From Rhizobium sullae (GTDB lineage Bacteria > Pseudomonadota > Alphaproteobacteria > Rhizobiales > Rhizobiaceae): DNA of 64,000 nucleotides. The position numbers were made by a program, and so were the translations under genes. The notes under the pieces are model-generated. The model searched no databases. It was not told the origin of the DNA and was given only the letters and a program-made list of their open reading frames with translations. Location of the stretch: positions 482 to 64,481 of the forward strand of contig NZ_FWER01000012.1 in the NCBI RefSeq assembly GCF_900169785.1. Direction: 5' to 3'. Below are positions 1 to 64,000 of this stretch, one piece after another; within the stretch, counting starts at the first letter, position 1, and the number at the start of each line of letters is the position of its first letter.

Positions 1-1838
1 GCAGGTTTTCTTCCGAAGCACCGGCGGTCGTGTGTACCAGCGGAGCGGAGAGATCGAACTTGTAGCTGCCGTCGGCGCCAACTGTGAGGGTGAAGACGGT
101 ATTGTGGCTGTTTACGCCGGTTGCGGTCAGAATGGTTTCGCCGTTCTCGTTTGTGGTCGTCGTATAGCTCAAAGCTTCCTGAACGCCGTGGCCACCGACA
201 TTGTAGATGGCCTTGGTTCCCTCGGGCGTGGTGAACGAAACGGATGCGACGCCGTCGGCACCGGCCGTGAACAGCGCGCCGGCAGCGCCGGTCACTGACT
301 TAGCATCGGCCACGTCACCGGTTCCGCCGTTGTTGCCAGGGAAGGCCGTCTGCGCTTCATCGTCCAACCCGGTTTGAGTGGTGAGGATGCTTGCCGTCGG
401 CGTGTCGTCGTTGATGGTAACAGTGAGCGAACCGGTTGCAGTGTCACCGTCGCCGTCCGTCGTGGTGAAGCCGATCGTGAGCGGCAAGTTTTCTTCGGAG
501 GTGCCAGCCGTCGGGTGAACCAGCGGAGCGGAGAGATCGAACTGATAGCTGCCGTCAGCGCCGACCGTCAGGGTGAAGACGACGGCGTGAGTGTCGACGC
601 CGGTGGCCGTCAGGACGGTTTCGCCGTTCTCGCCGGTGGTCGTCGTATAGCTCAAAGCTTCCTGAAAGCCGTGGCCGTCGACATTGTAGATTGCCTTGGT
701 TCCCTCGGGCGTGGTGAACGAAACGGATGCGACGCCGTCGGCACCGGCCGTGAACAGCGCGCCGGCAGCGCCGGTCACCGACTTCGCATCGGCCACGTCA
801 CCGGTTCCGCCGTTGTTGCCCAAGAACGCCGTCTGCGCTTCGTCGTCCGACACGGTTTGAGTGGTGACGATGCTTGCCGTCGGCGTGTCGTCGTTGATGG
901 TGACAGTGAGCGAACCCTTCGCGGTGTCGTTGTCGCCGTCGGTGACTATGTAGTTGATCGCCAGGGAGAGATCATCCTCGGCCGTGTCGCTGTCGGAATG
1001 AACGAGCGGCGCGCTGACGGTGAATTCGTAGGAGCCATCGGCATGAACGACGAGGGTTGCGACAGTCTGGCCGCTGGTGCCGCCGGTCGCCGTGAACGTC
1101 GTATCCGTGCCACTGATCGAAGGCTTGCCCCACTGGACGGATTCCGTGTGCGCGAAACCATCCTGACCCTGGTAGATGGCGCTGAAGCTCGTCTGTTCGC
1201 CGAGCACGATGCTCTTGAAACCGTCGGCGCCGGGCGTGAAGAGCGAGCCTGCGCCGCCGCTGAAAGTGGTAACGGTTCCTGCGTCGCCTTCGCCGCCGGC
1301 ATTGCCGGGGAAGATCTCCTGCAGGTCGTCGTTGATGACGGCTTCGTTTGCGGTCTCGTTGCCGTTCGGTACGTCGTCGTTGATGGTGACCGTGAAGCTC
1401 GTACCAACGGTATCCCCGTCGGCGTCGCTGGCAGTGACGCCGAACGAGAGGTCGATCTGCGTGTCCTGCGATTGCGTTTCACCTTGCGGATGGTCGATGC
1501 TGGTCAGCAGCTGGAAGCTGTAGGCGCCGTGCGCGGCCTTCGGATCGAGCGTGACGACGAAGACGTCGATGCGGCCTTCGCCGGATTCAGGGCCCGTATA
1601 GGCCGTCAGCGTGTGGCCGTTGCCGGAGATTTCGTAGTGGATTGCCGCACCGTGCGACGTCAGGCCTCCGGGGGCGTTCTGCGCGTCGAACGTCAGGTCG
1701 CGGTTGACGCCGTGGTCGGCGCCCCAGTCGACGCCGAGCGAAATGCTGCCAGTGATTGCAGGGCTCTCGCTGCCGAGGAGACCCGCTTCGCTAACCGTGC
1801 TGTTGTCCGTGGCGTCGCCGAGATCGATGCTTGGACCA
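1..1838 (-). repeat. Tandem coding repeats of about 155-162 codons in the adhesin gene
   Basis: The linker coding for INDD recurs with boundaries near 405, 888, 1374 and 1839, giving units of 483, 486 and 465 bp plus a partial copy at the edge. The two left-most copies (1-404 and 405-887) are nearly identical at DNA level. For example, a stretch around 700-772 is repeated unchanged 483 bp to the left, including the codons for FTTPEGTK. Older copies on the N-terminal side are more diverged. This gradient suggests recent duplication or gene conversion toward the C-terminal side. Confidence 0.85.
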
Positions 1839-2920
1839 TCGTCATTGATATCGATCGAGGCGATGCCGGTCGCGGAATCGCCGTCCTTGTCGGTGACGGT
1901 GTAGCTGAACTGCAGGCGAAGCGTGTCGGCAGCACCGGTCTGGCCCAGATCTGGATGATCGAGCGGGCCGGACTGGGTGAAGGTGAAAGCGCCGGTTTCG
2001 ATGTTGGTGACCTTGAGGACGAAGACGGGCGTGTCGCTGCCTTCGACCGTACCGGTGATCGTCAGGCCATCGGCCGAAACGGTGACGGTGACGGGCCTGC
2101 CGCCGGAGGTCAGGCCGTTCGGCACGCCGGTCGTGCTACCTTCTTCGTCGATATTCGTCGTGCCCACAAAGGCAATGCCGGTGATGACGCCGACATCCTC
2201 ACCGCCGTCGAAGCCGAACTGGCCGTTGACAGTCTGCTCTTCGAAGCCGCCCTCGCCGTTTGCCGTTTCTGTGAGCGTCAGAGGCTGCGTCCCAGAGATC
2301 ACCACCGGGACGTCGTCGAACAATTCCGGGCCATTGTCGGGGGTCGCATCCGGCTGCTGCGTATCCGCCAGAAGCTGCGCCAGTTCGGTCGGGGCGCCGC
2401 GATCCTGCTGGATCGTGTCCTGGAATTCGGCGCCGGAACTCGGCGCTGCCGGAGTTGCGGTATCCCCGCCATCCGGACCAGCCGCGACGTTGATGTTGCT
2501 GTCGTTCAGCGCCGCAATCACCGTGTCGCGCGGCAGCTCGACGTCGCCGAGCATGAAGGCCGGGACATGTAGGGCGCCGTTGACGATGACGATTTCCGTT
2601 CCGTCGGCCTGGACGAGCACCAGGTTGCTGCCCTCGATGCGGATGTCGTCGAGCGAGACACCGGCCGGAAGGTGAGCGATGTTGTTCTGATCCGGAACGA
2701 CCTGGTTCGGGCTGCCACTGGGAGGTGCGGGCGGAACGTTCTCGACGCGGTCAGTCTTCGGGGTCTGTTCGCTGCTCTGCGCCTGGGCGAGCTCGACGCG
2801 CTCAATTTCGGCCGGCTTTGCTTCGTCGTATCCTGCGGCTTCGCGAATGTCCGAAAGAAATTCGTGCGGCGCGTTTTCGCCATCGACGTTCGAAATGCGC
2901 AGATCTTCTTCGATAGACAT
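1..2920 (-). CDS. Giant T1SS-143-type repeat adhesin, N-terminal 973 codons (C-terminus off the left edge)
   Basis: The frame starting at the ATG complementary to 2918-2920 has no stop down to base 1, so at least 973 residues are encoded and the protein continues outside the window. Residues 1-230 are acidic and Pro/Gln-rich and begin MSIEEDLRISNVDGENAPHE. They include a hydrophobic segment around residues 85-145 (LPAGVSLDDIRIEG onward) that resembles the retention or prefix module of BapA/LapA-type adhesins. From about residue 240 on, Ig-like units of 155-162 residues repeat, each ending in a TINDDxPxAS linker and carrying DxDGDxATG acidic turns typical of Ca-binding VCBS/T1SS-143 repeats. 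By family knowledge such proteins are exported by type I secretion and held at the surface for biofilm or host attachment. The C-terminal RTX secretion signal is not visible. No T1SS genes lie in the window. Identification is strong at the repeat level and moderate for the adhesin role. Confidence 0.85.
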   Translation of the reverse strand, partial: MSIEEDLRISNVDGENAPHEFLSDIREAAGYDEAKPAEIERVELAQAQSSEQTPKTDRVENVPPAPPSGSPNQVVPDQNNIAHLPAGVSLDDIRIEGSNLVLVQADGTEIVIVNGALHVPAFMLGDVELPRDTVIAALNDSNINVAAGPDGGDTATPAAPSSGAEFQDTIQQDRGAPTELAQLLADTQQPDATPDNGPELFDDVPVVISGTQPLTLTETANGEGGFEEQTVNGQFGFDGGEDVGVITGIAFVGTTNIDEEGSTTGVPNGLTSGGRPVTVTVSADGLTITGTVEGSDTPVFVLKVTNIETGAFTFTQSGPLDHPDLGQTGAADTLRLQFSYTVTDKDGDSATGIASIDINDDGPSIDLGDATDNSTVSEAGLLGSESPAITGSISLGVDWGADHGVNRDLTFDAQNAPGGLTSHGAAIHYEISGNGHTLTAYTGPESGEGRIDVFVVTLDPKAAHGAYSFQLLTSIDHPQGETQSQDTQIDLSFGVTASDADGDTVGTSFTVTINDDVPNGNETANEAVINDDLQEIFPGNAGGEGDAGTVTTFSGGAGSLFTPGADGFKSIVLGEQTSFSAIYQGQDGFAHTESVQWGKPSISGTDTTFTATGGTSGQTVATLVVHADGSYEFTVSAPLVHSDSDTAEDDLSLAINYIVTDGDNDTAKGSLTVTINDDTPTASIVTTQTVSDDEAQTAFLGNNGGTGDVADAKSVTGAAGALFTAGADGVASVSFTTPEGTKAIYNVDGHGFQEALSYTTTTGENGETVLTATGVDTHAVVFTLTVGADGSYQFDLSAPLVHPTAGTSEENLPLTIGFTTTDGDGDTATGSLTVTINDDTPTASILTTQTGLDDEAQTAFPGNNGGTGDVADAKSVTGAAGALFTAGADGVASVSFTTPEGTKAIYNVGGHGVQEALSYTTTTNENGETILTATGVNSHNTVFTLTVGADGSYKFDLSAPLVHTTAGASEENL

Positions 2921-3130
2921 TGACGGTACCCCAAATGAACAACTGGGGTGCAATCAATTACGCGGACGTCCCGATTGCAATACTTCCTTAACCACGCAGA
3001 TATAGCCGATTATGCATCCCCCCAAAAATGTTCAGGAAGGGTTAACCCTGCGGGGCAGTTTTCGGGCCGGAACGATAAAATTTGAATAAAATTAAGCGAT
3101 TAGCAGCACAGGCTTTACCCTCAAAAGTAA

Positions 3131-3158
3131 GTGGCGGCCCGTTTCAACGAGCCGCCAC
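3131..3158 (-). terminator. Terminator of the VOC/DUF1579/DUF899 operon
   Basis: GTGGCGGC at 3131-3138 pairs with GCCGCCAC at 3151-3158, with an extra CG/CG pair inside. On the minus strand the hairpin follows the VOC stop codon by about 40 bases and is followed by a short T-rich run (TTACTTTTG). Confidence 0.65.
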
Positions 3159-3200
3159 CGGTCATTTTCAATATTTCGATTCGCCGTTTCAGTGACTGGA

Positions 3201-3983
3201 TCAGCGGCCCGGCGCCACGAGGCAGAAGAAGGCGCCCTGCGGGTCCGTCGCATTGATGATCCAACTGCCGCCGGGCACTTCCATGGGACCGACGACTATC
3301 TTACCGCCGCCCGCATTGACGCGTTCGATGGCGCTGTCGATCGCAGGCACGTTGAAGTAATAGCCCCAATAGCACATCGGCACATTGGCAGGTTTGGTCA
3401 TCATGCCGCCGATCTGCTTTCCGTGTTCGGCGAAGATGCGATAGGCGCCCATCTCGCCCATGTCGAAATCGTGGTCCTTGGTCCAGCCGAATATCTTCGA
3501 ATAGAAGGCGAAGGCTTCCTCCATATCGCCGCCCATCAGTTCGTGCCAGCCGATATGGCCGGGCGCATTCATGGGCAGTTCCGGCTGCGGGTTTTCCATC
3601 GGCAGCGGCGTCATGATGCCGAGGACGGCGCCATGCGGGTCGGCAACGATGGCGAAGCGGCCGATCGTCGGGATATCTTCGGGTGGGCGGCGCACCTGGC
3701 CGCCGTTTGCCTCGTAATCCTTCGCCGTCTGGTCGACGTCGTCAACGCAGACATAGCCCGTCCAATTCGGCGGAATGCCCTGCCCTTCGAGTTCGGCCGG
3801 GAACGTCATCATGCCGGCAACGCCGCGGCCGTCCGCCTCGAAGATGGTGTAGGGAGGCATCTCCCCTATCGTCATCTCCTTGGTCGTCCAGCCGACGACC
3901 GAGCCGTAGAATTTTGCAGCTGCCGCGGTATCGGGCGTCATCAGTTCGCACCAGATGAATTTTCCATGTGTATCGGAAGCCAT
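3201..3983 (-). CDS. VOC-family protein with two glyoxalase-like domains
   Basis: The 260-residue product starts MASDTHGKFIWCELMTPDTA and consists of two VOC half-domains of about 120 residues. The first (about 8-125) has the FYGSVVGW motif and the second (about 140-258) has FYSKIFGW. Tandem VOC proteins of this size resemble the 27-kDa antigen Cfp30B group, whose substrates are mostly unknown; glyoxalase, dioxygenase and drug-binding relatives exist. It is the last gene of a leftward operon after DUF899 (4529-5254) and DUF1579 (4029-4499) and is followed by a hairpin terminator. The start is preceded by a purine-rich AGGAAAAAGATC. The family call is firm; the substrate is not known. Confidence 0.85.
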   Translation of the reverse strand: MASDTHGKFIWCELMTPDTAAAAKFYGSVVGWTTKEMTIGEMPPYTIFEADGRGVAGMMTFPAELEGQGIPPNWTGYVCVDDVDQTAKDYEANGGQVRRPPEDIPTIGRFAIVADPHGAVLGIMTPLPMENPQPELPMNAPGHIGWHELMGGDMEEAFAFYSKIFGWTKDHDFDMGEMGAYRIFAEHGKQIGGMMTKPANVPMCYWGYYFNVPAIDSAIERVNAGGGKIVVGPMEVPGGSWIINATDPQGAFFCLVAPGR

Positions 3984-4028
3984 GATCTTTTTCCTTTTCG
4001 TGCGTGTGAGGTCGGGCTTGGTCCGGAA

Positions 4029-4499
4029 TCACGGCTTGCGCGTGTAATGCGCCTCCATGAACTGCTTCCAACTGCCGTCCGGCTGCTTGGCCGCCGAGTT
4101 GAACGTGCGGTGATCGTCGTCGATGAAGATGATCTGCTCGCGGTAATCCTGTTCGGCGCCTTTGTTCTCGAAATCGGGGCCGCGGGTGTAGAGGCTGAGC
4201 ACCTTGCCGTCCGGCGAGGCGTCGCCCTCATAGACCCACAGATGGTCCATCATCGAGCCGATCCACGTACCGACATATTTACCCTTGGTGGCATTGTAGC
4301 CGAGGGTGAGCATGGTGGTGGCGGCACCTCCGCCCGGCATTTCGCCGTTGCCTTCGGCCACGAACCAGATGCCGTGCAGCGACCGCACGATCTCCGTCCA
4401 TTGCTGGTCACCGCTCATTTCGGGCGCGGTGACATCCCATACGCCCACCAGCTTTTCGAGGAAGCGATGCTCCTCCAGCACTTGTGCTTTTTCCATCAT
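4029..4499 (-). CDS. DUF1579 family protein
   Basis: This 156-residue cytoplasmic-looking protein has no signal peptide. It begins MMEKAQVLEEHRFLEKLVGVW and contains the DUF1579 hallmarks of a GxW core (LVGVWDVTAPEM) and the later Y-x-G-T-W segment (GKYVGTWIGSMMDHLW). The family is lipocalin-like and of unknown function. Two adjacent ATG codons (4499 and 4496) follow AAGGGAGAAGG; either could be used. The gene lies between a VOC gene and a DUF899 gene with gaps of 45 and 29 bp, so the three are almost certainly co-transcribed under the divergent MarR regulator. Confidence 0.8.
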   Translation of the reverse strand: MMEKAQVLEEHRFLEKLVGVWDVTAPEMSGDQQWTEIVRSLHGIWFVAEGNGEMPGGGAATTMLTLGYNATKGKYVGTWIGSMMDHLWVYEGDASPDGKVLSLYTRGPDFENKGAEQDYREQIIFIDDDHRTFNSAAKQPDGSWKQFMEAHYTRKP

Positions 4500-4528
4500 C
4501 CTTCTCCCTTGGGTGATGTTCGCAGGTT

Positions 4529-5254
4529 TCAGTGACGGGATTGCGTCTTCGGAGCATCCTCGTATTCGTCGTGGCGCTTGACGAAATCCATCGTGCCGTT
4601 TTCGTTTCGGCCTTTCGGCGCGCGGTCGAGGATCATCAACGTGCCGATCAACTCCTCCGGCCCACGAGCGTAGCTAGAGTAGGTGTGGAAGATTTCACCC
4701 TTCTCGTTCTTGTAAAAGGAGCTGATGCCCGGCAGTTCATCATGGGCCTCGGCGGGATCGATCGCCGTGAAATTATAGAAGACCTTGTCCTTGGCGAGAT
4801 CTTCCTTGGTGAAGGAGACGTGGTAGTCGAAATTGAAATCGCTGCCGAAGGACGATACCCAGGGGAATTTCCAGCCCATGCGCTTCTTGTAGGCCTCGAT
4901 CTTGGCAAGCGGCGCGCGCGAAACCGCGACCCAGGTGACGTCGTGATGGTTGAGATGCGGCAGCGCGCCATCCACGTGGTCTGAGAGGAACGAGCAACCG
5001 GGGCAGCCGGCCTCCCAATCGGGACCAAGCATGAAGTGGTAGATCATCAGTTGACTGCGGCCGTCGAAGAGATCGGAAAGGCTTTTCTTTCCCTGTGGCG
5101 TGTCGAAGACATAGTCCTTGTCGACCTTGACCCAGGGCATGGCCAGGCGCTCGGCATTGATCCTGTCTCTGAGATGCGTTTCTTCTTTCTCCTTCAGAAG
5201 AAGCGCACGGCGGGCTTCGAGCCATTGTTCACGGGAAACGACTTGATTCTGCAT
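4529..5254 (-). CDS. DUF899 thioredoxin-fold protein
   Basis: The 241-residue product starts MQNQVVSREQWLEARRALL. A longer reading to 5305 would add an Arg-rich leader, but GAGGAGGGCG lies just before the ATG at 5254, which I prefer. The segment DWEAGCPGCSFLSDHVDG (cysteines 84 and 87) and the following SRAPLAKIEAYKKRMGW are characteristic of the DUF899 family, which has a thioredoxin-like fold with a CxxC pair. A redox or peroxide-linked role is plausible but unproven. It is the first gene of the leftward operon and is divergent from a MarR gene at 5345, with 90 bp between them. Confidence 0.85.
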   Translation of the reverse strand: MQNQVVSREQWLEARRALLLKEKEETHLRDRINAERLAMPWVKVDKDYVFDTPQGKKSLSDLFDGRSQLMIYHFMLGPDWEAGCPGCSFLSDHVDGALPHLNHHDVTWVAVSRAPLAKIEAYKKRMGWKFPWVSSFGSDFNFDYHVSFTKEDLAKDKVFYNFTAIDPAEAHDELPGISSFYKNEKGEIFHTYSSYARGPEELIGTLMILDRAPKGRNENGTMDFVKRHDEYEDAPKTQSRH

Positions 5255-5321
5255 CGCTTGCGCCCTCCTCCGGCGCCGCCGGCTCGAACCGGCATTCGTT
5301 TTCATTCACTTGACTAAATAC

Positions 5322-5333
5322 ATTGATATCAAT
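5322..5333. promoter_or_regulatory. Candidate MarR operator
   Basis: ATTGATATCAAT is a perfect 12-bp palindrome in the 90-bp space between the DUF899 gene and the divergent marR gene, 11 bases before the MarR start codon. MarR proteins normally autoregulate through such short dyads. The assignment is by position and symmetry only. Confidence 0.5.
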
Positions 5334-5344
5334 AGAGATAGAGC

Positions 5345-5791
5345 ATGTCAAACGTGATAGAAATTCCCCTTTCGACGACACTGCTGGTGCGGGACACCTG
5401 CCTGTGCCTGCATGTTCAGCGCGCCGCTCGGGCGCTTGCGCGGCTCTTCGACGATGCACTTCGTCCGGTTGGGCTCACCAACGGGCAGTTCTCGCTGATG
5501 ATGTCGCTCAACCGGCCGGAGCCGCCGCCGATGGGTCCGGTCGCCAATCTTCTCGCCATGGATCAGACGACGCTGACGGCGGCGCTGAAGCCGCTGCAGC
5601 GCCGTGGCTGGGTAAATGTAACGCAAAATCCGAAAGACAAGCGGGGGCGGCTGCTCAGCCTGACGCCGGAAGGCAAAGCGGTGCTCACCGCGGCACTGCC
5701 AATCTGGAAACGGACGCATGCGGCGCTGGACGAGATGCTGCCGGACGGCAGCGGCGACCGGCTGAGAAGCGATCTGCGGGCGCTGGCGTAA
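5345..5791 (+). CDS. MarR-family transcriptional regulator
   Basis: This 148-residue protein has the MarR winged-helix layout. An N-terminal dimerisation helix (LCLHVQRAARALARLFDDAL) is followed by the helix-turn-helix around 45-95 (NLLAMDQTTLTAALKPLQRR) and the wing with the D-x-R-G-R signature (NPKDKRGRLLSLTPEGKA). It is divergent from the DUF899/DUF1579/VOC operon and is likely its repressor. The ligand is unknown. Its stop codon abuts the stop codon of the convergent RES toxin gene with no spacer. The start ATG follows AGAGATAGAGC. Confidence 0.85.
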   Translation: MSNVIEIPLSTTLLVRDTCLCLHVQRAARALARLFDDALRPVGLTNGQFSLMMSLNRPEPPPMGPVANLLAMDQTTLTAALKPLQRRGWVNVTQNPKDKRGRLLSLTPEGKAVLTAALPIWKRTHAALDEMLPDGSGDRLRSDLRALA

Positions 5792-6544
5792 TCAGCGGGT
5801 AATGCGCTGATCGTTGCCGAAATCGCCCCTGGCGAAGCCGATCCGCATCTTCGGAAACTCGCACAGCGCCTGAACGCCTGTTGCTGAAAGCCGGATGCGC
5901 CACGTCTGACGCTCGACCGGCTCGCGGGCGCTGAAGGCTCTCGCCGTCAGGAGCGCGATATTCTTGCCGTGGTGCGGATCCCGGACGGATTCGTAAAGGA
6001 TCGCCTCAGTGCCGATCGCGCGGGCAGAATCGGCAAGCGCCTGGCAGGGTTCGTAGTTCAGCGGATCGGTCCATGCCGGGCGGTCGCGGTTCAGCGGCGG
6101 CTCGGTCAGATCGAGCGCGGCCTTCGTCGCGACGAGAGCGGCAAAGGCGGTGTATTCGGCCGCATTCGCAGGCAGCGGCGTTTCAGGCGAATCCGCGAAA
6201 AAGAGCAGGCGATAGAAGGCCATCTCGGCGAGCGCCGTCTCCACCTTTTCGGAAGCGTAGAAGACACCGAGCGTGCGCCCGGCCCTGCGGAAGCGCGAGC
6301 CGTGCGGATAGACGGCACCGTAGCGGAACGGCGTGGCGAGCAGATAATCGAGACCGGCGCATTCCGGCGGCAGCGCCGGCTTGCTTTCCTCAAGGAGTGT
6401 CTCGAGCAGTGCCTGCTCCTCCAGCGTATCGACGAGCTTCAGCGTGGAGATATGATGCTGCGCCTCCACCAATCGCCAGAAACCGCCGGAGGCCGCGCAG
6501 GTTTCAGACGAGAGCGCGGCGGGCGTCCAGATAGGCAAGGACAT
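5792..6544 (-). CDS. RES-domain NAD-consuming toxin
   Basis: This 250-residue protein belongs to the RES family, named for conserved Arg, Glu and Ser residues. Visible elements are GFWRLVEAQ near residue 21, YRYGAVYPHGSRFR-like text near 75-85 (read as FRYGAVYPHGSRFRR), VFYASEKVETALAE near 95-110 carrying the Glu, and the C-terminal ESVRDPHHGKNIALL. RES toxins degrade or phosphorolyse NAD and arrest growth. It lies downstream of, and overlaps by 41 bp, a gene of the matching antitoxin class (6504-6893). That arrangement is diagnostic of a type II RES-Xre module and suggests translational coupling, since no strong ribosome site precedes 6544. Confidence 0.88.
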   Translation of the reverse strand: MSLPIWTPAALSSETCAASGGFWRLVEAQHHISTLKLVDTLEEQALLETLLEESKPALPPECAGLDYLLATPFRYGAVYPHGSRFRRAGRTLGVFYASEKVETALAEMAFYRLLFFADSPETPLPANAAEYTAFAALVATKAALDLTEPPLNRDRPAWTDPLNYEPCQALADSARAIGTEAILYESVRDPHHGKNIALLTARAFSAREPVERQTWRIRLSATGVQALCEFPKMRIGFARGDFGNDQRITR

Positions 6545-6893
6545 CGGTTAATCCGGAAATGCTGACGATCTTTTCGAGCGGTGCGGCGCCGAGCACCCCG
6601 TTGGCATTGCGCAGCCATTGCCTTGCAACCGCCTCGTCGCCACCAACGATCGCGTCCAGCGAGCGAAAGAGGCGGACAAGCAGGACCGCCAGCTCAAAGG
6701 ACTTGCTGCCGCGCTCCAGCAAGTGATCCTGCCGCTTCATGCGCGAGACGGTGGCTTCCGACACGCCGAGAACGGCAGCGAGCACACGGGCACTGATGCC
6801 AAGCCGATCCGCGGCACTGACTGCCGCCTTGGTGATCACCGCGGCTTCGGAGGTCCTGCGGCTGTCCTGAAGGTGCAACGCGGTCATCGGCAT
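6504..6893 (-). CDS. Xre/MbcA/ParS-type antitoxin (DUF2384)
   Basis: The 129-residue product has an N-terminal helix-turn-helix (LGISARVLAAVLGVSEATVSRMKR, about residues 32-55) and a C-terminal toxin-binding domain (ARQWLRNANGVLGAAPLEKI onward) typical of DUF2384 partners of RES toxins. The ATG at 6893 and an in-frame ATG at 6887 are both possible; the second is better spaced from GGAAAGGAT. The antitoxin gene comes first in the operon, as is usual for this family, and probably represses its own promoter in the AT-rich region at about 6895-6940. Confidence 0.88.
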   Translation of the reverse strand: MPMTALHLQDSRRTSEAAVITKAAVSAADRLGISARVLAAVLGVSEATVSRMKRQDHLLERGSKSFELAVLLVRLFRSLDAIVGGDEAVARQWLRNANGVLGAAPLEKIVSISGLTDVLAYLDARRALV

Positions 6894-6954
6894 ATCCTTT
6901 CCGTGGAAACAATATAGCGAATTTATTTCAGATGAAAAGACGGCGGCTTGTTTC

Positions 6955-7097
6955 TTCGCCCGGCGGGGAGAAGTGCGGGGAGGCGATGAGGGGTTAGCGG
7001 CGCAGAGCGAACGTCTGAGCGAAACAAGGGCCGCGTTTGCCGCGCCGCCCCCTCATCTGTCCTGACGGACATCTTCTCCCCCGTGGGGAGAAGGGGA
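6955..7097. repeat. RIME-like intergenic palindromic repeat
   Basis: This GC-rich segment carries the text CCCCTCATCTGTCCTGACGG and ends with the perfect hairpin CTTCTCCCC (7073-7081) / GGGGAGAAG (7085-7093). It matches the style of Rhizobium intergenic mosaic elements and of the copies near 39.9 and 63.3 kb. It sits just after the ohr stop codon, so it may also end ohr transcription. Confidence 0.6.
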
Positions 7098-7105
7098 AGC
7101 TCGAT

Positions 7106-7528
7106 TTAAGCCACCGTGACCGGAACTTCGGTCGAGGTGCGCATCGCGTGGCTGTAGGGGCAGACGATGTGGGCGGCGGCGGCGAGCTTTTCAGCCTCGG
7201 CCTTATCCAGGCCAGGAATATTGACGGTGAGCGCCACTTCGATGCCGAAGCCCGTACCGTCTTCGCGCGGGCCGATGCCGACCTTGGCGGAAACCGTGGT
7301 GTCTTCCGGAATCTTGACCTTCTGCTGGCCCGCGACAAATTTCAGGGCACCGAGGAAGCATGCGGAATAGCCGGCGGCAAAAAGCTGTTCGGGATTGGTG
7401 CCCGTTGCGCCGTCGCCGCCGAGTTCTTTCGGAACCGTCAAGGTCACGTCGAGAACGCCGTTTTCCGAAACGGCGCGGCCTGCGCGGCCACCGGTGGCGG
7501 AAGCTTTGGTCGTATAGAGAATGGGCAT
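7106..7528 (-). CDS. ohr: Organic hydroperoxide resistance protein Ohr
   Basis: This 140-residue OsmC/Ohr-family thiol peroxidase reduces organic hydroperoxides. The two redox cysteines are in AGYSACFLGALKF (Cys57) and AHIVCPYSHAMR (Cys123), and the catalytic Arg region is GGRAGRAVS near residue 17. The chosen ATG at 7528 follows AAGGAGACAGAC and gives the standard length; an upstream frame extension to 7600 runs into the operator region and is rejected. It is divergent from its regulator gene ohrR (7653-8120), with dyad operators between them. Confidence 0.95.
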   Translation of the reverse strand: MPILYTTKASATGGRAGRAVSENGVLDVTLTVPKELGGDGATGTNPEQLFAAGYSACFLGALKFVAGQQKVKIPEDTTVSAKVGIGPREDGTGFGIEVALTVNIPGLDKAEAEKLAAAAHIVCPYSHAMRTSTEVPVTVA

Positions 7529-7568
7529 GTCTGTCTCCTTTGCGTTGGGGTTGGATTTCGTATATTGC

Positions 7569-7581
7569 ACAATTAAATTGT
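7569..7581. promoter_or_regulatory. OhrR operator, site 1
   Basis: ACAATT-A-AATTGT is a perfect 13-bp dyad in the ohr-ohrR intergenic region. It agrees with published OhrR boxes, which are AT-rich and centred on ACAATT/AATTGT. It lies 41 bases upstream of the ohr start and 71 bases upstream of ohrR. Confidence 0.75.
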
Positions 7582-7595
7582 ACGCAAGTGAATTT

Positions 7596-7606
7596 TGCAA
7601 ATTGCA
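7596..7606. promoter_or_regulatory. Possible OhrR operator, site 2
   Basis: TGCAA-A-TTGCA is a perfect 11-bp dyad centred 26 bp from site 1 and nearer to ohrR. It could be a second OhrR site used for autoregulation. The sequence differs from site 1, so the link to OhrR is inferred from position. Confidence 0.4.
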
Positions 7607-7652
7607 TTCGGAATCTGAAAAGAGGAGAATTGCACCTCAAAGGAACAGGATC

Positions 7653-8120
7653 ATGAAAGCGCAGATGGCAAAGACGATGGAAATCCCGGAAGAGGAAAAG
7701 CGCCTGGAAAAGCAGCTCTGTTTCGCGGTCTATGCGACGGCGCATGCCTTCACGCGCGCCTACAAGCCGATCCTCGACAAGGTGGGCCTCACCTATCCGC
7801 AATATCTGGTGATGCTCGTGCTCTGGGAAAAAGCCGAACTGCCGGTAAAGACGATCGGCGAGCAGCTCGACCTCGATTCGGGCACGCTCTCACCGCTGCT
7901 CAAGCGGCTGGAGCAGACCGGGCTGATCAAACGCACCCGGGACGCACGCGACGAGCGGCAGGTGATCGTTTCGTTGACGCCGAAGGGCCGGTCGATGAAG
8001 AGCGAGGCGGGAACGATCATGGCCGCCATCGGCCAGGCGGCCGGTTGTACGCTCGACGAGATGGCGGAAATCCGCGGAGCCTTGCAGAAGCTGCGCGGGA
8101 ACCTGAATGCAGCGGTGTGA
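7653..8120 (+). CDS. ohrR: OhrR, MarR-family organic peroxide sensor
   Basis: This 155-residue MarR-type repressor of ohr carries the peroxide-sensing cysteine in EKQLCFAVYATAHAF (Cys23) and a second cysteine near the C-terminus (QAAGCTLDEM, Cys132). That places it in the two-Cys OhrR class, in which an intersubunit disulfide forms on oxidation. The winged helix spans about 55-110 (TIGEQLDLDSGTLSPLLKRL, then the wing DARDERQVIVSLTPKG). The start at 7653 follows AAAGGAACAGGATC; in-frame ATGs at 7665 and 7677 are alternatives. Confidence 0.92.
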   Translation: MKAQMAKTMEIPEEEKRLEKQLCFAVYATAHAFTRAYKPILDKVGLTYPQYLVMLVLWEKAELPVKTIGEQLDLDSGTLSPLLKRLEQTGLIKRTRDARDERQVIVSLTPKGRSMKSEAGTIMAAIGQAAGCTLDEMAEIRGALQKLRGNLNAAV

Positions 8121-8126
8121 GAAATC

Positions 8127-8148
8127 GCCCGCGCCTTTAAGCGCGGGC
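8127..8148. terminator. Hairpin between convergent ohrR and MFS genes
   Basis: GCCCGCGC (8127-8134) pairs perfectly with GCGCGGGC (8141-8148) around a six-base loop. It lies seven bases after the ohrR stop codon and 15 bases before the convergent MFS stop codon. Only weak T or A runs flank it, so it may act in both directions. Confidence 0.5.
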
Positions 8149-8163
8149 ATTGGCAGAAAAGGC

Positions 8164-9564
8164 CTACTCGGCAGCCTGATAGGCAGGGGCGCGCAGCGGT
8201 GATGTCCGCGGGCCGAGGGCGGCGAGAATTACGACCGCTACCGCAAGCAGCGCCGTGAAGGCTACGCCTGCCACATACGGATCCCAGCCGAAGGACGGTG
8301 CCGCACCGAAGACCGCCGAAGCGGCTGCTAGCACGATGCCGCCGCCGATCTGGAAGGCGGCAAAGAGCATGCCAGAGGCCAGGCCCGATTTGTCTTCCTC
8401 GACATCAGCGAGTGCTGCGACCTGCACGGAGGGATAGGTCAGCGCGTAACCAAGGCCGAGCGGGATCTGCGATAGGACGACGAGCAGGATCGGATTGATG
8501 TGGCCGACGGCCGCGACCCACAGGACGTAGCTTGCTGCCTGCAGCGCAACGCCGAGCGCCATGAGACTCGTGGTGCCGCGGCTCTGCGCGATCGCGGCAA
8601 AACGCGGAGCCAGGAACATGACGAAGACGCCGCCTAAAGCGAAGCAGAAGCCGGTGGCGAAGGCCGACCAGCCGAGTTCGTTCTGATAATAGAGCGTCGC
8701 GATGAACTGAAAGCCGACATAGACGCCCTGAAAGAGTGCGGCGACGGCATTGGCATGGCTGAGTCTTGCCCGGCGGAACATGGCAAGCGGCACCATCGGA
8801 TCGGCATGCCGCGCCTCGACGGCAAGGAAGAGCAGGATGAGGACGGCTGCTGCAGCCAGCGCGCCCCAGGTGGGAAAGGCACTCCAGCCCTCGGCTGCGG
8901 CGTTGGTGATCCCGAAGACGAAGAGCAGCAGGCCGGGGGTGATGGTCAAGGCGCCTGCCCAGTCGAAGCGCGGGCGGGCTTCACCACGGCGTTCGTCGGC
9001 AGGCAGGACGAAGGGCGCGATCGCAAGCGTGAGGATCGCCACCGGAGCGCCCATGACGAGCGTCGCCCGCCAAGTGAAGATGGTGGCCGCACCGCCGAGC
9101 ACCATGCCGAGCACGAAGCCGGCGGCGCCGGTGGAGGAGAAGACGCCGAGCGCCTTGGCGCGGGCGCTGCCCTCCCCGAAGACGGACAGCAGAAGCGCCA
9201 AAGCGGCCGGTGCGGTGAAGGCGGCGGCGATGCCCTTGACCAGACGGGCGGCAATCAATGTCGGCCCGCTGTCGACGAAGCCGCCCGCGATACTCGCAGC
9301 CGCGAAGACGGCAAGCGACCAGAGAAAGACGCGGCGATGGCCGAAGACGTCTGCAACGCGGCCGCCAAGCAACAAGAAGCCGCCATAGCCGAGAACATAG
9401 GCGCTGACGGCCCATTGCAGCGAGGTCGCCGGCATGCCGAGTTCGGCCTGGATGGCGGGAAGTGCGACGCCGATGGTCGAAACGTCCATGGCGTCAAGGA
9501 AATTGGCGGCGCAAAGCAACAGCAATGCCAGCCCCGCCCCGTTTCGAGATTTTGTGAGAGTCAT
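8164..9564 (-). CDS. MFS drug exporter, DHA2-like (14 TM segments)
   Basis: The 466-residue inner-membrane protein opens with a TM helix containing NFLDAMDVSTIGVALPAIQ, the motif D1 style of EmrB/QacA-type proton antiporters. Motif A follows (GGRVADVFGHRRVF, residues about 67-80). The length and the hydrophobic profile fit about 14 TM helices. It is divergent from the LysR gene at 9682 with 117 bp between, so that regulator probably controls it. By family it would export a hydrophobic toxicant or antibiotic; the substrate is unknown. Confidence 0.85.
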   Translation of the reverse strand: MTLTKSRNGAGLALLLLCAANFLDAMDVSTIGVALPAIQAELGMPATSLQWAVSAYVLGYGGFLLLGGRVADVFGHRRVFLWSLAVFAAASIAGGFVDSGPTLIAARLVKGIAAAFTAPAALALLLSVFGEGSARAKALGVFSSTGAAGFVLGMVLGGAATIFTWRATLVMGAPVAILTLAIAPFVLPADERRGEARPRFDWAGALTITPGLLLFVFGITNAAAEGWSAFPTWGALAAAAVLILLFLAVEARHADPMVPLAMFRRARLSHANAVAALFQGVYVGFQFIATLYYQNELGWSAFATGFCFALGGVFVMFLAPRFAAIAQSRGTTSLMALGVALQAASYVLWVAAVGHINPILLVVLSQIPLGLGYALTYPSVQVAALADVEEDKSGLASGMLFAAFQIGGGIVLAAASAVFGAAPSFGWDPYVAGVAFTALLAVAVVILAALGPRTSPLRAPAYQAAE

Positions 9565-9681
9565 CGAGATCGTTCCTTTTGCTGCCGCGAGGTTGGGAGG
9601 AGGAGCGGCAGAGGAACGAGAAAATGTACAGCTCCAAACACTATTGCAAATTGATAGTAACCATGTCAGGTATTACTGATA

Positions 9682-10647
9682 ATGATGAATGACGCGATCC
9701 TTCGGAAAATCGACCTGAACCTCCTGCTCGCCTTTTCGGTGCTGATGCAGGAGCGCAATGTCAGCCGCGCAGCCGAGCGGTTGCTGTTGGGCCAGCCGGG
9801 ACTTTCGGCGGCGCTGCGGCGGCTGCGCGAAGCGCTCGACGACGAATTGTTCGTCCGCGTCGGGCGCGGCCTGCAGCCGACGCCGAGGGCGCTCGCCATC
9901 GCGCCGGCAATCGAGGATGCGCTTTCCGGCATCGAGCGGGCCATCCGTCCGCCCGCCGCCTTCGACCCCGCCAGCTGGAAGGGCGAGTTCCGCATCGGCC
10001 TGTGCGACAATCTCGAATCGGCCTTCTTCGGCCCGCTTGCCGCGCGCCTGCGCGAACTGGCGCCCGGCGCCCGGCTGGTGGGCGTTGCCTTCCACAAACG
10101 CGAAGCTGCACGCCTGCTCGACGAGGGGGCTTATGATTTCAGCGTCTCGATCCACGATGAGCCCGCCTCCTGGCATATCCGCGAGCCGCTCTTCGACCAG
10201 CGCTCGATCTCGATCTACGATCCGAACCAGCTCCGGCTGAAGACGCCGATGAGTATCGAGGACTTCACGCAGGTAGATCATGTCGGCGTGTCGTTCGAAG
10301 GCAGCAACAGCTCGACCAATGTCGACGTCGCCCTTGCCCGCCTCGGCCACAGCCGGCAGGTGGTGGCAACGGTGCCGCGTTTTTCCGCCCTGCCGACGGC
10401 GCTGCAAGCCATGCCGGCGATCGCCACGATCCCGGAATCGATTGCGCGCTGCATGGCCAAGTTGCACGGGCTAACGGTCTCGGTACCACCGATCCCGCTG
10501 CCGGCCGAACCGGTGACAATGCTCTACCGGCGCGTCGACCGGGCAGATGGACGTTCCGTCTGGTTCCGGCGCCTTTTCCTCGAGGTCGCCAGCGCCGCCC
10601 TCGAAGCATCGGGCTGCAGCGTGGATATTTCCAGGGCCGCCGCCTAG
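9682..10647 (+). CDS. LysR-family transcriptional regulator
   Basis: This 321-residue regulator has the N-terminal LysR helix-turn-helix (DLNLLLAFSVLMQERNVSRA, then AAERLLLGQPGLSAALRRLR) at about residues 11-60 and a NodD/NahR-like effector domain from about residue 95. Two ATGs (9682, 9685) are adjacent. It is divergent from the MFS exporter at 8164-9564. An imperfect dyad, AGTAACC with GGTATTACT, lies in the intergenic region at about 9656-9676 and could be its T-N11-A type site. The inducer is not predictable. Confidence 0.85.
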   Translation: MMNDAILRKIDLNLLLAFSVLMQERNVSRAAERLLLGQPGLSAALRRLREALDDELFVRVGRGLQPTPRALAIAPAIEDALSGIERAIRPPAAFDPASWKGEFRIGLCDNLESAFFGPLAARLRELAPGARLVGVAFHKREAARLLDEGAYDFSVSIHDEPASWHIREPLFDQRSISIYDPNQLRLKTPMSIEDFTQVDHVGVSFEGSNSSTNVDVALARLGHSRQVVATVPRFSALPTALQAMPAIATIPESIARCMAKLHGLTVSVPPIPLPAEPVTMLYRRVDRADGRSVWFRRLFLEVASAALEASGCSVDISRAAA

Positions 10648-10798
10648 CTGCGCAGCCACCAGAAGCCTCTTCTTCTCCTTGAAATATAAAGCCTTTTCCG
10701 TAATTCACGAAATGTGTTTGGAATATTGAGGAACGTGAGTTAAAACGTTTGCGCGACGTGATTTGGGGCTGGACGATCACAAGAGGAGGCACCGGCCA

Positions 10799-11671
10799 TT
10801 GAGGGCGCGATACGCATTGGGCAAATCCATCTCCGGGATTCTCTTCGCCGGATTGGCTGCGACAGGGTGCACGACGGCCGCCAAGGCGCCGACACCGTCA
10901 ACACGCACTTCTTCAATCGTAAAACCTACCGCAGCCAAAGTGACCTACAATTACACTGCGCGTGACCGCGACTGCCTGAAGCGCGCGATGTATTTCGAAT
11001 CCGAGCACGCGGATCGCGATGGCTATATGGCCGTCGGAACCGTCGTGATGAACCGGCTCACCTCACCCGCCTATCCCGACACGATTTGCGAGGTCGTAGC
11101 GCAGGAAAGGCAGTTCGCCCCCGGCGTCATGACCAGGACCGTTGACGCGACTGCCGGACCGGAACTCGATTCCGCCGTGGACGGCATTTTGCGCGGGCAA
11201 CGGCATCCCGGCGTGCAGAACGCGATGTTCTTCCACACCGAGGGCCTGAAATTCCCCTATCGCAACATGCATTATGTCGTGGAAGCGGGCGGCAATGTCT
11301 TCTACGAAAAGCGCGGCAGGGATGGAGCGTTGCAAACGCCGGCACCGCTGCCTGCCTATGAAGTGGCGATGAACTACGTTTCCGACCCGCGGCTATCTGG
11401 CTCGGTCCAGTTCGCAGGCGTGCAGCCGTTTACGACGTCCGCACAAATCGACGTGCTGCTGCCGGAGAAGGGGCCAATCCCGAAAGCCATGCCCGATGTG
11501 GCGGCCACGCTCGCACCGGACTCCACCACGACCTCCGCAATTCCGGCCGCCGCTCCGGCGGCCCCAGATATCGTCATGCCGCCTGAAGGCGCGCCTATCG
11601 CGCTGCCGACGCCGCGCCCCGCCTACAACAGCGCAGGGCTGGCTTCCGGCCATCTGCCTACGGGCGGCTGA
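10799..11671 (+). CDS. SleB-type cell-wall hydrolase lipoprotein
   Basis: I choose the TTG at 10799 because it follows AGAGGAGGC at the right distance and yields a clean lipoprotein signal (MRARYALGKSISGILFAGLA then ATGC, lipidated Cys24). A longer reading from 10763 would add a charged leader. Residues about 54-180 form a Hydrolase_2/SleB domain, with the likely catalytic Glu in RAMYFESEH (about 63-70) followed by AVGTVVMNRL and QFAPG. The Pro/Ala-rich tail after about residue 215 looks disordered. Family members cleave peptidoglycan. The neighbours are two L,D-transpeptidases in convergent orientation, which fits a wall-remodelling locus. Confidence 0.82.
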   Translation: MRARYALGKSISGILFAGLAATGCTTAAKAPTPSTRTSSIVKPTAAKVTYNYTARDRDCLKRAMYFESEHADRDGYMAVGTVVMNRLTSPAYPDTICEVVAQERQFAPGVMTRTVDATAGPELDSAVDGILRGQRHPGVQNAMFFHTEGLKFPYRNMHYVVEAGGNVFYEKRGRDGALQTPAPLPAYEVAMNYVSDPRLSGSVQFAGVQPFTTSAQIDVLLPEKGPIPKAMPDVAATLAPDSTTTSAIPAAAPAAPDIVMPPEGAPIALPTPRPAYNSAGLASGHLPTGG

Positions 11672-11676
11672 GGAAG

Positions 11677-11703
11677 GGCCTCCTCCCGAGACCGGAGGAG
11701 GCC
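11677..11703. terminator. Bidirectional terminator hairpin
   Basis: GGCCTCCTCC (11677-11686) and GGAGGAGGCC (11694-11703) form a perfect ten-base-pair stem with a seven-base loop. It lies between the convergent SleB-type gene and the first L,D-transpeptidase gene, whose stop codons are 43 bp apart. Confidence 0.7.
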
Positions 11704-11714
11704 GAGGTTATTCG

Positions 11715-12428
11715 TCACTGCCAGACGACGACCGGCGTCTTGGGGGGGACGCGATCATAAAGGTCGATGATGTCCTGGTTCAGCAGGCGGACGCAGCCAG
11801 ACGAGACAGCCTTGCCGATCGAGCGCCATTCCGGATTGCCGTGCAAGCGATAGAGCGTATCCTCGCCATTCGAGAAGATATAGAGCGCGCGGGCGCCGAG
11901 CGGGTTCAGGAGACCGGGCTCCATGCCGCCGCGTTCGATCGAATATTTGGCGAGTTCCGGCTGGCGGGCGACCATCTCGTTCGGCGGCTTCCAGCGCGGC
12001 CACTTCTGCTTCCACTGGATGACGCCGCTGCCGGACCAGGCAAAGCCTTCGCGGCCGATGCCGACGCCGTAGCGCATCGCCGTGCCGCCCGGCTGGACGA
12101 GATAGAGGAAACGCGACGGCGTATCGACGACGATCGTGCCGGGGCGCTCGCCCGTCGGGTCGATGACCTGCTGGCGATAATAGCGCGGGTCGATCTCCTG
12201 ATACGGAATGGCGGGAATCAGGAAGCCGCCGTCCTCGATGGGACCGTATATCACGTCAAGCTCGGCATCCGAGGGAGCGGGCGTCGTTTGGAAAGGGCGT
12301 GGAAAACGGAAACCGGCGGGCTGGACGCTCGGTGCCGACGTTGAGGCGCAGCCGGCGAGCGCGGAGGCCGCCGTCAAAGCCGAAAAAGAGAGAAAGCTGC
12401 GGCGGGAGAGAGATTTTTCGAGACTCAT
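11715..12428 (-). CDS. L,D-transpeptidase (YkuD), lipoprotein
   Basis: The 237-residue product begins MSLEKSLSRRSFLSFSALTA. It has a twin-arginine pair and a lipobox ending in ALAGC (Cys27), so it is exported and probably lipidated. The YkuD domain covers about residues 90-235 and carries the His (LHGNPEW) and the catalytic motif SSGCVRLLN. L,D-transpeptidases make 3-3 peptidoglycan crosslinks or attach outer-membrane proteins to the wall, both known in Rhizobiales. The start at 12428 follows AGAAGGAAA. It is a close paralogue of the next gene (12599-13438), with the shared core YGVGIGREGFAWSG. Confidence 0.9.
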   Translation of the reverse strand: MSLEKSLSRRSFLSFSALTAASALAGCASTSAPSVQPAGFRFPRPFQTTPAPSDAELDVIYGPIEDGGFLIPAIPYQEIDPRYYRQQVIDPTGERPGTIVVDTPSRFLYLVQPGGTAMRYGVGIGREGFAWSGSGVIQWKQKWPRWKPPNEMVARQPELAKYSIERGGMEPGLLNPLGARALYIFSNGEDTLYRLHGNPEWRSIGKAVSSGCVRLLNQDIIDLYDRVPPKTPVVVWQ

Positions 12429-12598
12429 GCGCGGGACGGATTTCCTTCTGTCGCGGGGATGGCCGTCATACAGCACCCCGGTTGGTTCATTCAACGCCGG
12501 TGACGGGCAGAAATCTATCTGCCGCCGCCAAATAAACCATCCCTTCACGCAGTCGTGTCCCCGTGCGGGCGGACGATATCGCCTGCCCTGTTGCGCGG

Positions 12599-13438
12599 CT
12601 ACATCACAACGATCTCGGCCTTTGCCGGAACGCGGTCGTAGAGATCGACGACGTCCTGATTCAGCATGCGCACGCAGCCCGACGAAGTCGCCTTGCCGAT
12701 CGACTGCCAATCCGGTGTGCCGTGCACGCGATAGAGCGTATCCTGGCCATCCTTGAAGATGTACATGGCGCGAGCGCCGAGCGGATTTCCAAGGCCCGGG
12801 TTCATGCCGCCGTTCTCGGCCGCGAAGGGGCGGATATCCGGCTGGCGCGACACCATTTCGTCAGTCGGCGTCCAGCGCGGCCATTTCTGCTTCCATTGGA
12901 TGATGCCGCGGCCCGACCAGGCGAAGCCCTCGCGGCCGATGCCGACGCCGTAGCGGATCGCCTTGCCGTTCGGCTCGACTAGGTAGAGATGGCGGGCTCG
13001 GGTATCGACGATGACCGTGCCCGGCCTTTCCTGCGTCGGGTAGTCGACTTCCTGACGGAGATATTCGGAGCTCACGCGGCTAACCGGAATGGCAGGCAAA
13101 CGAAAATCGCCATCGCGAAGCTCACCGTACAGGGCGGCGTTTACCGGATTGGTGACCGGCAGGCCGTAGGTCCGACTATAATTCGCACCCGGCAGACCGT
13201 AGGTCTGATTATACAGCGTTGGCGGCTCGATATCGCGCCTCTGCGGCACCGGCGTATCCACCGCCTTGACGCGCATCGGGTCGACACCGGGTGGACTATA
13301 GAAGACCGGCGACGTCTCCTGCACGAAGCGGGCCGGATCGGTCGCGCCCGTATCTGGGATCAGGATGTTGCAGCCATTTAGGCCGAGGGCCGCCACGGCA
13401 AGGCCCGCAAAGGGGAACACCCGGCGCGAAAATTCCAT
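12599..13438 (-). CDS. L,D-transpeptidase (YkuD), second paralogue
   Basis: This 279-residue paralogue of the 11715-12428 gene begins MEFSRRVFPFAGLAVAALGL and has a lipobox LNGC (Cys23). It carries about 40 extra residues between the signal and the catalytic domain, including an imperfect internal repeat (YNQTYGLPGANYSRTYGLP). The YkuD motifs are VHGTPDW and SSGCVRMLN. The two genes lie in the same direction 170 bp apart, so each may have its own promoter. The tandem pair is best explained by duplication followed by divergence of the N-terminal stalk. Confidence 0.9.
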   Translation of the reverse strand: MEFSRRVFPFAGLAVAALGLNGCNILIPDTGATDPARFVQETSPVFYSPPGVDPMRVKAVDTPVPQRRDIEPPTLYNQTYGLPGANYSRTYGLPVTNPVNAALYGELRDGDFRLPAIPVSRVSSEYLRQEVDYPTQERPGTVIVDTRARHLYLVEPNGKAIRYGVGIGREGFAWSGRGIIQWKQKWPRWTPTDEMVSRQPDIRPFAAENGGMNPGLGNPLGARAMYIFKDGQDTLYRVHGTPDWQSIGKATSSGCVRMLNQDVVDLYDRVPAKAEIVVM

Positions 13439-13546
13439 AAACCCACCCTTTATCCATGGTCAGCGGAGCGATATCTGGCGGGAGGATGGCACTTGCGGCT
13501 GGCGTGAAGCTGGCGTCGGCGGCGGCCAGTTTCACGAAACGGAACA

Positions 13547-13768
13547 TCACACGAGAACAACACCGTGGCCGTAGACGGCCGCCAGTTCTCGCACGAGCTG
13601 TGCTTCATGTTCGGTGAGCTTGCGGACATCGACAAAGCGCCAGTTGCGCTCATAGAGCGCAAAGGCTTCCTTTGCGGAAATGGCACATTGAGGATCGCGA
13701 TCCATCAGGAGCGATTTCAGCTCCGGAAAGTCGTTCGGAATGATCTCGTCTGTCATCTGCTCAGTCAT
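13547..13768 (-). CDS. Small hypothetical protein
   Basis: Reading from the ATG at 13768 gives 73 residues (MTEQMTDEIIPNDFPELKSL onward). The protein is acidic at the start and contains ALYERNWRFVDVRKLTEHEA; there is no signal or TM helix. An upstream in-frame ATG (13786) and an internal ATG (13756) are alternatives, and no start has a clear ribosome site. It lies about 110 bp upstream of the second L,D-transpeptidase on the same strand. I do not recognise the family. The codon pattern looks like that of its neighbours, so it is probably real. Confidence 0.6.
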   Translation of the reverse strand: MTEQMTDEIIPNDFPELKSLLMDRDPQCAISAKEAFALYERNWRFVDVRKLTEHEAQLVRELAAVYGHGVVLV

Positions 13769-13820
13769 GCAGCCAATATAGTCCATCGCGTCCAAAATTG
13801 CAGTACCTTGTCAGAACATC

Positions 13821-13850
13821 CTGCGCTCAGGCAGACTCGCCTGAGCGCAG
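13821..13850 (-). terminator. Strong hairpin after the VOC gene
   Basis: CTGCGCTCAGGC (13821-13832) pairs perfectly with GCCTGAGCGCAG (13839-13850) around a six-base loop. It is downstream of the VOC gene stop at 13911 and upstream of the small gene at 13768. No clear T run follows, so it may be a weak terminator or an mRNA end stabiliser. Confidence 0.5.
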
Positions 13851-13910
13851 ATAAGACACTCTAATTTCAACAGCCGCCGTGGGTTCCGGTTCCGATAGCG
13901 TCGTAGCTGC

Positions 13911-14600
13911 TTATACCGGCAACGGCTTGCCGGCCTGCTCGCTGACGATGTACTCGGCGTACCAGTTCGGCCAGCCCTCATCGTGCTCGCCCGTCAGCTT
14001 CTCGTGCTCGCCATGCGCGGCTGCCGCACGCTGGAGCGCGGCTGAAAGCTCCGTTGGCGAGGTGAAAGTCGTGGCGTCCGCATCCACGCGCCCGGGCAAT
14101 CGGGCGGTGATCTCCTGGAGCAGCCAGCCGTTGCCGTCCGGATCGCTGAACGAGGCGAACGAGCGGTAGCTACGATGTTCGGGATCCCGGCCGCTGAGCC
14201 GGAGCCGCCCGAACAGGTAGGGTTCGTCCGTGCCGGCATACAGGCCGCCAGCATCGTGGAACACCTCGCTGATCTCGACGCCGCGATCAAGGAGCTGGTT
14301 GCGGGCTGCCTCGATGTCGGAGACGATCAGGTAGAGGCCCTGAGCGGAGCCTGGCGCTGCTGCGGTGACGTTTTTGCCGAAGATGACCGAGCCATTGGAG
14401 CCCGGCGGCGTGAACTGAATCACTCGGTAATCATCGCCGGAGGCGTAGTCGGCGTCGAGCCGCCACCCGAGGTTCGCGTAGAACTCCTTGGCACGATCCA
14501 CGTCCAAAACGGGGATGACGACAATCTCGAGCTTCATGTCGATGGTCGGAACTCTCGGGGTCTCTATTACAGTTTCGCTATGCACCTGGGTATTGCTCAT
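13911..14600 (-). CDS. VOC-family (glyoxalase-like) protein
   Basis: The chosen ATG at 14600 follows GAAGGAGCTCGAC and gives 229 residues (MSNTQVHSETVIETPRVPTI). A VOC domain occupies about residues 22-150 (VIPVLDVDRAKEFYANLGW, later FASFSDPDGNGWLLQEIT). The C-terminal 60 residues form an extra helical region (SAALQRAAAAHGEHEKL). Proteins of this shape include glyoxalase or bleomycin-resistance relatives of unknown substrate. It is single and not obviously in an operon. Confidence 0.8.
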   Translation of the reverse strand: MSNTQVHSETVIETPRVPTIDMKLEIVVIPVLDVDRAKEFYANLGWRLDADYASGDDYRVIQFTPPGSNGSVIFGKNVTAAAPGSAQGLYLIVSDIEAARNQLLDRGVEISEVFHDAGGLYAGTDEPYLFGRLRLSGRDPEHRSYRSFASFSDPDGNGWLLQEITARLPGRVDADATTFTSPTELSAALQRAAAAHGEHEKLTGEHDEGWPNWYAEYIVSEQAGKPLPV

Positions 14601-14708
14601 GTCGAGCTCCTTCGGTTTGGGTGCTTTTGAGAGTGGCGAAAAATGCAAAGCGAGTGGAACACAGCGCAGGCGCGCAGTCGAATCAATTATCCTCCGGCTT
14701 TGGCGGGC

Positions 14709-15632
14709 TCAGGCCGCCACACTGCGGAAAAAGCGGATGCTTTGCTCAATCTCGGCAGGAAGCGCCGAGGTGTGGTTGCCGGCGGCCGTATCCGCCTCGA
14801 TGTGGATGCCGACGGCACGGGCGCGGCGGGCAAGCAGGCCGGCACGATCGTTGAAATGATCCTCTTCCGTGCCGTGAACGACGCGCACCGGGCATTTGAA
14901 GCTCTGTGCGTAGCAGAGCGCCGAGCGAACCTCGAATTCATGCCTGTTGCCCTCATCGAAGCGGATGTCCTGCGGATAGCGGTTGAAGAAGCGGAAGGCG
15001 TCCGGATTGCCGGAAATCGGCGCGGCGGCGCGGAAACGGTGCGTACTCATGGCGGCAAGCATGGTCAACGTGCCGCCGATGCTGTGGCCAGCGACAAACA
15101 GCCGGTTCGGATCGACGCCGGGCAGGTGCGCCAGCCGGTCGGCGGCGGCAAGAACGTCGTCCACCTCGTCATAGAAGCCGGAAAAATTGCCCATCTGGCC
15201 ATTTTCGCCACGGACGGATGGCATCAGCACCACGAAACCTCCATCGGCATAGGGCTTCAAGAGTTGCCACTGGCCGACCCCCATGGCATTGCCGCCATGA
15301 AGGAAAAGCACGCCAGGCTTTGCGTGGCGCCCGCGTTTGTATTTGCTGATCCAAGCGGCCAGTTCGAGCTCGCCGCCGGCGTGGGAGCGGTAGAATATCT
15401 GCTCGCCGTCCGGTGGTGCGGCCAAGGCCTCGTATTTGTCCGGCGCAGGACCTTTTTGAAGCAGCCTGGTGCGGAAACGGTGGCGGACCTTGGCATAGTC
15501 GCGGGCGATCAGGCGCGGCTGATCAGGAACATTAAAGGCGGAGGCTGCGTGGGGCAGCACGAGAGCGCCTGCGATACCGGCGAGTACAGCGCGGCGTTGG
15601 TGAAAAAAGGCATTTCGATCGTCAAAGGACAT
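14709..15632 (-). CDS. Exported alpha/beta hydrolase (prolyl oligopeptidase/DLH-like)
   Basis: This 307-residue protein starts MSFDDRNAFFHQRRAVLAGI. The RR pair and the hydrophobic run ending PHAASA look like a Tat or Sec signal peptide. The alpha/beta hydrolase core includes LFLHGGN (oxyanion region), the nucleophile elbow FVAGHSIGGTL, HGTEEDHF and the late AGNHTSAL, which supplies the His. It is thus a serine hydrolase of the DLH or S9 type; the substrate is unknown. The start lacks a strong ribosome site. The preceding extension to 15695 is unlikely to be translated. Confidence 0.75.
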   Translation of the reverse strand: MSFDDRNAFFHQRRAVLAGIAGALVLPHAASAFNVPDQPRLIARDYAKVRHRFRTRLLQKGPAPDKYEALAAPPDGEQIFYRSHAGGELELAAWISKYKRGRHAKPGVLFLHGGNAMGVGQWQLLKPYADGGFVVLMPSVRGENGQMGNFSGFYDEVDDVLAAADRLAHLPGVDPNRLFVAGHSIGGTLTMLAAMSTHRFRAAAPISGNPDAFRFFNRYPQDIRFDEGNRHEFEVRSALCYAQSFKCPVRVVHGTEEDHFNDRAGLLARRARAVGIHIEADTAAGNHTSALPAEIEQSIRFFRSVAA

Positions 15633-15745
15633 GACACAGCACCCAACAACCCCCGGGGCATTCAAATATCTGCACCGGAACGCGGCTGCGGCCAATACAC
15701 ATTGCGTTGAACATCCGGCCCTGCGTCATTGTCGCGCAGGCAGCG

Positions 15746-17374
15746 CTATTCAATGGCTTTCGCGTCTATCATCGCGACCAGCGTTTCAAGGCGGTCGGCC
15801 TCGTAGGACGGTTTGTCGGGGCGCAGCCGGGAGATGCGCGGAAAGCGCATTGCGACGCCTGACTTGTGCCGCGTCGAGCGATTGATGCCTTCGAAGGCGA
15901 CCTCGATGACAAAGCCGAAATCCCGGTCGGCCCGCACGGCACGCACCGGGCCGAAGCGCTCGGTCGTGTTGTTGCGGACGAACTTGTCGAGCAGTTCCAA
16001 CTCCTGGTCGGTGAAGCCGAAATAGGCCTTGCCGACGGGCACCAGCTGTTCGCCGTCCGGCGTCTCTGTCCAGACGCCGAAGGTGAAATCGGAATAGTAG
16101 CTCGAGCGCTTCCCGTGGCCGCGCTGGGCATACATCAGGACCGCGTCGACGTTGTAAGGATTGCGCTTCCACTTGAACCACGGCCCCTTCATGCGGCCCG
16201 CTTGATAAATGCTGTCGCGGCGCTTGATCATCACGCCCTCGATGACCGGATCAGGCGGAGAAGCCCGCAGGTCGTCCAGTTCCTTCCATGTGGAAAAGGC
16301 GACGAGTGGCGAAAGGTCGAAACGATCGTGCGGCGCCTGCTCGATGATTTCCGAAAGCCGGTCGCGGCGGTCGATGAAGCTGTTGCCGCGAATATCCTCC
16401 TCGCCGTCGAACAATAGGTCGTAGGCTCGGATGAAGGCCGGATATTCCTCCAGCGTCTTCACTGTCACCGTCTTGCGGTTCAGGCGCTGCTGGAGGTCGG
16501 AAAAAGTTCTCGTCGGGCTGTTCGAGCGCGCCGTGCCGCCGACGAGCAGTTCGCCGTCGATTACGCCGTTGAAGCTGATCGATTCCAGAATGTCCGGGAA
16601 GGCATTGGAGATATCGTCGCCGGAGCGCGAATAGATCTTGCGCGTTTCGCCGGAGCGGGAAAGCTGCACGCGGATGCCGTCCCATTTCCATTCCGCCGCG
16701 TAATCCGCCGGATCGAGCTTGGCAAGATCGTTCTCCTCCACGGGATGGGCGAGCATGACGGAGTGGAAGATCGCCGGCGTCGCCAGCACGGGCTTGCCGC
16801 CCCTGCCCTCCAGCCATTCGAAGAGCGATTCATAGGGCGGCTCCAGACCGTGCCACAGGGTCTCGATCTCGGTCACGTCCTTGCCGCCGAGATCGGCCAG
16901 CGCCTGCTTGGCAAGCCGCGCCGAGACGCCGATGCGCATGGCGCCGGTGGCAAGCTTGATGAAAGCGAAGCGGCCGGAGGGATCCAGGCGGTCCAGCGTA
17001 TCGCGGACGAAGCTGCGGACTTCGGTGCGCCCGAGCGAATTCATGCGCGTGACAACCTCGCCGAGGCGCGGCTGGACGAAAGCAGAGCGCTCGACGTCCC
17101 TTTCATTGTCCCACACGAGCGAGATTGTCTCGGCGAGGTCGCCGACATAGTCGTAGGAGTAACGGAACAGCACCTCGTCCATGCGCTCGAGCACGAGATC
17201 GCGAAGCATGGCAGGCTTGACGTTGCGCACTTCGAGCGTGCCTGCGATCGCGGCAAGGCCGTAGCCGCGGTCCGGGTCGGGTGTGCCGCGGAAGTAGTCG
17301 GTCAAGAGCTTCAGCTTGCCGTTGCGGCTGGGCGTCAGGACGAGACGGTCTAGGAGGTCGGCGAAGGGTTTCAT
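15746..17374 (-). CDS. Cisplatin-damage-response ATP-dependent DNA ligase
   Basis: The 542-residue enzyme has an N-terminal DNA-binding domain (about 1-200), an adenylation domain with the KxDG nucleotidyl motif in EWKWDGIRVQL (Lys230), motif III-type text GELLVGG and motif V-type text VEGVMIKRRDS, and a C-terminal OB fold. It belongs to the bacterial ligase family linked to cisplatin and other damage responses, often called LigB or LigC. The partner exonuclease gene lies 200 bp upstream on the same strand, a conserved pair. In some bacteria a helicase and a phosphoesterase join them, but none is present here. The ATG at 17374 follows GGAGCGGCTCC. Confidence 0.9.
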   Translation of the reverse strand: MKPFADLLDRLVLTPSRNGKLKLLTDYFRGTPDPDRGYGLAAIAGTLEVRNVKPAMLRDLVLERMDEVLFRYSYDYVGDLAETISLVWDNERDVERSAFVQPRLGEVVTRMNSLGRTEVRSFVRDTLDRLDPSGRFAFIKLATGAMRIGVSARLAKQALADLGGKDVTEIETLWHGLEPPYESLFEWLEGRGGKPVLATPAIFHSVMLAHPVEENDLAKLDPADYAAEWKWDGIRVQLSRSGETRKIYSRSGDDISNAFPDILESISFNGVIDGELLVGGTARSNSPTRTFSDLQQRLNRKTVTVKTLEEYPAFIRAYDLLFDGEEDIRGNSFIDRRDRLSEIIEQAPHDRFDLSPLVAFSTWKELDDLRASPPDPVIEGVMIKRRDSIYQAGRMKGPWFKWKRNPYNVDAVLMYAQRGHGKRSSYYSDFTFGVWTETPDGEQLVPVGKAYFGFTDQELELLDKFVRNNTTERFGPVRAVRADRDFGFVIEVAFEGINRSTRHKSGVAMRFPRISRLRPDKPSYEADRLETLVAMIDAKAIE

Positions 17375-17384
17375 GGAGCCGCTC

Positions 17385-17570
17385 CAGCGGGTTCTGAAAA
17401 CCCCTCCACAACCCCTCCCCACAAAGGGATGCGGCTCAGCTGCCGCGCCCACCGCACACCATTCGCAGCGACGCAGCGCGAGGCAGCGCGGTATTGGAGC
17501 AGGAGGGAGCCGCGTCCTTGCCCCTCCCCCTTGTGGATTGGGGAGGGGCCTTCAGAAATAATCCAGCACA
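17385..17570. repeat. GC-rich intergenic repeat between exonuclease and ligase
   Basis: The 200-bp gap carries inverted copies of a C-rich block: AACCCCTCCCCACAAAGG near 17409-17428 and CCCTCCCCCTTGTGGATTGG near 17523-17542, ending in GGGGAGGGG. The arrangement resembles mosaic intergenic repeats of rhizobia but is of a different sequence type from those at 7.0 and 39.9 kb. It could fold into the mRNA between the two genes. Confidence 0.45.
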
Positions 17571-17574
17571 TTCC

Positions 17575-18588
17575 TCAATCCCCCTCATCCTCATAGCCCA
17601 CCAAATGCAACGGCCTCGCCTTGATGCCCCGCAGCTCGCACCAGCGGACCAGGGCCTCTTCGCGGCCGTGGGTGACCCAGACTTCGGCGGGGGAAAGTTC
17701 CGTGATCGTCTCAGTGAGTTCCGGCCAGTCGCAATGATCGGAAATCACCAGGGGAAGCTCGACGCCCTGCTGCTTGGCGCGCTGGCGCACCATCATCCAG
17801 CCGGAGGCGAAGGCCGGGAGCGGTTCGTTAAAACGGCGCGCCCAGCGGTCGGCAAAGGCTGACGATGGCCCGACGACGACTGCTCCCTTGAAGACGGATT
17901 TGTCGCGGCTTTCAATGGTTGCAGGCCGCAAGTCGCCGAGATCGATACCCTGCCCGGCGTAGTAGTCGCAGAGCTGCTCCATGGCGCCGTGGATATAGAT
18001 CGGCTCGCCGTAACCGGCATCCCGCAGCAAGCGGATGACGCGTTGCGCCTTTCCGAGCGCATAGGCGCCGATCAGATGCGTGCGCTCCGGAAACTGCCGG
18101 AGCGAGGCAAGCACCTTGCCGATCTCCCCCATCGGATCAGGATGGTGAAACACCGGCAGCCCGAAGGTCGCTTCGGTGATGAAGACGTCGCAGGGCACCG
18201 GTTCATAGGCGGCGCAGGTCGGATCCGGGCGGCGCTTGTAATCGCCGGAAACGACGATGCGCGTGCCGTTCTTCTCGACGGCGATCTGGGCGGAGCCGAG
18301 GACATGGCCTGCCGGATGGAAGCTTACCTTGACGCCGTTCAAATCCAGCTCTTCGCCGAAACTGACGGCTTGCTCGCTGCCGGAGAACCCGTCGCCACAA
18401 CGCAGACGCATGATGTCGAGCGTCTGGCGGGTGGCGAGAACATGCCGGTGGCCCGGGCGGGCATGATCGGAATGGCCGTGGGTGACGAGCGCCCGCTCCA
18501 CCGGCCGCACCGGATCGACATAGAATCCCCCCTCGGGGCAATAAAGCCCTTCGGGAGCCGGAAAAAGCAGAGCATCGGGTCGCATCAT
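17575..18588 (-). CDS. Ligase-associated DNA damage response exonuclease (MBL fold)
   Basis: This 337-residue metallo-beta-lactamase fold nuclease is of the SNM1/Artemis-like beta-CASP type. The metal-binding motif THGHSDHARPGH lies near residues 37-48, followed by FHPAGHVLGSAQI, VVSGDYKRRPDPT and a C-terminal ISDHCDWPEL. Adjacent ATGs at 18588 and 18585 are both possible; a longer frame to 18813 has no support. The gene precedes the ligase gene (15746-17374) on the same strand. This pairing defines the family and suggests end processing before ligation, for example in crosslink repair. Confidence 0.88.
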   Translation of the reverse strand: MMRPDALLFPAPEGLYCPEGGFYVDPVRPVERALVTHGHSDHARPGHRHVLATRQTLDIMRLRCGDGFSGSEQAVSFGEELDLNGVKVSFHPAGHVLGSAQIAVEKNGTRIVVSGDYKRRPDPTCAAYEPVPCDVFITEATFGLPVFHHPDPMGEIGKVLASLRQFPERTHLIGAYALGKAQRVIRLLRDAGYGEPIYIHGAMEQLCDYYAGQGIDLGDLRPATIESRDKSVFKGAVVVGPSSAFADRWARRFNEPLPAFASGWMMVRQRAKQQGVELPLVISDHCDWPELTETITELSPAEVWVTHGREEALVRWCELRGIKARPLHLVGYEDEGD

Positions 18589-18728
18589 GAGACGGAAGAT
18601 AGCGGGAAACCGGCCAAGAGCCAGTAGCTTACTGCAATTCCATCGGCCTGCCGCCGTGCTGCTCCGTGCCGCAGATCGACCCGAATCTCGCTCTAGCGAT
18701 TCGCCACATTCGTTTGAAGGAAACCGAT

Positions 18729-19704
18729 TTGAAAAAGAAATTGCGTTTTGGCATAGCGGCAATCGCTGTCTTCGTCGCAGCCGTTTATCTGAACAATACC
18801 GATTTTTTGGCATCGCACCGGGATGGTAAGCCGGTGCTGCTGGCGCATCGCGGAATCGCGCAACGTTTCGACGAACGGGATTTGACGAACGACACCTGCA
18901 CGGCGGCGCGTATGCTGCCGCCGAAGCACGACTATCTGGAAAATACCATCCGCTCGATGCAGGCGGGATTCGATGCGGGCGCGGACATCGTCGAGGTCGA
19001 TGTTCATCCGACGACGGACGGGCAATTCGCGATCTTCCACGACTGGACGCTCGATTGCCGCACGAACGGGCACGGCGTCACCCGCGAGCACTCGATGGCG
19101 GAGATGAAGGCGCTCGATATCGGCTATGGCTATACGGCCGACGGCGGAAAGACCTTTCCTTTCCGCGGCACCGGCGTTGGCCAGATGCCGACGCTTGCCG
19201 AAATGCTTCAGACGTTTCCGGACAGGCGGCTGCTGATCAACGTCAAAAGCCGGGATCCAATCCGAGGGCGAGAAACTGGCCGCCGTCCTCAATGCCCTGC
19301 CAGCCGAGCGCCGGGAACTGATCATGGTTTATGGCGGCGACTTGCCGATCGATGCGGTGAGGCGGCTGGCGCCGGATATCCGGACGGCATCGCGAACGAG
19401 CCTCAAATCCTGCCTGCTCGGCTACATCGGCTACGGCTGGACGGGCATCCTGCCGGAAGCCTGCAGGAACACGATGATGCTCGTGCCGGTCAATATCGCG
19501 TCGTGGCTCTGGGGCTGGCCGGACCGTTTCCTCAACCGCATGGAGGGTGGAAACAGCTTGGTCTTCGCACTCGGCCGCTATCGCGGTGGCGATTTTTCGA
19601 CGGGAATCGACACGCCGGAGCTGCTGGCAAAGCTGCCTGACGATTATTCCGGCGGCATCTGGACAAACGAGATCGAGGCGATCGGTAAGCTAAGGGGAAA
19701 TTAG
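18729..19704 (+). pseudogene. Glycerophosphodiester phosphodiesterase, frameshifted
   Basis: Translation from the TTG at 18729, after GAAGGAAACCGAT, gives an N-terminal membrane anchor (KKKLRFGIAAIAVFVAAVYL) and a GDPD domain. The motifs are LLAHRGIAQ, LENTIRS, DIVEVDVHPTTDG and FHDWTLDCRTNG. After NVKSRDP the frame is lost near 19259. Removing one A from the CCAATCC run restores the expected SEGEKLAAVLNALP and joins to the second frame, which runs from about 19261 to 19704 and ends EIEAIGKLRGN. The enzyme would hydrolyse glycerophosphodiesters to glycerol 3-phosphate. Either it is a recent pseudogene or the base is a sequence error; the rest is well conserved. Confidence 0.8.
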
Positions 19705-19795
19705 GCTGCGCAAGATACTTCGCGGCAAGGATTTTGTGCCAGAACAGGTATTTGGTTGGCAGGAATGATGCCTCCGGTTAGCGAAAGGGTCCTCG

Positions 19796-21118
19796 ATGTA
19801 TCTGCGGCGCACTTTGCTTAGCTTTCTCGGCATGGCGCTTGCCATGCCAATGGCTGGCCGTGCGTTTGCGGAATCAAAACCGGCGTTGCGCGGGGCGCTC
19901 GATGCCTCCGGCGCCGCAGGAAACAGGTTGCAGGCCCTGATCAACGAGGCGGCGCGGAGCGACACGCCGCTTTATCTTCCGGCCGGGACCTATGAGGCCG
20001 CAAACCTCGTGCTGCCGGATAATACCCGTATCATCGGCGTTCCGGGCGCTTCGCGGATTTTGCATCGAGGCAGCGTCAATTCGGCGGAAGGCGCGCGGCG
20101 GATCGAGTTGTCCGGCGTCGTCATCGAGGGCCATGGCGCGATGATAGAGGAGAACAATGCCGGCCTCGTGCAGTTGACTGGCGTTGCCAAAGTGCAGATC
20201 GACAACTGCGAAATCCGCGGCAGTGACAAGCACGGCCTGCGCTTGGAGCGCTGCGGCGGCCAGATCGAACGCAGCCGCCTTTCGGGGGCGGCGCAGGCAG
20301 GCATCTTCGCGGTCGATTCCACCGGGCTTGCGATCACCGGAAACGCGGTTGCCGATTGCGGCAATGGCGGCATTCTCGTTCACCGCTGGGATAAGGGCGA
20401 GGACGGCACCGTCGTTACCGGCAACCGCGTTATCCGCATCCGGGCGGATGACGGCGGCACGGGACAGAACGGCAACGGCATCAACATCTTCCGCGCCGGC
20501 GGCGTGATGGTCGCCAACAACCATATTGCCGATTGCGCCTTTACGGCCGTTCGCGCCAATTCCGGCGACAACGTGCAGATCACCGGCAACCAATGCCTGC
20601 GCTCCGGCGAGACGGCGATCTATGCCGAATTCGATTTTCAGGGCGCCGTCATCTCCGGCAATCTCGTCGACGGAGCGGCGAACGGCATCTCGATCGCCAA
20701 TTTCAACGAAGGCGGAAGGCTTGCGGCGATCACCGGCAATATCGTGCGGAACCTGAGGCGCGACGGCCCTTATAAAGCCGAGGTCGGCTTCGGCATCGGA
20801 ATTGGCGCTGAAGCCGACACGGTCATATCCGGCAATGTCATCGAAGGCGCGCCGCTCTGGGCGATGCAGCTCGGCTGGGGGCCGTATCTGCGCAATCTCG
20901 TTGTCACCGGAAATGTCGTGCGCAAGGCGCCTGTCGGCTGCGCGGTTTCCGTAGCGGAGGGAGCGGGCGCGGCGCTGATTGCCGACAACATCTTCCAGGA
21001 CATGACCGAGGGCGCGGTCTTCGGCTTCGAATGGGAGAAGAAAGTCTCCGGGGACCTCACGAAGACCGGGAGCGCGCGATACCCGCATCTCACCATCGAG
21101 CGGAACCGCAACAGCTAA
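19796..21118 (+). CDS. TIGR03808-type exported beta-helix repeat protein
   Basis: This 440-residue protein opens [25 protein letters not shown], a twin-arginine signal. Residues about 40-430 are right-handed parallel beta-helix repeats rich in ITGN, VVTGN and ISGN turns (pectate-lyase-like fold). It matches the TIGR03808 description of Tat-exported repeat proteins found almost only in Rhizobiales. The function is unknown; a polysaccharide-binding or lyase role is only suggested by the fold. It lies between a broken GDPD gene and a GST gene without clear operon links. Confidence 0.82.
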
Positions 21119-21216
21119 GACGCATCAAAAGCTTTCATTGGTCCATCAGGATCAACCGCTTTCGCTTCGCCCGGCAGCGCTCTAATTTTGCGCATAACGT
21201 TCAAGGAGCAACAGAC

Positions 21217-21876
21217 ATGCTGACAATCTACGGCGTTTACCGCTCGCGCGCCGCGCGCGTCTACTGGATGGCAGGGGAGCTCGGTATTCCGTTCAAATCC
21301 GTGCCGGTGATCCAGGCGAGACGGCTTGCCAATCCCCTGGCGCCCGACGCGCCGCTCAACACGCTCTCGCCGGAATTCGTGACCGTCAACCCGATGGGGA
21401 TGATCCCTTCGATCAAGGACGGCGACCTCGTGATGCATGAGTCATTGGCGATCAATCTCTACCTCGCCCGCAAACATGGTGGGCTGCTTTCCGGCCAAAC
21501 CGTCGAGGAGGACGGTTTTTTGACGATGTGGACCATCTGGGCGCTGGCGGAACTGGAGCCGCATACGGTGAAGATCGTCTATATCTACGACGACGGGCAC
21601 GAGAACACCGACGCAGGAAAGGCCACGATCGACGTCGCCTGCCGCTCCATGAAGCGCCCGCTCGCCGTCCTGGAAAGGCACCTCACCGACAAGGACTGGA
21701 TCGTCGGCGACCGCTTTACGGCAGCCGATCTCAATGTTGCGGAAGTGCTACGGTACGGCCAGACGGAACAGGCGCTGTTCGAGGCGCATCCAAAGGTTAA
21801 TGCCTGGCTGAAGCGCTGTCAGTCCCGCCCAGCTTATCTCGCCATGCAGGCGACGCGCTCGAAAGAGCCGGTCTGA
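21217..21876 (+). CDS. Glutathione S-transferase family protein
   Basis: The ATG at 21217 follows CAAGGAGCAACAGAC and gives 219 residues. The N-terminal thioredoxin-fold domain ([49 protein letters not shown]) is followed by an all-helical C-domain with [19 protein letters not shown]. These are standard GST features. The YRSRAARV start suggests a Ser or Tyr type rather than the beta-class Cys type. The substrate is unknown. Confidence 0.85.
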
Positions 21877-21901
21877 ACCAGATCGAGCCGGCTTAATCGC
21901 T

Positions 21902-22765
21902 CTATCCCGAGTGGTTGGATTTCCAATCGAGCCCAATGTCTAGCGTCGGCGCGCTGTGCGTCAGCCAGCCGACCGAGATCAGATCGACGCCGGACGCGGC
22001 GATTGCACCGGCGGTTTCCGGCGTGACCCGTCCCGAGGCTTCGGTGATCGCCCGCCCGGCGACGATTTCGACCGCCTCGCACAGCTCACGCGGCGCCATG
22101 TTGTCGAGCAGTACGGCGTCGACGCCGGCCTCCATCGCTTCACGCAACTGATCGAGCGTGTCGACTTCGACTTCGACCTTCACCATGTGGCCGGCGCCGG
22201 CCTTGGCCCGGCGGATGGCCTCGGCGACGCCGCCTGCAATTGCGACATGATTATCCTTGATCAGTACGGCATCGGCGAGCGCAAAGCGGTGGTTCACGCC
22301 GCCACCGGCGCGCACGGCGTATTTCTCCAGCGCGCGCAGCCCCGGTGTTGTCTTGCGGGTGCAGGCGACAGAGGCTTTCGTGTCCTCGATCGCGGCGACG
22401 ATCCCGGCCGTCACCGTGGCGATGCCCGAAAGATGGCCGAGAAAGTTCAGCGCCGTCCGCTCGCCCGTCAAAATGGCGCGCGAGGGACCTTCGATCGTAG
22501 CGATGACCTCGCCGGGTTTCACCGCCGCGCCGTCCTCGACATGACGAGCCATGACGACCGCGGAATCGACAAGCTGGAAGGCAAGATCGGCTGCATCAAG
22601 CCCGGCGATCACGCCCTGCTGGCGAGCCATCATGACGACGGTGGAGCGATGATCGGCCGGAATGACGGCCGCCGAGGTGATATCACCGGCAAGACCGAGA
22701 TCTTCCAACAGCGCGTTACGGACAAGCGGCTCGATCAGCAGCCGCGGCAAGGGAGTAAGCGTCAT
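21902..22765 (-). CDS. nadC: Nicotinate-nucleotide pyrophosphorylase (carboxylating)
   Basis: The 287-residue enzyme converts quinolinate and PRPP to nicotinate mononucleotide, the third step of de novo NAD synthesis. Family motifs are [49 protein letters not shown] and the phosphate-binding end [10 protein letters not shown]. The ATG at 22765 follows CCAGGAGCGCTTGAC. It is the last gene of nadA-nadB-nadC, starting one base after the nadB stop codon, so the operon is translationally tight. Confidence 0.96.
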
Positions 22766-22766
22766 G

Positions 22767-24305
22767 TCAAGCGCTCCTGGCAAGGTGATTGGATGCGACG
22801 GCCCGCGCAAAATTCAAAACATGAGAGAAATTCATCTTTCGGCGTTTGGCATGCGCATGCTTGAGCGGGAAGTCGGTTCGTGCATGGGCGCCGCGCGATT
22901 CCGTCCGCAGCGCCGCGAAGGCGGCAATCAGCAGCGCGACGGTGGCGGGATCCGTCGCCGGCCCCTCCTCCTCGATGAAGGGCAAAAGAGCGCCGATCGC
23001 GCTGTGGATCGTGCCGCCGTGCCGCAGCACGCCGAGATGGGCGGAGACAATCCGCCGGATCGGCGATGCGTCGGGCCGCGGCGGCAGCGGTTCGATCACC
23101 GTTGGCCGCAGGGATGTCGCCGTGCCGGCGATATCCCCGGCCGAGCGCATGCCCATGACCGCGGCTTCGAGCAACGAATTGCTGGCAAGCCGATTGGCGC
23201 CGTGGAGGCCGGTCGAGGCCGCCTCGCCCGCAACCCAGAGGCCGGGAACGGAGCTGCGGCCGTTCTCATCCGTGGCCACGCCGCCCATGTGGTAGTGCAC
23301 AGCCGGGGCGACAGGGATCAGCTGACGCGCCGGATCGATCCCCGCTTCGCGGCAGAGAGTATCGATCACCGGAAAGCGGCTTGCGAAGCGAGCGCCGAGC
23401 GCCTCTCGGGCATCGAGATAGACCTTGCCGCCACGCGCAATCTCGGCGCTGATCGCGCGCGCCACCACGTCGCGCGGCGCAAGTTCGGCAGCAGGCTCAC
23501 CCGCCATGAAGCGCTCGCCGAGCTCGTTGATGAGCACAGCTCCCTCGCCGCGCACCGCCTCGCTGACGAGCGCCAGCGGCCGGCGCTTCGAGCGGAGCGC
23601 CGTCGGGTGAAATTGCACGAATTCCATATCCGCAAGCTCGGCCCCTGCCCTTGCCGCAAGCGCTATGCCCTGCCCGAAATTGCCGACGGGATTGGTGGTC
23701 GCCTCGTAAAGTCCGCCTACGCCGCCGGTAGCGAGCAAGACATGAGGCGTCGACACGATGAAAGCCTGTCCGCCGGACGCGCATAGGACGCCGCCGATCG
23801 CACTGTCTGCGAGAAGCAGGCGCCGGACCTCGAAATTGGCCAGTACGGTGATTGACGGCGTGGCCGAGACGGCCTGTACCAGCGCGCGGATGATGGCAGC
23901 ACCCGAGCCGTCGCCTTCGGCATGGACGATGCGCGGACGGGAATGGGCGGCCTCCAGCCCGAGCGCAAGCCGACCTGCGGCATTCTTGTCAAAGCGGACG
24001 CCGTATTTCTCCAGCGCGGCGATCATCGCTGGCGCTTCGCTTACGATGCCGGCGGCAACCTCCGGATCACACAGGCCGTCACCGGCGGAAAGCGTATCGG
24101 CAAGATGCAGGACTGCGCTGTCACCGGCACCGATGCTTGCCGCGATGCCTCCCTGCGCCCAGGCACTCGAAGTTTGAGCGCCGAGCGCGGCTTGCGTGAT
24201 CAGCACGACCGGCTGCGGCGAAAGCGCGAGCGCCGCCATCAGCCCGGCAATGCCGCTGCCGACGATGACAGGGCGGCCGGCAAGCTGCGTCAGGATTTCG
24301 GTCAT
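22767..24305 (-). CDS. nadB: L-aspartate oxidase
   Basis: This 512-residue FAD enzyme oxidises L-aspartate to iminoaspartate. The FAD-binding Rossmann motif is [17 protein letters not shown] (residues about 12-28). Other marks are [52 protein letters not shown] and [13 protein letters not shown]. The start at 24305 overlaps the nadA stop in an ATGA arrangement. The C-terminal tail after about residue 480 is basic and variable. It acts with NadA to make quinolinate. Confidence 0.96.
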
Positions 24306-25273
24306 ATCGCCAGCATCCTTTCCACGGCCCGCCGCGCAGCGACGGCGATGGCCGGGTCGACGGTGACTTCGTGGCGGTTTTCTTCCAGCGCCGTGCGGAT
24401 ATTCGAAAGCGTGATCCGCTTCATGTGCGGGCAGAGATTGCAGGGGCGGATGAACTCGACGTCGGGGTAGTGGACAGCGACATTGTCGCTCATCGAACAT
24501 TCGGTGAGCAGCACGACGCGCGCCGGGCGCTTCTTCCCAACATAATCGGACATGACGGCCGTGGAGCCGGCGAAATCCGCTTCGGCGACGACATCCGGCG
24601 GGCATTCGGGATGGGCGAGCACGGTGACGCCGGGATAGTTTTCGCGAAGCTGGCGGACGTCGTCGGCATTGAAGAGCTCGTGCACTTCGCAGTGGCCGTG
24701 CCAGGCGATGATCTCGACATCGGTCTCCTTCGCAACGTTGCGGGCGAGATATTCGTCCGGGATCATCAGCACGCGCGGCACGCCGAGCGATTCGACCACC
24801 TGCTTGGCATTGCCCGAGGTGCAGCAGATATCCGAAGCGGCTTTCACCGCCGCCGAGGTGTTCACATAGGTGATGACCGGGACACCGGGATGGGCCTGCC
24901 GCAACAGCGCGACATCCTCCGGCGTGATCGAATCGGCCAGCGAGCAGCCGGCGCCCATATCGGGAATGAGCACCGTCTTTCCGGGATTGAGGAGTTTTGC
25001 CGTCTCGGCCATGAAGTGGACGCCGGCAAGGACGATGACCTTGGCATCCACCTCGATCGCCTTGCGGGCCAGCGCCAGACTGTCGCCGACGATGTCGGCC
25101 ACGCCGTGGAATATCTCCGGCGTCTGGTAGTTATGGGCGAGGATGACCGCGTTGCGGCGGCGCTTCAGATCGAGGATCGCTTCGACATCATCCTGGAAGC
25201 TCAGCCATTCCGCCTTGGGAATGACGCGGCTGACGCGGTCATAGAGAGAGGACGCGGACACGGGAGAATTCAT
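24302..25273 (-). CDS. nadA: Quinolinate synthase A
   Basis: The 323-residue [4Fe-4S] enzyme condenses iminoaspartate with dihydroxyacetone phosphate. The three expected cluster cysteines are visible in [11 protein letters not shown], in the AHPECPPDV segment and in [11 protein letters not shown]. Other marks are [28 protein letters not shown] and [10 protein letters not shown]. It is first in nadABC and is separated from the upstream regulator gene nadQ by 69 bp that carry two operator-like dyads. The ATG follows AAGGAGCTCGCC. Confidence 0.96.
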
Positions 25274-25285
25274 GGCGAGCTCCTT

Positions 25286-25304
25286 TATACTCCAAATGAG
25301 TATA
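25286..25304 (-). promoter_or_regulatory. NadQ operator 1 (proximal to nadA)
   Basis: TATACTC-N5-GAGTATA is a perfect seven-base-arm dyad located 13-31 bases upstream of the nadA start codon, where it would overlap the promoter or 5-prime leader. The position between nadQ and nadA makes a NadQ-binding site the natural reading. Confidence 0.7.
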
Positions 25305-25322
25305 TATAGGGCAAAGCTAATT

Positions 25323-25341
25323 ATTCTCGATTTGAGTTTAT
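25323..25341 (-). promoter_or_regulatory. NadQ operator 2 (distal)
   Basis: TATTCTC-N5-GAGTTTA repeats the same architecture as operator 1, with two mismatches in the arms. Its centre is 37 bp from that of operator 1. It lies one base beyond the nadQ stop codon. Two boxes on roughly the same helix face suggest cooperative binding or looping. Confidence 0.6.
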
Positions 25342-25342
25342 G

Positions 25343-26245
25343 TCAAGCGCGGGAGAGTGGGAGTTTCGAGCCGGACAGCGCGCGCTCTTCGAGAACGGCA
25401 TGCCGATAACGGAAGAGCTTTGCTGGGCGGCCGCCAGTTTCGCTCGCCATCTCGCCGGTTTCCTCGATCAGTTGCTGCTGGTCGATCAGCCGGCGGAAAT
25501 TCGGCTTGTGGAGCGTCAGTCCCGCCAGTGCCTCGACGCTGCGCTGAAGCTGTAGCAGCGTGAAGCTCTCCGGCATGAGCTCGAAGACGACCGGGCGATA
25601 TTTGATCTTCGCCCGAAGCCGGGCGATGCCGGTCGCGAGAATCCGCCTGTGATCGGCAAACATCCGGCGGCCCGGGTTTTCCGCTCCAGTTGCGCCTGCC
25701 TCCGCGACCAGGCCCGCCTCATACAAGAGCTCGTAGCGCTGCAGGGCAAGATCTTCGTTCCAAACCGCGCCATCCAGGCCGAAGGTGAAGGCGACCCGGC
25801 GCTTGCGGTGCTCCTGCCAGGCGGCATCGGCCGTTTCCCAGCGCCGCAGCCGGTCGACAAGCGCATCGAAGACCGGCGGCTTGCCTTTGCGGTGGTCTTC
25901 CCACGGAAAATACTCGTACCAGCTATGCCAGCCCGCACGCCCCGCACCCGGCGCCGGGTGCTCCCGCACGAGCCCCAGATAGCTGATCGAGATCGTTCGT
26001 CCGCCGAGGATCTCGTTCTGCCGGTCGCGATCGGCGAATGTATAAAGCTGCTCGAGATAGCCGACCGGATGCGCCGTCTGCTCCTGGATCCATTCCCGCA
26101 GGCCGCTCTGCAGCGTGCGGTGCCCCATCTCGAAGGAGCCGGAAGGCAGCGCCTCGCCGGTGCTGACCGTCATGACGCGCGGGTCGTCGCCGGTGACGGC
26201 GGCAAGGACTGCGATCAGTTCTGCGTGGGCGACGCCAATGGGCAC
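25343..26245 (-). CDS. nadQ: NadQ, NUDIX-related repressor of NAD synthesis
   Basis: This 300-residue protein starts at GTG 26245. It has an N-terminal NUDIX-like ligand domain (VMTVSTGEALPSGSFEMGHR; QTAHPVGYLEQLYTF; RTISISYLGLV) without a complete catalytic Nudix box, and a C-terminal winged-helix region (LQRSVEALAGLTLHKPNFRR LIDQQQLIEETGE). This is the layout of the alphaproteobacterial NAD regulator NadQ (COG4111 type), which senses NAD-related ligands and represses nadABC. The target operon lies directly downstream, with two shared dyads between. There is a weak ribosome site (AGAGGATGATC). Confidence 0.85.
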   Translation of the reverse strand: MPIGVAHAELIAVLAAVTGDDPRVMTVSTGEALPSGSFEMGHRTLQSGLREWIQEQTAHPVGYLEQLYTFADRDRQNEILGGRTISISYLGLVREHPAPGAGRAGWHSWYEYFPWEDHRKGKPPVFDALVDRLRRWETADAAWQEHRKRRVAFTFGLDGAVWNEDLALQRYELLYEAGLVAEAGATGAENPGRRMFADHRRILATGIARLRAKIKYRPVVFELMPESFTLLQLQRSVEALAGLTLHKPNFRRLIDQQQLIEETGEMASETGGRPAKLFRYRHAVLEERALSGSKLPLSRA

Positions 26246-26348
26246 GGGCGAAGATCATCCTCTGTCAGTGCAGTTGTCTGGACAGCTTTGCCACACATGT
26301 CAGGCAAAGCCAATGCAGGCGCGAGTACGCAATCCGGCCAGTCCAGCT

Positions 26349-27245
26349 TCAAGAAAAGAGCTTCACCGTTCCGGCCATCTCCTCGCGAATCCAGGCCTTG
26401 AAGTCCCTCACCTTCTTCGGCTCCCGCGCACCTTCGGCGGTCACGAAATAATGCCCGAAGCCGGTCTTCGCGCGGATGCCGAAGGGGACGGCGAGCTGGC
26501 CGGCCTGCAGCGAATAATCCGCGAGCGTCTGCCAGGCGAGCATGACGCCCTGCCCGGCGATGGCCGCGTCAAGACAGAGCGAAGCATCGTTGAAAACATG
26601 GCGCGTTGCCGGCGCCGAGCCCGAGAGGGCTGCCTCGCGCATCCAGACCTCCCAGCCGAACATGGCACGGCCATCGATGACAGCCGGCAGCTTCAGGATA
26701 TCGGCCGGCGCCGTCAGATCGCGCGCCATCTGGGGCGCGCAGACCGGAAACACTTCCTGCTCCAGAAGCAGTTCAGCCTTGACGCCCGGCCACTCTCCCG
26801 CACCGACACGGATGCCGATATCGACATCAGAGGCCGAAAGGTTGATGAGGTTCGTGGTCGCATCGAGACGCAGCTTGATATCCGGGAAACGCGCCGCGAA
26901 GCGATCGAGCCGCCAGACGAGCCAGCGGGCAGCAAAAACCGGAGCGACGGAGATCGTCAGCACCGTATCGTCGCGGCGCTGTGCGATCAAGACGGCCTGC
27001 GACATGCGGGCAAGGCCTTCCGTCAGGGCGGCAAGCACGGGCGCGCCCGCTTCCGTTATCACCATGCCCTTCGGCGTCCGCTCGAAGATCAGCTGGTCGA
27101 GCTGTCCCTCCGCTTTGATGACCTGCTGGCTGACGGCGCCGACCGAGACGCCGAGCTCCTCGGCGGCAAGCTGCAGCGAGCCGAGACGCCCGACGGCTTC
27201 CAGCGCGCGCAGCCCGTTTAAATGCACCGAGTTGAGATTCCGCAT
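26349..27245 (-). CDS. LysR-family regulator, GcvA-like
   Basis: This 298-residue regulator starts MRNLNSVHLNGLRALEAVGR with the helix-turn-helix at about 10-60 (LQLAAEELGVSVGAVSQQVI). The effector domain is of the GcvA/AmpR subgroup (SVAPVFAARWLVWRLDRFAA; NLINLSASDVDIGIRVGAGE). It is divergent from a 58-codon gene at 27402 with 156 bp between, which is the only close candidate target. The effector is not known. Confidence 0.85.
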   Translation of the reverse strand: MRNLNSVHLNGLRALEAVGRLGSLQLAAEELGVSVGAVSQQVIKAEGQLDQLIFERTPKGMVITEAGAPVLAALTEGLARMSQAVLIAQRRDDTVLTISVAPVFAARWLVWRLDRFAARFPDIKLRLDATTNLINLSASDVDIGIRVGAGEWPGVKAELLLEQEVFPVCAPQMARDLTAPADILKLPAVIDGRAMFGWEVWMREAALSGSAPATRHVFNDASLCLDAAIAGQGVMLAWQTLADYSLQAGQLAVPFGIRAKTGFGHYFVTAEGAREPKKVRDFKAWIREEMAGTVKLFS

Positions 27246-27401
27246 ATAGCTTTTCTATAATGCATCACTGGTAATCTCAATTGAAAAGGTTCCTCATGGC
27301 TCCGATATTGGGATCATCAACGATGATCGGAGCGCTTGCATCGGTGAGGCAGTTTCGCCGCGGCTCTGCGCATTTCCGAACCAGAGAAAGCGAGGCATAC
27401 C

Positions 27402-27578
27402 ATGTCATTGCTGAAGTTTTTCTTGAGCAACTCATGCGACGCGAAGGCTTCCGAGGGCGAGGACCCGCTGTCGCATCCGGAGATCGCCACGATGTCGCTG
27501 CGGCAACTGGCCGACCTGCCTTTCAACTTTCCGGCGCCGAAGCCGACGCGCTACGAAGTGCGGCCGCTTTCGAAATGA
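27402..27578 (+). CDS. 58-residue protein of unknown function
   Basis: The frame from ATG 27402 to TGA 27578 encodes MSLLKFFLSNSCDAKASEGE followed by DPLSHPEIATMSLRQLADLP, ending FPAPKPTRYEVRPLSK. AAAGCGAGGCATACC precedes the start. The product has a hydrophobic N-terminal patch, an acidic stretch and a Pro-rich basic tail, but no signal peptide or TM helix long enough for certainty. It is divergent from a GcvA-like LysR gene. I do not recognise the family. The low-complexity-free sequence and the ribosome site suggest that it is expressed. Confidence 0.6.
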   Translation: MSLLKFFLSNSCDAKASEGEDPLSHPEIATMSLRQLADLPFNFPAPKPTRYEVRPLSK

Positions 27579-27635
27579 GTGTGATTTTCGTGGGAGCCTT
27601 TCCACGACGACGGTAATGGCTTGGCTCTACCAGTC

Positions 27636-27682
27636 CTCTTCCCCCTCATTCCTGTCCTTGCGACAGGAATGAGGGGGAAGAG
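27636..27682. repeat. Perfect 21-bp inverted repeat (47-nt hairpin)
   Basis: CTCTTCCCCCTCATTCCTGT followed by C (27636-27656) pairs with its exact complement at 27662-27682 around a five-base loop (CTTGC). It lies in the 220-bp gap between the 58-codon gene and the convergent GST gene. It could act as a terminator in both directions, though no T run follows. The rest of the gap shows no gene. Confidence 0.75.
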
Positions 27683-27798
27683 AGGGCAGCGCAAAAATGC
27701 TACGCCGTGCTTGCCGCTCCCTTGCCCTTGCCTGCTATTGACGTGCCGAGGGTGCCTCCGCCTCGCCTGACTTGATGAAGAGGCAGCAAAACCCTCCC

Positions 27799-28419
27799 TC
27801 ACCCCTTTTCAATCGTCAGCGCCCGCTGCACCGCCGGGCGGTCCATCATGCGGGCGTAGTGGGCGGTGGCTTTGGCGAAGCGCATGGGGTCGACGCCGTC
27901 GCCGCGCAGCCAGCCGGTCATGGTGAAGAGATAGGGATCGGCGACGGAATACTGCTCGCCCATAACCCAGGGACCCTCGAGCATCGTCTCCTCGATCAGC
28001 TCAAAGCTTTCCGCCATGGTCTGCGGCACCTTGGCCTGCATGGCCTCGTGCGCGGCGGGATCGTCGGCCCAGCGGGAGCCGCGCCGTTTGTGTGCATGGT
28101 TCACATGCACGGTCGAGCAGAGATAGTTGTTGAAGGCCTGCAGGCGGGCGAACTCGAAGGGGTCGTCGAGCGGCGCAAGCCTAGCCGCCGGGGCAGTCTG
28201 CGCGATGTAGGAGAGGATCGCCGGCGTTTCGGTGACGATGCCGCGATCCGTGACGAGCGCGGGCACCCGGCCCTTCGGGTTGATCTTCAGGTATTCCGGA
28301 GATCGCTGCTCATTGTCCTGGAAGCTGATCTTCCTTGCTTCAAAGGTAAGGCCGGATTCCTCCAGCGCGATAAGGCTTGCCAGCGCACAGGTGCTTGGCG
28401 CGAAATACAATGTCAGCAT
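27799..28419 (-). CDS. Glutathione S-transferase (beta-class-like)
   Basis: This 206-residue GST has the N-terminal MLTLYFAPSTCALASLIALE, in which Cys11 is in the position used by bacterial beta-class GSTs. KINPKGRVPALVTDRGIVTE (substrate loop and cis-Pro) follows, then a helical C-domain with WVMGEQYSVADPYLFTMTGW. It is likely cytoplasmic detoxification. The start is at the end of a short AT-rich region and follows GGAGTCTCGATC. It lies 99 bp downstream of the DUF4406 gene on the same strand and could share its transcript. Confidence 0.87.
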   Translation of the reverse strand: MLTLYFAPSTCALASLIALEESGLTFEARKISFQDNEQRSPEYLKINPKGRVPALVTDRGIVTETPAILSYIAQTAPAARLAPLDDPFEFARLQAFNNYLCSTVHVNHAHKRRGSRWADDPAAHEAMQAKVPQTMAESFELIEETMLEGPWVMGEQYSVADPYLFTMTGWLRGDGVDPMRFAKATAHYARMMDRPAVQRALTIEKG

Positions 28420-28518
28420 GATCGAGACTCCATTTCGGGAGGTTTATATAGCGCAGCCGTCACGCCGTGCCCATGGCGGAAATCGGGGCCGCTGCCAGCC
28501 CCGGCCCGATCATGCGGC

Positions 28519-28875
28519 TCACCCGCAGCCCGGCACGTCTTCCAGCTTGTACCAGACCGGAATGCCGCGCTCGCGGGCGATACGGACGTCGTTGTCGGCA
28601 CCCTTGGAGTCCCCCGGCAGCCGCAGCACGCCCTCGCAAAGCTGCAAAAGGCGGTGGGCGACCGGGTGGAAGATTCCCTCGTAGAGATCGTCACCGATCG
28701 ACTTGCCGCCGGCTGCATTCCAGACCGGCAGGGCCACCCATTCGCCGATCATCGGCACATGACCCGCCTTGAAGAGCGCGTAGGACGGCTCCTCCAGCCG
28801 CTTCAGGTTGGCCGCCATTTTTACCTGATCATCGCCGGTTCCGGACCTGTATGGCCCTGCAATCAAAATCAACAT
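28519..28875 (-). CDS. DUF4406 / nucleoside 2-deoxyribosyltransferase-like protein
   Basis: This 118-residue protein starts MLILIAGPYRSGTGDDQVKM and contains the AGPY motif, a central VPMIGEWVALPVW and the late LRLPGDSKGADNDVRIARERG. Together these are typical of the DUF4406 group related to nucleoside 2-deoxyribosyltransferases. A role in nucleotide or nucleoside handling is plausible. It is divergent from a DeoR-family gene (28996) with 120 bp holding two dyads, and so is probably regulated by it. Confidence 0.75.
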   Translation of the reverse strand: MLILIAGPYRSGTGDDQVKMAANLKRLEEPSYALFKAGHVPMIGEWVALPVWNAAGGKSIGDDLYEGIFHPVAHRLLQLCEGVLRLPGDSKGADNDVRIARERGIPVWYKLEDVPGCG

Positions 28876-28910
28876 CGTCAGACTCCATAATCCCCGGCTT
28901 CATGCACGGG

Positions 28911-28932
28911 ATTTCGCGATAATGCGCGAAAT
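28911..28932. promoter_or_regulatory. Candidate DeoR operator A
   Basis: ATTTCGCG-N6-CGCGAAAT is a perfect dyad with eight-base arms, 36 bases upstream of the DUF4406 start and 64 bases upstream of deoR. It is one of two dyads in the intergenic region. Confidence 0.55.
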
Positions 28933-28958
28933 CGCTTGCATGTCGAGTCATTTCAGGC

Positions 28959-28972
28959 ATTATCGTGATAAT
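28959..28972. promoter_or_regulatory. Candidate DeoR operator B
   Basis: ATTATC-GT-GATAAT is a perfect 14-bp palindrome 24 bases before the DeoR start codon. Short AT-rich palindromes of this kind are typical of DeoR/GlpR autoregulation sites. Part of it echoes the ATAAT text in the spacer of site A. Confidence 0.5.
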
Positions 28973-28995
28973 TCGTTTATTTTCGTGCAGAGCAG

Positions 28996-29751
28996 ATGCT
29001 GACAACGCAACGCAAATCCCTGATCCTCGACATCCTGCGCCGTGACGGCCAGGTGATCGCCAAGCGCCTCGCCGAAGATTTCGCGCTGTCCGAAGACACG
29101 ATCCGGCGCGACCTTCGGGAGATGGCGGCGGAAGGGTTGCTGAAGCGGGTGCATGGTGGCGCGATGCCGATTGCGCCCGACCTGCCGGATTTCTCGGCGC
29201 GGCGGAGCGTTTCGTCCGATGCCAAGCAGCGGCTCGGCGCCAAGGCGGCGCAAATGGTGAAGGCGGGGCAGATGATCTTTCTCGACGGCGGGACGACGAC
29301 GGCGGAGATCGCCCGGCATCTGCCGCGCGGCATCTCCTTTACCGTCGCAACACACAGCCCGACGATCGCGGTAGAGCTGGAGCACCACCCGACCGCCGAC
29401 ATCATTCTCGTAGGCGGGCGGCTCTACAAGCACTCGATGGTGACAACCGGCGCTGCGGCCATGGCGGCGATCTCGCAGCTCAGGCCTGATATCTTCTTCC
29501 TCGGCGTGACCGCTGCCCATCCCGTGCACGGGCTATCGACCGGCGATTTCGAGGAGGCGGCGATCAAGCGGCATATCGCGCATTGTGCAGCCGAAACCCA
29601 TGTGCTGCTGACCGAGGAGAAATTCGATCTCGTTTCGCCCTGCCCCGTGCTCGGTATTGCGCATGTTGCGGGACTGATCGTTTCGGCGGGAATGCCGGAA
29701 GAGCGGCTTGCGCCCTACCGGGCGCTCAATGCCGCGTTCCTCGAAGCATGA
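28996..29751 (+). CDS. DeoR/GlpR-family transcriptional regulator
   Basis: The 251-residue product has the DeoR winged helix at residues 1-58 (LTTQRKSLILDILRRDGQVI; LSEDTIRRDLREMAAEGLLK; RVHGGA) and a sugar-phosphate-sensing DeoRC domain with FLDGGTTTAEIARHLP and VGGRLYKHSMVTTG. Such regulators respond to phosphorylated sugars or nucleosides. It is divergent from the DUF4406 gene and convergent with the membrane protein gene, whose 3-prime end overlaps its own by 26 bp (29726-29751). Confidence 0.87.
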   Translation: MLTTQRKSLILDILRRDGQVIAKRLAEDFALSEDTIRRDLREMAAEGLLKRVHGGAMPIAPDLPDFSARRSVSSDAKQRLGAKAAQMVKAGQMIFLDGGTTTAEIARHLPRGISFTVATHSPTIAVELEHHPTADIILVGGRLYKHSMVTTGAAAMAAISQLRPDIFFLGVTAAHPVHGLSTGDFEEAAIKRHIAHCAAETHVLLTEEKFDLVSPCPVLGIAHVAGLIVSAGMPEERLAPYRALNAAFLEA

Positions 29752-30463
29752 AGGGTGCCGTTAGCCGCGCGACCTCCCGCGGCGGGAGGCTTGCCAAAAG
29801 CGCCGCCACCAAGACCGCGAGCACGGCATAGGCCGGCAGCATGCTGCCGGTGCCGAGATCGAGGATTGCCGCGAGACGAGGCTGGAGCTCGGCAATCGCG
29901 GAAGCGATCCACGGCATGCCGAGCATGCGCGCCGGGAGGGCGCCGAAGCCTGCCGTTTCAGCGATTGCTGCAAGTACGCCGTAGCCCGCGGCAATCCAGA
30001 TGACGGCCCGCAGCCAGGCCCATTGGCCAAAGGGAACAGTCTTCCCCTCTTCGAATGCGATGACGAGATAGCTGCAGAACACCGTAACGAAGAGGAAGGC
30101 CACCGGCAGACTTTCAAGAACCATTTCCGGCCGCAGCTGGCCGGTCCAGCCGCCCGCGAGAATTCCCGGGAAGGCCGCCGACGCCGAAAACCAGACGAGC
30201 ACGACGGCTGCCCAGAGCCAGTTAACCGACAGGTAGCGCAGACGGGCGAATGTGCAGAGGACCATGATGGCGCCCGCAAGCCCGATGCCCGCAGGTTTTA
30301 TCGCGCCGGACATGGTGATCACGATCGGGCCGCAGGAACCGGCGATCTCGGCGCAGCCGGAGATCGCGACGATCGCCCAGGTCACGTAATCGAAGCACAT
30401 AGAAAAGAACAGGAAGATCGCGACGGCGATCAGCATCCACCAGAGATAGCGGCCTGCAAACAT
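29726..30463 (-). CDS. Integral membrane protein of unknown function
   Basis: The 245-residue protein is very hydrophobic, with about six to seven TM segments. The first is WWMLIAVAIFLFFSMCFDYV and the last LPAYAVLAVLVAALLASL. A loop with CAEIAGSCGPIVITMSGA contains two cysteines. I recognise no family. It is monocistronic, with an upstream gap of 140 bp, and its end overlaps the deoR end by 26 bp in convergent orientation. Function cannot be assigned. Confidence 0.7.
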   Translation of the reverse strand: MFAGRYLWWMLIAVAIFLFFSMCFDYVTWAIVAISGCAEIAGSCGPIVITMSGAIKPAGIGLAGAIMVLCTFARLRYLSVNWLWAAVVLVWFSASAAFPGILAGGWTGQLRPEMVLESLPVAFLFVTVFCSYLVIAFEEGKTVPFGQWAWLRAVIWIAAGYGVLAAIAETAGFGALPARMLGMPWIASAIAELQPRLAAILDLGTGSMLPAYAVLAVLVAALLASLPPREVARLTAPFMLRGTRH

Positions 30464-30603
30464 ATTCTGCCCTCATGGCGCGGGTCGAACGCCGCACCAT
30501 GGTAGGACAAATGCGCAGGCGCGCATCCATTCTCGCGGGACTTGGTTTAATGCATATTAGGAATTACTGATATCAACAGCGCCCTGTATCGTAACGGCAC
30601 GTC

Positions 30604-31611
30604 CTAAGCGAGAAGCGCAGCCGTGACGCGAATGTCGCCGACATGGATGCCGTTCCAATTGTGCATCGGCTTGACGGCCATCGCCATCAGCTTCGCGTGA
30701 ACCTCGCTGTGCTTTTCGAAGAACCGGGCAAGCGCTGCCGCCACCATGGCCTCGGCGGCGCGGGTCGTCCCGTCCTCACACTTCACGGCAATCGAGATGC
30801 CCTCGTCGGGAATTGCTGCGCAGAAGACGCCCTCGGCGCCGGTTTTGGCGAAAATCCGGCCCGGCGCGATCTGCATCAGCTCCGTGCAGGCGCGGCCCGT
30901 GCCGGCGACATAGAAGGGCTCTGCCATGCAGGCGTCGAAAAGACGGCGCGAGGCCTTGGCACGCAATGGCTCGAGGCCGACGCCGGTCGCCATCTTGGCA
31001 AAGCCATGCGCAAGGCCGCGCAGCGGCACGGCATAGGTCGGGATCGAGCAGCCGTCTGTGCCACAATTGTCGCGGCCGAGCACGGCGCCGGTGAGGCTCT
31101 CCATCGTCCCGCGTATCTCCTGCTGCAGCGGATGCTCGTAACCGGCATAGCCCTTCGGATCGATATCGCGATGGCAGCAGGCACAGACGAAGCCGGCATG
31201 CTTGCCGGAGCAATTGTTGTGCAGCGCCGTCGGTGCTGTGATCGCGCGCGCTTGGTGGATCAGCGTCTTCTGACTCGACGACCAGTGGGCGCCGCATTCC
31301 AGCGTTTCGACGCCGCGGCCGGTGCGCGCCAGCATGGCGGCGGCAAGGGCCACATGCTCGTCCTCGCCGTTATGCGAAGAGCAAGCGAGCGCGAGCTCCT
31401 TGTTGCCGAAACCATAGGCATCCGCAGCGCCGCTTTCGACCAGCGGCAGCGCCTGCATGGCCTTGCAGGAGGAACGCGGGAAAAAACCGGCGTCGACATC
31501 GCCGAGCCCGAACACCACCTTGCCATCGCCGTCGACGGCGACCACCGTGCCGCGATGGCGGCTTTCGACGAGCGAGCCGCGAGTGACTTCGACAGTGACG
31601 GGATTGGACAT
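30604..31611 (-). CDS. Rhizobial-type (class 3) L-asparaginase
   Basis: This 335-residue member of the Asparaginase_II (PF06089) family hydrolyses asparagine to aspartate. Residues aligning with the Rhizobium etli enzyme are present: the Ser-x-x-Lys pair in PRSSCKAMQ (Ser47, Lys50), Ser79 in CSSHNGE, and the zinc ligands Cys134 and Lys137 (NNCSGKH) and Cys188 (TDGCSIP). The ATG at 31611 (MSNPVTVEVTRGSLVESRHR) gives the family length; the extension to 31707 is not needed. No ansP or ansB partner lies nearby, so it resembles the stand-alone constitutive paralogue more than the inducible operon gene. That last point is inference. Confidence 0.9.
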   Translation of the reverse strand: MSNPVTVEVTRGSLVESRHRGTVVAVDGDGKVVFGLGDVDAGFFPRSSCKAMQALPLVESGAADAYGFGNKELALACSSHNGEDEHVALAAAMLARTGRGVETLECGAHWSSSQKTLIHQARAITAPTALHNNCSGKHAGFVCACCHRDIDPKGYAGYEHPLQQEIRGTMESLTGAVLGRDNCGTDGCSIPTYAVPLRGLAHGFAKMATGVGLEPLRAKASRRLFDACMAEPFYVAGTGRACTELMQIAPGRIFAKTGAEGVFCAAIPDEGISIAVKCEDGTTRAAEAMVAAALARFFEKHSEVHAKLMAMAVKPMHNWNGIHVGDIRVTAALLA

Positions 31612-31829
31612 GAGCAGGAATCCGGATGATGGAGCGGGTGAGCCTTGATACTGGCTGCCGAGGCTTTTGCCAACCGCAAGCATTACGCCGATCGACCCTG
31701 CGAACACCTATCAAATGAATTGACTGCTCTCATCGTAAACTATCGTTTTTCGGGCAGGAACGTTGGCCTTAAAGGTGTGGCGCAGGGAGCCATGCCATGC
31801 CATCCGCCTTTTCGTCCATTCTCCACGAT

Positions 31830-32025
31830 CATCGGGCTCGGCAGCTCGCTTATTTCGGTCACCTCCTTCGTCAGCAGCGGCGTAAGCGCGCTCATCTTCG
31901 CGGTGGGAACGACAATCACAGACTACTCGGGAGCGGCGGTGCTTGGAGCCGTGACCGGACTGTGCGCGATCGGCATGCTGCTCTTCCTTGATAGTAGCAA
32001 GCGACAGGTTCGCCAACTGGCTTAA
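31830..32025 (+). pseudogene. C-terminal relic of an MFS transporter
   Basis: The frame ending at 32025 encodes two hydrophobic helices (IIGLGSSLISVTSFVSSGVS and GAAVLGAVTGLCAIGMLLFL) and a basic tail SSKRQVRQLA. This resembles the last two TM segments of a Bcr/CflA-type drug exporter. The upstream part of the same frame (31645-31829) has no transporter similarity that I can see. A truncated remnant is therefore likelier than an intact small gene. Its end overlaps the SufR-like gene stop by four bases. Confidence 0.5.
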
Positions 32026-32642
32026 AGCGGGCTGATCCGGTAGGCGCAGCGGCGAGCGCCGAGGAGAATATGCTCGGACCGCTCGACATTGGCACCGAGC
32101 ACATTGCGGAAGGTCTCGATCTCGGAACGGCAGAAGCCGGCGCAGGCGCTCGCCGCGGCGCAGATAGGGCAGTGATTTTCGACCAGCATGAAGGAGCCGT
32201 CCTCTTCCATCCAGCTGTCGGCCATGTAACCTTCGCGGGTGCGGACCGCCGCAAGCTGACTGACGCGCAGAGCGAGATCGGAAGCCGAGACCTCCTCCCG
32301 GTAGCGCTTCATGGTTTCGGCTTCGCGGGCCGCGATGATGGTATCGAGCGCATTGCTGCCCAGCGTCTTGACCACGGTGCTCAGAAGGGTCGCGGTCAAT
32401 TCCGCGTGGCCATCCGGAAAGGTCTGGTTGCCGGCGGGGGTCAGATGCCAGAGCTGGCCGGGCCGCCCCCTGCCCGCACCCGGCTCGGCCAGCGGCGCGA
32501 CAAGACCATCGCCGGCAAGCTTAGTCAGCTGCTGGCGCGCCGCTTCCGACGAAATACCGAGCGCATCTCCGACCGACGCGGCGCGTTGCGGCCCATCGGT
32601 CTTCAGCAGAAGCAGGATACGGTTGGCAGGCGATTGACGCAT
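32022..32642 (-). CDS. SufR-like winged-helix regulator with Cys cluster
   Basis: This 206-residue protein has an N-terminal ArsR/DeoR-type winged helix (QRAASVGDALGISSEAARQQ LTKLAGDGL; wing RGRPGQLWHLT). The C-terminal domain has a cysteine-rich stretch, NHCPICAAASACAGFC, followed by RRCAYRI. This is the COG2345 layout, in which SufR binds an Fe-S cluster. It is divergent from the MFS gene at 32748 (105 bp), which suggests control of that exporter. ATG 32642 precedes RQSPANRILL. Confidence 0.78.
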   Translation of the reverse strand: MRQSPANRILLLLKTDGPQRAASVGDALGISSEAARQQLTKLAGDGLVAPLAEPGAGRGRPGQLWHLTPAGNQTFPDGHAELTATLLSTVVKTLGSNALDTIIAAREAETMKRYREEVSASDLALRVSQLAAVRTREGYMADSWMEEDGSFMLVENHCPICAAASACAGFCRSEIETFRNVLGANVERSEHILLGARRCAYRISPL

Positions 32643-32747
32643 TTATTTTTCCAAGTCGTCGCTTGCTTTAATGAGGCAGGCATGTAATTTTCCAACTTAT
32701 AACTTGGAAAATAATGATCCGCTAGGGAAAACATCAAGGTAATTGTC

Positions 32748-34168
32748 ATGGCCAGTGTCGATCAGGCCGCCGCGCCGCAATCATCCGTCTTCCAGCTTTT
32801 CACGCCGTCCTTACTGCCCGCCACGCTGATGCTCGGCGGCGGCGTGACGCTCTATGCGGTCGAGAGCTATATCACGGCCACCGTTGCGCCCTCGATTGTC
32901 CGCGACATCGGCGGACTGGCGCTGCTTGCCTGGGTGACGACGCTCTTCGTTGCCGCCGCCGTTCTCGGTTCGATCTTCGTCGCCATGCGACCGCGCGGCA
33001 TGGGCTTGCGTGGCGCCTATGTCTGTGGCGCCCTGATTTTCGCAACAGGCAGCCTGCTCTGCGCTGCAGCACCTGTCATGGAAGCGGTGCTCGCCGGGCG
33101 CGCCATTCAGGGTTCGGTGCTGGCGTCCTCGCAGCGCTTGCCTACGCCTTCGTCCGCTTCGCCTATCCGGAGCCGCTGTGGTCGAAAGCCTCGACGCTTT
33201 ATGCCGCGATCTGGGGTGTTGCGACCCTGCTGGGCCCCAGCGCAGGCGGCCTGTTTTCGCAAGGAAGCGCGTGGCGATACGCCTTCATCATCATCGTGCC
33301 GCTCAGCCTGCTGATGGCCGCTCTTGCGCCATGGCTGCTGCCGAAGGCGACAGATGACCGTGTGCACGGCAGGACGCCAATCCTGCAGATCTGCCTGCTG
33401 CTTGCCGCCGTGCTCCTCGTCAGCATCGCGGGAACCGTCGACCATACGGGAACGAAGGCTGCTCTGATCGGCCTCTCCGTCATCTCGATTTCGCTGATGC
33501 TGGTGATGGAACGGCGGGGCGGCAACCGGCTTCTGCCGACAGGCTCGGTCACGCTCGCCAAGCCGGTCGCGCGCGTCTATCTCACTATGTTCGTGCTGCT
33601 GTTCATCCTCGTCAGCGACATCTATATTCCCTATTTCCTGCAGGTTCTGCATGGGGTGACGCCGCTGATCTCCGGCTATCTCACGGCGCTTGTCGCTCTC
33701 GGCTGGACGATTGCCGCCTTCTTTAGCGGCTCCTTGACCGGCCGGCGTACCAGCAATGCGATCGTCGCCGGCTGTATCGTCGAAGCGCTGGCGACCGCCT
33801 CTCTCGCCATCTTCCTGGCACAGAACAACCAGATGGCAAGCCTTGCCATTCTCGGACCGGCGGCTGTCGCAATGCTGATGATGGGCTTCGGCGTCGGCCT
33901 CGGATGGGCGCATCTTGTCACAAAAGTGCTGCGCCTCGTCAGCAGCGCCGAACAGGATAAGGCATCCGCGGCGATCTCGACCGTGCAGTCGCTGGGCGGC
34001 GCCTTCGGGGCGGCGGTCGCGGGCGTCATTGCGAACGGCACGGGACTCGTCACACCGGGCGGCATCGCCGGCAGCATCTCGGCAGCCCAGTGGCTCTACA
34101 CCGCCATGGCGCTGCCGGGCATCGTGACGATCGCGGCGGCACTGACACTGAAAGAAGGCCGAAATTGA
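32748..34168 (+). pseudogene. MFS multidrug exporter, single frameshift
   Basis: Two overlapping frames together make one 14-TM-like exporter of about 473 residues. The first runs from 32748 (MASVDQAAAPQSSVFQLFTP) through GRAIQG. Near 33112 one T is missing from what would be GGTTTCGGTGCT. Restoring it gives AIQGFGAGVLAALAYAFVRF and joins to the second frame, which continues to 34168 (ALTLKEGRN). The gene is divergent from the SufR-like regulator. All else looks conserved, so this is either a fresh pseudogene or a base-calling error. Confidence 0.8.
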
Positions 34169-34170
34169 AG

Positions 34171-34192
34171 AGAGGCGCCTCGGGGCGCCTCT
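34171..34192. terminator. Bidirectional terminator
   Basis: AGAGGCGCC (34171-34179) pairs with GGCGCCTCT (34184-34192) around TCGG, a stable tetraloop. It lies between the convergent MFS and methyltransferase genes, three bases past the MFS stop codon. Confidence 0.7.
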
Positions 34193-34218
34193 TCCACAAC
34201 TGAGAGGTTGGCGCGATC

Positions 34219-34992
34219 TCAGGCGACGTTGCGCTCCGGCTCTTGCTGGACAGCCTGCTGCTTCACGCCGAGATAAAGAACGGAGCGGAGACCGATGCCG
34301 TAGGTATCGCAAACCTCGGGCGTCAGGAATTCGGTGACCGGAACTTCCTGCACGGCAAGGCCTGCCCGCCGGATCACGTCTATGAACCCCGGTTTCGAGA
34401 AGATGCGCACATGGTCGTCCTGGCCGAAATGCTGCCAGCGGCCTTCCGGCGTCGTCACTTCGGGGTTTTCATAATTGTCCTCGATCGACAGGCAGATCGG
34501 CGCCATCAGGATAGCGATGCTGTCCTGCTTCAGAACACGCCGGATTTCAGCGGTGGCGCGCACCGGATCGTCGACGTGTTCGAGCACGTGCGAGCAGAGA
34601 ACGAAATCGAAGGTCTCGTCCGCATAAGGCAGATTGTGGATGTCCGCCTTGTCGTCCGCTTCCGGCATATACATGTCGCAACTGCGGTAGAAGATATGCG
34701 GGTGGGTTTTCAACCAAAAGCTTAAAGAGCGGCCGGGGGCGATATCCAGGAACCGGAACGGCTGCGCCTGATTGAGGCGCTGAAACACCGGCGTCAGGAA
34801 CAGAGCGTAGAGCCTGTCACGGTCGCTCGAGTGACAATTGGGGCAGCTATAGGCTTGATGGTTGATGGTTTCGAATTCATCGATCCGATAGGGAAAGCCG
34901 TGTTCGGTCGCCTTATCGACATAATAACGCGGAAGCGGCACGAAATGCGGAATCCTGCTGCGGCAAATGGGGCAAGAGTGGAATAGAGCCAT
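34219..34992 (-). CDS. Class I SAM-dependent methyltransferase with zinc-ribbon-like start
   Basis: The 257-residue product starts MALFHSCPICRSRIPHFVPL. An N-terminal CPIC and a second CPNC (YSCPNCHSSDRDRLY) could bind zinc. The methyltransferase domain follows, with a degenerate motif I (FRFLDIAPGRSLSFWL), the acidic residue in CDMYMP and the post-I segment FDFVLCSHVLEHVDDPVRA. The substrate is unknown; similar proteins occur in polysaccharide or lipid modification loci. The ATG at 34992 follows GAGGAATACA. It stands alone between a terminator and the next gene on the same strand (stop at 35154). Confidence 0.8.
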   Translation of the reverse strand: MALFHSCPICRSRIPHFVPLPRYYVDKATEHGFPYRIDEFETINHQAYSCPNCHSSDRDRLYALFLTPVFQRLNQAQPFRFLDIAPGRSLSFWLKTHPHIFYRSCDMYMPEADDKADIHNLPYADETFDFVLCSHVLEHVDDPVRATAEIRRVLKQDSIAILMAPICLSIEDNYENPEVTTPEGRWQHFGQDDHVRIFSKPGFIDVIRRAGLAVQEVPVTEFLTPEVCDTYGIGLRSVLYLGVKQQAVQQEPERNVA

Positions 34993-35153
34993 TGTATTCC
35001 TCGTAGGGACCGTACAACGCGCAATCAACGCCACATCAGGATGCGCAGTCTCGGGGCCGGGTTTCGGTCAGACGACAGTTCTGCGATCCCGGAGACTCAT
35101 ACTCGGCCAGGATCGGCTCTATCTTGTGCACCGATGCTGGTCCGAAGCTGACG

Positions 35154-36152
35154 TTAAACAATCAGCATGATCTTGCCGATATGGCTGCTCGTTTCCATCA
35201 GCCTGTGCGCTTCAACGACATCCTCGAAGGCGAAGGTCTTGTGGATGACGGGGGCGACCTTGCCGGTTTCGAGGAGCGGCCAGACCTGGGAGAGTAGATC
35301 GTCGCGGATGGCGCGTTTTTCCTCCGCCGTACGCGGACGCATTAACGAGCCTGTGACGGTCAGGTGCTTGACCATGACCGGCGCGAGGTTGACCCTTTCG
35401 GCCACGGCCCCGCCGAGCAAGGCGATGATCGACAGGCAGCCGTCCCTGGCAAGCGAAGCGAGGTTCTTTTCGAAATAGGCAGCACCGATCATGTCAAGCA
35501 CGACATCGACGCCATGGCCGCCGGTTTCGGCCTTAATAACGTCGGCGAAATCCTCGCTCTTGTAATTGATCGCCCGCTTCGCGCCGAGCTTTTCGCAGGC
35601 ATCGCATTTCTCCGCCGCGCCTGCGGTCGCATAGACCTCGGCGCCGAAGGCACGGGCGAGCTGGATCGCCGTGGTGCCGATGCCGCTGGAACCCCCGTGG
35701 ATGAGGACGCTTTCGCCCTCCGTCAGCCCGGCCATCTGGAAAAGGTTCGCCCAGACGGTGAAGAAGGTTTCCGGCAGGGCTGCGGCTTTCACCGCATCAT
35801 AGCCCTTCGGAAAGGGCAAAACCTGGCCTGCGGGCAGCAGGCAATATTCGGCATAGGCGCCGCCATTGGCGAGGCCGCAGACCTTGTCGCCGACCGCGTA
35901 TCCGGCAACGCCCGGACCGATGGCCGCCACTTCGCCGGAAAGCTCCAGTCCGAGAATGGGGCTTGCCTCCTTCGGTGGCGGGTATGTTCCCTGGCGCTGC
36001 GCCACATCCGGACGGTTGATGCCGATCGCCTGCGCGCGGACCAGGATCTGCCCCGCGTCGGGCACCGGAACAGGTCCGGTCGCAATCCTCATGGCTTCCG
36101 GCGCGCCGAAGCTCGGCAGATCGACGAAACGCATGTTCGCTGGCAGGGGCAT
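35154..36152 (-). CDS. NAD(P)H quinone oxidoreductase, zinc-independent MDR family
   Basis: This 332-residue medium-chain dehydrogenase/reductase is of the quinone oxidoreductase (QOR/PIG3) type. It has [20 protein letters not shown], the GLELSGEV segment, the nucleotide-binding [20 protein letters not shown], and lacks the zinc-ligand pattern of alcohol dehydrogenases. The ATG at 36152 follows GAGGAGACCGGTC. It likely reduces quinones or enones with NADPH in the cytoplasm. It is 77 bp from the EAL-GGDEF gene upstream on the same strand, so co-transcription is possible. Confidence 0.87.
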
Positions 36153-36229
36153 GACCGGTCTCCTCATTCCGAAAGCACAGGAGATAATTCAGCCTCCGGT
36201 GCTTGGGAAGGCGAGAAGTGCCAGAGGCG

Positions 36230-38035
36230 TCAATTCGCCTCGCCCAGCGGATGGAAGATCAGCCCGTCGGCGCTATCCTTCGCTTCGGCCTTGATATGGG
36301 CGATTTCGGCGCTGACCCGATTGATATCGTCGATCACCAGACCTTCCGGCAGTTCAAGCACGCCGATCGAGCAACGCATCAACGGGAAAAGCGCTTCCGT
36401 GCCGGCGCGGTCGTGACCACGGATGCGGCCGGCAGCACGGTCTTCGTCGGAGTAGAGATCGAGCACATCGTCGTGGAAATCGCTGATGAGCCGGTTGAGG
36501 ATTTCGGTCAGCTCTTCCTTCGTCCAGCCGACGACGCCGATAAAGAAATCGTCGCCGCCGACATGGCCGAGGAAATGACGCTCAGCGAAGAAGTAACGGC
36601 GCATCAGCGCGGCAAAGAGCGAGATCGCATGATCGCCGAGATGGAAACCGTAGGCATCGTTGAAGGGCTTGAAGTTGTCGAAGTCGCAATAGCAGAAATG
36701 CCGCACCTCGTCGCCGTCGCGCCCGCACTGGCGCATAAAATCGCGGATGGCGCGGTTGCCCGGCAGGCTGGTCAGCGGGTTCTGGTCCTGCGCGGTTTTC
36801 AGCTGCTTCTCGTTGATGACCTTGATGAGCGAGGCGGCGGAGACGACGCCGGCATAGCGCATGTTGTCCGTTAGGATCAGGCAGTTGCTCCCTTCCATAT
36901 TGGCGAAGATCGTCATCAGCCGTTCGGCGTCGGAATCGAGGCCGACGATTGGCGCCATTTCGACGAAGTGCGAGATCGTGCGCCCATAGACCTTGTTCTT
37001 CAGGAGATCGCGGCCGAAGGGCTGGTAGATATATTCCTTGAGATGATGCTCGTGGATGATGCCGCGCGGTTCGCCGTTGGCGTTCAGCACCGGGAAGTAG
37101 GCCTGGCGCGGATTGCGGTGGAAGAGTTCGAAGACCGTGTCGATGCTGTCGTTCTCATAGACGGTCGGCAGCACCTCGATCTGCTTGCGGATGAGGATTT
37201 CATCGAGCGATTGCGTGTTGTGCTTGCTCTTGCCGAGATCCTGCAGATGCGGGAACGAGGACACAAGTTCGGACGTATGCGGCGTCGGCCGGGCAATGAA
37301 CCAGCCCTGGACGAGATCGACGCCATATTCGCGGCAGGCGAGGAATTCCGCTTCGGATTCGATGCCCTCCGCGATCACCCGGGTGCCGAGCACATGGGCG
37401 ATGTTGACGATATTCTTCAACAGGTGGCGCTTGCGCGGCTTGCGGTCGATGTCGGCGACGAAGTGGCGGTCGATCTTGAGGTAATCGACGGCATAGTCGC
37501 AAAGCAGCTTCATTTCGCCGTGACCGACGCCGAAGTCGTCGATCGCAAGCTTGAAGCCGGTCTTGCGGAGCTTGGAGACCAGGGCCTCGAATTCCGGCAC
37601 GCTGGTATTGTCGAAACGCTCGGAGAATTCGAAGCAGACCGACGACGGCGGGATGTTGGCGGCCTTCAGGTGGTGGAGCAGGGTTTCAATCAGGCGATCG
37701 CCGTGCGGGATCAGGCGAACGTCGAGATTAAGGAAAAGCGTCGAGCCCGAATAATTGCCGAGTGTCGCGAACTTGGCGAGCGCACGGCTGGCGACCATCT
37801 GTTCCAGCTGCAGCAATTGGCCTGCTCGATGCGCCTCATCAAGGATTTCAACAGGGGAATCGAAGCCGATGCGCTCCTGCCCGCGCATCAGGGACTCGTA
37901 CCCGAAAACCGTGCCCGTACCCGCTTCGACGATCGGCTGGAAAGCATTTTCGATGACGAGCTTCGCAAGCGTCACGATCTGATCGCTGGCATAACGGCGC
38001 AATACGCCCGGTTCGACGGCGGCAGCCAAAGACAT
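36230..38035 (-). CDS. EAL-CBS-GGDEF cyclic-di-GMP protein
   Basis: The 601-residue soluble protein has the order EAL (about 20-265), a CBS-like sensory pair (about 285-410) and GGDEF (about 430-595). In the EAL domain the catalytic set looks intact: ESLMR (Glu47), LFLNLD, FEFSE, IDDFGVGHGE, LKIDR and AEGIES. The GGDEF motif is GGDDF with no RxxD inhibitory site just before it. It may therefore both break and make c-di-GMP, or use GGDEF as a GTP sensor. The ATG at 38035 follows GGAGAATTTGGC. EAL-first order with an internal CBS module is less common than GGDEF-EAL fusions. There are no TM helices. Confidence 0.88.
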   Translation of the reverse strand: MSLAAAVEPGVLRRYASDQIVTLAKLVIENAFQPIVEAGTGTVFGYESLMRGQERIGFDSPVEILDEAHRAGQLLQLEQMVASRALAKFATLGNYSGSTLFLNLDVRLIPHGDRLIETLLHHLKAANIPPSSVCFEFSERFDNTSVPEFEALVSKLRKTGFKLAIDDFGVGHGEMKLLCDYAVDYLKIDRHFVADIDRKPRKRHLLKNIVNIAHVLGTRVIAEGIESEAEFLACREYGVDLVQGWFIARPTPHTSELVSSFPHLQDLGKSKHNTQSLDEILIRKQIEVLPTVYENDSIDTVFELFHRNPRQAYFPVLNANGEPRGIIHEHHLKEYIYQPFGRDLLKNKVYGRTISHFVEMAPIVGLDSDAERLMTIFANMEGSNCLILTDNMRYAGVVSAASLIKVINEKQLKTAQDQNPLTSLPGNRAIRDFMRQCGRDGDEVRHFCYCDFDNFKPFNDAYGFHLGDHAISLFAALMRRYFFAERHFLGHVGGDDFFIGVVGWTKEELTEILNRLISDFHDDVLDLYSDEDRAAGRIRGHDRAGTEALFPLMRCSIGVLELPEGLVIDDINRVSAEIAHIKAEAKDSADGLIFHPLGEAN

Positions 38036-38180
38036 GCCAAATTCTCCACTGTGAAGTCTTCTTTTTCGCAGCGAAGATGATGACAAAGGGTCAATGAACC
38101 CTTTCGCGAATATGAAACTTTTGTGAAAGCTTCGGACCGGAGCGCGTCAGCGTCCCGATCCATTCCGATCAAAGGCTTAG

Positions 38181-38423
38181 TCAGGCTGAACGGCGACGTT
38201 CCGCTTCGTGATCGGCAAACATATCTGCAACGCAGCGGCTTCCACTCGCGCGGTCCTCGTCATTCAGAACGTCGTCGCGATATTCTGCGAGCTTGCGGGC
38301 AGCATCCCATAGGCGCAGCGCCTCACGGACGACTTCGCTGCTCGATGCATAGCCACCATGATCGACGGCTTCGCGGATGCCTGCTGCCTGAACCGGTGAT
38401 ATGGAAACTGTGACCATCGGCAT
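38181..38423 (-). CDS. ParD/CopG-family antitoxin without adjacent toxin
   Basis: This 80-residue ribbon-helix-helix protein starts MPMVTVSISPVQAAGIREAV. The RHH part GGYASSSEVVREALRLWDAA is typical of ParD antitoxins, and the C-terminal tail (EDRASGSRCVADMFADHEAE) would bind a toxin. AAGGGAGGAAGTTC precedes the ATG at 38423. A ParE gene should follow on the minus strand, but the 145 bp down to the EAL gene hold no such frame. It may be an orphan antitoxin whose toxin has been lost. Confidence 0.78.
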   Translation of the reverse strand: MPMVTVSISPVQAAGIREAVDHGGYASSSEVVREALRLWDAARKLAEYRDDVLNDEDRASGSRCVADMFADHEAERRRSA

Positions 38424-38603
38424 GAACTTCCTCCCTTCGTTTTTCTTTTGGGGCAGAACCTGCCCTACGCGGGATGCATGACCACTCATGACATCTGTTC
38501 CGGCAATGTCATCTGCCGGCGCCTTGGTATCTTTTGAATTTTAGTCCCGCCTCACATGCTTGTCAAAAAAGAAACATTCCGTGAGCACAGCCTGTGGACA
38601 GCC

Positions 38604-39158
38604 TCATTGCACGCTTCGAAGGCCGATGCCGAAAGCAATCATCGTCCAGCCCTGGAGAATGAGATCGACCGCCAGGAAAAGACCCAGGACCCAGAGGCTG
38701 TTTACCGGCCAGCCGAGCGCGATCACGAAGCCTGCAAGCGCGGTAACAACGCCGCTTACGACGATCCAGCCCCATCCCTTGAGTGGCTTCATGCGGCGGC
38801 CGATAAAGACGCGGAAAACACCGGCGACCAGCAGAGCGACGGCGAGAAAGAGCGTCAGCGCGGCCGAGGTGAGGATCGGATTAATGAAGGCGAATATGCC
38901 TGCGAGCACGTAAAGCACGCCGCTCAGCGCCCAGAAGAGGATGTGCTCCCAGCCGCGCACCTGAAAGGCGTGGATGAGATAGATGATCCCGCCGAACAGC
39001 ATCAGCATTCCCACGTAATAGACCGATACCACCGTGGCGAGAAGCAGATTCCCGATCGCAATCAGGCCGCAGATCAACAGCAGTACGCCGAGGCCTACGA
39101 ACCAGATCCACTTCGACTGCAGTGACGAGGATGGTACTCCATCGAAGACGCCAGCCAT
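38604..39158 (-). CDS. HdeD-like membrane protein (DUF308)
   Basis: The 184-residue integral membrane protein has six TM helices, arranged as three repeated pairs (WIWFVGLGVLLLICGLIAIG; VSVYYVGMLMLFGGIIYLIH; VLYVLAGIFAFINP and so on), the pattern of the HdeD/DUF308 family. Enterobacterial HdeD helps acid resistance at high density; the role in rhizobia is unknown. AGGAGGTGTGTC precedes the ATG at 39158. It is divergent from betI with about 140 bp between them. Confidence 0.85.
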   Translation of the reverse strand: MAGVFDGVPSSSLQSKWIWFVGLGVLLLICGLIAIGNLLLATVVSVYYVGMLMLFGGIIYLIHAFQVRGWEHILFWALSGVLYVLAGIFAFINPILTSAALTLFLAVALLVAGVFRVFIGRRMKPLKGWGWIVVSGVVTALAGFVIALGWPVNSLWVLGLFLAVDLILQGWTMIAFGIGLRSVQ

Positions 39159-39243
39159 GACACACCTCCTGATCGCCGTTGATATGCTGCAGAATCGCGC
39201 ACAGGAAAGGTTGAGGCCTCTCAAACTCTCTAAAAGATTTTTA

Positions 39244-39263
39244 TTGATTGATCAGTCAATCAA
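39244..39263 (+). promoter_or_regulatory. BetI operator
   Basis: TTGATTGA-N4-TCAATCAA is a dyad with eight-base arms located 37-56 bases before the betI start. It overlaps AT-rich promoter text and fits a TetR-family operator used for autoregulation of the bet genes. Confidence 0.7.
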
Positions 39264-39299
39264 AAATAAGATGCATCGAACTACCGGGAGCTGGCCGTC

Positions 39300-39887
39300 A
39301 TGCCGAAAGTCGGAATGGAACCTCTGCGCCGCAAGGCGCTCGTCGACGCTGCGCTGCGCGTGATCGGGGATCATGGCTCGCTGAGCGTCACCATGTCCGA
39401 GATCGCGCGCCAGGCCGGCGTTTCCCCTGCCCTTGCGCATCACTATTTCGGCAGCAAGGAACAGCTTCTGATCGAGACGATCCGTTCGCTGCTCAGGCAG
39501 TTGCACGACGACACGGTAACGGCGCTGAAAGCGGCAAGGACACCGCGCGAGAAGCTCTCGACCGTCATCCGCGTCAGCTTCCAAGCCGATCAGTTCGCGC
39601 CGGAAACGATCGCCGCATGGCTCGCCTTCTATGCCGAGGCGCAGCGCTCGGAAGAGACGCGCCGCTTCCTCGTCATCTATGCCCGCCGGCTGCGTTCGAA
39701 CCTGCTTGCCAACCTCAAGGCGCTGTGCCCGCGAGATGCCGCGGAACGCATCGCCGAAGGCGCGGCTGCGATGATCGACGGGCTCTATATCCGTCAAAGT
39801 CTGAAATCGGCACCGATCAGCATCGAGGCTTCGATCGGACTGACGGAGGATTATGTGACGATGCAATTGGACAGGGTGAAGGAATGA
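39300..39887 (+). CDS. betI: BetI, TetR-family repressor of choline genes
   Basis: This 195-residue TetR-type repressor starts MPKVGMEPLRRKALVDAALR. The helix-turn-helix is at about 28-52 (VTMSEIARQAGVSPALAHHY FGSKEQLL). The ligand domain matches BetI (FAPETIAAWLAFYAEAQRSE). In bacteria BetI releases its operator when choline is present. It is the first gene of the betI-betB-betA run. The ATG follows GGGAGCTGGCCGTC. Confidence 0.93.
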   Translation: MPKVGMEPLRRKALVDAALRVIGDHGSLSVTMSEIARQAGVSPALAHHYFGSKEQLLIETIRSLLRQLHDDTVTALKAARTPREKLSTVIRVSFQADQFAPETIAAWLAFYAEAQRSEETRRFLVIYARRLRSNLLANLKALCPRDAAERIAEGAAAMIDGLYIRQSLKSAPISIEASIGLTEDYVTMQLDRVKE

Positions 39888-39899
39888 CGTTGCGTCCTT

Positions 39900-40012
39900 C
39901 AAAGCCCCTCATCCGGCCTGCCGGCCACTTTCTCCCCGTTTTGACGGGGAGAAGGAGAGTCGCCCGCAGCGTCCCAGTCCCCGCTCGCGGGGAGAGGGTT
40001 AGGGTGAGGGGC
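39900..40012. repeat. RIME-like element between betI and betB
   Basis: The segment reads CCCCTCATCCGGCCTGCCGG, then the hairpin TCTCCCCGT (39931-39939) / ACGGGGAGA (39944-39952), and ends GGGTTAGGGTGAGGGGC. This closely follows published Rhizobium intergenic mosaic elements. It starts about 10 bases after the betI stop and would sit inside the bet transcript. Confidence 0.75.
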
Positions 40013-40065
40013 AGATGCATGTCGCAGCCTCGCCTTACAAAAACGCCAAACCGAGGACCGAACCC

Positions 40066-41529
40066 ATGAAAGCCCAGCCGAAAGCGTCGCACTTTATCGA
40101 CGGCGAATATGTCGAGGACGAAGCAGGCAGCGTCATCGAGAGCATCTATCCGGCCACCGGCGAAGTGATCGCGCGGCTGCATGCGGCAACACCTGCCATT
40201 GTCGAGAAGGCGATCGCGGCTGCCAAGCGCGCGCAGCCGGAATGGGCGGCGATGAGCCCGACGGCACGCGGCCGCATCCTGAAGCGCGCTGCCGAGATCA
40301 TGCGCGAGAAGAATCGCGAGCTTTCCGAACTCGAAACACTCGACACCGGCAAGCCGATCCAGGAAACCATCGTCGCCGACCCAACCTCCGGCGCCGACAG
40401 CTTCGAGTTCTTCGGCGGCATTGCGGCGGCCGGCCTCAACGGCTCCTATATCCCGCTCGGCGGCGATTTTGCCTATACGAAGCGCGTGCCGCTCGGTGTC
40501 TGCGTCGGCATCGGCGCCTGGAACTATCCGCAGCAGATCGCCTGCTGGAAAGGGGCGCCTGCGCTGATCGCCGGCAATGCGATGGTCTTCAAGCCGTCGG
40601 AAAATACACCGCTCGGCGCGCTGAAGATCGCCGAAATCCTCCACGAGGCAGGCCTGCCGAGTGGCCTTTTCAACGTGATCCAGGGCGACCGCGACACCGG
40701 ACCGCTCCTTGTCAATCATCCGGACGTGGCGAAGGTGTCGCTCACCGGCTCGGTGCCGACTGGCCGCAAGGTCGCCGCCTCTGCCGCCAGCCATCTCAAG
40801 CATGTAACGATGGAACTCGGCGGCAAGTCGCCGCTGATCGTCTTCGACGATGCCGATCTCGACAGCGCCGTCGGCGGCGCGATGCTCGGCAATTTTTACT
40901 CCACCGGCCAGGTCTGCTCGAACGGCACGCGCGTCTTCGTACAGAGGAAGATCAAGGGCGAATTCCTGAAGCGGCTGAAGGTCCGCACCGAGGCGATCCT
41001 GATCGGCGATCCGATGGACGAGGCAACGCAGCTTGGCCCGATGGTTTCCTTCGACCAGCGGCAGAAGGTGTTGAGCTACATCGACAAGGGCAAGTCCGAG
41101 GGGGCGACGCTCGTCACCGGCGGCGGCATTCCGAACAACGTTTCGGGCGAAGGCTATTACGTCCAGCCGACCGTCTTTGCCGACGTGACCGACGGGATGA
41201 CGATCGCCCGCGAGGAGATCTTCGGGCCGGTGATGTGCGTGTTGGACTTCGACGACGAGGCAGAGGTGATCGGCCGTGCTAACGCCTCCGAATTCGGCCT
41301 TTCCGGCGGCGTCTTCACCGCCGACCTGACGCGCGCCCACCGCGTCGTCGACCAGCTCGAAGCCGGTACGCTGTGGATCAACACCTACAACCTCTGCCCG
41401 GTCGAGATCCCATTCGGCGGTTCGAAACAATCGGGCTTCGGACGGGAGAATTCGATTGCGGCGCTGGAGCATTATTCGGAGCTGAAGACGGTTTACGTGG
41501 GCATGGGGCCGGTGGTGGCGCCTTATTGA
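40066..41529 (+). CDS. betB: Betaine aldehyde dehydrogenase
   Basis: This 487-residue NAD-dependent aldehyde dehydrogenase oxidises betaine aldehyde to glycine betaine. Typical elements are [20 protein letters not shown] (cofactor-binding), [26 protein letters not shown], the general base region [12 protein letters not shown] and the catalytic Cys in [13 protein letters not shown]. The end [20 protein letters not shown] is BetB-like. The ATG at 40066 follows CCGAGGACCGAACCC. It lies between betI and betA; betC is not present between them. Confidence 0.95.
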
Positions 41530-41677
41530 TCGCGGGTTAAGAAGACCCCTCCAGCACCGCTTTCAACCCCAAGCGCCTTCAGAGTATTCGGCGCGCTGCT
41601 TTCAGGCAGGACGATTCAGCAGGTTGAGCCACTCCCCCGTGTTGGGGAGGGGAAGAGACAAATACCGAGGGTACATC

Positions 41678-43327
41678 ATGCAAGCAGACTTCGTCATCAT
41701 CGGCTCCGGCTCGGCAGGCTCAGCGCTTGCCTACCGTCTCTCGGAAGACGGCAAGCACACCGTGATCGTCATCGAGGCGGGCGGCAGCGATTTCGGGCCG
41801 TTCATCCAGATGCCGGCGGCACTCGCCTGGCCGATGAGCATGAAGCGCTACAACTGGGGCTACCTCTCCGAACCGGAGCCTGCCCTCAACGACCGGCGCA
41901 TCACCGCGCCGCGCGGCAAGGTGATCGGCGGCTCCTCCTCGATCAACGGCATGGTCTATGTGCGCGGCCATGCCGAGGACTATAACCGCTGGGAGGAGCT
42001 CGGCGCCAACGGCTGGGCCTATGCCGACGTGCTGCCCTACTTCAAGCGCATGGAGCATTCGCACGGCGGCGAGGAAGGCTGGCGCGGCACCGACGGCCCG
42101 CTGCACGTGCAGCGCGGCGGCTTCCGCAATCCGCTGTTCCACGCGTTCATCGAGGCGGGCAAGCAGGCGGGCTTTGAGGCGACGGACGACTACAACGGCT
42201 CGAAGCAGGAAGGCTTCGGTCTAATGGAGCAAACCATCTTCCGCGGCCGCCGCTGGTCGGCGGCGAGCGCCTATCTGAAGCCCGCGCTGCGGCGGCCGAA
42301 TGTCGACATCGCCTACGGCCTGGCGCGCAAGATCGTCATCGAAAACGGCCGCGCCACCGGCGTCGAGATCGCGCGCGGCGGCAAGACCGAGATCATCAAG
42401 GCGAACCGCGAGGTGATCGTCTCTGCCTCCTCCTTCAACTCGCCGAAGCTTCTGATGCTTTCCGGCATCGGCCCAGGCGCGCATTTGCAGGAGCACGGTA
42501 TCGAGGTGAAGGCAGAGCGGCCGGGCGTCGGTGCCAACCTGCAGGACCATATGGAATTCTATTTCCAGCAAATCAGCACCAAGCCAGTCTCGCTCTATTC
42601 CTGGCTGCCCTGGTTCTGGCAGGGGGTCGCGGGCGCGCAATGGATGTTCGCGCGCTCGGGTCTCGGCACCTCCAACCAGTTCGAGGCCTGCGCCTTCCTG
42701 CGTTCGGCGCCCGGCATCAGGCAGCCGGACATCCAATATCACTTCCTGCCGGTGGCGATCAGCTATGACGGCAAGGCGGCGGCGAAGAGCCACGGCTTCC
42801 AGGTGCATGTCGGCTACAATCTGTCGAAGTCACGCGGCGCCGTCACCTTGCGCTCGCCCGATCCGAAGGCCGATCCCGTCATCCGCTTCAACTATATGAG
42901 CCATCCGGAAGACTGGGAGAAATTCCGCCACTGCGTGCGCCTCACGCGAGAGATCTTCGGCCAGCAGGCCTTCGATCCGTATCGCGGGGCGGAGATCCAG
43001 CCGGGCGAGAAAGTGCAGACGGACGACGAGATCGATGCGTTCCTGCGCGAGCATCTTGAAAGCGCATACCACCCCTGCGGCACTTGCAAGATGGGCGCCA
43101 AGGACGATCCGTTTGCTGTCGTCGATCCGGAAACCCGCGTCATCGGCGTCGATGGCCTGCGCGTTGCCGACTCGTCGATCTTCCCGCATATCACCTACGG
43201 CAACCTCAACGGCCCCTCGATCATGACCGGCGAAAAGGCGGCGGACCATATCCTCGGCAAGCAGCCGCTGCCGCGCTCGAACCAGGAGCCCTGGGCCAAT
43301 CCGCTCTGGGCATTGAGCGACCGGTGA
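41678..43327 (+). CDS. betA: Choline dehydrogenase
   Basis: The 549-residue GMC flavoenzyme oxidises choline to betaine aldehyde. It has the FAD-binding start [20 protein letters not shown], the GMC signature [20 protein letters not shown] and the C-terminal catalytic segment [12 protein letters not shown] followed by [18 protein letters not shown]. The ATG at 41678 follows CCGAGGGTACATC. The 148-bp gap after betB contains a small hairpin (CTCCCCCGTGTTGGGGAG, near 41633-41650) but no gene. With BetB it makes the osmoprotectant glycine betaine. Confidence 0.95.
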
Positions 43328-43330
43328 GGA

Positions 43331-43696
43331 TCAACGCAGATATGGGACGCGGATGCCAGGATTATCCGCCGGAAAGTCCTTGGTGTTGCGCGTCACCAGG
43401 AGCAGGGAATGGGTATCGGCGGTGGACCAGATGATCGCGTCCGGCAATTTGATCCGATGACGCTGCCTTAAGCAAACAGCGCCCTCCGCTATCGCACTGT
43501 CAACCGCAATGACCTGGAAGCTATTCAAGAAGCTTCGTGTCGCCGCCTCGACCTCGTGAGCAGCGCCAATCAAAACGTCCATCCACGTGATGATGCTGAT
43601 GGCGCGGCGTTCATAGCGATCAAGTTCGTCGCGGGCCTCCGGTATGGCGTTGAGATAGTCGATCAGGATGTTCGTATCGAAGAGCGCTTTCACCAT
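43331..43696 (-). CDS. vapC: VapC-type PIN-domain toxin
   Basis: This 121-residue PIN ribonuclease has acidic active-site positions at Asp7 (KALFDTNILIDYL), Asp40 (ITWMDVLIG, where many relatives have Glu), Asp86 (KLPDAIIWSTA) and the late NTKDF. VapC toxins cut tRNA or rRNA. It follows and overlaps its antitoxin gene (43690-43905) by seven bases, a normal vapBC arrangement. It ends four bases from the convergent betA stop. Confidence 0.88.
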   Translation of the reverse strand: MVKALFDTNILIDYLNAIPEARDELDRYERRAISIITWMDVLIGAAHEVEAATRSFLNSFQVIAVDSAIAEGAVCLRQRHRIKLPDAIIWSTADTHSLLLVTRNTKDFPADNPGIRVPYLR

Positions 43697-43905
43697 TCGT
43701 TTCGAACTTTATCCTGGTATTCAAGTCCGTCAATTTTTCTGTCGCCCCAAAGCCCGAAAGCCTCGTCTTGCCTGATACGTTCATGACGCGCCAGAAAATC
43801 GTTCACAGCTTTGCGGACTAGCGAGGCGCGCGACACGTTCTCGCTCTTCGCCATCTCATCCAGCGCCTTTAATTCTGCTTCGCCGATATCGATCAGGGTC
43901 CGCAC
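43690..43905 (-). CDS. vapB: VapB-type ribbon-helix-helix antitoxin
   Basis: Reading from GTG 43905, which follows CAGGAGAGTATATC, gives 71 residues. The N-terminal CopG-like RHH fold (RTLIDIGEAELKALDEMAKS then SRASLVRKAVNDFLARHE) is followed by a toxin-binding tail with DEAFGLWGDRKIDGLEYQDK. The longer reading to 43959 would place the start inside the probable operator, so I reject it. It represses its own promoter together with VapC, by analogy with the family. Confidence 0.85.
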   Translation of the reverse strand: MRTLIDIGEAELKALDEMAKSENVSRASLVRKAVNDFLARHERIRQDEAFGLWGDRKIDGLEYQDKVRNEW

Positions 43906-43921
43906 GATATACTCTCCTGCT

Positions 43922-43940
43922 GATATATGATATGTATATC
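43922..43940 (-). promoter_or_regulatory. Candidate VapBC operator
   Basis: GATATA-N7-TATATC is a six-base-arm dyad 17-35 bases upstream of the vapB start in an AT-rich stretch, suitable for RHH binding. It lies in the 59-bp gap after the ampR stop codon. Confidence 0.55.
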
Positions 43941-43964
43941 GAATAATTTCAGCGAGCAAGATTC

Positions 43965-44930
43965 TTATGAACCTGGAAACCGTGGCTGCGAGCGCAAGTC
44001 CCGCGGCACGCTCGAACCAGCGTCAGCTTCGCGGTCAGCCACGGTTAGCCCGGTCTCCGCCGTCGCGACTTCAACAAGCCAGTCCCGGAAGGCAACCATT
44101 GCCGGCGACTCGGGGCGCGATTGCAGGCGCGTCAGCCAATAGCTTCCCATCGTCACAACGATGTCGAAAGGCCGCCGGATGACTTCTGCGTGCAGATGAC
44201 GGGAAAACAACAATGGCGGCGCCAGGGCAACGCCTGCGCCCTGCAGCGCAGCTTCCATCATGGCAAGCGAGGAGTCGAAAACGATGCTGCTCGGTAGGGG
44301 CACGTCTGCCGGAACGCCTGCCGCAGAAAACCATTGCGGCCATTCGTCGGCCCTGTAGGAACGCAAGAGCGTATGCTTGAACACATCGGCCGGTACTTTC
44401 AGTTGCTCGGCGATTTCGGGAATGCAGAGAACCGAAAGCGGTGCATCCAAAAGCCGCAACGCGTCAACGCCATGCCATGCGCCCGTTCCGAAACGGATCG
44501 CATAATCGAGGCCTTCGGCGGCGATATCCACGCGGTTGTTGTTTGTTGAGAGGCGCAGGTCGACGAACGGCTTTTGCGCTTTGAAGGCAGGCAGGCGCGG
44601 CAGCAGCCAGCCGACGGCAAAGGTTCCGACAGCACCCACCCTGAGAACCTCGCGGTAGCGGCCGCCTTCGAAACGCTCCAACGCCCCGGCAATACGGTCG
44701 AAGGCCTCCCGCAATGTTGGCAGCAGCGTCTCGCCTTCGCTCGTCAGCATGAGACCGCGCGGAAGCCGCGTGAACAAGGTGACGTTCAACTGGCTTTCCA
44801 GTGCCTTGACCTGGTGACTGACGGCAGCCTGCGTAACGCACAATTCGATTGCCGCTCTGGTGAAACTCAAATGTCGCGCCGATGCCTCAAAGGCTCGAAG
44901 CGCATTCAACGGCAGATGAGGACGGACCAT
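43965..44930 (-). CDS. ampR: AmpR, LysR-family regulator of beta-lactamase
   Basis: This 321-residue LysR protein is strikingly AmpR-like. The start RPHLPLNALRAFEASARHLS (helix-turn-helix at about 20-45), LSTNNNRVDIAAEGLDYAIR and SYWLTRLQSRPESPAMVAFR all match known AmpR proteins. AmpR senses cell-wall muropeptides and activates ampC. The homologous body ends near residue 287 and is followed by about 30 further residues that I cannot match to the family (TGLTVADREADAGSSVPRDL). The gene is divergent from a class C beta-lactamase gene (45136). vapBC lies just beyond its 3-prime end. Confidence 0.92.
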   Translation of the reverse strand: MVRPHLPLNALRAFEASARHLSFTRAAIELCVTQAAVSHQVKALESQLNVTLFTRLPRGLMLTSEGETLLPTLREAFDRIAGALERFEGGRYREVLRVGAVGTFAVGWLLPRLPAFKAQKPFVDLRLSTNNNRVDIAAEGLDYAIRFGTGAWHGVDALRLLDAPLSVLCIPEIAEQLKVPADVFKHTLLRSYRADEWPQWFSAAGVPADVPLPSSIVFDSSLAMMEAALQGAGVALAPPLLFSRHLHAEVIRRPFDIVVTMGSYWLTRLQSRPESPAMVAFRDWLVEVATAETGLTVADREADAGSSVPRDLRSQPRFPGS

Positions 44931-45135
44931 TCAAACCCAAATTTTTCTAATAGCGCGGGCAAAATATCGTCGTTTGTTGAGCGCGTATAGACTTCGTATA
45001 TCCGCCTTACCTGTTCCGGTCCCCTCGATATGCGTCCAACGCAGCAAACCGGGTTTGCAGGCATCGAAAGACATACTGATTACCTGTTGTCGCTCGCAAA
45101 ACGCGATTGCGCAAATACGAAGGCTTGTATCCGCC

Positions 45136-46323
45136 ATGAAAAAGATTTGCATTCCAAAGTTTGGGATTATTCTTGCCGCCTCCTTTTTTGCCGGTGCCTG
45201 CGCCCATGCCGCTGACGAAGACCAAAGCCGGATCGAGCGCGTCGTGAACGCGGCGATCCGGCCCATCATGGAAGAGTATAATGTTCCGGGTATCGCTGTG
45301 GCGATCACGACCCCAGAAGAGCGATATTTCTTTGGTTACGGCGTCGCCTCCAGGAAGAGCGATGCAAAGGTCACCGGGGACACGATTTTCGAGATCGGCT
45401 CCATCAGCAAGACCTTCACCGCGACGCTTGCCTCCTACGCGCAGGCAAAGGGAGCTCTTTCCCTTTCCGACAACGCGAGCAAGTATCTGCCGGCGCTTTC
45501 CGGCAGCAGCTTCGACAAGATCAGCCTTCTTGATCTCGGCACTTACACGGCCGGTGGCCTGCCGCTGCAGTTTCCGGATGATGTGAATGATCAGGAGGGT
45601 ATGGTCGCCTACTTTAGAGGCTGGCGCCCGGGCTACGCCACCGGTACGCGTCGGGTCTACTCTAATCCGAGCATCGGCCTCTTTGGCTATCTCGCGGCCA
45701 GAAGCATGGGCAAGCCATTTGACGACCTGATGGAAAAGAAGCTCTTTCCGTTGCTTGGCCTGACCCGGACCTACATCACGATTCCGCAGGACCGCATGAA
45801 CGAATATGCTTACGGCTATTCGAAAGATGGCAAGCCTGTTCGCGTGACGCCGGGCGTTCTGGATTCGGAAGCCTATGGCGTGAAGACGACGGCGCCTGAC
45901 CTGCTCAGGTTCGTCGAGGCGAATATGGATAACGCCAAGCTGGACGAAACGCTCCAGCGCGCGATCGCCGCAACGCATACCGGATACTACAAAGTCGGCG
46001 ATATGGTGCAGGGCCTGGGATGGGAGATGTATGCCTATCCGGTGGAGCTCGACCGGCTGCTTGCGGGAAATTCCGCGGAGATGGCGCGCCAGCCAAATGA
46101 GGCGACTAGGCTAACCCCGCCGCTTGTGCCACGGGGCGACATACTCGTCAATAAAACCGGCTCCACGAACGGCTTCGGCGCTTATGTCGCCTTCGTTCCC
46201 GCCAAGGGTATCGGCATCGTGATGCTGGCGAACAGGAACTATCCCAATCCGGCGCGTGTGAAGGCCGCATACCGGATACTGACGGCGCTGGATGGCCGGC
46301 CCGGTTCGACGAGTTCTCGCTGA
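45136..46323 (+). CDS. ampC: Class C beta-lactamase
   Basis: The 395-residue preprotein has a Sec signal (MKKICIPKFGIILAASFFAG ending AHA-A). The serine beta-lactamase motifs are EIGSISKTFTA (nucleophile Ser89, Lys92), the class C Tyr motif VYSNPSIGLFG and the KTG motif in VNKTGSTNGFG. It would act in the periplasm on cephalosporins. It is divergent from ampR with 205 bp between, the normal inducible arrangement. The ATG at 45136 lies after ATCCGCC with a weak ribosome site; an in-frame extension to 44974 would remove the signal peptide and is rejected. Confidence 0.93.
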   Translation: MKKICIPKFGIILAASFFAGACAHAADEDQSRIERVVNAAIRPIMEEYNVPGIAVAITTPEERYFFGYGVASRKSDAKVTGDTIFEIGSISKTFTATLASYAQAKGALSLSDNASKYLPALSGSSFDKISLLDLGTYTAGGLPLQFPDDVNDQEGMVAYFRGWRPGYATGTRRVYSNPSIGLFGYLAARSMGKPFDDLMEKKLFPLLGLTRTYITIPQDRMNEYAYGYSKDGKPVRVTPGVLDSEAYGVKTTAPDLLRFVEANMDNAKLDETLQRAIAATHTGYYKVGDMVQGLGWEMYAYPVELDRLLAGNSAEMARQPNEATRLTPPLVPRGDILVNKTGSTNGFGAYVAFVPAKGIGIVMLANRNYPNPARVKAAYRILTALDGRPGSTSSR

Positions 46324-46398
46324 GAACCCTCTCCGATTTGAAAGATGGCCCACCGCGCGCATTCGGCATGGCGGGCCAATGCGCTTTCAGAGATCAAG

Positions 46399-46875
46399 CT
46401 ATATGAAGCCGATCCATCGCCCCGCGACGACGGCAGCAAGCCATATCATTGCTGAAAACAGGGCTCCCACACGCAAGCGCGCTGCAGTGACCGCTCCGGC
46501 AATCGACTTTCGCCATGCATATCCGGCATGCGCAATGCCCGCGTTCAAGACACCGAGGGCGAGCAACCCGATCTTTGCCAGAAACGCCGGGTTTCCCGCA
46601 TATTCCATCGGCCGGACGCTGAAGAGGCAGAAGCCGGTAACGATGGCCGCGGCCAGGCCGATTGCCGCCGCGCGCGACAGGAAGGGCCCAACCACCGAGA
46701 GCGGGACCGACGGAAAGAAGCCCATCAGCTTCAGATCGAGCGGTAGGATCGCGCCGATCAGCAGGCCGATAGACAGAATGTGCGAGGCGTTGACGAACAT
46801 GTAGAGGAGTGCCGAGCGCCGCAACGCGACGGCGAGCGGCGTTGCTGCAAGCCATTCCAGAAGCGCGATCGTCAT
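46399..46875 (-). CDS. Small integral membrane protein (DUF2214/DUF6644-like)
   Basis: This 158-residue protein has about four TM helices (ALLYMFVNASHILSIGLLIG; RAAAIGLAAAIVTGFCLFSV; AKIGLLALGVLNAGIAHAGY; LFSAMIWLAAVVAGRWIGFI). A His (NASHILS) and a second (IAHAGY) could be heme or metal ligands, as in the DUF2214-like group. It starts four bases after the stop of the DUF6152-like gene upstream, so the two form an operon. Function unknown. Confidence 0.7.
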   Translation of the reverse strand: MTIALLEWLAATPLAVALRRSALLYMFVNASHILSIGLLIGAILPLDLKLMGFFPSVPLSVVGPFLSRAAAIGLAAAIVTGFCLFSVRPMEYAGNPAFLAKIGLLALGVLNAGIAHAGYAWRKSIAGAVTAARLRVGALFSAMIWLAAVVAGRWIGFI

Positions 46876-46879
46876 GCGG

Positions 46880-47266
46880 TCAATTCGTCCGGATTCGTTC
46901 GGGATAGAGATCGTAGCGCTTCTCGCCGACCGTTATCCGCACGGCTTTCATGCGCTTTTCATTCCGGTCCAGCGAGCGGTTTCCGATCGCGACGATCTGG
47001 TCGCCCTTCTTTGCCGAGCCCTCGACGAAGCCTGAGCGTTCCGTCTGGCGCGGATTGGCGAGTTCGACGCGCCAGACGCCGTCATCGGCGGTTGCGACGT
47101 CGAGCGCGGGATGCGGACCGCCCATGGAGATATTCTGGATCGTCCCTCTCAACTCCATCTGCTCGGCCTCTGCCCAGGACCAACCGTGATGGGCCGCGGC
47201 GCTGGCGGCAAAAGCGCCCGCCAGGAATGCCCCTAAGACGATCTGCTTCGTGGATAAGACACGCAT
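46880..47266 (-). CDS. Exported DUF6152-like protein
   Basis: The 128-residue product has a signal peptide (MRVLSTKQIVLGAFLAGAFA, cleaved near ASAAA-HHG) followed by HHGWSWAEAEQMELRGTIQN and a small beta-rich domain. The HHGW start of the mature chain and the following text are typical of DUF6152 periplasmic proteins, often found beside copper or heme-related membrane proteins. GGGAGAACCGAA precedes the ATG at 47266. It is in an operon with the 46399-46875 membrane gene. A metal-binding role is only a guess. Confidence 0.72.
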   Translation of the reverse strand: MRVLSTKQIVLGAFLAGAFAASAAAHHGWSWAEAEQMELRGTIQNISMGGPHPALDVATADDGVWRVELANPRQTERSGFVEGSAKKGDQIVAIGNRSLDRNEKRMKAVRITVGEKRYDLYPERIRTN

Positions 47267-47404
47267 TTCGGTTCTCCCTGCCCTTTTGCGAACAGGTCCG
47301 AATTGGCGCAGACCGGCGGGTTTGAAAGGTTTTTCACCAAATGTTGAAACGCGATTTTCGGGGCGCGCGGCCGGCACTGAGGAAGGACGAAGCGCAGGCT
47401 AGGG

Positions 47405-47854
47405 TCAGGCAAGGAGCCGGGTGATTTCTGCGCCACGTTTTGCCGGAGCAACCGCATCAGCGATCGTCGTCGAAAACAACACCTTGCGCGTTGCGTCCGC
47501 CACCTTGGCGAAGACGTGACGGATTTCGCAGGTCTGCTCGCCGTCGCAATCGTCGCATTTGCGGTAAGCGGTGATCGAAAGGCACGGAAGCGGCGCGATC
47601 GGGCCGTCGATAATGCGCAGGATTTCGCCGAAGGTAATCATGTCGGCCGGTTTCAGAAGCAGATAGCCGCCAGCCTTGCCACGGCGGCTTGCCACGATGC
47701 CCTGATGCTTGAGATCAAGCAGGATCTGCTCGAGGAATTTCTTCGGGATTTTCTGCTGCGCTGCGATATCCGAAATCATGACGGGCTCGCCGGCATCGGC
47801 TTCCGCCAGGACCGTCAGCGCGCGGAGCGCGTATTTTGCTTTCTGCGTAATCAT
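47405..47854 (-). CDS. Rrf2-family regulator, likely of the cys genes
   Basis: This 149-residue Rrf2 protein starts MITQKAKYALRALTVLAEAD with the winged helix at 1-60 (QQKIPKKFLEQILLDLKHQG; SRRGKAGGYLL). It has three or more cysteines in the C-terminal half (PCLSITAYRKCDDCDGEQTC), spaced like the Fe-S ligands of IscR/RirA-type members. It is not the iron regulator RirA by sequence. It is divergent from cysH with 424 bp between and so probably responds to sulfur or cysteine status, as CymR does. That role is inference from position. Confidence 0.82.
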   Translation of the reverse strand: MITQKAKYALRALTVLAEADAGEPVMISDIAAQQKIPKKFLEQILLDLKHQGIVASRRGKAGGYLLLKPADMITFGEILRIIDGPIAPLPCLSITAYRKCDDCDGEQTCEIRHVFAKVADATRKVLFSTTIADAVAPAKRGAEITRLLA

Positions 47855-48074
47855 TTTGGACCGTCACACACACGAGCGATGCGACTCGCCGCACCACCTC
47901 TGAAGCTTACCTGTCCCCTATCGCACAACCAGCATGAACGGAAGTTGAACGCGCAGGCGAAAGCCTTGGAAGACAAGCATTTTGGCCTTGTTTTTCTCGC
48001 TCGGCCAAGGGGCAGAATTCTACGCCGAAATTGCGCCTCCTGCATCATTTTTCGGCATCACTTCAGATTTCGAA

Positions 48075-48111
48075 TTGACAGGCGGCGTGTAACTCTACTA
48101 ATTTTATAGAG
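48075..48111 (+). promoter_or_regulatory. Probable cysHDN promoter with Rrf2-like dyad
   Basis: A TTGACA box (48075-48080) is followed at 17-18 bp by TAATTT. The dyad CTCTA-N9-TAGAG (48093-48111) overlaps the predicted -10 region, the position expected for a repressor. Together with the divergent Rrf2 gene this is a candidate control site. The 5-prime leader to the cysH ATG would be about 165 bases. The remainder of 47855-48278 shows no gene and no riboswitch that I recognise. Confidence 0.5.
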
Positions 48112-48278
48112 ATTGAAACTGCCTGAGCCAGATTGTTGGTGTGGGCGGCTGCTTTTCTGCGTTGCAGCGGCTTCGGAGAGATATTTGCTCCCGCATGCGC
48201 TGCTTTCGAAATCCGTTTTTCTGTGCGATCCGTCCTCAAGCTGCGATACTCCGGCCAACATCGAGGACAGGATTCCCC

Positions 48279-49019
48279 ATGACTGTTGTCAATATCATCG
48301 AAGAAGCGGAAACGCTGAACGCGAAACTTGCGACTCTGAGCCTGGCCGAACGATTGTCGTTTGTCGCCGGCCTTGGCGTAAGAGTCGTCTTCACGACGTC
48401 GCTTGGCATCGAAGACCAGGTGATCACCGCCGAGATCGGCAATCATCGCCTGCCGATCGACGTGGTGACGCTGCAGACCGGCCGCCTCTTCCCGGAGACG
48501 CTGGCGCTGATCGCCGAAACCGAAAGCCAGTACGACATTCACATTACCCGCTACGAGCCTGAGCAGGCCGATATCGATGCCTATGCGGCGAAATACGGCA
48601 TGAACGGCTTTTATGAGAGCATCGAAGCCAGGCATGCCTGTTGTGGCGTGCGCAAGCTGAAGCCGCTTGCGCGGGCCTTAGCAGGCGCAACGATCTGGAT
48701 CACCGGGCTGCGCCGCGGCCAGTCCGCCAACCGCGCTGAAACGCCTTTTGCGGAGTATGACGCCGAGCGGCATCTCCTGAAGATGAATCCGCTTGCCGAC
48801 TGGGATATCGACACAATCAAGTCCTACGTCGCCGACAAGAGCGTGCCAGTCAATCCGCTGCATGCCCGCGGCTACCCTTCCATCGGCTGCGAGCCGTGCA
48901 CGCGCGCCATCAAGCCCGGCGAGCCCGAACGTGCCGGGCGCTGGTGGTGGGAACAGGACGAAAAGCGCGAATGCGGCCTGCATGTTGCCGAAGAGGCGAC
49001 GGCGGTTGCAGCGCAATAG
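48279..49019 (+). CDS. cysH: Phosphoadenylyl/adenylyl-sulfate reductase (APS-type)
   Basis: The 246-residue enzyme reduces activated sulfate to sulfite. Two cysteine pairs for a [4Fe-4S] cluster are present (ARHACCGVRKLKPL and GCEPCTRAI), which marks the assimilatory APS-reductase type rather than the enteric PAPS type. The catalytic Cys is in KRECGLHV near the C-terminus. Nucleotide-binding text is FTTSLGIEDQVI, LQTGRLFPET and WITGLRRGQSANR. The ATG at 48279 follows GAGGACAGGATTCCCC. It is the first gene of cysH-cysD-cysN. Confidence 0.94.
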   Translation: MTVVNIIEEAETLNAKLATLSLAERLSFVAGLGVRVVFTTSLGIEDQVITAEIGNHRLPIDVVTLQTGRLFPETLALIAETESQYDIHITRYEPEQADIDAYAAKYGMNGFYESIEARHACCGVRKLKPLARALAGATIWITGLRRGQSANRAETPFAEYDAERHLLKMNPLADWDIDTIKSYVADKSVPVNPLHARGYPSIGCEPCTRAIKPGEPERAGRWWWEQDEKRECGLHVAEEATAVAAQ

Positions 49020-49078
49020 TCTGGAAAGAGTGAGGGGCAAATGCCTCCCCACCAATGATCGAAAGTCTGGAGTAGGAA

Positions 49079-50032
49079 ATGCCCAATAGCCGTCCGGATA
49101 CGGAACTCAACAATCCGCAGAGCGCCAAGCCGCCGCTCGATCCGCACCTGAAGGCTCTGGAAAACGAGTCCATCCACATCTTCCGCGAGGTTGCGGCCGA
49201 GTTCGAGCGCCCGGTGATGCTCTATTCGATCGGCAAGGACTCGTCGGTTCTGCTGCATCTTGCCCGCAAGGCCTTCTATCCGGGCCGTGTCCCCTTCCCG
49301 CTGCTGCATGTGAACACCGGCTGGAAATTCCAGGAGATGATCGCGTTTCGCGACGAGACCGCGAAGAAGTACGATCTGGATCTGATCGAACACATCAACC
49401 CGCGCGGCGCCGCCGAAGGCATCACCCCCTTCAGCCATGGCTCTGCGACCTTTACCGACATCATGAAGACCGAAGGCCTGCGCCAGGCACTCGACGCCGG
49501 GCAGTTCGACGCCGCCTTCGGCGGTGCACGGCGCGACGAGGAGGCCAGCCGCGCCAAGGAGCGCATCTACTCCTTCCGCACGCCGGACCATCGCTGGGAT
49601 CCGCGCAACCAGCGCCCCGAACTCTGGAACATCTACAACGGCCAGATCCGCAAGGGCGAAAGCGTGCGCGCCTTCCCGCTCTCCAACTGGACCGAAGTCG
49701 ATATCTGGCGCTACATCCAGGCCGAAGACATTCCGCTGGTACCGCTCTACTACGCGAAGAGGCGCCCTTACGTCGAGCGCGACGGCATGATGATCCTCGC
49801 GGAAGACGCGCGGCTGGAACTGCTTCCCGGCGAAACCCGCCAGGAAGACATGATCCGCTTCCGCACCCTCGGCGATTTCCCGCTGACGGGTGCTATCCGC
49901 TCCACCGCCACCACCCTTGAAGATGTCATAGCGGAGTTGGAAATCGCAACCGTTTCCGAACGTCAGGGCCGCGCCATCGACCGCGATCAGTCCGGCTCCA
50001 TGGAAAAGAAGAAGCGTGAAGGATATTTCTGA
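49079..50032 (+). CDS. cysD: Sulfate adenylyltransferase subunit 2
   Basis: This 317-residue ATP sulfurylase catalytic subunit makes APS from ATP and sulfate. It has the PP-loop-like [20 protein letters not shown], the [13 protein letters not shown] segment and the conserved [20 protein letters not shown] with [20 protein letters not shown]. The C-terminal [12 protein letters not shown] is diagnostic. It starts 59 bp after cysH, and cysN follows two bases after its stop codon. Confidence 0.96.
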
Positions 50033-50033
50033 G

Positions 50034-51518
50034 ATGACTGCAGCAGCACCTGCAACCGCCGTCGCCCTACCCGCCGCCGAGCCACTGAAGGCCACGCGCG
50101 ACACGCGGCCGTTGCGCCTCATCACATGCGGCAGCGTCGACGACGGCAAATCCACGCTGATCGGCCGGCTGCTCTGGGACACCAAGGCCGTCAAGGAAGA
50201 CCAGGCGGCGACGCTCCAACGCGATTCCACCGGCAAGCAGAATGATCTCGGCCTGCCCGACTTCGCACTGCTGCTGGATGGCCTCCAGGCCGAGCGCGAA
50301 CAAGGCATCACCATCGACGTCGCCTATCGCTATTTCCAGACCGACAAGCGCGCCTTCATCGTCGCCGACACACCCGGCCATGAACAATACACCCGCAACA
50401 TGGCAACCGGCGCCTCGACCGCCGATCTCGCCATCCTGCTCGTTGATGCCCGCATGGGAATTCTCGAGCAGACGCGTCGCCACGCCACCATCGCTTCCCT
50501 GCTCGGCATCAAGCAATTCGTGCTCGCCGTCAACAAGATCGACCTGACCGGCTACGACCGCGCAGGCTTCGAGAAGATCACGCATGACTTCAAGGAATTT
50601 GCGCTCTCGCTCGGCGTCAAGCAGATCGCAGCGATCCCGATGTCGGCGCTGAAGGGCGAAAACGTCGTCTATTCCGGCCAGGCCGCCATGCCCTGGTACA
50701 CGGGGCCGACGCTGGTCGAGACGCTAGAGCTTGCCACGGTGCGTTCTTCGCAGACGGTCGGCTTCCGCCTCTCGGTGCAGCGTGTTTCGCGCCCCGGCGA
50801 AAGCTTCCGCGGCTATCAGGGCACGGTTGCCGGCGGCGCGGTGAAGCCGGGCGACAGCGTCATGATCCTGCCGTCCGGCATGGTCGCCAATGTCTCCAGG
50901 ATCGTCACCTTCGACCTCGTGCGCAACGCGGCCGTCGCGGGCGACGCAATCACCCTCGTGCTCGACCGCCAGGTGGACGTCGCGCGCGGCGACATGATCG
51001 TCTCGATCGACAGCCAGCCGCAGGTCGGACTTGCCTTCGACGCGCAAATCGTGGCGCTGCAGCCCGAAGGCATCGAGGCCGGCAAGCGCTACTGGCTGAA
51101 GAGCGGCAGCCGCCGCCAGCGCGTCCAGGTTCAGCCGGTCAGCCAGTTGGAGCTGAAGACCGGCGCCTGGAACTCGGCCGAGCGGCTTTACATGAATGCG
51201 ATCGGCAAGGTGCGCCTTGCCTTCGACGAAGCGGCGATCTTCGATCCCTACGAGCAGAATCGCTCCTCCGGCGCCTTCATTCTCATCGACCCCGATACCA
51301 ACAACACGGTGGCCGGCGGCATGATAACCGGCAAGCGCTCGGAACTCGGCGGCCTCCACGCCGGCGACGCGCGCGTCATCCTCTCGCTGCCCGCCGACCT
51401 CGCCGAGCAGATCATGGCGAGTGAAGTCTTCGCCAACCGCCGCGACGAGGCGCACGTACACCGGATGACCGCTGCGGAAGCGGCGGAACTCTGGAAGAAC
51501 GCCGCAAGCGATATCTGA
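50034..51518 (+). CDS. cysN: Sulfate adenylyltransferase subunit 1 (GTPase)
   Basis: The 494-residue regulatory GTPase drives APS formation. The G motifs are CGSVDDGKSTLIGRLLWDTK (P-loop), QGITIDVAYRYF, DTPGHEQYTRNM and VNKID. EF-Tu-like beta-barrel domains follow. There is no APS-kinase (CysC) fusion, consistent with direct use of APS by CysH. The ATG at 50034 follows GTGAAGGATATTTCTGAG; a GTG at 50016 inside cysD is a weaker alternative. A strong terminator follows. Confidence 0.96.
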   Translation: MTAAAPATAVALPAAEPLKATRDTRPLRLITCGSVDDGKSTLIGRLLWDTKAVKEDQAATLQRDSTGKQNDLGLPDFALLLDGLQAEREQGITIDVAYRYFQTDKRAFIVADTPGHEQYTRNMATGASTADLAILLVDARMGILEQTRRHATIASLLGIKQFVLAVNKIDLTGYDRAGFEKITHDFKEFALSLGVKQIAAIPMSALKGENVVYSGQAAMPWYTGPTLVETLELATVRSSQTVGFRLSVQRVSRPGESFRGYQGTVAGGAVKPGDSVMILPSGMVANVSRIVTFDLVRNAAVAGDAITLVLDRQVDVARGDMIVSIDSQPQVGLAFDAQIVALQPEGIEAGKRYWLKSGSRRQRVQVQPVSQLELKTGAWNSAERLYMNAIGKVRLAFDEAAIFDPYEQNRSSGAFILIDPDTNNTVAGGMITGKRSELGGLHAGDARVILSLPADLAEQIMASEVFANRRDEAHVHRMTAAEAAELWKNAASDI

Positions 51519-51528
51519 GACTGAAGAT

Positions 51529-51549
51529 GGGGCCGGAGGGCCCCTTTTT
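51529..51549 (+). terminator. Rho-independent terminator of cysHDN
   Basis: GGGGCC (51529-51534) pairs with GGCCCC (51539-51544) around GGAG and is followed directly by TTTTT. It begins 10 bases after the cysN stop codon. Confidence 0.85.
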
Positions 51550-51655
51550 CTTGCCGTGTCGAGGCGCACTACGCATCCTGGCGCAAACAGATGGCTGCGC
51601 GCAGTGTGCGGCGCAAATACTCGTGCGGGATCAGGGAAAGTCGGGAAAAATCGGC

Positions 51656-51732
51656 TGGTCGGAGTGGAGTGATTCGAACACTCGACCCCCACGTCCCGAA
51701 CGTGGTGCGCTACCAGACTGCGCTACACTCCG
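51656..51732 (-). tRNA. tRNA-Pro (anticodon CGG)
   Basis: On the minus strand a 77-base cloverleaf runs from CGGAGTGTAGCGCAGTCTGG to ACCA. The acceptor stem is CGGAGTG/CACTCCG, the anticodon stem CCACG/CGTGG encloses TTCGGGA (anticodon CGG), and the T arm contains GTTCGAATC. CCA is encoded. The gap from cysN to the next gene (51519-52001) holds only this tRNA and the cys terminator. No integrase or duplicated tRNA end is visible. Confidence 0.95.
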
Positions 51733-52001
51733 TGACCAGCGGCGCCTCTATAGACCGGCCCATCTTATTGCGCAAGCACCAAATTTCAAAACCGGCCGCA
51801 TTTTCTGACAGAGGCGTGACAGGGCCGCGCGCGGCCCAAAACGTCAACAAAAAGCCACAGTCGCGGCAAATTTCGCAATCGCGAAGGCGGGGCAATTTTC
51901 TTTTGCAGGGTTCCGCGCTAAGGGGCTTTCGGGACAAGCGGAAACCGTTGGCTGACAGCGATTCCCGCCGTCGAATGCGCGACAAATTCAGGGACGATTA
52001 G

Positions 52002-52403
52002 ATGAAACTCCGCACCATTGCCGCGGCCGGGCTTGCCATTGCGCTTGCCGGCTGCACGACCATTCCTTCTGCAGGCGATCCGATTTCCGCACGCTGGGTC
52101 GGCCAGTCGGCCGGCAAGTTCTTCGCCGCCTACGGTCCGCCGATCGCCGACACCGAAAACGGCTCGGCCACCGTCTACACTTGGAAGGGCGGCTACAAGA
52201 GGGTCCGCGTCCCGGCGAAATATGCCGAAGGCGAAAACGGCAAGCGCGGCAAGCAGATCGCGGCGACCCGCACGCTCTATCTACGCTGCCAGGCCGAAGT
52301 CATCACCGATTCCAGCTATACCATCCGCAGCATCCGCACCGTTGGCGACATCCCCGGCGAAAAAAGCAAGTCATATTGCGCGGAGTTTCTGGCACCGGCA
52401 TAG
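52002..52403 (+). CDS. Small lipoprotein of unknown function
   Basis: The 133-residue product has a lipoprotein signal MKLRTIAAAGLAIALAGCTT (lipidated Cys18). The mature part (RWVGQSAGKFFAAYGPPIAD; GSATVYTWKGGYKRVRVPAK) resembles the SmpA/OmlA-like small lipoproteins of rhizobia in length and style, and contains two further Cys (YLRCQAE; SYCAEF) that could form a disulfide in the periplasm. I do not know its function. A strong terminator follows 37 bases after the stop. Confidence 0.75.
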   Translation: MKLRTIAAAGLAIALAGCTTIPSAGDPISARWVGQSAGKFFAAYGPPIADTENGSATVYTWKGGYKRVRVPAKYAEGENGKRGKQIAATRTLYLRCQAEVITDSSYTIRSIRTVGDIPGEKSKSYCAEFLAPA

Positions 52404-52439
52404 TAAAGGACAGTGATGTGACAGGCATTGGTGTCTAGC

Positions 52440-52470
52440 GACAGGCGGCCTCTCGGCCGCCTGTCCTTTT
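52440..52470 (+). terminator. Rho-independent terminator
   Basis: GACAGGCGGCC (52440-52450) pairs perfectly with GGCCGCCTGTC (52455-52465) around TCTC and is followed by CTTTT. It ends the lipoprotein transcript. The stretch 52471-52700 after it shows no gene. Confidence 0.85.
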
Positions 52471-52700
52471 AGGCCACCGGGATCAAAAGCAGCCTCCTAT
52501 GTCTCGCGGCGGATATTTCGAAGCCGCCAGAGCAGATAAAAAGGGTCTTCTTTTACCGCGTCTCGTTTTCTCTAACGTCAGCTTGCTGCGTCGCTATCAA
52601 ACCGAGGCTGCCTTGGGCCGGTTCCGTCAGCCGGAAAAGTGTTCCGGAAGCGATTTTTTCAATCCGCCTAAGTGAGTGATTACAAACGAAAATAAAGCAG

Positions 52701-52774
52701 TGGCTGGGGCGCCAGGATTCGAACCTGGGAATGCCGGTACCAAAAACCGGTGCCTTACCGCTTGGCGACGCCCC
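52701..52774 (-). tRNA. tRNA-Gln (anticodon TTG)
   Basis: The minus-strand cloverleaf of 74 bases starts GGGGCGTCGCCAAGCGGTAA and ends GCCA. The anticodon stem CCGGT/ACCGG encloses TTTTGGT (anticodon TTG), and the T arm is CCAGGTTCGAATCCTGG. CCA is encoded. The space on to the cupin gene (52775-52934) shows no gene. Confidence 0.95.
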
Positions 52775-52934
52775 ACCAGCTTGAGAGCGGAAACCCGCTT
52801 GCCGAAGCGAGGCCTGATTAGCAAAGGTCCGGCTGCCTCACAATCACTAACTTGCGCTTACGGCATATTTCTGTGCGCTTCTTCCGGCGCCGTGCTAGGT
52901 CTTGTCCCGCCCCGCCATAGTCTCAGGAGAGATG

Positions 52935-53231
52935 ATGAGCCAGTACCGTGCCCGCCCGCCTGCAGTTGCCACGCTCCTTCTCGACGATGCCGTGGTGCGC
53001 ATCACGCGCTGGGATTTCGAGCCGGGTGCGGATACTGGCGTGCATACCCACGGCTTCGGCTATGTCGTCGTGCCGATGACCGATTGCAAATTTCTGCTCG
53101 AGGATGCGGACGGCAGCCGGCGCGTCGACATCGCCAACGGTGCCGCCTACCGGCGCGAGGCGGGCGTAGAGCACAATGTCGTCAATGCCGGAAGCGAGCC
53201 GATGTCCTTCATCGAGATAGAATACAAGTAA
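52935..53231 (+). CDS. Cupin-domain protein
   Basis: This single small cupin barrel starts MSQYRARPPAVATLLLDDAV (98 residues; the adjacent ATG at 52932 is also possible). The metal-binding motif region is TGVHTHGFGYVVVPMTDCKF with a second part REAGVEHNVVNAGSEPMSFI, giving two or three His ligands. CAGGAGAG precedes the start. The stop lies three bases before the MBL hydrolase gene, so the two are co-transcribed. The substrate is unknown. Confidence 0.82.
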   Translation: MSQYRARPPAVATLLLDDAVVRITRWDFEPGADTGVHTHGFGYVVVPMTDCKFLLEDADGSRRVDIANGAAYRREAGVEHNVVNAGSEPMSFIEIEYK

Positions 53232-53234
53232 GCC

Positions 53235-54167
53235 ATGCCGAGCCCGACATTCGATCTTGCCTTCGAGCCTCACTATGGCCGCGCGGTGGATGTGGCGCCG
53301 GGGGTCCAGCGCGTCACGGCCAACAATCCGAGCCCCTTCACCTTCCACGGCACGAACAGCTATATCCTCGGAACCTCGTCCGTCGCGGTCATCGATCCGG
53401 GGCCGGAGAACGAGGCGCATTTTGAGGCGCTGATTAAGGCGCTCAAGGGCCGGGCGGTCACGCATATTGTCATCACCCATACACATCGCGACCACTCGCC
53501 GCTTGCCGCACGGCTAAAGCGGGAGACCGGCGCCGTTACCGTCGGCGAAGGACCGCACAGGGCAGCGCGGCCGCTCCATGACGGCGAGGTGAATCCCTTT
53601 GCCGAAAGCTCCGATACGCATTTCGTGCCGGATATCGCAATCGGCGACGGCGAGACCATCGAGGAGGACGGCTGGGCGCTGACGGCGGTGCTGACACCCG
53701 GGCACGCCGCAAACCACGCGGCCTTTTCGCTCGACGGCACCGGCATCCTCTTTTCCGGCGACCACGTCATGGCCTGGGCGACGTCCATCGTGGCGCCGCC
53801 GGACGGTTCGATGGCCGACTACATGGCCTCGCTCGACAAACTGATTTCGCGCCGCGACCACCTGCTTTTCCCGGGCCATGGCGGGCCGGTGAAACGCCCC
53901 GTCTCCTTCATGCGGGCGCTGAAGACGCACCGCCGCATGCGCGAGCGCGCGGTGATGGAGCGCATCAAAGCCGGCGACCGGCTGGTTCCCGACATGGTGA
54001 GGGTGATCTACCGCGACACCGACCCAAGGCTGCACGGCGCGGCAGCACTCTCCGTCTTCGCGCATCTCGAGGACCTGGTGGAACGCGGGATCGTGCAGAC
54101 GGACGGACCGCCTTCGCTCTTCGGGGGGTATCAACTGGTGGCTGGGGCGGACGATGAACCGAAATGA
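53235..54167 (+). CDS. MBL-fold hydrolase, LACTB2-like
   Basis: This 310-residue metallo-beta-lactamase fold protein has the zinc motif VITHTHRDHSPLAARL (about residue 80), TPGHAANHAAF, LFSGDHVMAW and LLFPGHGGPVKRP. The C-terminal 60 residues (RVIYRDTDPRLHGAAALSVF; HLEDLVERGIV) form a winged helix as in human LACTB2, a ribonuclease-like subfamily. It follows the cupin gene by three bases and overlaps the start of the broken DUF393 gene by 14 bases, indicating a former three-gene operon. Confidence 0.87.
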   Translation: MPSPTFDLAFEPHYGRAVDVAPGVQRVTANNPSPFTFHGTNSYILGTSSVAVIDPGPENEAHFEALIKALKGRAVTHIVITHTHRDHSPLAARLKRETGAVTVGEGPHRAARPLHDGEVNPFAESSDTHFVPDIAIGDGETIEEDGWALTAVLTPGHAANHAAFSLDGTGILFSGDHVMAWATSIVAPPDGSMADYMASLDKLISRRDHLLFPGHGGPVKRPVSFMRALKTHRRMRERAVMERIKAGDRLVPDMVRVIYRDTDPRLHGAAALSVFAHLEDLVERGIVQTDGPPSLFGGYQLVAGADDEPK

Positions 54168-54776
54168 CTACAGCTATTGGCACGATGCGGCTGTTCCGGC
54201 CTTTCCGGACGACAAGCCGCTCATCATCTTCGACGGCGAATGCGTCTTCTGTTCCGGCGGGGTGAAAGTTGCGCTGAAGCATGACAGGCGCAACGCTACT
54301 GCTTCCTCGCTGCGCAATCAGCGCTCGGCGCAGCACTTTACCGCCACTACGACCTGGACGAGCGGGACTACGAGACGAACATCCTGATCGAAGACGGCCG
54401 CCCGCATTTCAAATCCGAGGGTTCGATCCGCTTAACATCTTCCCCGCCGTGAAGGACGAGGATTTTCAGGGGCGGCTTTAGGCCGCCCTTTCGAGTCCTC
54501 GGCTCCCGCGAGAAGTCTCCGACGCCGCCGATGGCCGTGTTCCAGCCAGGAGTATGTTGCCCGCCGCGTTGACGTCGGCGTGGTCTGCGCCAGGCTGCGG
54601 TTTGTCGTGCGCGGCTGGCGATTTTTCGGCATTCCCCTGCCTCTGGTGCTGGCGCCCGGCGGCGATACCTACGAGGAGGAGCGCGAAGGCCGGTCCATTT
54701 TCATGTGGAAGTCGGCGGACCCCTTACCGGGCTGATCGTGCGCTATGCCGGATGGCTGGAGAAAGAAGGCGGCTGA
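54154..54776 (+). pseudogene. Decayed DUF393 (DCC) / DUF4166 gene interrupted by IS debris
   Basis: The start encodes a DCC-family thiol-oxidoreductase N-terminus (KPLIIFDGECVFCSGGVKVA, with the DxxCxxC motif). Near 54292 the frame shifts; the next frame continues FLAAQSALGAALYRHYDLDE to GRPHFKSEGSIRL and then breaks at about 54431. After 170 bp of foreign sequence, homology resumes at about 54598 with the end of a DUF4166 domain (RFVVRGWRFFGIPLPLVLAP). There is another frameshift near 54693, after which HFHVEVGGPLTGLIVRYAGW ends at TGA 54774-54776. Such DUF393-DUF4166 fusions are my inference for the ancestral gene. It is clearly nonfunctional. Confidence 0.8.
54432..54600 (-). mobile_element. 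IS200/IS605-family remnant (tnpB 3-prime end)
   Basis: On the minus strand, 54600-54478 encodes about 40 residues including ADHADVNAAGNILLAGTRPS and ending at TAA. The DxNAAxNI pattern is the conserved C-terminal RuvC-III/zinc region of TnpB proteins. Just beyond the stop lies a hairpin, GGGCGGC (54470-54476) / GCCGCCC (54482-54488), like the subterminal palindromes of these elements. The 5-prime part of tnpB, tnpA and the other end are missing. It sits inside the broken DUF393/DUF4166 gene and probably caused its inactivation, followed by a deletion. Confidence 0.7.
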
Positions 54777-54785
54777 GGCCTGTTC

Positions 54786-55694
54786 TTACCCCGCGATGCC
54801 CAGCAGTTCCATATCGAGGGCTTCGAGATAGCGGTCGGCGATTTCGGCGCTGAGGCCGAGGTCGTGCTGGCCGTAGCGGGAGGCGACGCGGATGTCGACG
54901 AAGGTGGTTTCGGCTTCTTCGCGCAGCCGGATGACGACGTCGAAGTGCAGGCCGAGGATAAGCGTGCGGGCTTCACCCTGCAGCGTCACGCCGTTTGCGC
55001 TGCGGATGAGCTCTGCGACATCGTCCTCATAAGGCCGCGGCGTGGGAACGGGGACCTGATCGGGCGCTTCGGCGACAGCATTGCCATCAGGCGCTGGCCT
55101 TGCCGGCGCATCCTCGAGATCGCGGACCGGTTCGCCTTCGCCGGCACTTCTGGTGATCGTGATGCCATCCAGCTTCGCCACTTTCCTGACGGCTTCGAGC
55201 ACCCGGTCGATCGCGCCTTCATAACGCCGGCCAGTTAGTTCCGGATAGGCGGCAAGCTGCTGTTCGCGCTCTTGCGGCGTGACGTCGGGATTGCGCTTCA
55301 TCCAGATCTGATCGGCATGTGGCGGCGAAAGCCAGTCGGGCGCGGAAACGACGTCCGTCGACACGTCGTAGATCGCCGGCAGCGTGAAATAGCGCTCAGC
55401 GGCAAATCCGCCGAAGCCCAAGGGAAGGATCGCAAAGATCAGCGCTTTCAGCGCATCGAGGCCGGCTTCGGCTCCTCGCACCCAGAGGCTTCTGAGGCCG
55501 ACGGCCGCAAGCAGGGCGGCCAGCATGGCAAAGCCGATGGAAACGAGAAGCAGTAGCACGAGATAGGGCGTGGCGAGCCCGCCGAAGCGATGGGCGACGA
55601 GCACCGCGACCCAAAGGACGAACGCAAACGCCCCGAAGCGCCGCGCGAAGCGGGCCGAATTGGAAACGGGGCGGTCAAAGCGGATGGCCATCAA
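54786..55694 (-). CDS. DUF1499 family membrane-anchored protein
   Basis: The 302-residue product has three TM segments in the first 100 residues (FGAFAFVLWVAVLVAHRFGG; YLVLLLLVSIGFAMLAALLA; LDALKALIFAILPLGFGGFA). They are followed by a periplasmic DUF1499 domain from about 110 (IYDVSTDVVSAPDW onward; ASRYGQHDLGLSAEIADRYL). A Pro/Ala-rich insert (APARPAPDGNAVAEAPDQVP) splits the domain. Family function is unknown. Adjacent ATGs at 55694 and 55691 are both possible. It is convergent with the broken DUF393/DUF4166 gene. Confidence 0.82.
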   Translation of the reverse strand: MMAIRFDRPVSNSARFARRFGAFAFVLWVAVLVAHRFGGLATPYLVLLLLVSIGFAMLAALLAAVGLRSLWVRGAEAGLDALKALIFAILPLGFGGFAAERYFTLPAIYDVSTDVVSAPDWLSPPHADQIWMKRNPDVTPQEREQQLAAYPELTGRRYEGAIDRVLEAVRKVAKLDGITITRSAGEGEPVRDLEDAPARPAPDGNAVAEAPDQVPVPTPRPYEDDVAELIRSANGVTLQGEARTLILGLHFDVVIRLREEAETTFVDIRVASRYGQHDLGLSAEIADRYLEALDMELLGIAG

Positions 55695-55912
55695 ACTTAC
55701 CAGTTATGCGCAGGCGCATACCGCCTGCGAGGGCGCAATAAGCGCCCACACTTGTTTATGGCAAGATTCGCCTAAATTGAAACTGTTGTCTCCGCGCAAG
55801 GGCCGCAATCCACCAAAAGGCTGTTATGGCTTTCATAAGCGACATCTGATATGTCACTAAAAAGACAGCTCCAGCGGATTTGTGGACAACAGGACGGATC
55901 AGGAGTAACGCG

Positions 55913-56302
55913 ATGCTTTCATCGGAAACACCCGAAAGACCGCAAGTATCATCGCTTGGCGCAAGCGATCCATCCGAGGCCTTCCTGCCGATGGAGCTTC
56001 TCGAGCTCGAGCTTTCGCTCGAAGGCTATGACGGCGGGGAAGAAGGCTTCTGCGAGGCGGTGCGCGCAGCTGCCGCCAATGCAAATGGCGAATTCCTGTT
56101 CGATCTTCCGGCAGCCGGGCTGATCGAGGATTGCCGGCGCCTCGCCGTTTTGCGCATCCCTTCGGTGAGTTCCGAAATGCGTGTCGTGCTTGCCGTTCTT
56201 GATCGCGATGGCTCCGAAATCCGCGTGCAGGCGCCGGATGAGGAGACAGAACATCTCGTGCAGTTCGCCGATGCCTTCATCGAAGTGCTGGAACGAATCT
56301 GA
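55913..56302 (+). CDS. Hypothetical acidic protein
   Basis: Reading from ATG 55913, which follows ATCAGGAGTAACGCG, gives 129 residues (MLSSETPERPQVSSLGASDP). The protein is acidic, with LLELELSLEGYDGGEEGFCE and the C-terminal TEHLVQFADAFIEVLERI; there is no signal or TM helix. I recognise no family. The good ribosome site and the even codon use support a real gene. The preceding gap 55695-55912 shows no other feature. Confidence 0.65.
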   Translation: MLSSETPERPQVSSLGASDPSEAFLPMELLELELSLEGYDGGEEGFCEAVRAAAANANGEFLFDLPAAGLIEDCRRLAVLRIPSVSSEMRVVLAVLDRDGSEIRVQAPDEETEHLVQFADAFIEVLERI

Positions 56303-56389
56303 TCTCAACCGCGTTCTTCGATGTTTGTTGACGTGAGCCGGCAAATCGCCTCTTGTCTGGCGACCGGCTCATGCATCGGAGAATGTGCT

Positions 56390-56646
56390 ATGCGTCTTTC
56401 CGCTCTTTCCCTGCCCCTCGCCGCAATCGCCATCGGCCTTTCGGCCTGCCAGAGCCTCACGCCGGAAGAACGGCGGGCTGCCGACGAGCGGCAGTGCCTC
56501 GGCTACGGCTTCAAGCGCGGCACCAATGCCTTTGCCACCTGCCTGCAGCGCATCGATCTCGACAGGCGCGCCGACGCGCGAGCATTTCGCCTGCAGGCGG
56601 ACGAGAACTTCGACGATTTCACCCGGCCGATCTACTATCCGCGCTA

Positions 56647-56659
<13 letters not shown>
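56390..56659 (+). CDS. Small lipoprotein
   Basis: This 89-residue protein has a lipobox signal MRLSALSLPLAAIAIGLSAC (lipidated Cys20). The mature part contains ERQCLGYGFKRGTNAFATCL and the aromatic tail RPIYYPRYYRR. Two Cys in the mature chain may form a disulfide. The CLGYGFKxGT...FATC pattern is shared by many small alphaproteobacterial lipoproteins of unknown role. Its last 13 bases overlap the convergent ppdK gene. The start follows GGAGAATGTGCT. Confidence 0.75.
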
Positions 56660-59319
<2,660 letters not shown>

Positions 59320-59450
59320 CTTCCCCCCGATATCAAAATCAGGACCAGCTTATTCCCTTGGTCCTGAAATGAAAATCGACAAATACGGCGAAATGTTGCA
59401 CCGCACAATGGATGCGCACAGTTTCGAACCGTTTGAATGGAGGAGGGAAG

Positions 59451-59491
59451 AAAAAAAGCTTTGCGGGACTGCAACAACCGTCCCGCAAAGC
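59451..59491 (-). terminator. Strong Rho-independent terminator
   Basis: GCTTTGCGGGAC (59458-59469) pairs perfectly with GTCCCGCAAAGC (59480-59491). On the minus strand the stem is followed by seven T residues (complement of 59451-59457). It lies 232 bases downstream of the smc stop codon and 132 bases upstream of the ppdK start. Confidence 0.85.
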
Positions 59492-59558
59492 CTTATTTCC
59501 GTCCAGCCAGGAAACTGGACGGGGGGTACGCTAAACCGGGTCAATCGGACCACCCTCG
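59451..59558 (-). ncRNA. Candidate intergenic small RNA between smc and ppdK
   Basis: On the minus strand a perfect TATAAT (59570-59565) would start transcription near 59558. The transcript would contain an eight-base-pair hairpin (CCGTCCAG/CTGGACGG region near 59498-59522) and end at a very strong intrinsic terminator at 59451-59491. A good -35 box is not evident. The 403-bp gap 59320-59722 holds no protein gene. The alternative is that this is simply a distant smc terminator. Expression is untested. Confidence 0.4.
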
Positions 59559-59722
59559 TCCAACATTATACCCGGCAAATCCAACATGCGCATAGCCGAC
59601 CCTCAGGCCCGCCGCATGGAAACAACTTCTAATTCAATTCCGCAAATTGTGCATCACCCAATTGGGTTAACGCGTCCTTTGCGACCTGACCTTTTTTGGG
59701 TATTTATGAAAGCGCTTATTTT

Positions 59723-62700
59723 TCAAGCTGTTTCGCGAAGGCGTTCGGCAGTTTGCAGGTCGACGGAAACAAGCTGCGATACGCCCTGCTCCGCCATCGT
59801 TACACCAAAAAGTCGATTCATGCGTGCCATGGTGATCGGATTGTGAGTGATGATCACGAATCGGGTCTCGGTCGATGCGGCCATTTCATCCATCAGGTTG
59901 CAATAGCGCTCGACATTGTGGTCGTCGAGCGGCGCGTCCACTTCGTCGAGCACGCAGATCGGCGCCGGATTGGTGAGGAAGACGGCGAAGATCAGAGCCA
60001 TGGCGGTCAGCGCCTGCTCGCCGCCGGAAAGCAGCGTCATCGTCTGCGGTTTCTTGCCGGGGGGGCGCGCGAGGATTTCGAGGCCCGCTTCCAGTGGATC
60101 GTCGGATTCGATCAGTTGCAGCTCCGCCGTACCGCCGCCGAAGAGGTGGGTGAAAAGGCGCTGGAACTGGCCGTTGACGACATCGAAAGCGGCGATCAAG
60201 CGTTCGCGGCCTTCGCGGTTGAGGCTCTGGATCGCACCGCGGAGCTTGCGGATGGCATCAATGACGTCGTCGCGCTCCCTGATCAGCGCTTCCAACTTTT
60301 CGGTGAGCTCCTTCTGCTCTTCCTCGGCGCGGAGATTCACGGCCCCAAGGCGCTCGCGCTCCATCTTCAGCCGCTCCAGCTCGCGCTCGACCTCGCGCAG
60401 GTCTGGAACGGTCTGCATGGCCTGCAGGCCCGTCAGGCGGAACGCCTCGTGCGGCGGAACATCGAGCGCTTCCCGAATGCGGCTCTCGCTCTCCTGCCGC
60501 TTTTCGCGCGCCGAGACGAGGCGCTCTTCGGCGCGGCCGCGACGCTCTCGGCTTTCTGCGAGTTCGGAAAGGGCGGTGGCAGCCTTGTGATCGGCTTCGC
60601 GCTGCACGAGTTCGGCGGCAGCCAGAAGATCTGCAGCCCCCCGGCGTGCAGCTTCTGCTTTCTGCAGTTCGTTCAGCAGCGCATGGCGCTTGTCTTCGAA
60701 CTCATCAGGCGCCATTTCGAGTTCGACGGCTTCTTCGCGGGCCTCCTCCTCGCGGTCGCGCAGGGTCGCTATGTGCTCTTCGGCGCTTGCGGCGCGCTGG
60801 CGCCAGGTCTCCCGCTCCTGGCCAATCGCCACGATGCGGCGCTGGCGGGCCTCGTTTTCGCGGTTCAGGCTTTCATGGCGAGCACGAGCTTCAGCCGCAA
60901 GGCCGCGATCGGTTGCGACCTCGGCCTGCTGAATGCGCAGCCGGTCGTCGAGCGCGACGATATCCGGCGCGTCCTCAAGCTCGATACGCGCATTCTCTTC
61001 TTGAACGGCGAAGTCTTCCTGCTGCGACTGGATCTGGCTGACGGCTTCCGCGATCACGTCGCGGCGGCGGATGAGATCACCAGCGGCGCGTTCAGCAGCG
61101 GCCAGCGCGTCGCGTGCCTCGGCAAGGTGCCTTGCCGAAAGGCGGCTCATGTCCCGCGCTTCGTTGAGCCTGCGTTCCTCGCCGCGAATGGCCTCGGTCG
61201 CCATTGCAAGCCGCTCTTCCGCTTCGGCTAGAACGTCGCGGGCAAGTGAAACTTCGCTTTCCAGCTCGTCGAGACGGTTCTTCTGGGCGAGGCGCAGGGC
61301 AGCCGCGCTCGGGGCGTCGGCGCCGGTAACATGGCCGTCCCAGCGGTAGACGGCGCCGTCCTTCGTCACCAGCCGTTGCCCGGGCTTCAGCTCCTTCATC
61401 AGCCGCGCGGCGTCGGCATCGGCGACGAGGCCGATCTGCTTCAAGCGGCGCGTTAGTGCAGCCGGCGCGCCGACATGGTTCCGCAAGGGCTCGGCACCCA
61501 CCGGCAGCGCGGGGTCAGACGCGCCGTCGCCATTTCCCGACCAGTGGGCCGGCGCCCTCGGGTCGAGAGGCGATTCCAGATCGTCGCCGAGTGCAGCACC
61601 CAACGCCGTTTCGAAGCCTCGATCGACACGGAGCTCATCGGCAACGGATGGAAATTCCCCCGCCGCCGCACCTGCGGCAAGCATGCGCGAGATGGTGCGA
61701 GCTTCAGTTTCCAGGGCATTCAGCTTCGAGCGCGCCTCCTCGACCGGCCCGCGGGAAAGCGCTTCGGTCTCGCGGGCTGCTGCGAGCGCCTGTTCGACCG
61801 CCTGAATCACCGTTTCGGCTTCCGCGACGGCGATCTCCGCAGCTTGGACAACTGCTCGCTTTTCATCGGGATCGGGCAGCGCAGCGATCTTTTCGGTCAC
61901 GCTGGAGAACTCGCGGCTTGCCTCGTCCAGCTGCCGTTCGAGGCGCATCTTGCGGTCGGCGAGATCGCGGATCGCGCGTTCCAGCTGATGGCGTCCGGCC
62001 GCGGCCTCGGCGCGCTCGGCGGTCAGTGCCGCGAAAACGTGCTCACTGTCGGCAAGCTTTGCCGCCGCACCTTCGAAAGCTTCGCGCAACTCGCCGGCAT
62101 GGCGTCCGGAATCCGCCAGTATTTCCGTAATATCCGCGTCCTCTGCGTCGAGGCGCGCTAGGATTGCGGCATTGTCCGAGACCAGCCGCTCCTCGCGCTG
62201 AATGTCCTCGGCAAGCTGCGCCAAGCGGCGGGTCAGCTCGTCGCGGCGGCGCAGGATACGGTTCGCGTCATCCTCGAGCTGGGTCTTGGCGATCTGCAGC
62301 CGCTGGAGGGCGGCAGCGGCACGCGCCTCGCTCTCGCGCAGCTCCGGCAGCTTCAGGCTGGCGACGCCTTGGGCCTTTGCCGCCTCCATCTGGATCTGGG
62401 CCTTTTCCGCAACGACGATGGTCGCCTTGTTGAGGGCGCTATCGGCCTCGGCTTCCGCCTCCTTCGCCTGCACCCAGCGGATATGCAGGAGTGTCGCTTC
62501 ACGCGCGCGGATTTCGGCGGACAGCGTCTTGAAGCGATTCGCCTGGCGTGCCTGGCGCTTCAGGCTCTCGATCTGGCCTTCGAGTTGCGAGGTCACGTCA
62601 TCGAGGCGTTCGAGGTTGCCTTCGGCGGCGCGAAGCCGCAGCTCTGCCTCGTGACGGCGGGAATGCAGGCCGGAAATGCCGGCCGCCTCTTCCAGCAACT

Positions 62701-63184
62701 GACGGCGGGCCTGCGGTTTGGCCGAAATCAGCTCGCCGATCCGCCCCTGGCCAACCATCGACGGTGAACGCGCGCCGGTCGAGGCATCAGCGAACAGGAG
62801 CTGCACGTCCTTAGCACGGCTTTCCTTGCCATTAATTCGATAGATCGAACCCTGCTCGCGCTCGATGCGGCGGGTCACCTGAATTTCGTCGCTGTCGTTG
62901 AAGGAGGCAGGCGCCGTGCGCTCGCTGTTGTCGAGATAGAGCGCGACTTCGGCCGTGTTGCGCGCCGGGCGGTTTCCCGAACCGGAGAAGATCACGTCGT
63001 CCATGCCGGAGGCGCGCATGTTCTTGTACGAGTTCTCGCCCATCACCCAGCGCAATGCCTCGACAAGATTGGACTTGCCGCAGCCGTTAGGCCCGACAAC
63101 GCCGGTGAGGCCCCGCTCGATGATGAATTCCGTCGGCTCGACGAAGGATTTGAAGCCGATGACGCGGAGCTTGTTGAACTTCAT
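59723..63184 (-). CDS. smc: Chromosome segregation protein Smc
   Basis: This 1153-residue SMC ATPase condenses and organises the chromosome with ScpA/ScpB. Walker A is GVVGPNGCGKSNLVEALRWV (residues about 29-48), followed by a long coiled coil, a hinge near the middle (FETALGAALGDDLESPLDPR), a second coiled coil, the signature LLSGGEQALTAMALIFAVF and Walker B ICVLDEVDAPLDDHNV. I choose the ATG at 63184 (MKFNKLRVIGFKSFVEPTEF), which follows CCGGAGCCCTCGC and matches the conserved SMC start; the frame open to 63388 upstream runs through a repeat element. Confidence 0.97.
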   Translation of the reverse strand: MKFNKLRVIGFKSFVEPTEFIIERGLTGVVGPNGCGKSNLVEALRWVMGENSYKNMRASGMDDVIFSGSGNRPARNTAEVALYLDNSERTAPASFNDSDEIQVTRRIEREQGSIYRINGKESRAKDVQLLFADASTGARSPSMVGQGRIGELISAKPQARRQLLEEAAGISGLHSRRHEAELRLRAAEGNLERLDDVTSQLEGQIESLKRQARQANRFKTLSAEIRAREATLLHIRWVQAKEAEAEADSALNKATIVVAEKAQIQMEAAKAQGVASLKLPELRESEARAAAALQRLQIAKTQLEDDANRILRRRDELTRRLAQLAEDIQREERLVSDNAAILARLDAEDADITEILADSGRHAGELREAFEGAAAKLADSEHVFAALTAERAEAAAGRHQLERAIRDLADRKMRLERQLDEASREFSSVTEKIAALPDPDEKRAVVQAAEIAVAEAETVIQAVEQALAAARETEALSRGPVEEARSKLNALETEARTISRMLAAGAAAGEFPSVADELRVDRGFETALGAALGDDLESPLDPRAPAHWSGNGDGASDPALPVGAEPLRNHVGAPAALTRRLKQIGLVADADAARLMKELKPGQRLVTKDGAVYRWDGHVTGADAPSAAALRLAQKNRLDELESEVSLARDVLAEAEERLAMATEAIRGEERRLNEARDMSRLSARHLAEARDALAAAERAAGDLIRRRDVIAEAVSQIQSQQEDFAVQEENARIELEDAPDIVALDDRLRIQQAEVATDRGLAAEARARHESLNRENEARQRRIVAIGQERETWRQRAASAEEHIATLRDREEEAREEAVELEMAPDEFEDKRHALLNELQKAEAARRGAADLLAAAELVQREADHKAATALSELAESRERRGRAEERLVSAREKRQESESRIREALDVPPHEAFRLTGLQAMQTVPDLREVERELERLKMERERLGAVNLRAEEEQKELTEKLEALIRERDDVIDAIRKLRGAIQSLNREGRERLIAAFDVVNGQFQRLFTHLFGGGTAELQLIESDDPLEAGLEILARPPGKKPQTMTLLSGGEQALTAMALIFAVFLTNPAPICVLDEVDAPLDDHNVERYCNLMDEMAASTETRFVIITHNPITMARMNRLFGVTMAEQGVSQLVSVDLQTAERLRETA

Positions 63185-63214
63185 GCGAGGGCTCCGGAAG
63201 AAGCGGCGGAGGGT

Positions 63215-63405
63215 TTGATACCTCCCTCTGCCCTGCCGGGCATCTCTCCCATTGGCGGGAGGCGGCGGCTTCCCCAAACAACCGGGCCATCGGCTAAAAC
63301 ACTTGTGACGGGCGGAAAAGCTGCCCCATCCGATCTCCCCCCTTGTGGGGGAGATGTCCAGCAGGACAGAGGGGGGTGCTCGCGCCAAGCCTTGAAACGA
63401 AAAAC
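63215..63405. repeat. RIME-like mosaic repeat between dsbA-like gene and smc
   Basis: The gap carries CCTCCCTCTGCCCTGCCGGG, TCTCCCATTGGCGGGAGG and a hairpin formed by ATCTCCCCCCTTGTGGGGGA near 63331-63351, then GATGTCCAGCAGGACAGAGG. These are of the same style as the blocks at 6955-7097 and 39900-40012. Confidence 0.65.
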
Positions 63406-63451
63406 AGGCGGACAGCCACGGCCAGCGCCCGTCATCGCCAAACGGTACGGA

Positions 63452-64000
63452 TCAAAGCAGGCTTTCGATGAGGGCCGACATGGTGTCAACCGGCATGTCT
63501 CCAGAATAACGCTTCCCGTTGATGAGGAAAGTCGGCGTGGCATCGATGCCGAACTCCTTGGAGCCCCTTTCCCGCGTGGCGTTCACTTCATCCAGAAGCT
63601 TCTGGTTCGTCAAGCACTTCGTAAAACTATCCTCACTAAATCCAGCGAGTTTAGCCATCTGGAGAAGTGCAGCACGCCGATCTTCGGCGGCGGCCCAGGT
63701 TTCCTGCTGTTTGAAAAGCATGGAAACCATCGGGAAATACTGTTCCGGCGTGCTCAATTCTTCCGGCTTGGAGGCGTTGCAGCGGGCGAGCATGAAGGCT
63801 GCGGCAGCCGCCGGATCGAACGGGAATTCGCGGATGATGAAGCGCGCCTTGCCGGCATCCACGTACTTCTTCTTGATCTCGTCGAAGGTCGTGTTGTGGA
63901 AGTGGGCGCAATGCGGGCAGGTCATCGACATATATTCGACAATGGTGACCGGGGCATCTTCCTTGCCAAGCGCCATTTCCGGCAGCGGACCGGGCTTCAA
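63452..64000 (-). CDS. DsbA-like thiol:disulfide interchange protein, N-terminus off the edge
   Basis: The last 182 residues are visible; the 5-prime end, probably with a signal peptide, lies beyond base 64000. The thioredoxin-fold active site is MSMTCPHCAHFH, the helical insertion contains FMLARCNASKPEEL, and the cis-Pro loop is FGIDATPTFLINGKRYSGDM. The CPHC motif and DsbA_4-type layout suggest a periplasmic oxidase or a BdbD-like protein. It is followed by the repeat and smc on the same strand. Confidence 0.9.
   Translation of the reverse strand: MKPGPLPEMALGKEDAPVTIVEYMSMTCPHCAHFHNTTFDEIKKKYVDAGKARFIIREFPFDPAAAAAFMLARCNASKPEELSTPEQYFPMVSMLFKQQETWAAAEDRRAALLQMAKLAGFSEDSFTKCLTNQKLLDEVNATRERGSKEFGIDATPTFLINGKRYSGDMPVDTMSALIESLL

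Follow-up and report, generated by a model that had tools for sequence, protein, structure and literature searches.

A decayed IS200/IS605-type right end with clear boundaries in the remains of two host genes of Rhizobium sullae

Results

The fossil and its boundaries

In the 64,000-nucleotide stretch of Rhizobium sullae DNA analysed here (the window, on contig C295 of genome G000), a cupin gene and an MBL gene are followed by the frameshifted remnants of host genes, and between these remnants the minus strand carries the final 158 nt of an element of IS200/IS605 type, as identified by DNA comparison with other copies (Table 1). Upstream of the cupin gene lie a minus-strand tRNA-Pro (CGG) at 51656-51732 and a minus-strand tRNA-Gln (TTG) at 52701-52775. 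The 158 nt match three other places in the same genome at 93-96% DNA identity, with E-values of 1e-60 or better, so the identity of the fossil is not a matter of chance. Its tnpB part translates to ADHADVNAAGNILLAGTRPSAASETSRGSRGLERAA before the stop codon, and 33 of these 36 residues are the same as at the C-terminal end of the TnpB-type protein encoded by the fullest copy, C154. The original prediction of a tnpB tail on the strand opposite to the dead host genes is therefore borne out, and the similarity to TnpB by which it could be judged is strong. Scanned by itself, the 39-residue fossil fragment matched no Pfam family; it was assigned to its family through DNA similarity with more complete copies, in which TnpB exceeds the Pfam cut-offs.

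A GGGCGGC/GCCGCCC hairpin had been proposed as the end of the element. The hairpin is present, but it is internal: the tnpB stop codon sits in its loop, and the element continues past it to terminate in GATGTTAA at 54432. The 20 nt of host DNA beside this terminus are identical to the sequence that follows TCAT at the uninterrupted site in two genomes of Rhizobium mongolense (L017 and L018).

Table 1. Features of the fossil and its surroundings, in window coordinates
Feature	Position	Strand	Basis
DCC1-like thiol-disulfide oxidoreductase, 5' remnant, frameshifted	54154..54431	+	Ortholog in L018; low-scoring PF04134 match; one base lost after 54285
Host DNA, 20 nt beside the right end; would be the guide if the right end were to yield a TnpB guide RNA	54412..54431	-	Identity to the uninterrupted site in L017 and L018; guide role by analogy (PMC8612924)
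TTAA right-end terminus; host flank from 54431	54432..54435	-	Common end of copies; R. mongolense homology stops
3'-terminal 158 nt of IS200/IS605-type element (C154 copy 1399-1555)	54432..54589	-	DNA match within the same genome
Right-end terminal hairpin, CCTCGTCC / CGGCGGGG, one mismatched pair at the loop	54442..54461	-	Reading and comparison of copies
Internal hairpin, GGGCGGC (54470-54476) / GCCGCCC (54482-54488)	54470..54488	-	Direct reading; helix 7 of the consensus fold
Final 36 tnpB codons and stop codon (54480-54478)	54478..54588	-	33/36 aa with C154
Deletion junction, GCG common to element and host gene	54587..54589	.	Window, copies and L018 side by side
Saccharopine-dehydrogenase/DUF4166 gene, 3' remnant, frameshifted	54590..54776	+	90% DNA identity to L018; 1-nt deletion after 54692

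The host genes

By the neighbouring MBL gene, the closest named relatives are R. mongolense, at 90-91% protein identity. In R. mongolense L018 the MBL gene is followed by two overlapping genes, one for a 150-aa DCC1-like protein (PF04134) and one for a 579-aa protein with saccharopine-dehydrogenase NADP-binding and DUF4166 domains. The remnants on either side of the fossil are 87-90% identical to L018 at the DNA level, which establishes the identities of the flanking genes; in the Pfam scan, the 77-aa DCC1-like frame of the window reached PF04134 with an E-value of 7e-4 and 21.2 bits, below the Pfam cut-off of 27.8, and the DUF4166 C-terminal remnant by itself had no matches. Compared with L018, single-base deletions follow positions 54148, 54285 and 54692. 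The fossil thus lies, as had been predicted, in dead sequence after the cupin-MBL pair, between a DCC start and a DUF4166 end and among several frameshifts; the assumption that these are the remains of a single gene does not hold, as L018 has two overlapping genes here and a deletion brought their remains together. The MBL gene itself (53235-54167) has its stop codon shifted by the deletion after 54148, so that its frame is 310 aa long against 307 aa in L018 and its altered C-terminus runs into the dead gene.

Host homology to L018 ends at 54431 (L018 position 4199) and picks up again at 54587 (L018 position 5877), and ~1,677 bp of host DNA is missing on the side of the lost element end. On the minus strand, both L017 and L018 have AATCAT followed by GCGGATCG without the 158-nt sequence, indicating that the element inserted 3' of TCAT, the same TCAT that stands at the left ends of other copies. 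Neither this comparison nor the one with TnpB speaks against the original identification. The proposal that an insertion destroyed the gene is accordingly half right: the insertion site can be seen, but insertion alone does not account for the lesion, since ~1.68 kb of host DNA is gone as well. In L017 (R. mongolense USDA 1844) a separate deletion of ~1.39 kb affects this pair of genes (L017 4199-4486 against L018 4199-5877) and no element is present, which shows that deletions in this region do not need the element and suggests that the DCC1-like and saccharopine-dehydrogenase/DUF4166 genes are dispensable in this clade. Among 80 relatives fetched by their MBL gene, with genes counted within the fetched flank, 34 have the DCC1-like gene, and the second gene is at least 95% covered in 13 and partial in 5; some of these loci end early, so that the absences are upper bounds.

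The second genome of the species, G164, whose matches share coordinates with the R. sullae WSM1592 plasmid record NZ_CP104144.1, is colinear with the window over 3,000 bp at 99.6% identity, fossil included. Over these 3,000 bp the two strains differ at 12 places, 2 of them inside the 158 nt (Fisher p = 0.13). The presence of the same fossil in the second strain indicates that the event predates the split of the two.

Fuller copies and the state of the family in this genome

The ends of the element were defined by comparing four copies from G000, namely C154, C204, C295b and C132. The fullest, C154, is 1,555 bp long. The left end, which starts with CGGAACC, follows TCAT in C154, C204 and C295b and TCGT in C132, C295b having lost sequence just inside it, and the right end terminates in GATGTTAA in C154, C204 and C295b. 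A Sinorhizobium plasmid (L113) matches the left flank of C154 up to GATCAT and then diverges, which independently supports the left boundary of C154; its right flank is not continuous with that Sinorhizobium sequence, and the right side must therefore have some other history. The left flank of the C154 copy (L097) adjoins sequence annotated as a RelE/ParE-family toxin gene on Sinorhizobium plasmid pK101b.

In C154, tnpB on the minus strand and tnpA on the plus strand are divergent. The frame of the TnpB-type protein stays open for 401 codons, 397 counted from the ATG, and the protein passes the Pfam cut-offs for PF07282, PF01385 and PF12323; residues 6-397 align to the solved ISDra2 TnpB (8h1j, E 2e-32). 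The aspartate-glutamate-aspartate positions, which we take to be catalytic, are kept in the alignment to the best PDB match. Read by eye, the two ends, CGGAACC... and ...GATGTTAA, do not form an inverted repeat, and near each of them there is GC-rich hairpin sequence, the folding analysis having covered the right one. Insertion is 3' of a fixed short target (TCAT; TCGT in C132). At the window, where the right flank alone survives for a check on target-site duplication, no TCAT follows the right end. As far as sequence goes, the element shares with the IS605 group a TnpB with RuvC and zinc-ribbon domains and subterminal hairpins in place of terminal inverted repeats. Among the paper titles listed in the literature searches, none was about this element in Rhizobium.

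It had been suggested that the hairpin could identify an IS that still moves in this genome. The fossil does not point to such an IS, because all five matches to PF01797 (Y1 TnpA) in G000 are incomplete; they lie at three places, C204 covering profile positions 2-75 and 93-119, C154 63-121, and C132 48-88 and 92-121, and the 158-nt fossil has none. From these gaps in profile coverage, the TnpA matches of G000 are presumably inactive. The search for copies within the genome did yield the three matches described above, but a full-length open TnpB of this subfamily is found in C154 only, that of C204 being frameshifted near its end and that of C295b keeping residues 242-397; as the assembly consists of 317 contigs, a collapsed or missing copy is possible. 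G138 carries a related subfamily in which 5 of 8 TnpA matches are complete, spanning positions 2-121, and relatives of the element may therefore still be mobile. A second tnpB subfamily occurs on G000 contigs C155, C282, C229 and C159 (L100-L103); its copies are 78-99% alike and lie no more than ~1.2 kb from a contig end, which suggests that the assembly broke at these repeats.

Right ends at other loci

A covariance-model search of 148 genomes of the genus (G000 included) gave matches in eight; the model needs the whole scaffold and so favours complete right ends, and in the DNA searches of the genus the best candidates, up to five per genome, were scored. Locus A is an independent case with the same anatomy as the window: R. 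sullae has the uninterrupted site, TCAT followed by ATCTCGCC, and four other genomes (G093, G101, G078 and G138) have the right end only. G075 carries a degenerate version, and G131, which is also without the element, has TCAG rather than TCAT at the aligned position. The right end at locus B is present in G101 and G138 and partly deleted in G078, and that at locus C is present in G078 and G138. At a plasmid locus it is present in three records (Rhizobium sp. 007, R. gallicum IE4872 and M101) and missing from three (R. gallicum R602sp, which keeps an inner piece only, and Rhizobium sp. CC1099 and R. etli 8C-3, which have deletions); a clean uninterrupted site was not found among the compared records. 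At locus B (L116 in G101; L128 in G138, reverse strand) the right end lies inside an insert of ~364 bp that is bounded by a short (~13-bp) target repeat and is absent from G093 and R. sullae.

Since the copies at loci A, B and C share flanks, they are orthologous and have not transposed, and a small mobile deletion derivative (MITE/PATE) was rejected for these loci. Preferential retention of right ends was rejected as well. Five right-end-only loci (the window, A, B, C and the plasmid locus) stand against one or two left-end-only loci (C132 with its G164 counterpart; C145, positions 47-128), giving p = 0.22 for 5:1 and p = 0.45 for 5:2, in a count that leaves aside short left-part matches (G101:C27, G093:C25, G138:C2 and G101:C6), left-part matches of the other subfamily, and the degraded right-end match of G075 at locus A.

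The right end folds with z = -2.2, as well as which 4 of 200 shuffles fold, and in a consensus fold of 10 sequences AACAT-CT pairs with AGATGTT. Pairs changed on both sides number 3 of 41 in these sequences, a count reached by 20 of 500 shuffles and made on a structure derived from the same alignment as was scored. As for known structured RNAs, the single Rfam match, HgcC, was rejected at 14.9 bits against a cut-off of 50. A promoter scan of 54400-54800 found none and is uninformative, shuffles also averaging 0.0.

Discussion

The feature in the window is an ordinary fossil of IS200/IS605 type whose boundaries are unusually clear. The family resembles ISDra2, the IS200/IS605 element of Deinococcus radiodurans, in having tnpA and tnpB, in inserting 3' of a short target motif, and in a right end that is continuous with the 3' end of tnpB. 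It differs in its target, which is TCAT here and TTGAT in ISDra2 (PMC8612924), and in its state, the window copy being a dead 158-nt right end in a genome in which a complete TnpA domain was not found. Unlike in the degraded IS605 copies of Halanaerobium hydrogeniformans (PMC7290912), decay is here accompanied by the loss of adjacent host genes, and several species share right-end-only copies at fixed sites.

We are highly confident that the locus is best explained by an insertion at TCAT in the DCC1-like gene, a later deletion joined at GCG, and decay as a pseudogene. An IS200/IS605-type element, presumably of full length, would have entered the minus strand 3' of TCAT in the DCC1-like gene of an ancestor of this Rhizobium species. 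A later deletion, probably a single one, would then have been joined at a 3-nt GCG microhomology, removing the left portion of the element (1,398 bp, assuming full length) together with ~1,677 bp of host DNA on the same side, and the 158-nt right end would have stayed on its original right flank as the locus decayed. A full-length element at this site was not seen in any of the relatives examined, so that the intermediate is not observed. The element-free deletion of L017 and the TCAG of G131 at locus A also count against this account. We consider it improbable that the element was instead truncated during insertion or repair, by a route in which, for example, the element would excise, TnpB would cut the site so emptied, the left flank would be resected, and copying from the sister chromosome would stop after 158 nt, to be followed by microhomology joining. 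Such a route would fit the right flank being intact to the base and the left side lost at both the window and locus A, as well as the excess of right-end-only loci, and repair of a break at the emptied site with the sister copy as template has been proposed (PMC8612924). However, the excess is well within chance, the uncounted short left-part matches would weaken it further, and an ordinary deletion accounts for the junction equally well.

A second rival reading is that the 158 nt have been kept as a solo omega RNA that directs the C154 TnpB against intact DCC1-like alleles. If so, the window copy would cut intact TCAT-bearing DCC1-like alleles arriving from related strains, and the broken allele would thereby be protected. 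In ISDra2, the RNA bound by TnpB is ~150 nt long, comes from the 3' end of tnpB and the right end, and finishes with ~16 nt of flank (PMC8612924), and the structure has an RNA scaffold of 116 nt with a pseudoknot near its 3' end (PMC10097598). The fossil is about as long, it keeps the AACAT-CT/AGATGTT pairing at its 3' end, which is comparable to that pseudoknot, its flank is identical to the sequence beside TCAT in L017 and L018, and right-end-only copies are common to several species at other loci. Several observations nevertheless make this reading very improbable, and retention of the right end as a solo guide RNA under selection is unlikely from the sequences compared. The right ends at the three shared loci diverge 1.8-3.1 times faster than either 300-bp flank (right end against left and right flanks: 0.098 against 0.053 and 0.032 at A, 0.102 against 0.040 and 0.043 at B, 0.073 against 0.027 and 0.027 at C); these figures pool non-independent pairs (six at A, a single one at B and at C) and part of the flanking sequence is coding, and they therefore exclude strong constraint but do not prove neutrality. 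As the fastest-changing part of their loci, the right ends behave as expected of fossils, which argues against retention as guide RNAs. The partial deletion at locus B in G078, the degenerate copy at locus A in G075, and the even split between presence and absence at the plasmid locus point the same way. In the key helix, six of the seven pairs show no variation and coincide with coding sequence, and the helix therefore offers no evidence of covariation. Finally, a guide-like site, differing at no more than 5 positions from the 20 nt that adjoin the right end, occurs in 28 of the 80 relatives, but TCAT precedes it in just two of the 28 (L017 and L018) and CCAT in 18; at least the match in L089, where no DCC1-like gene is shown, is probably due to chance.

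The value of this fossil is mostly clean bookkeeping. It demonstrates that comparison between species can locate a decayed IS200/IS605 right end to the base, and it marks a region that was hit by two different deletions in close relatives, one in the species of the window and one in R. mongolense USDA 1844. On a small scale it also tests, with a negative result, whether solo TnpB right ends are retained as guide RNAs: those at three shared sites change faster than their surroundings.
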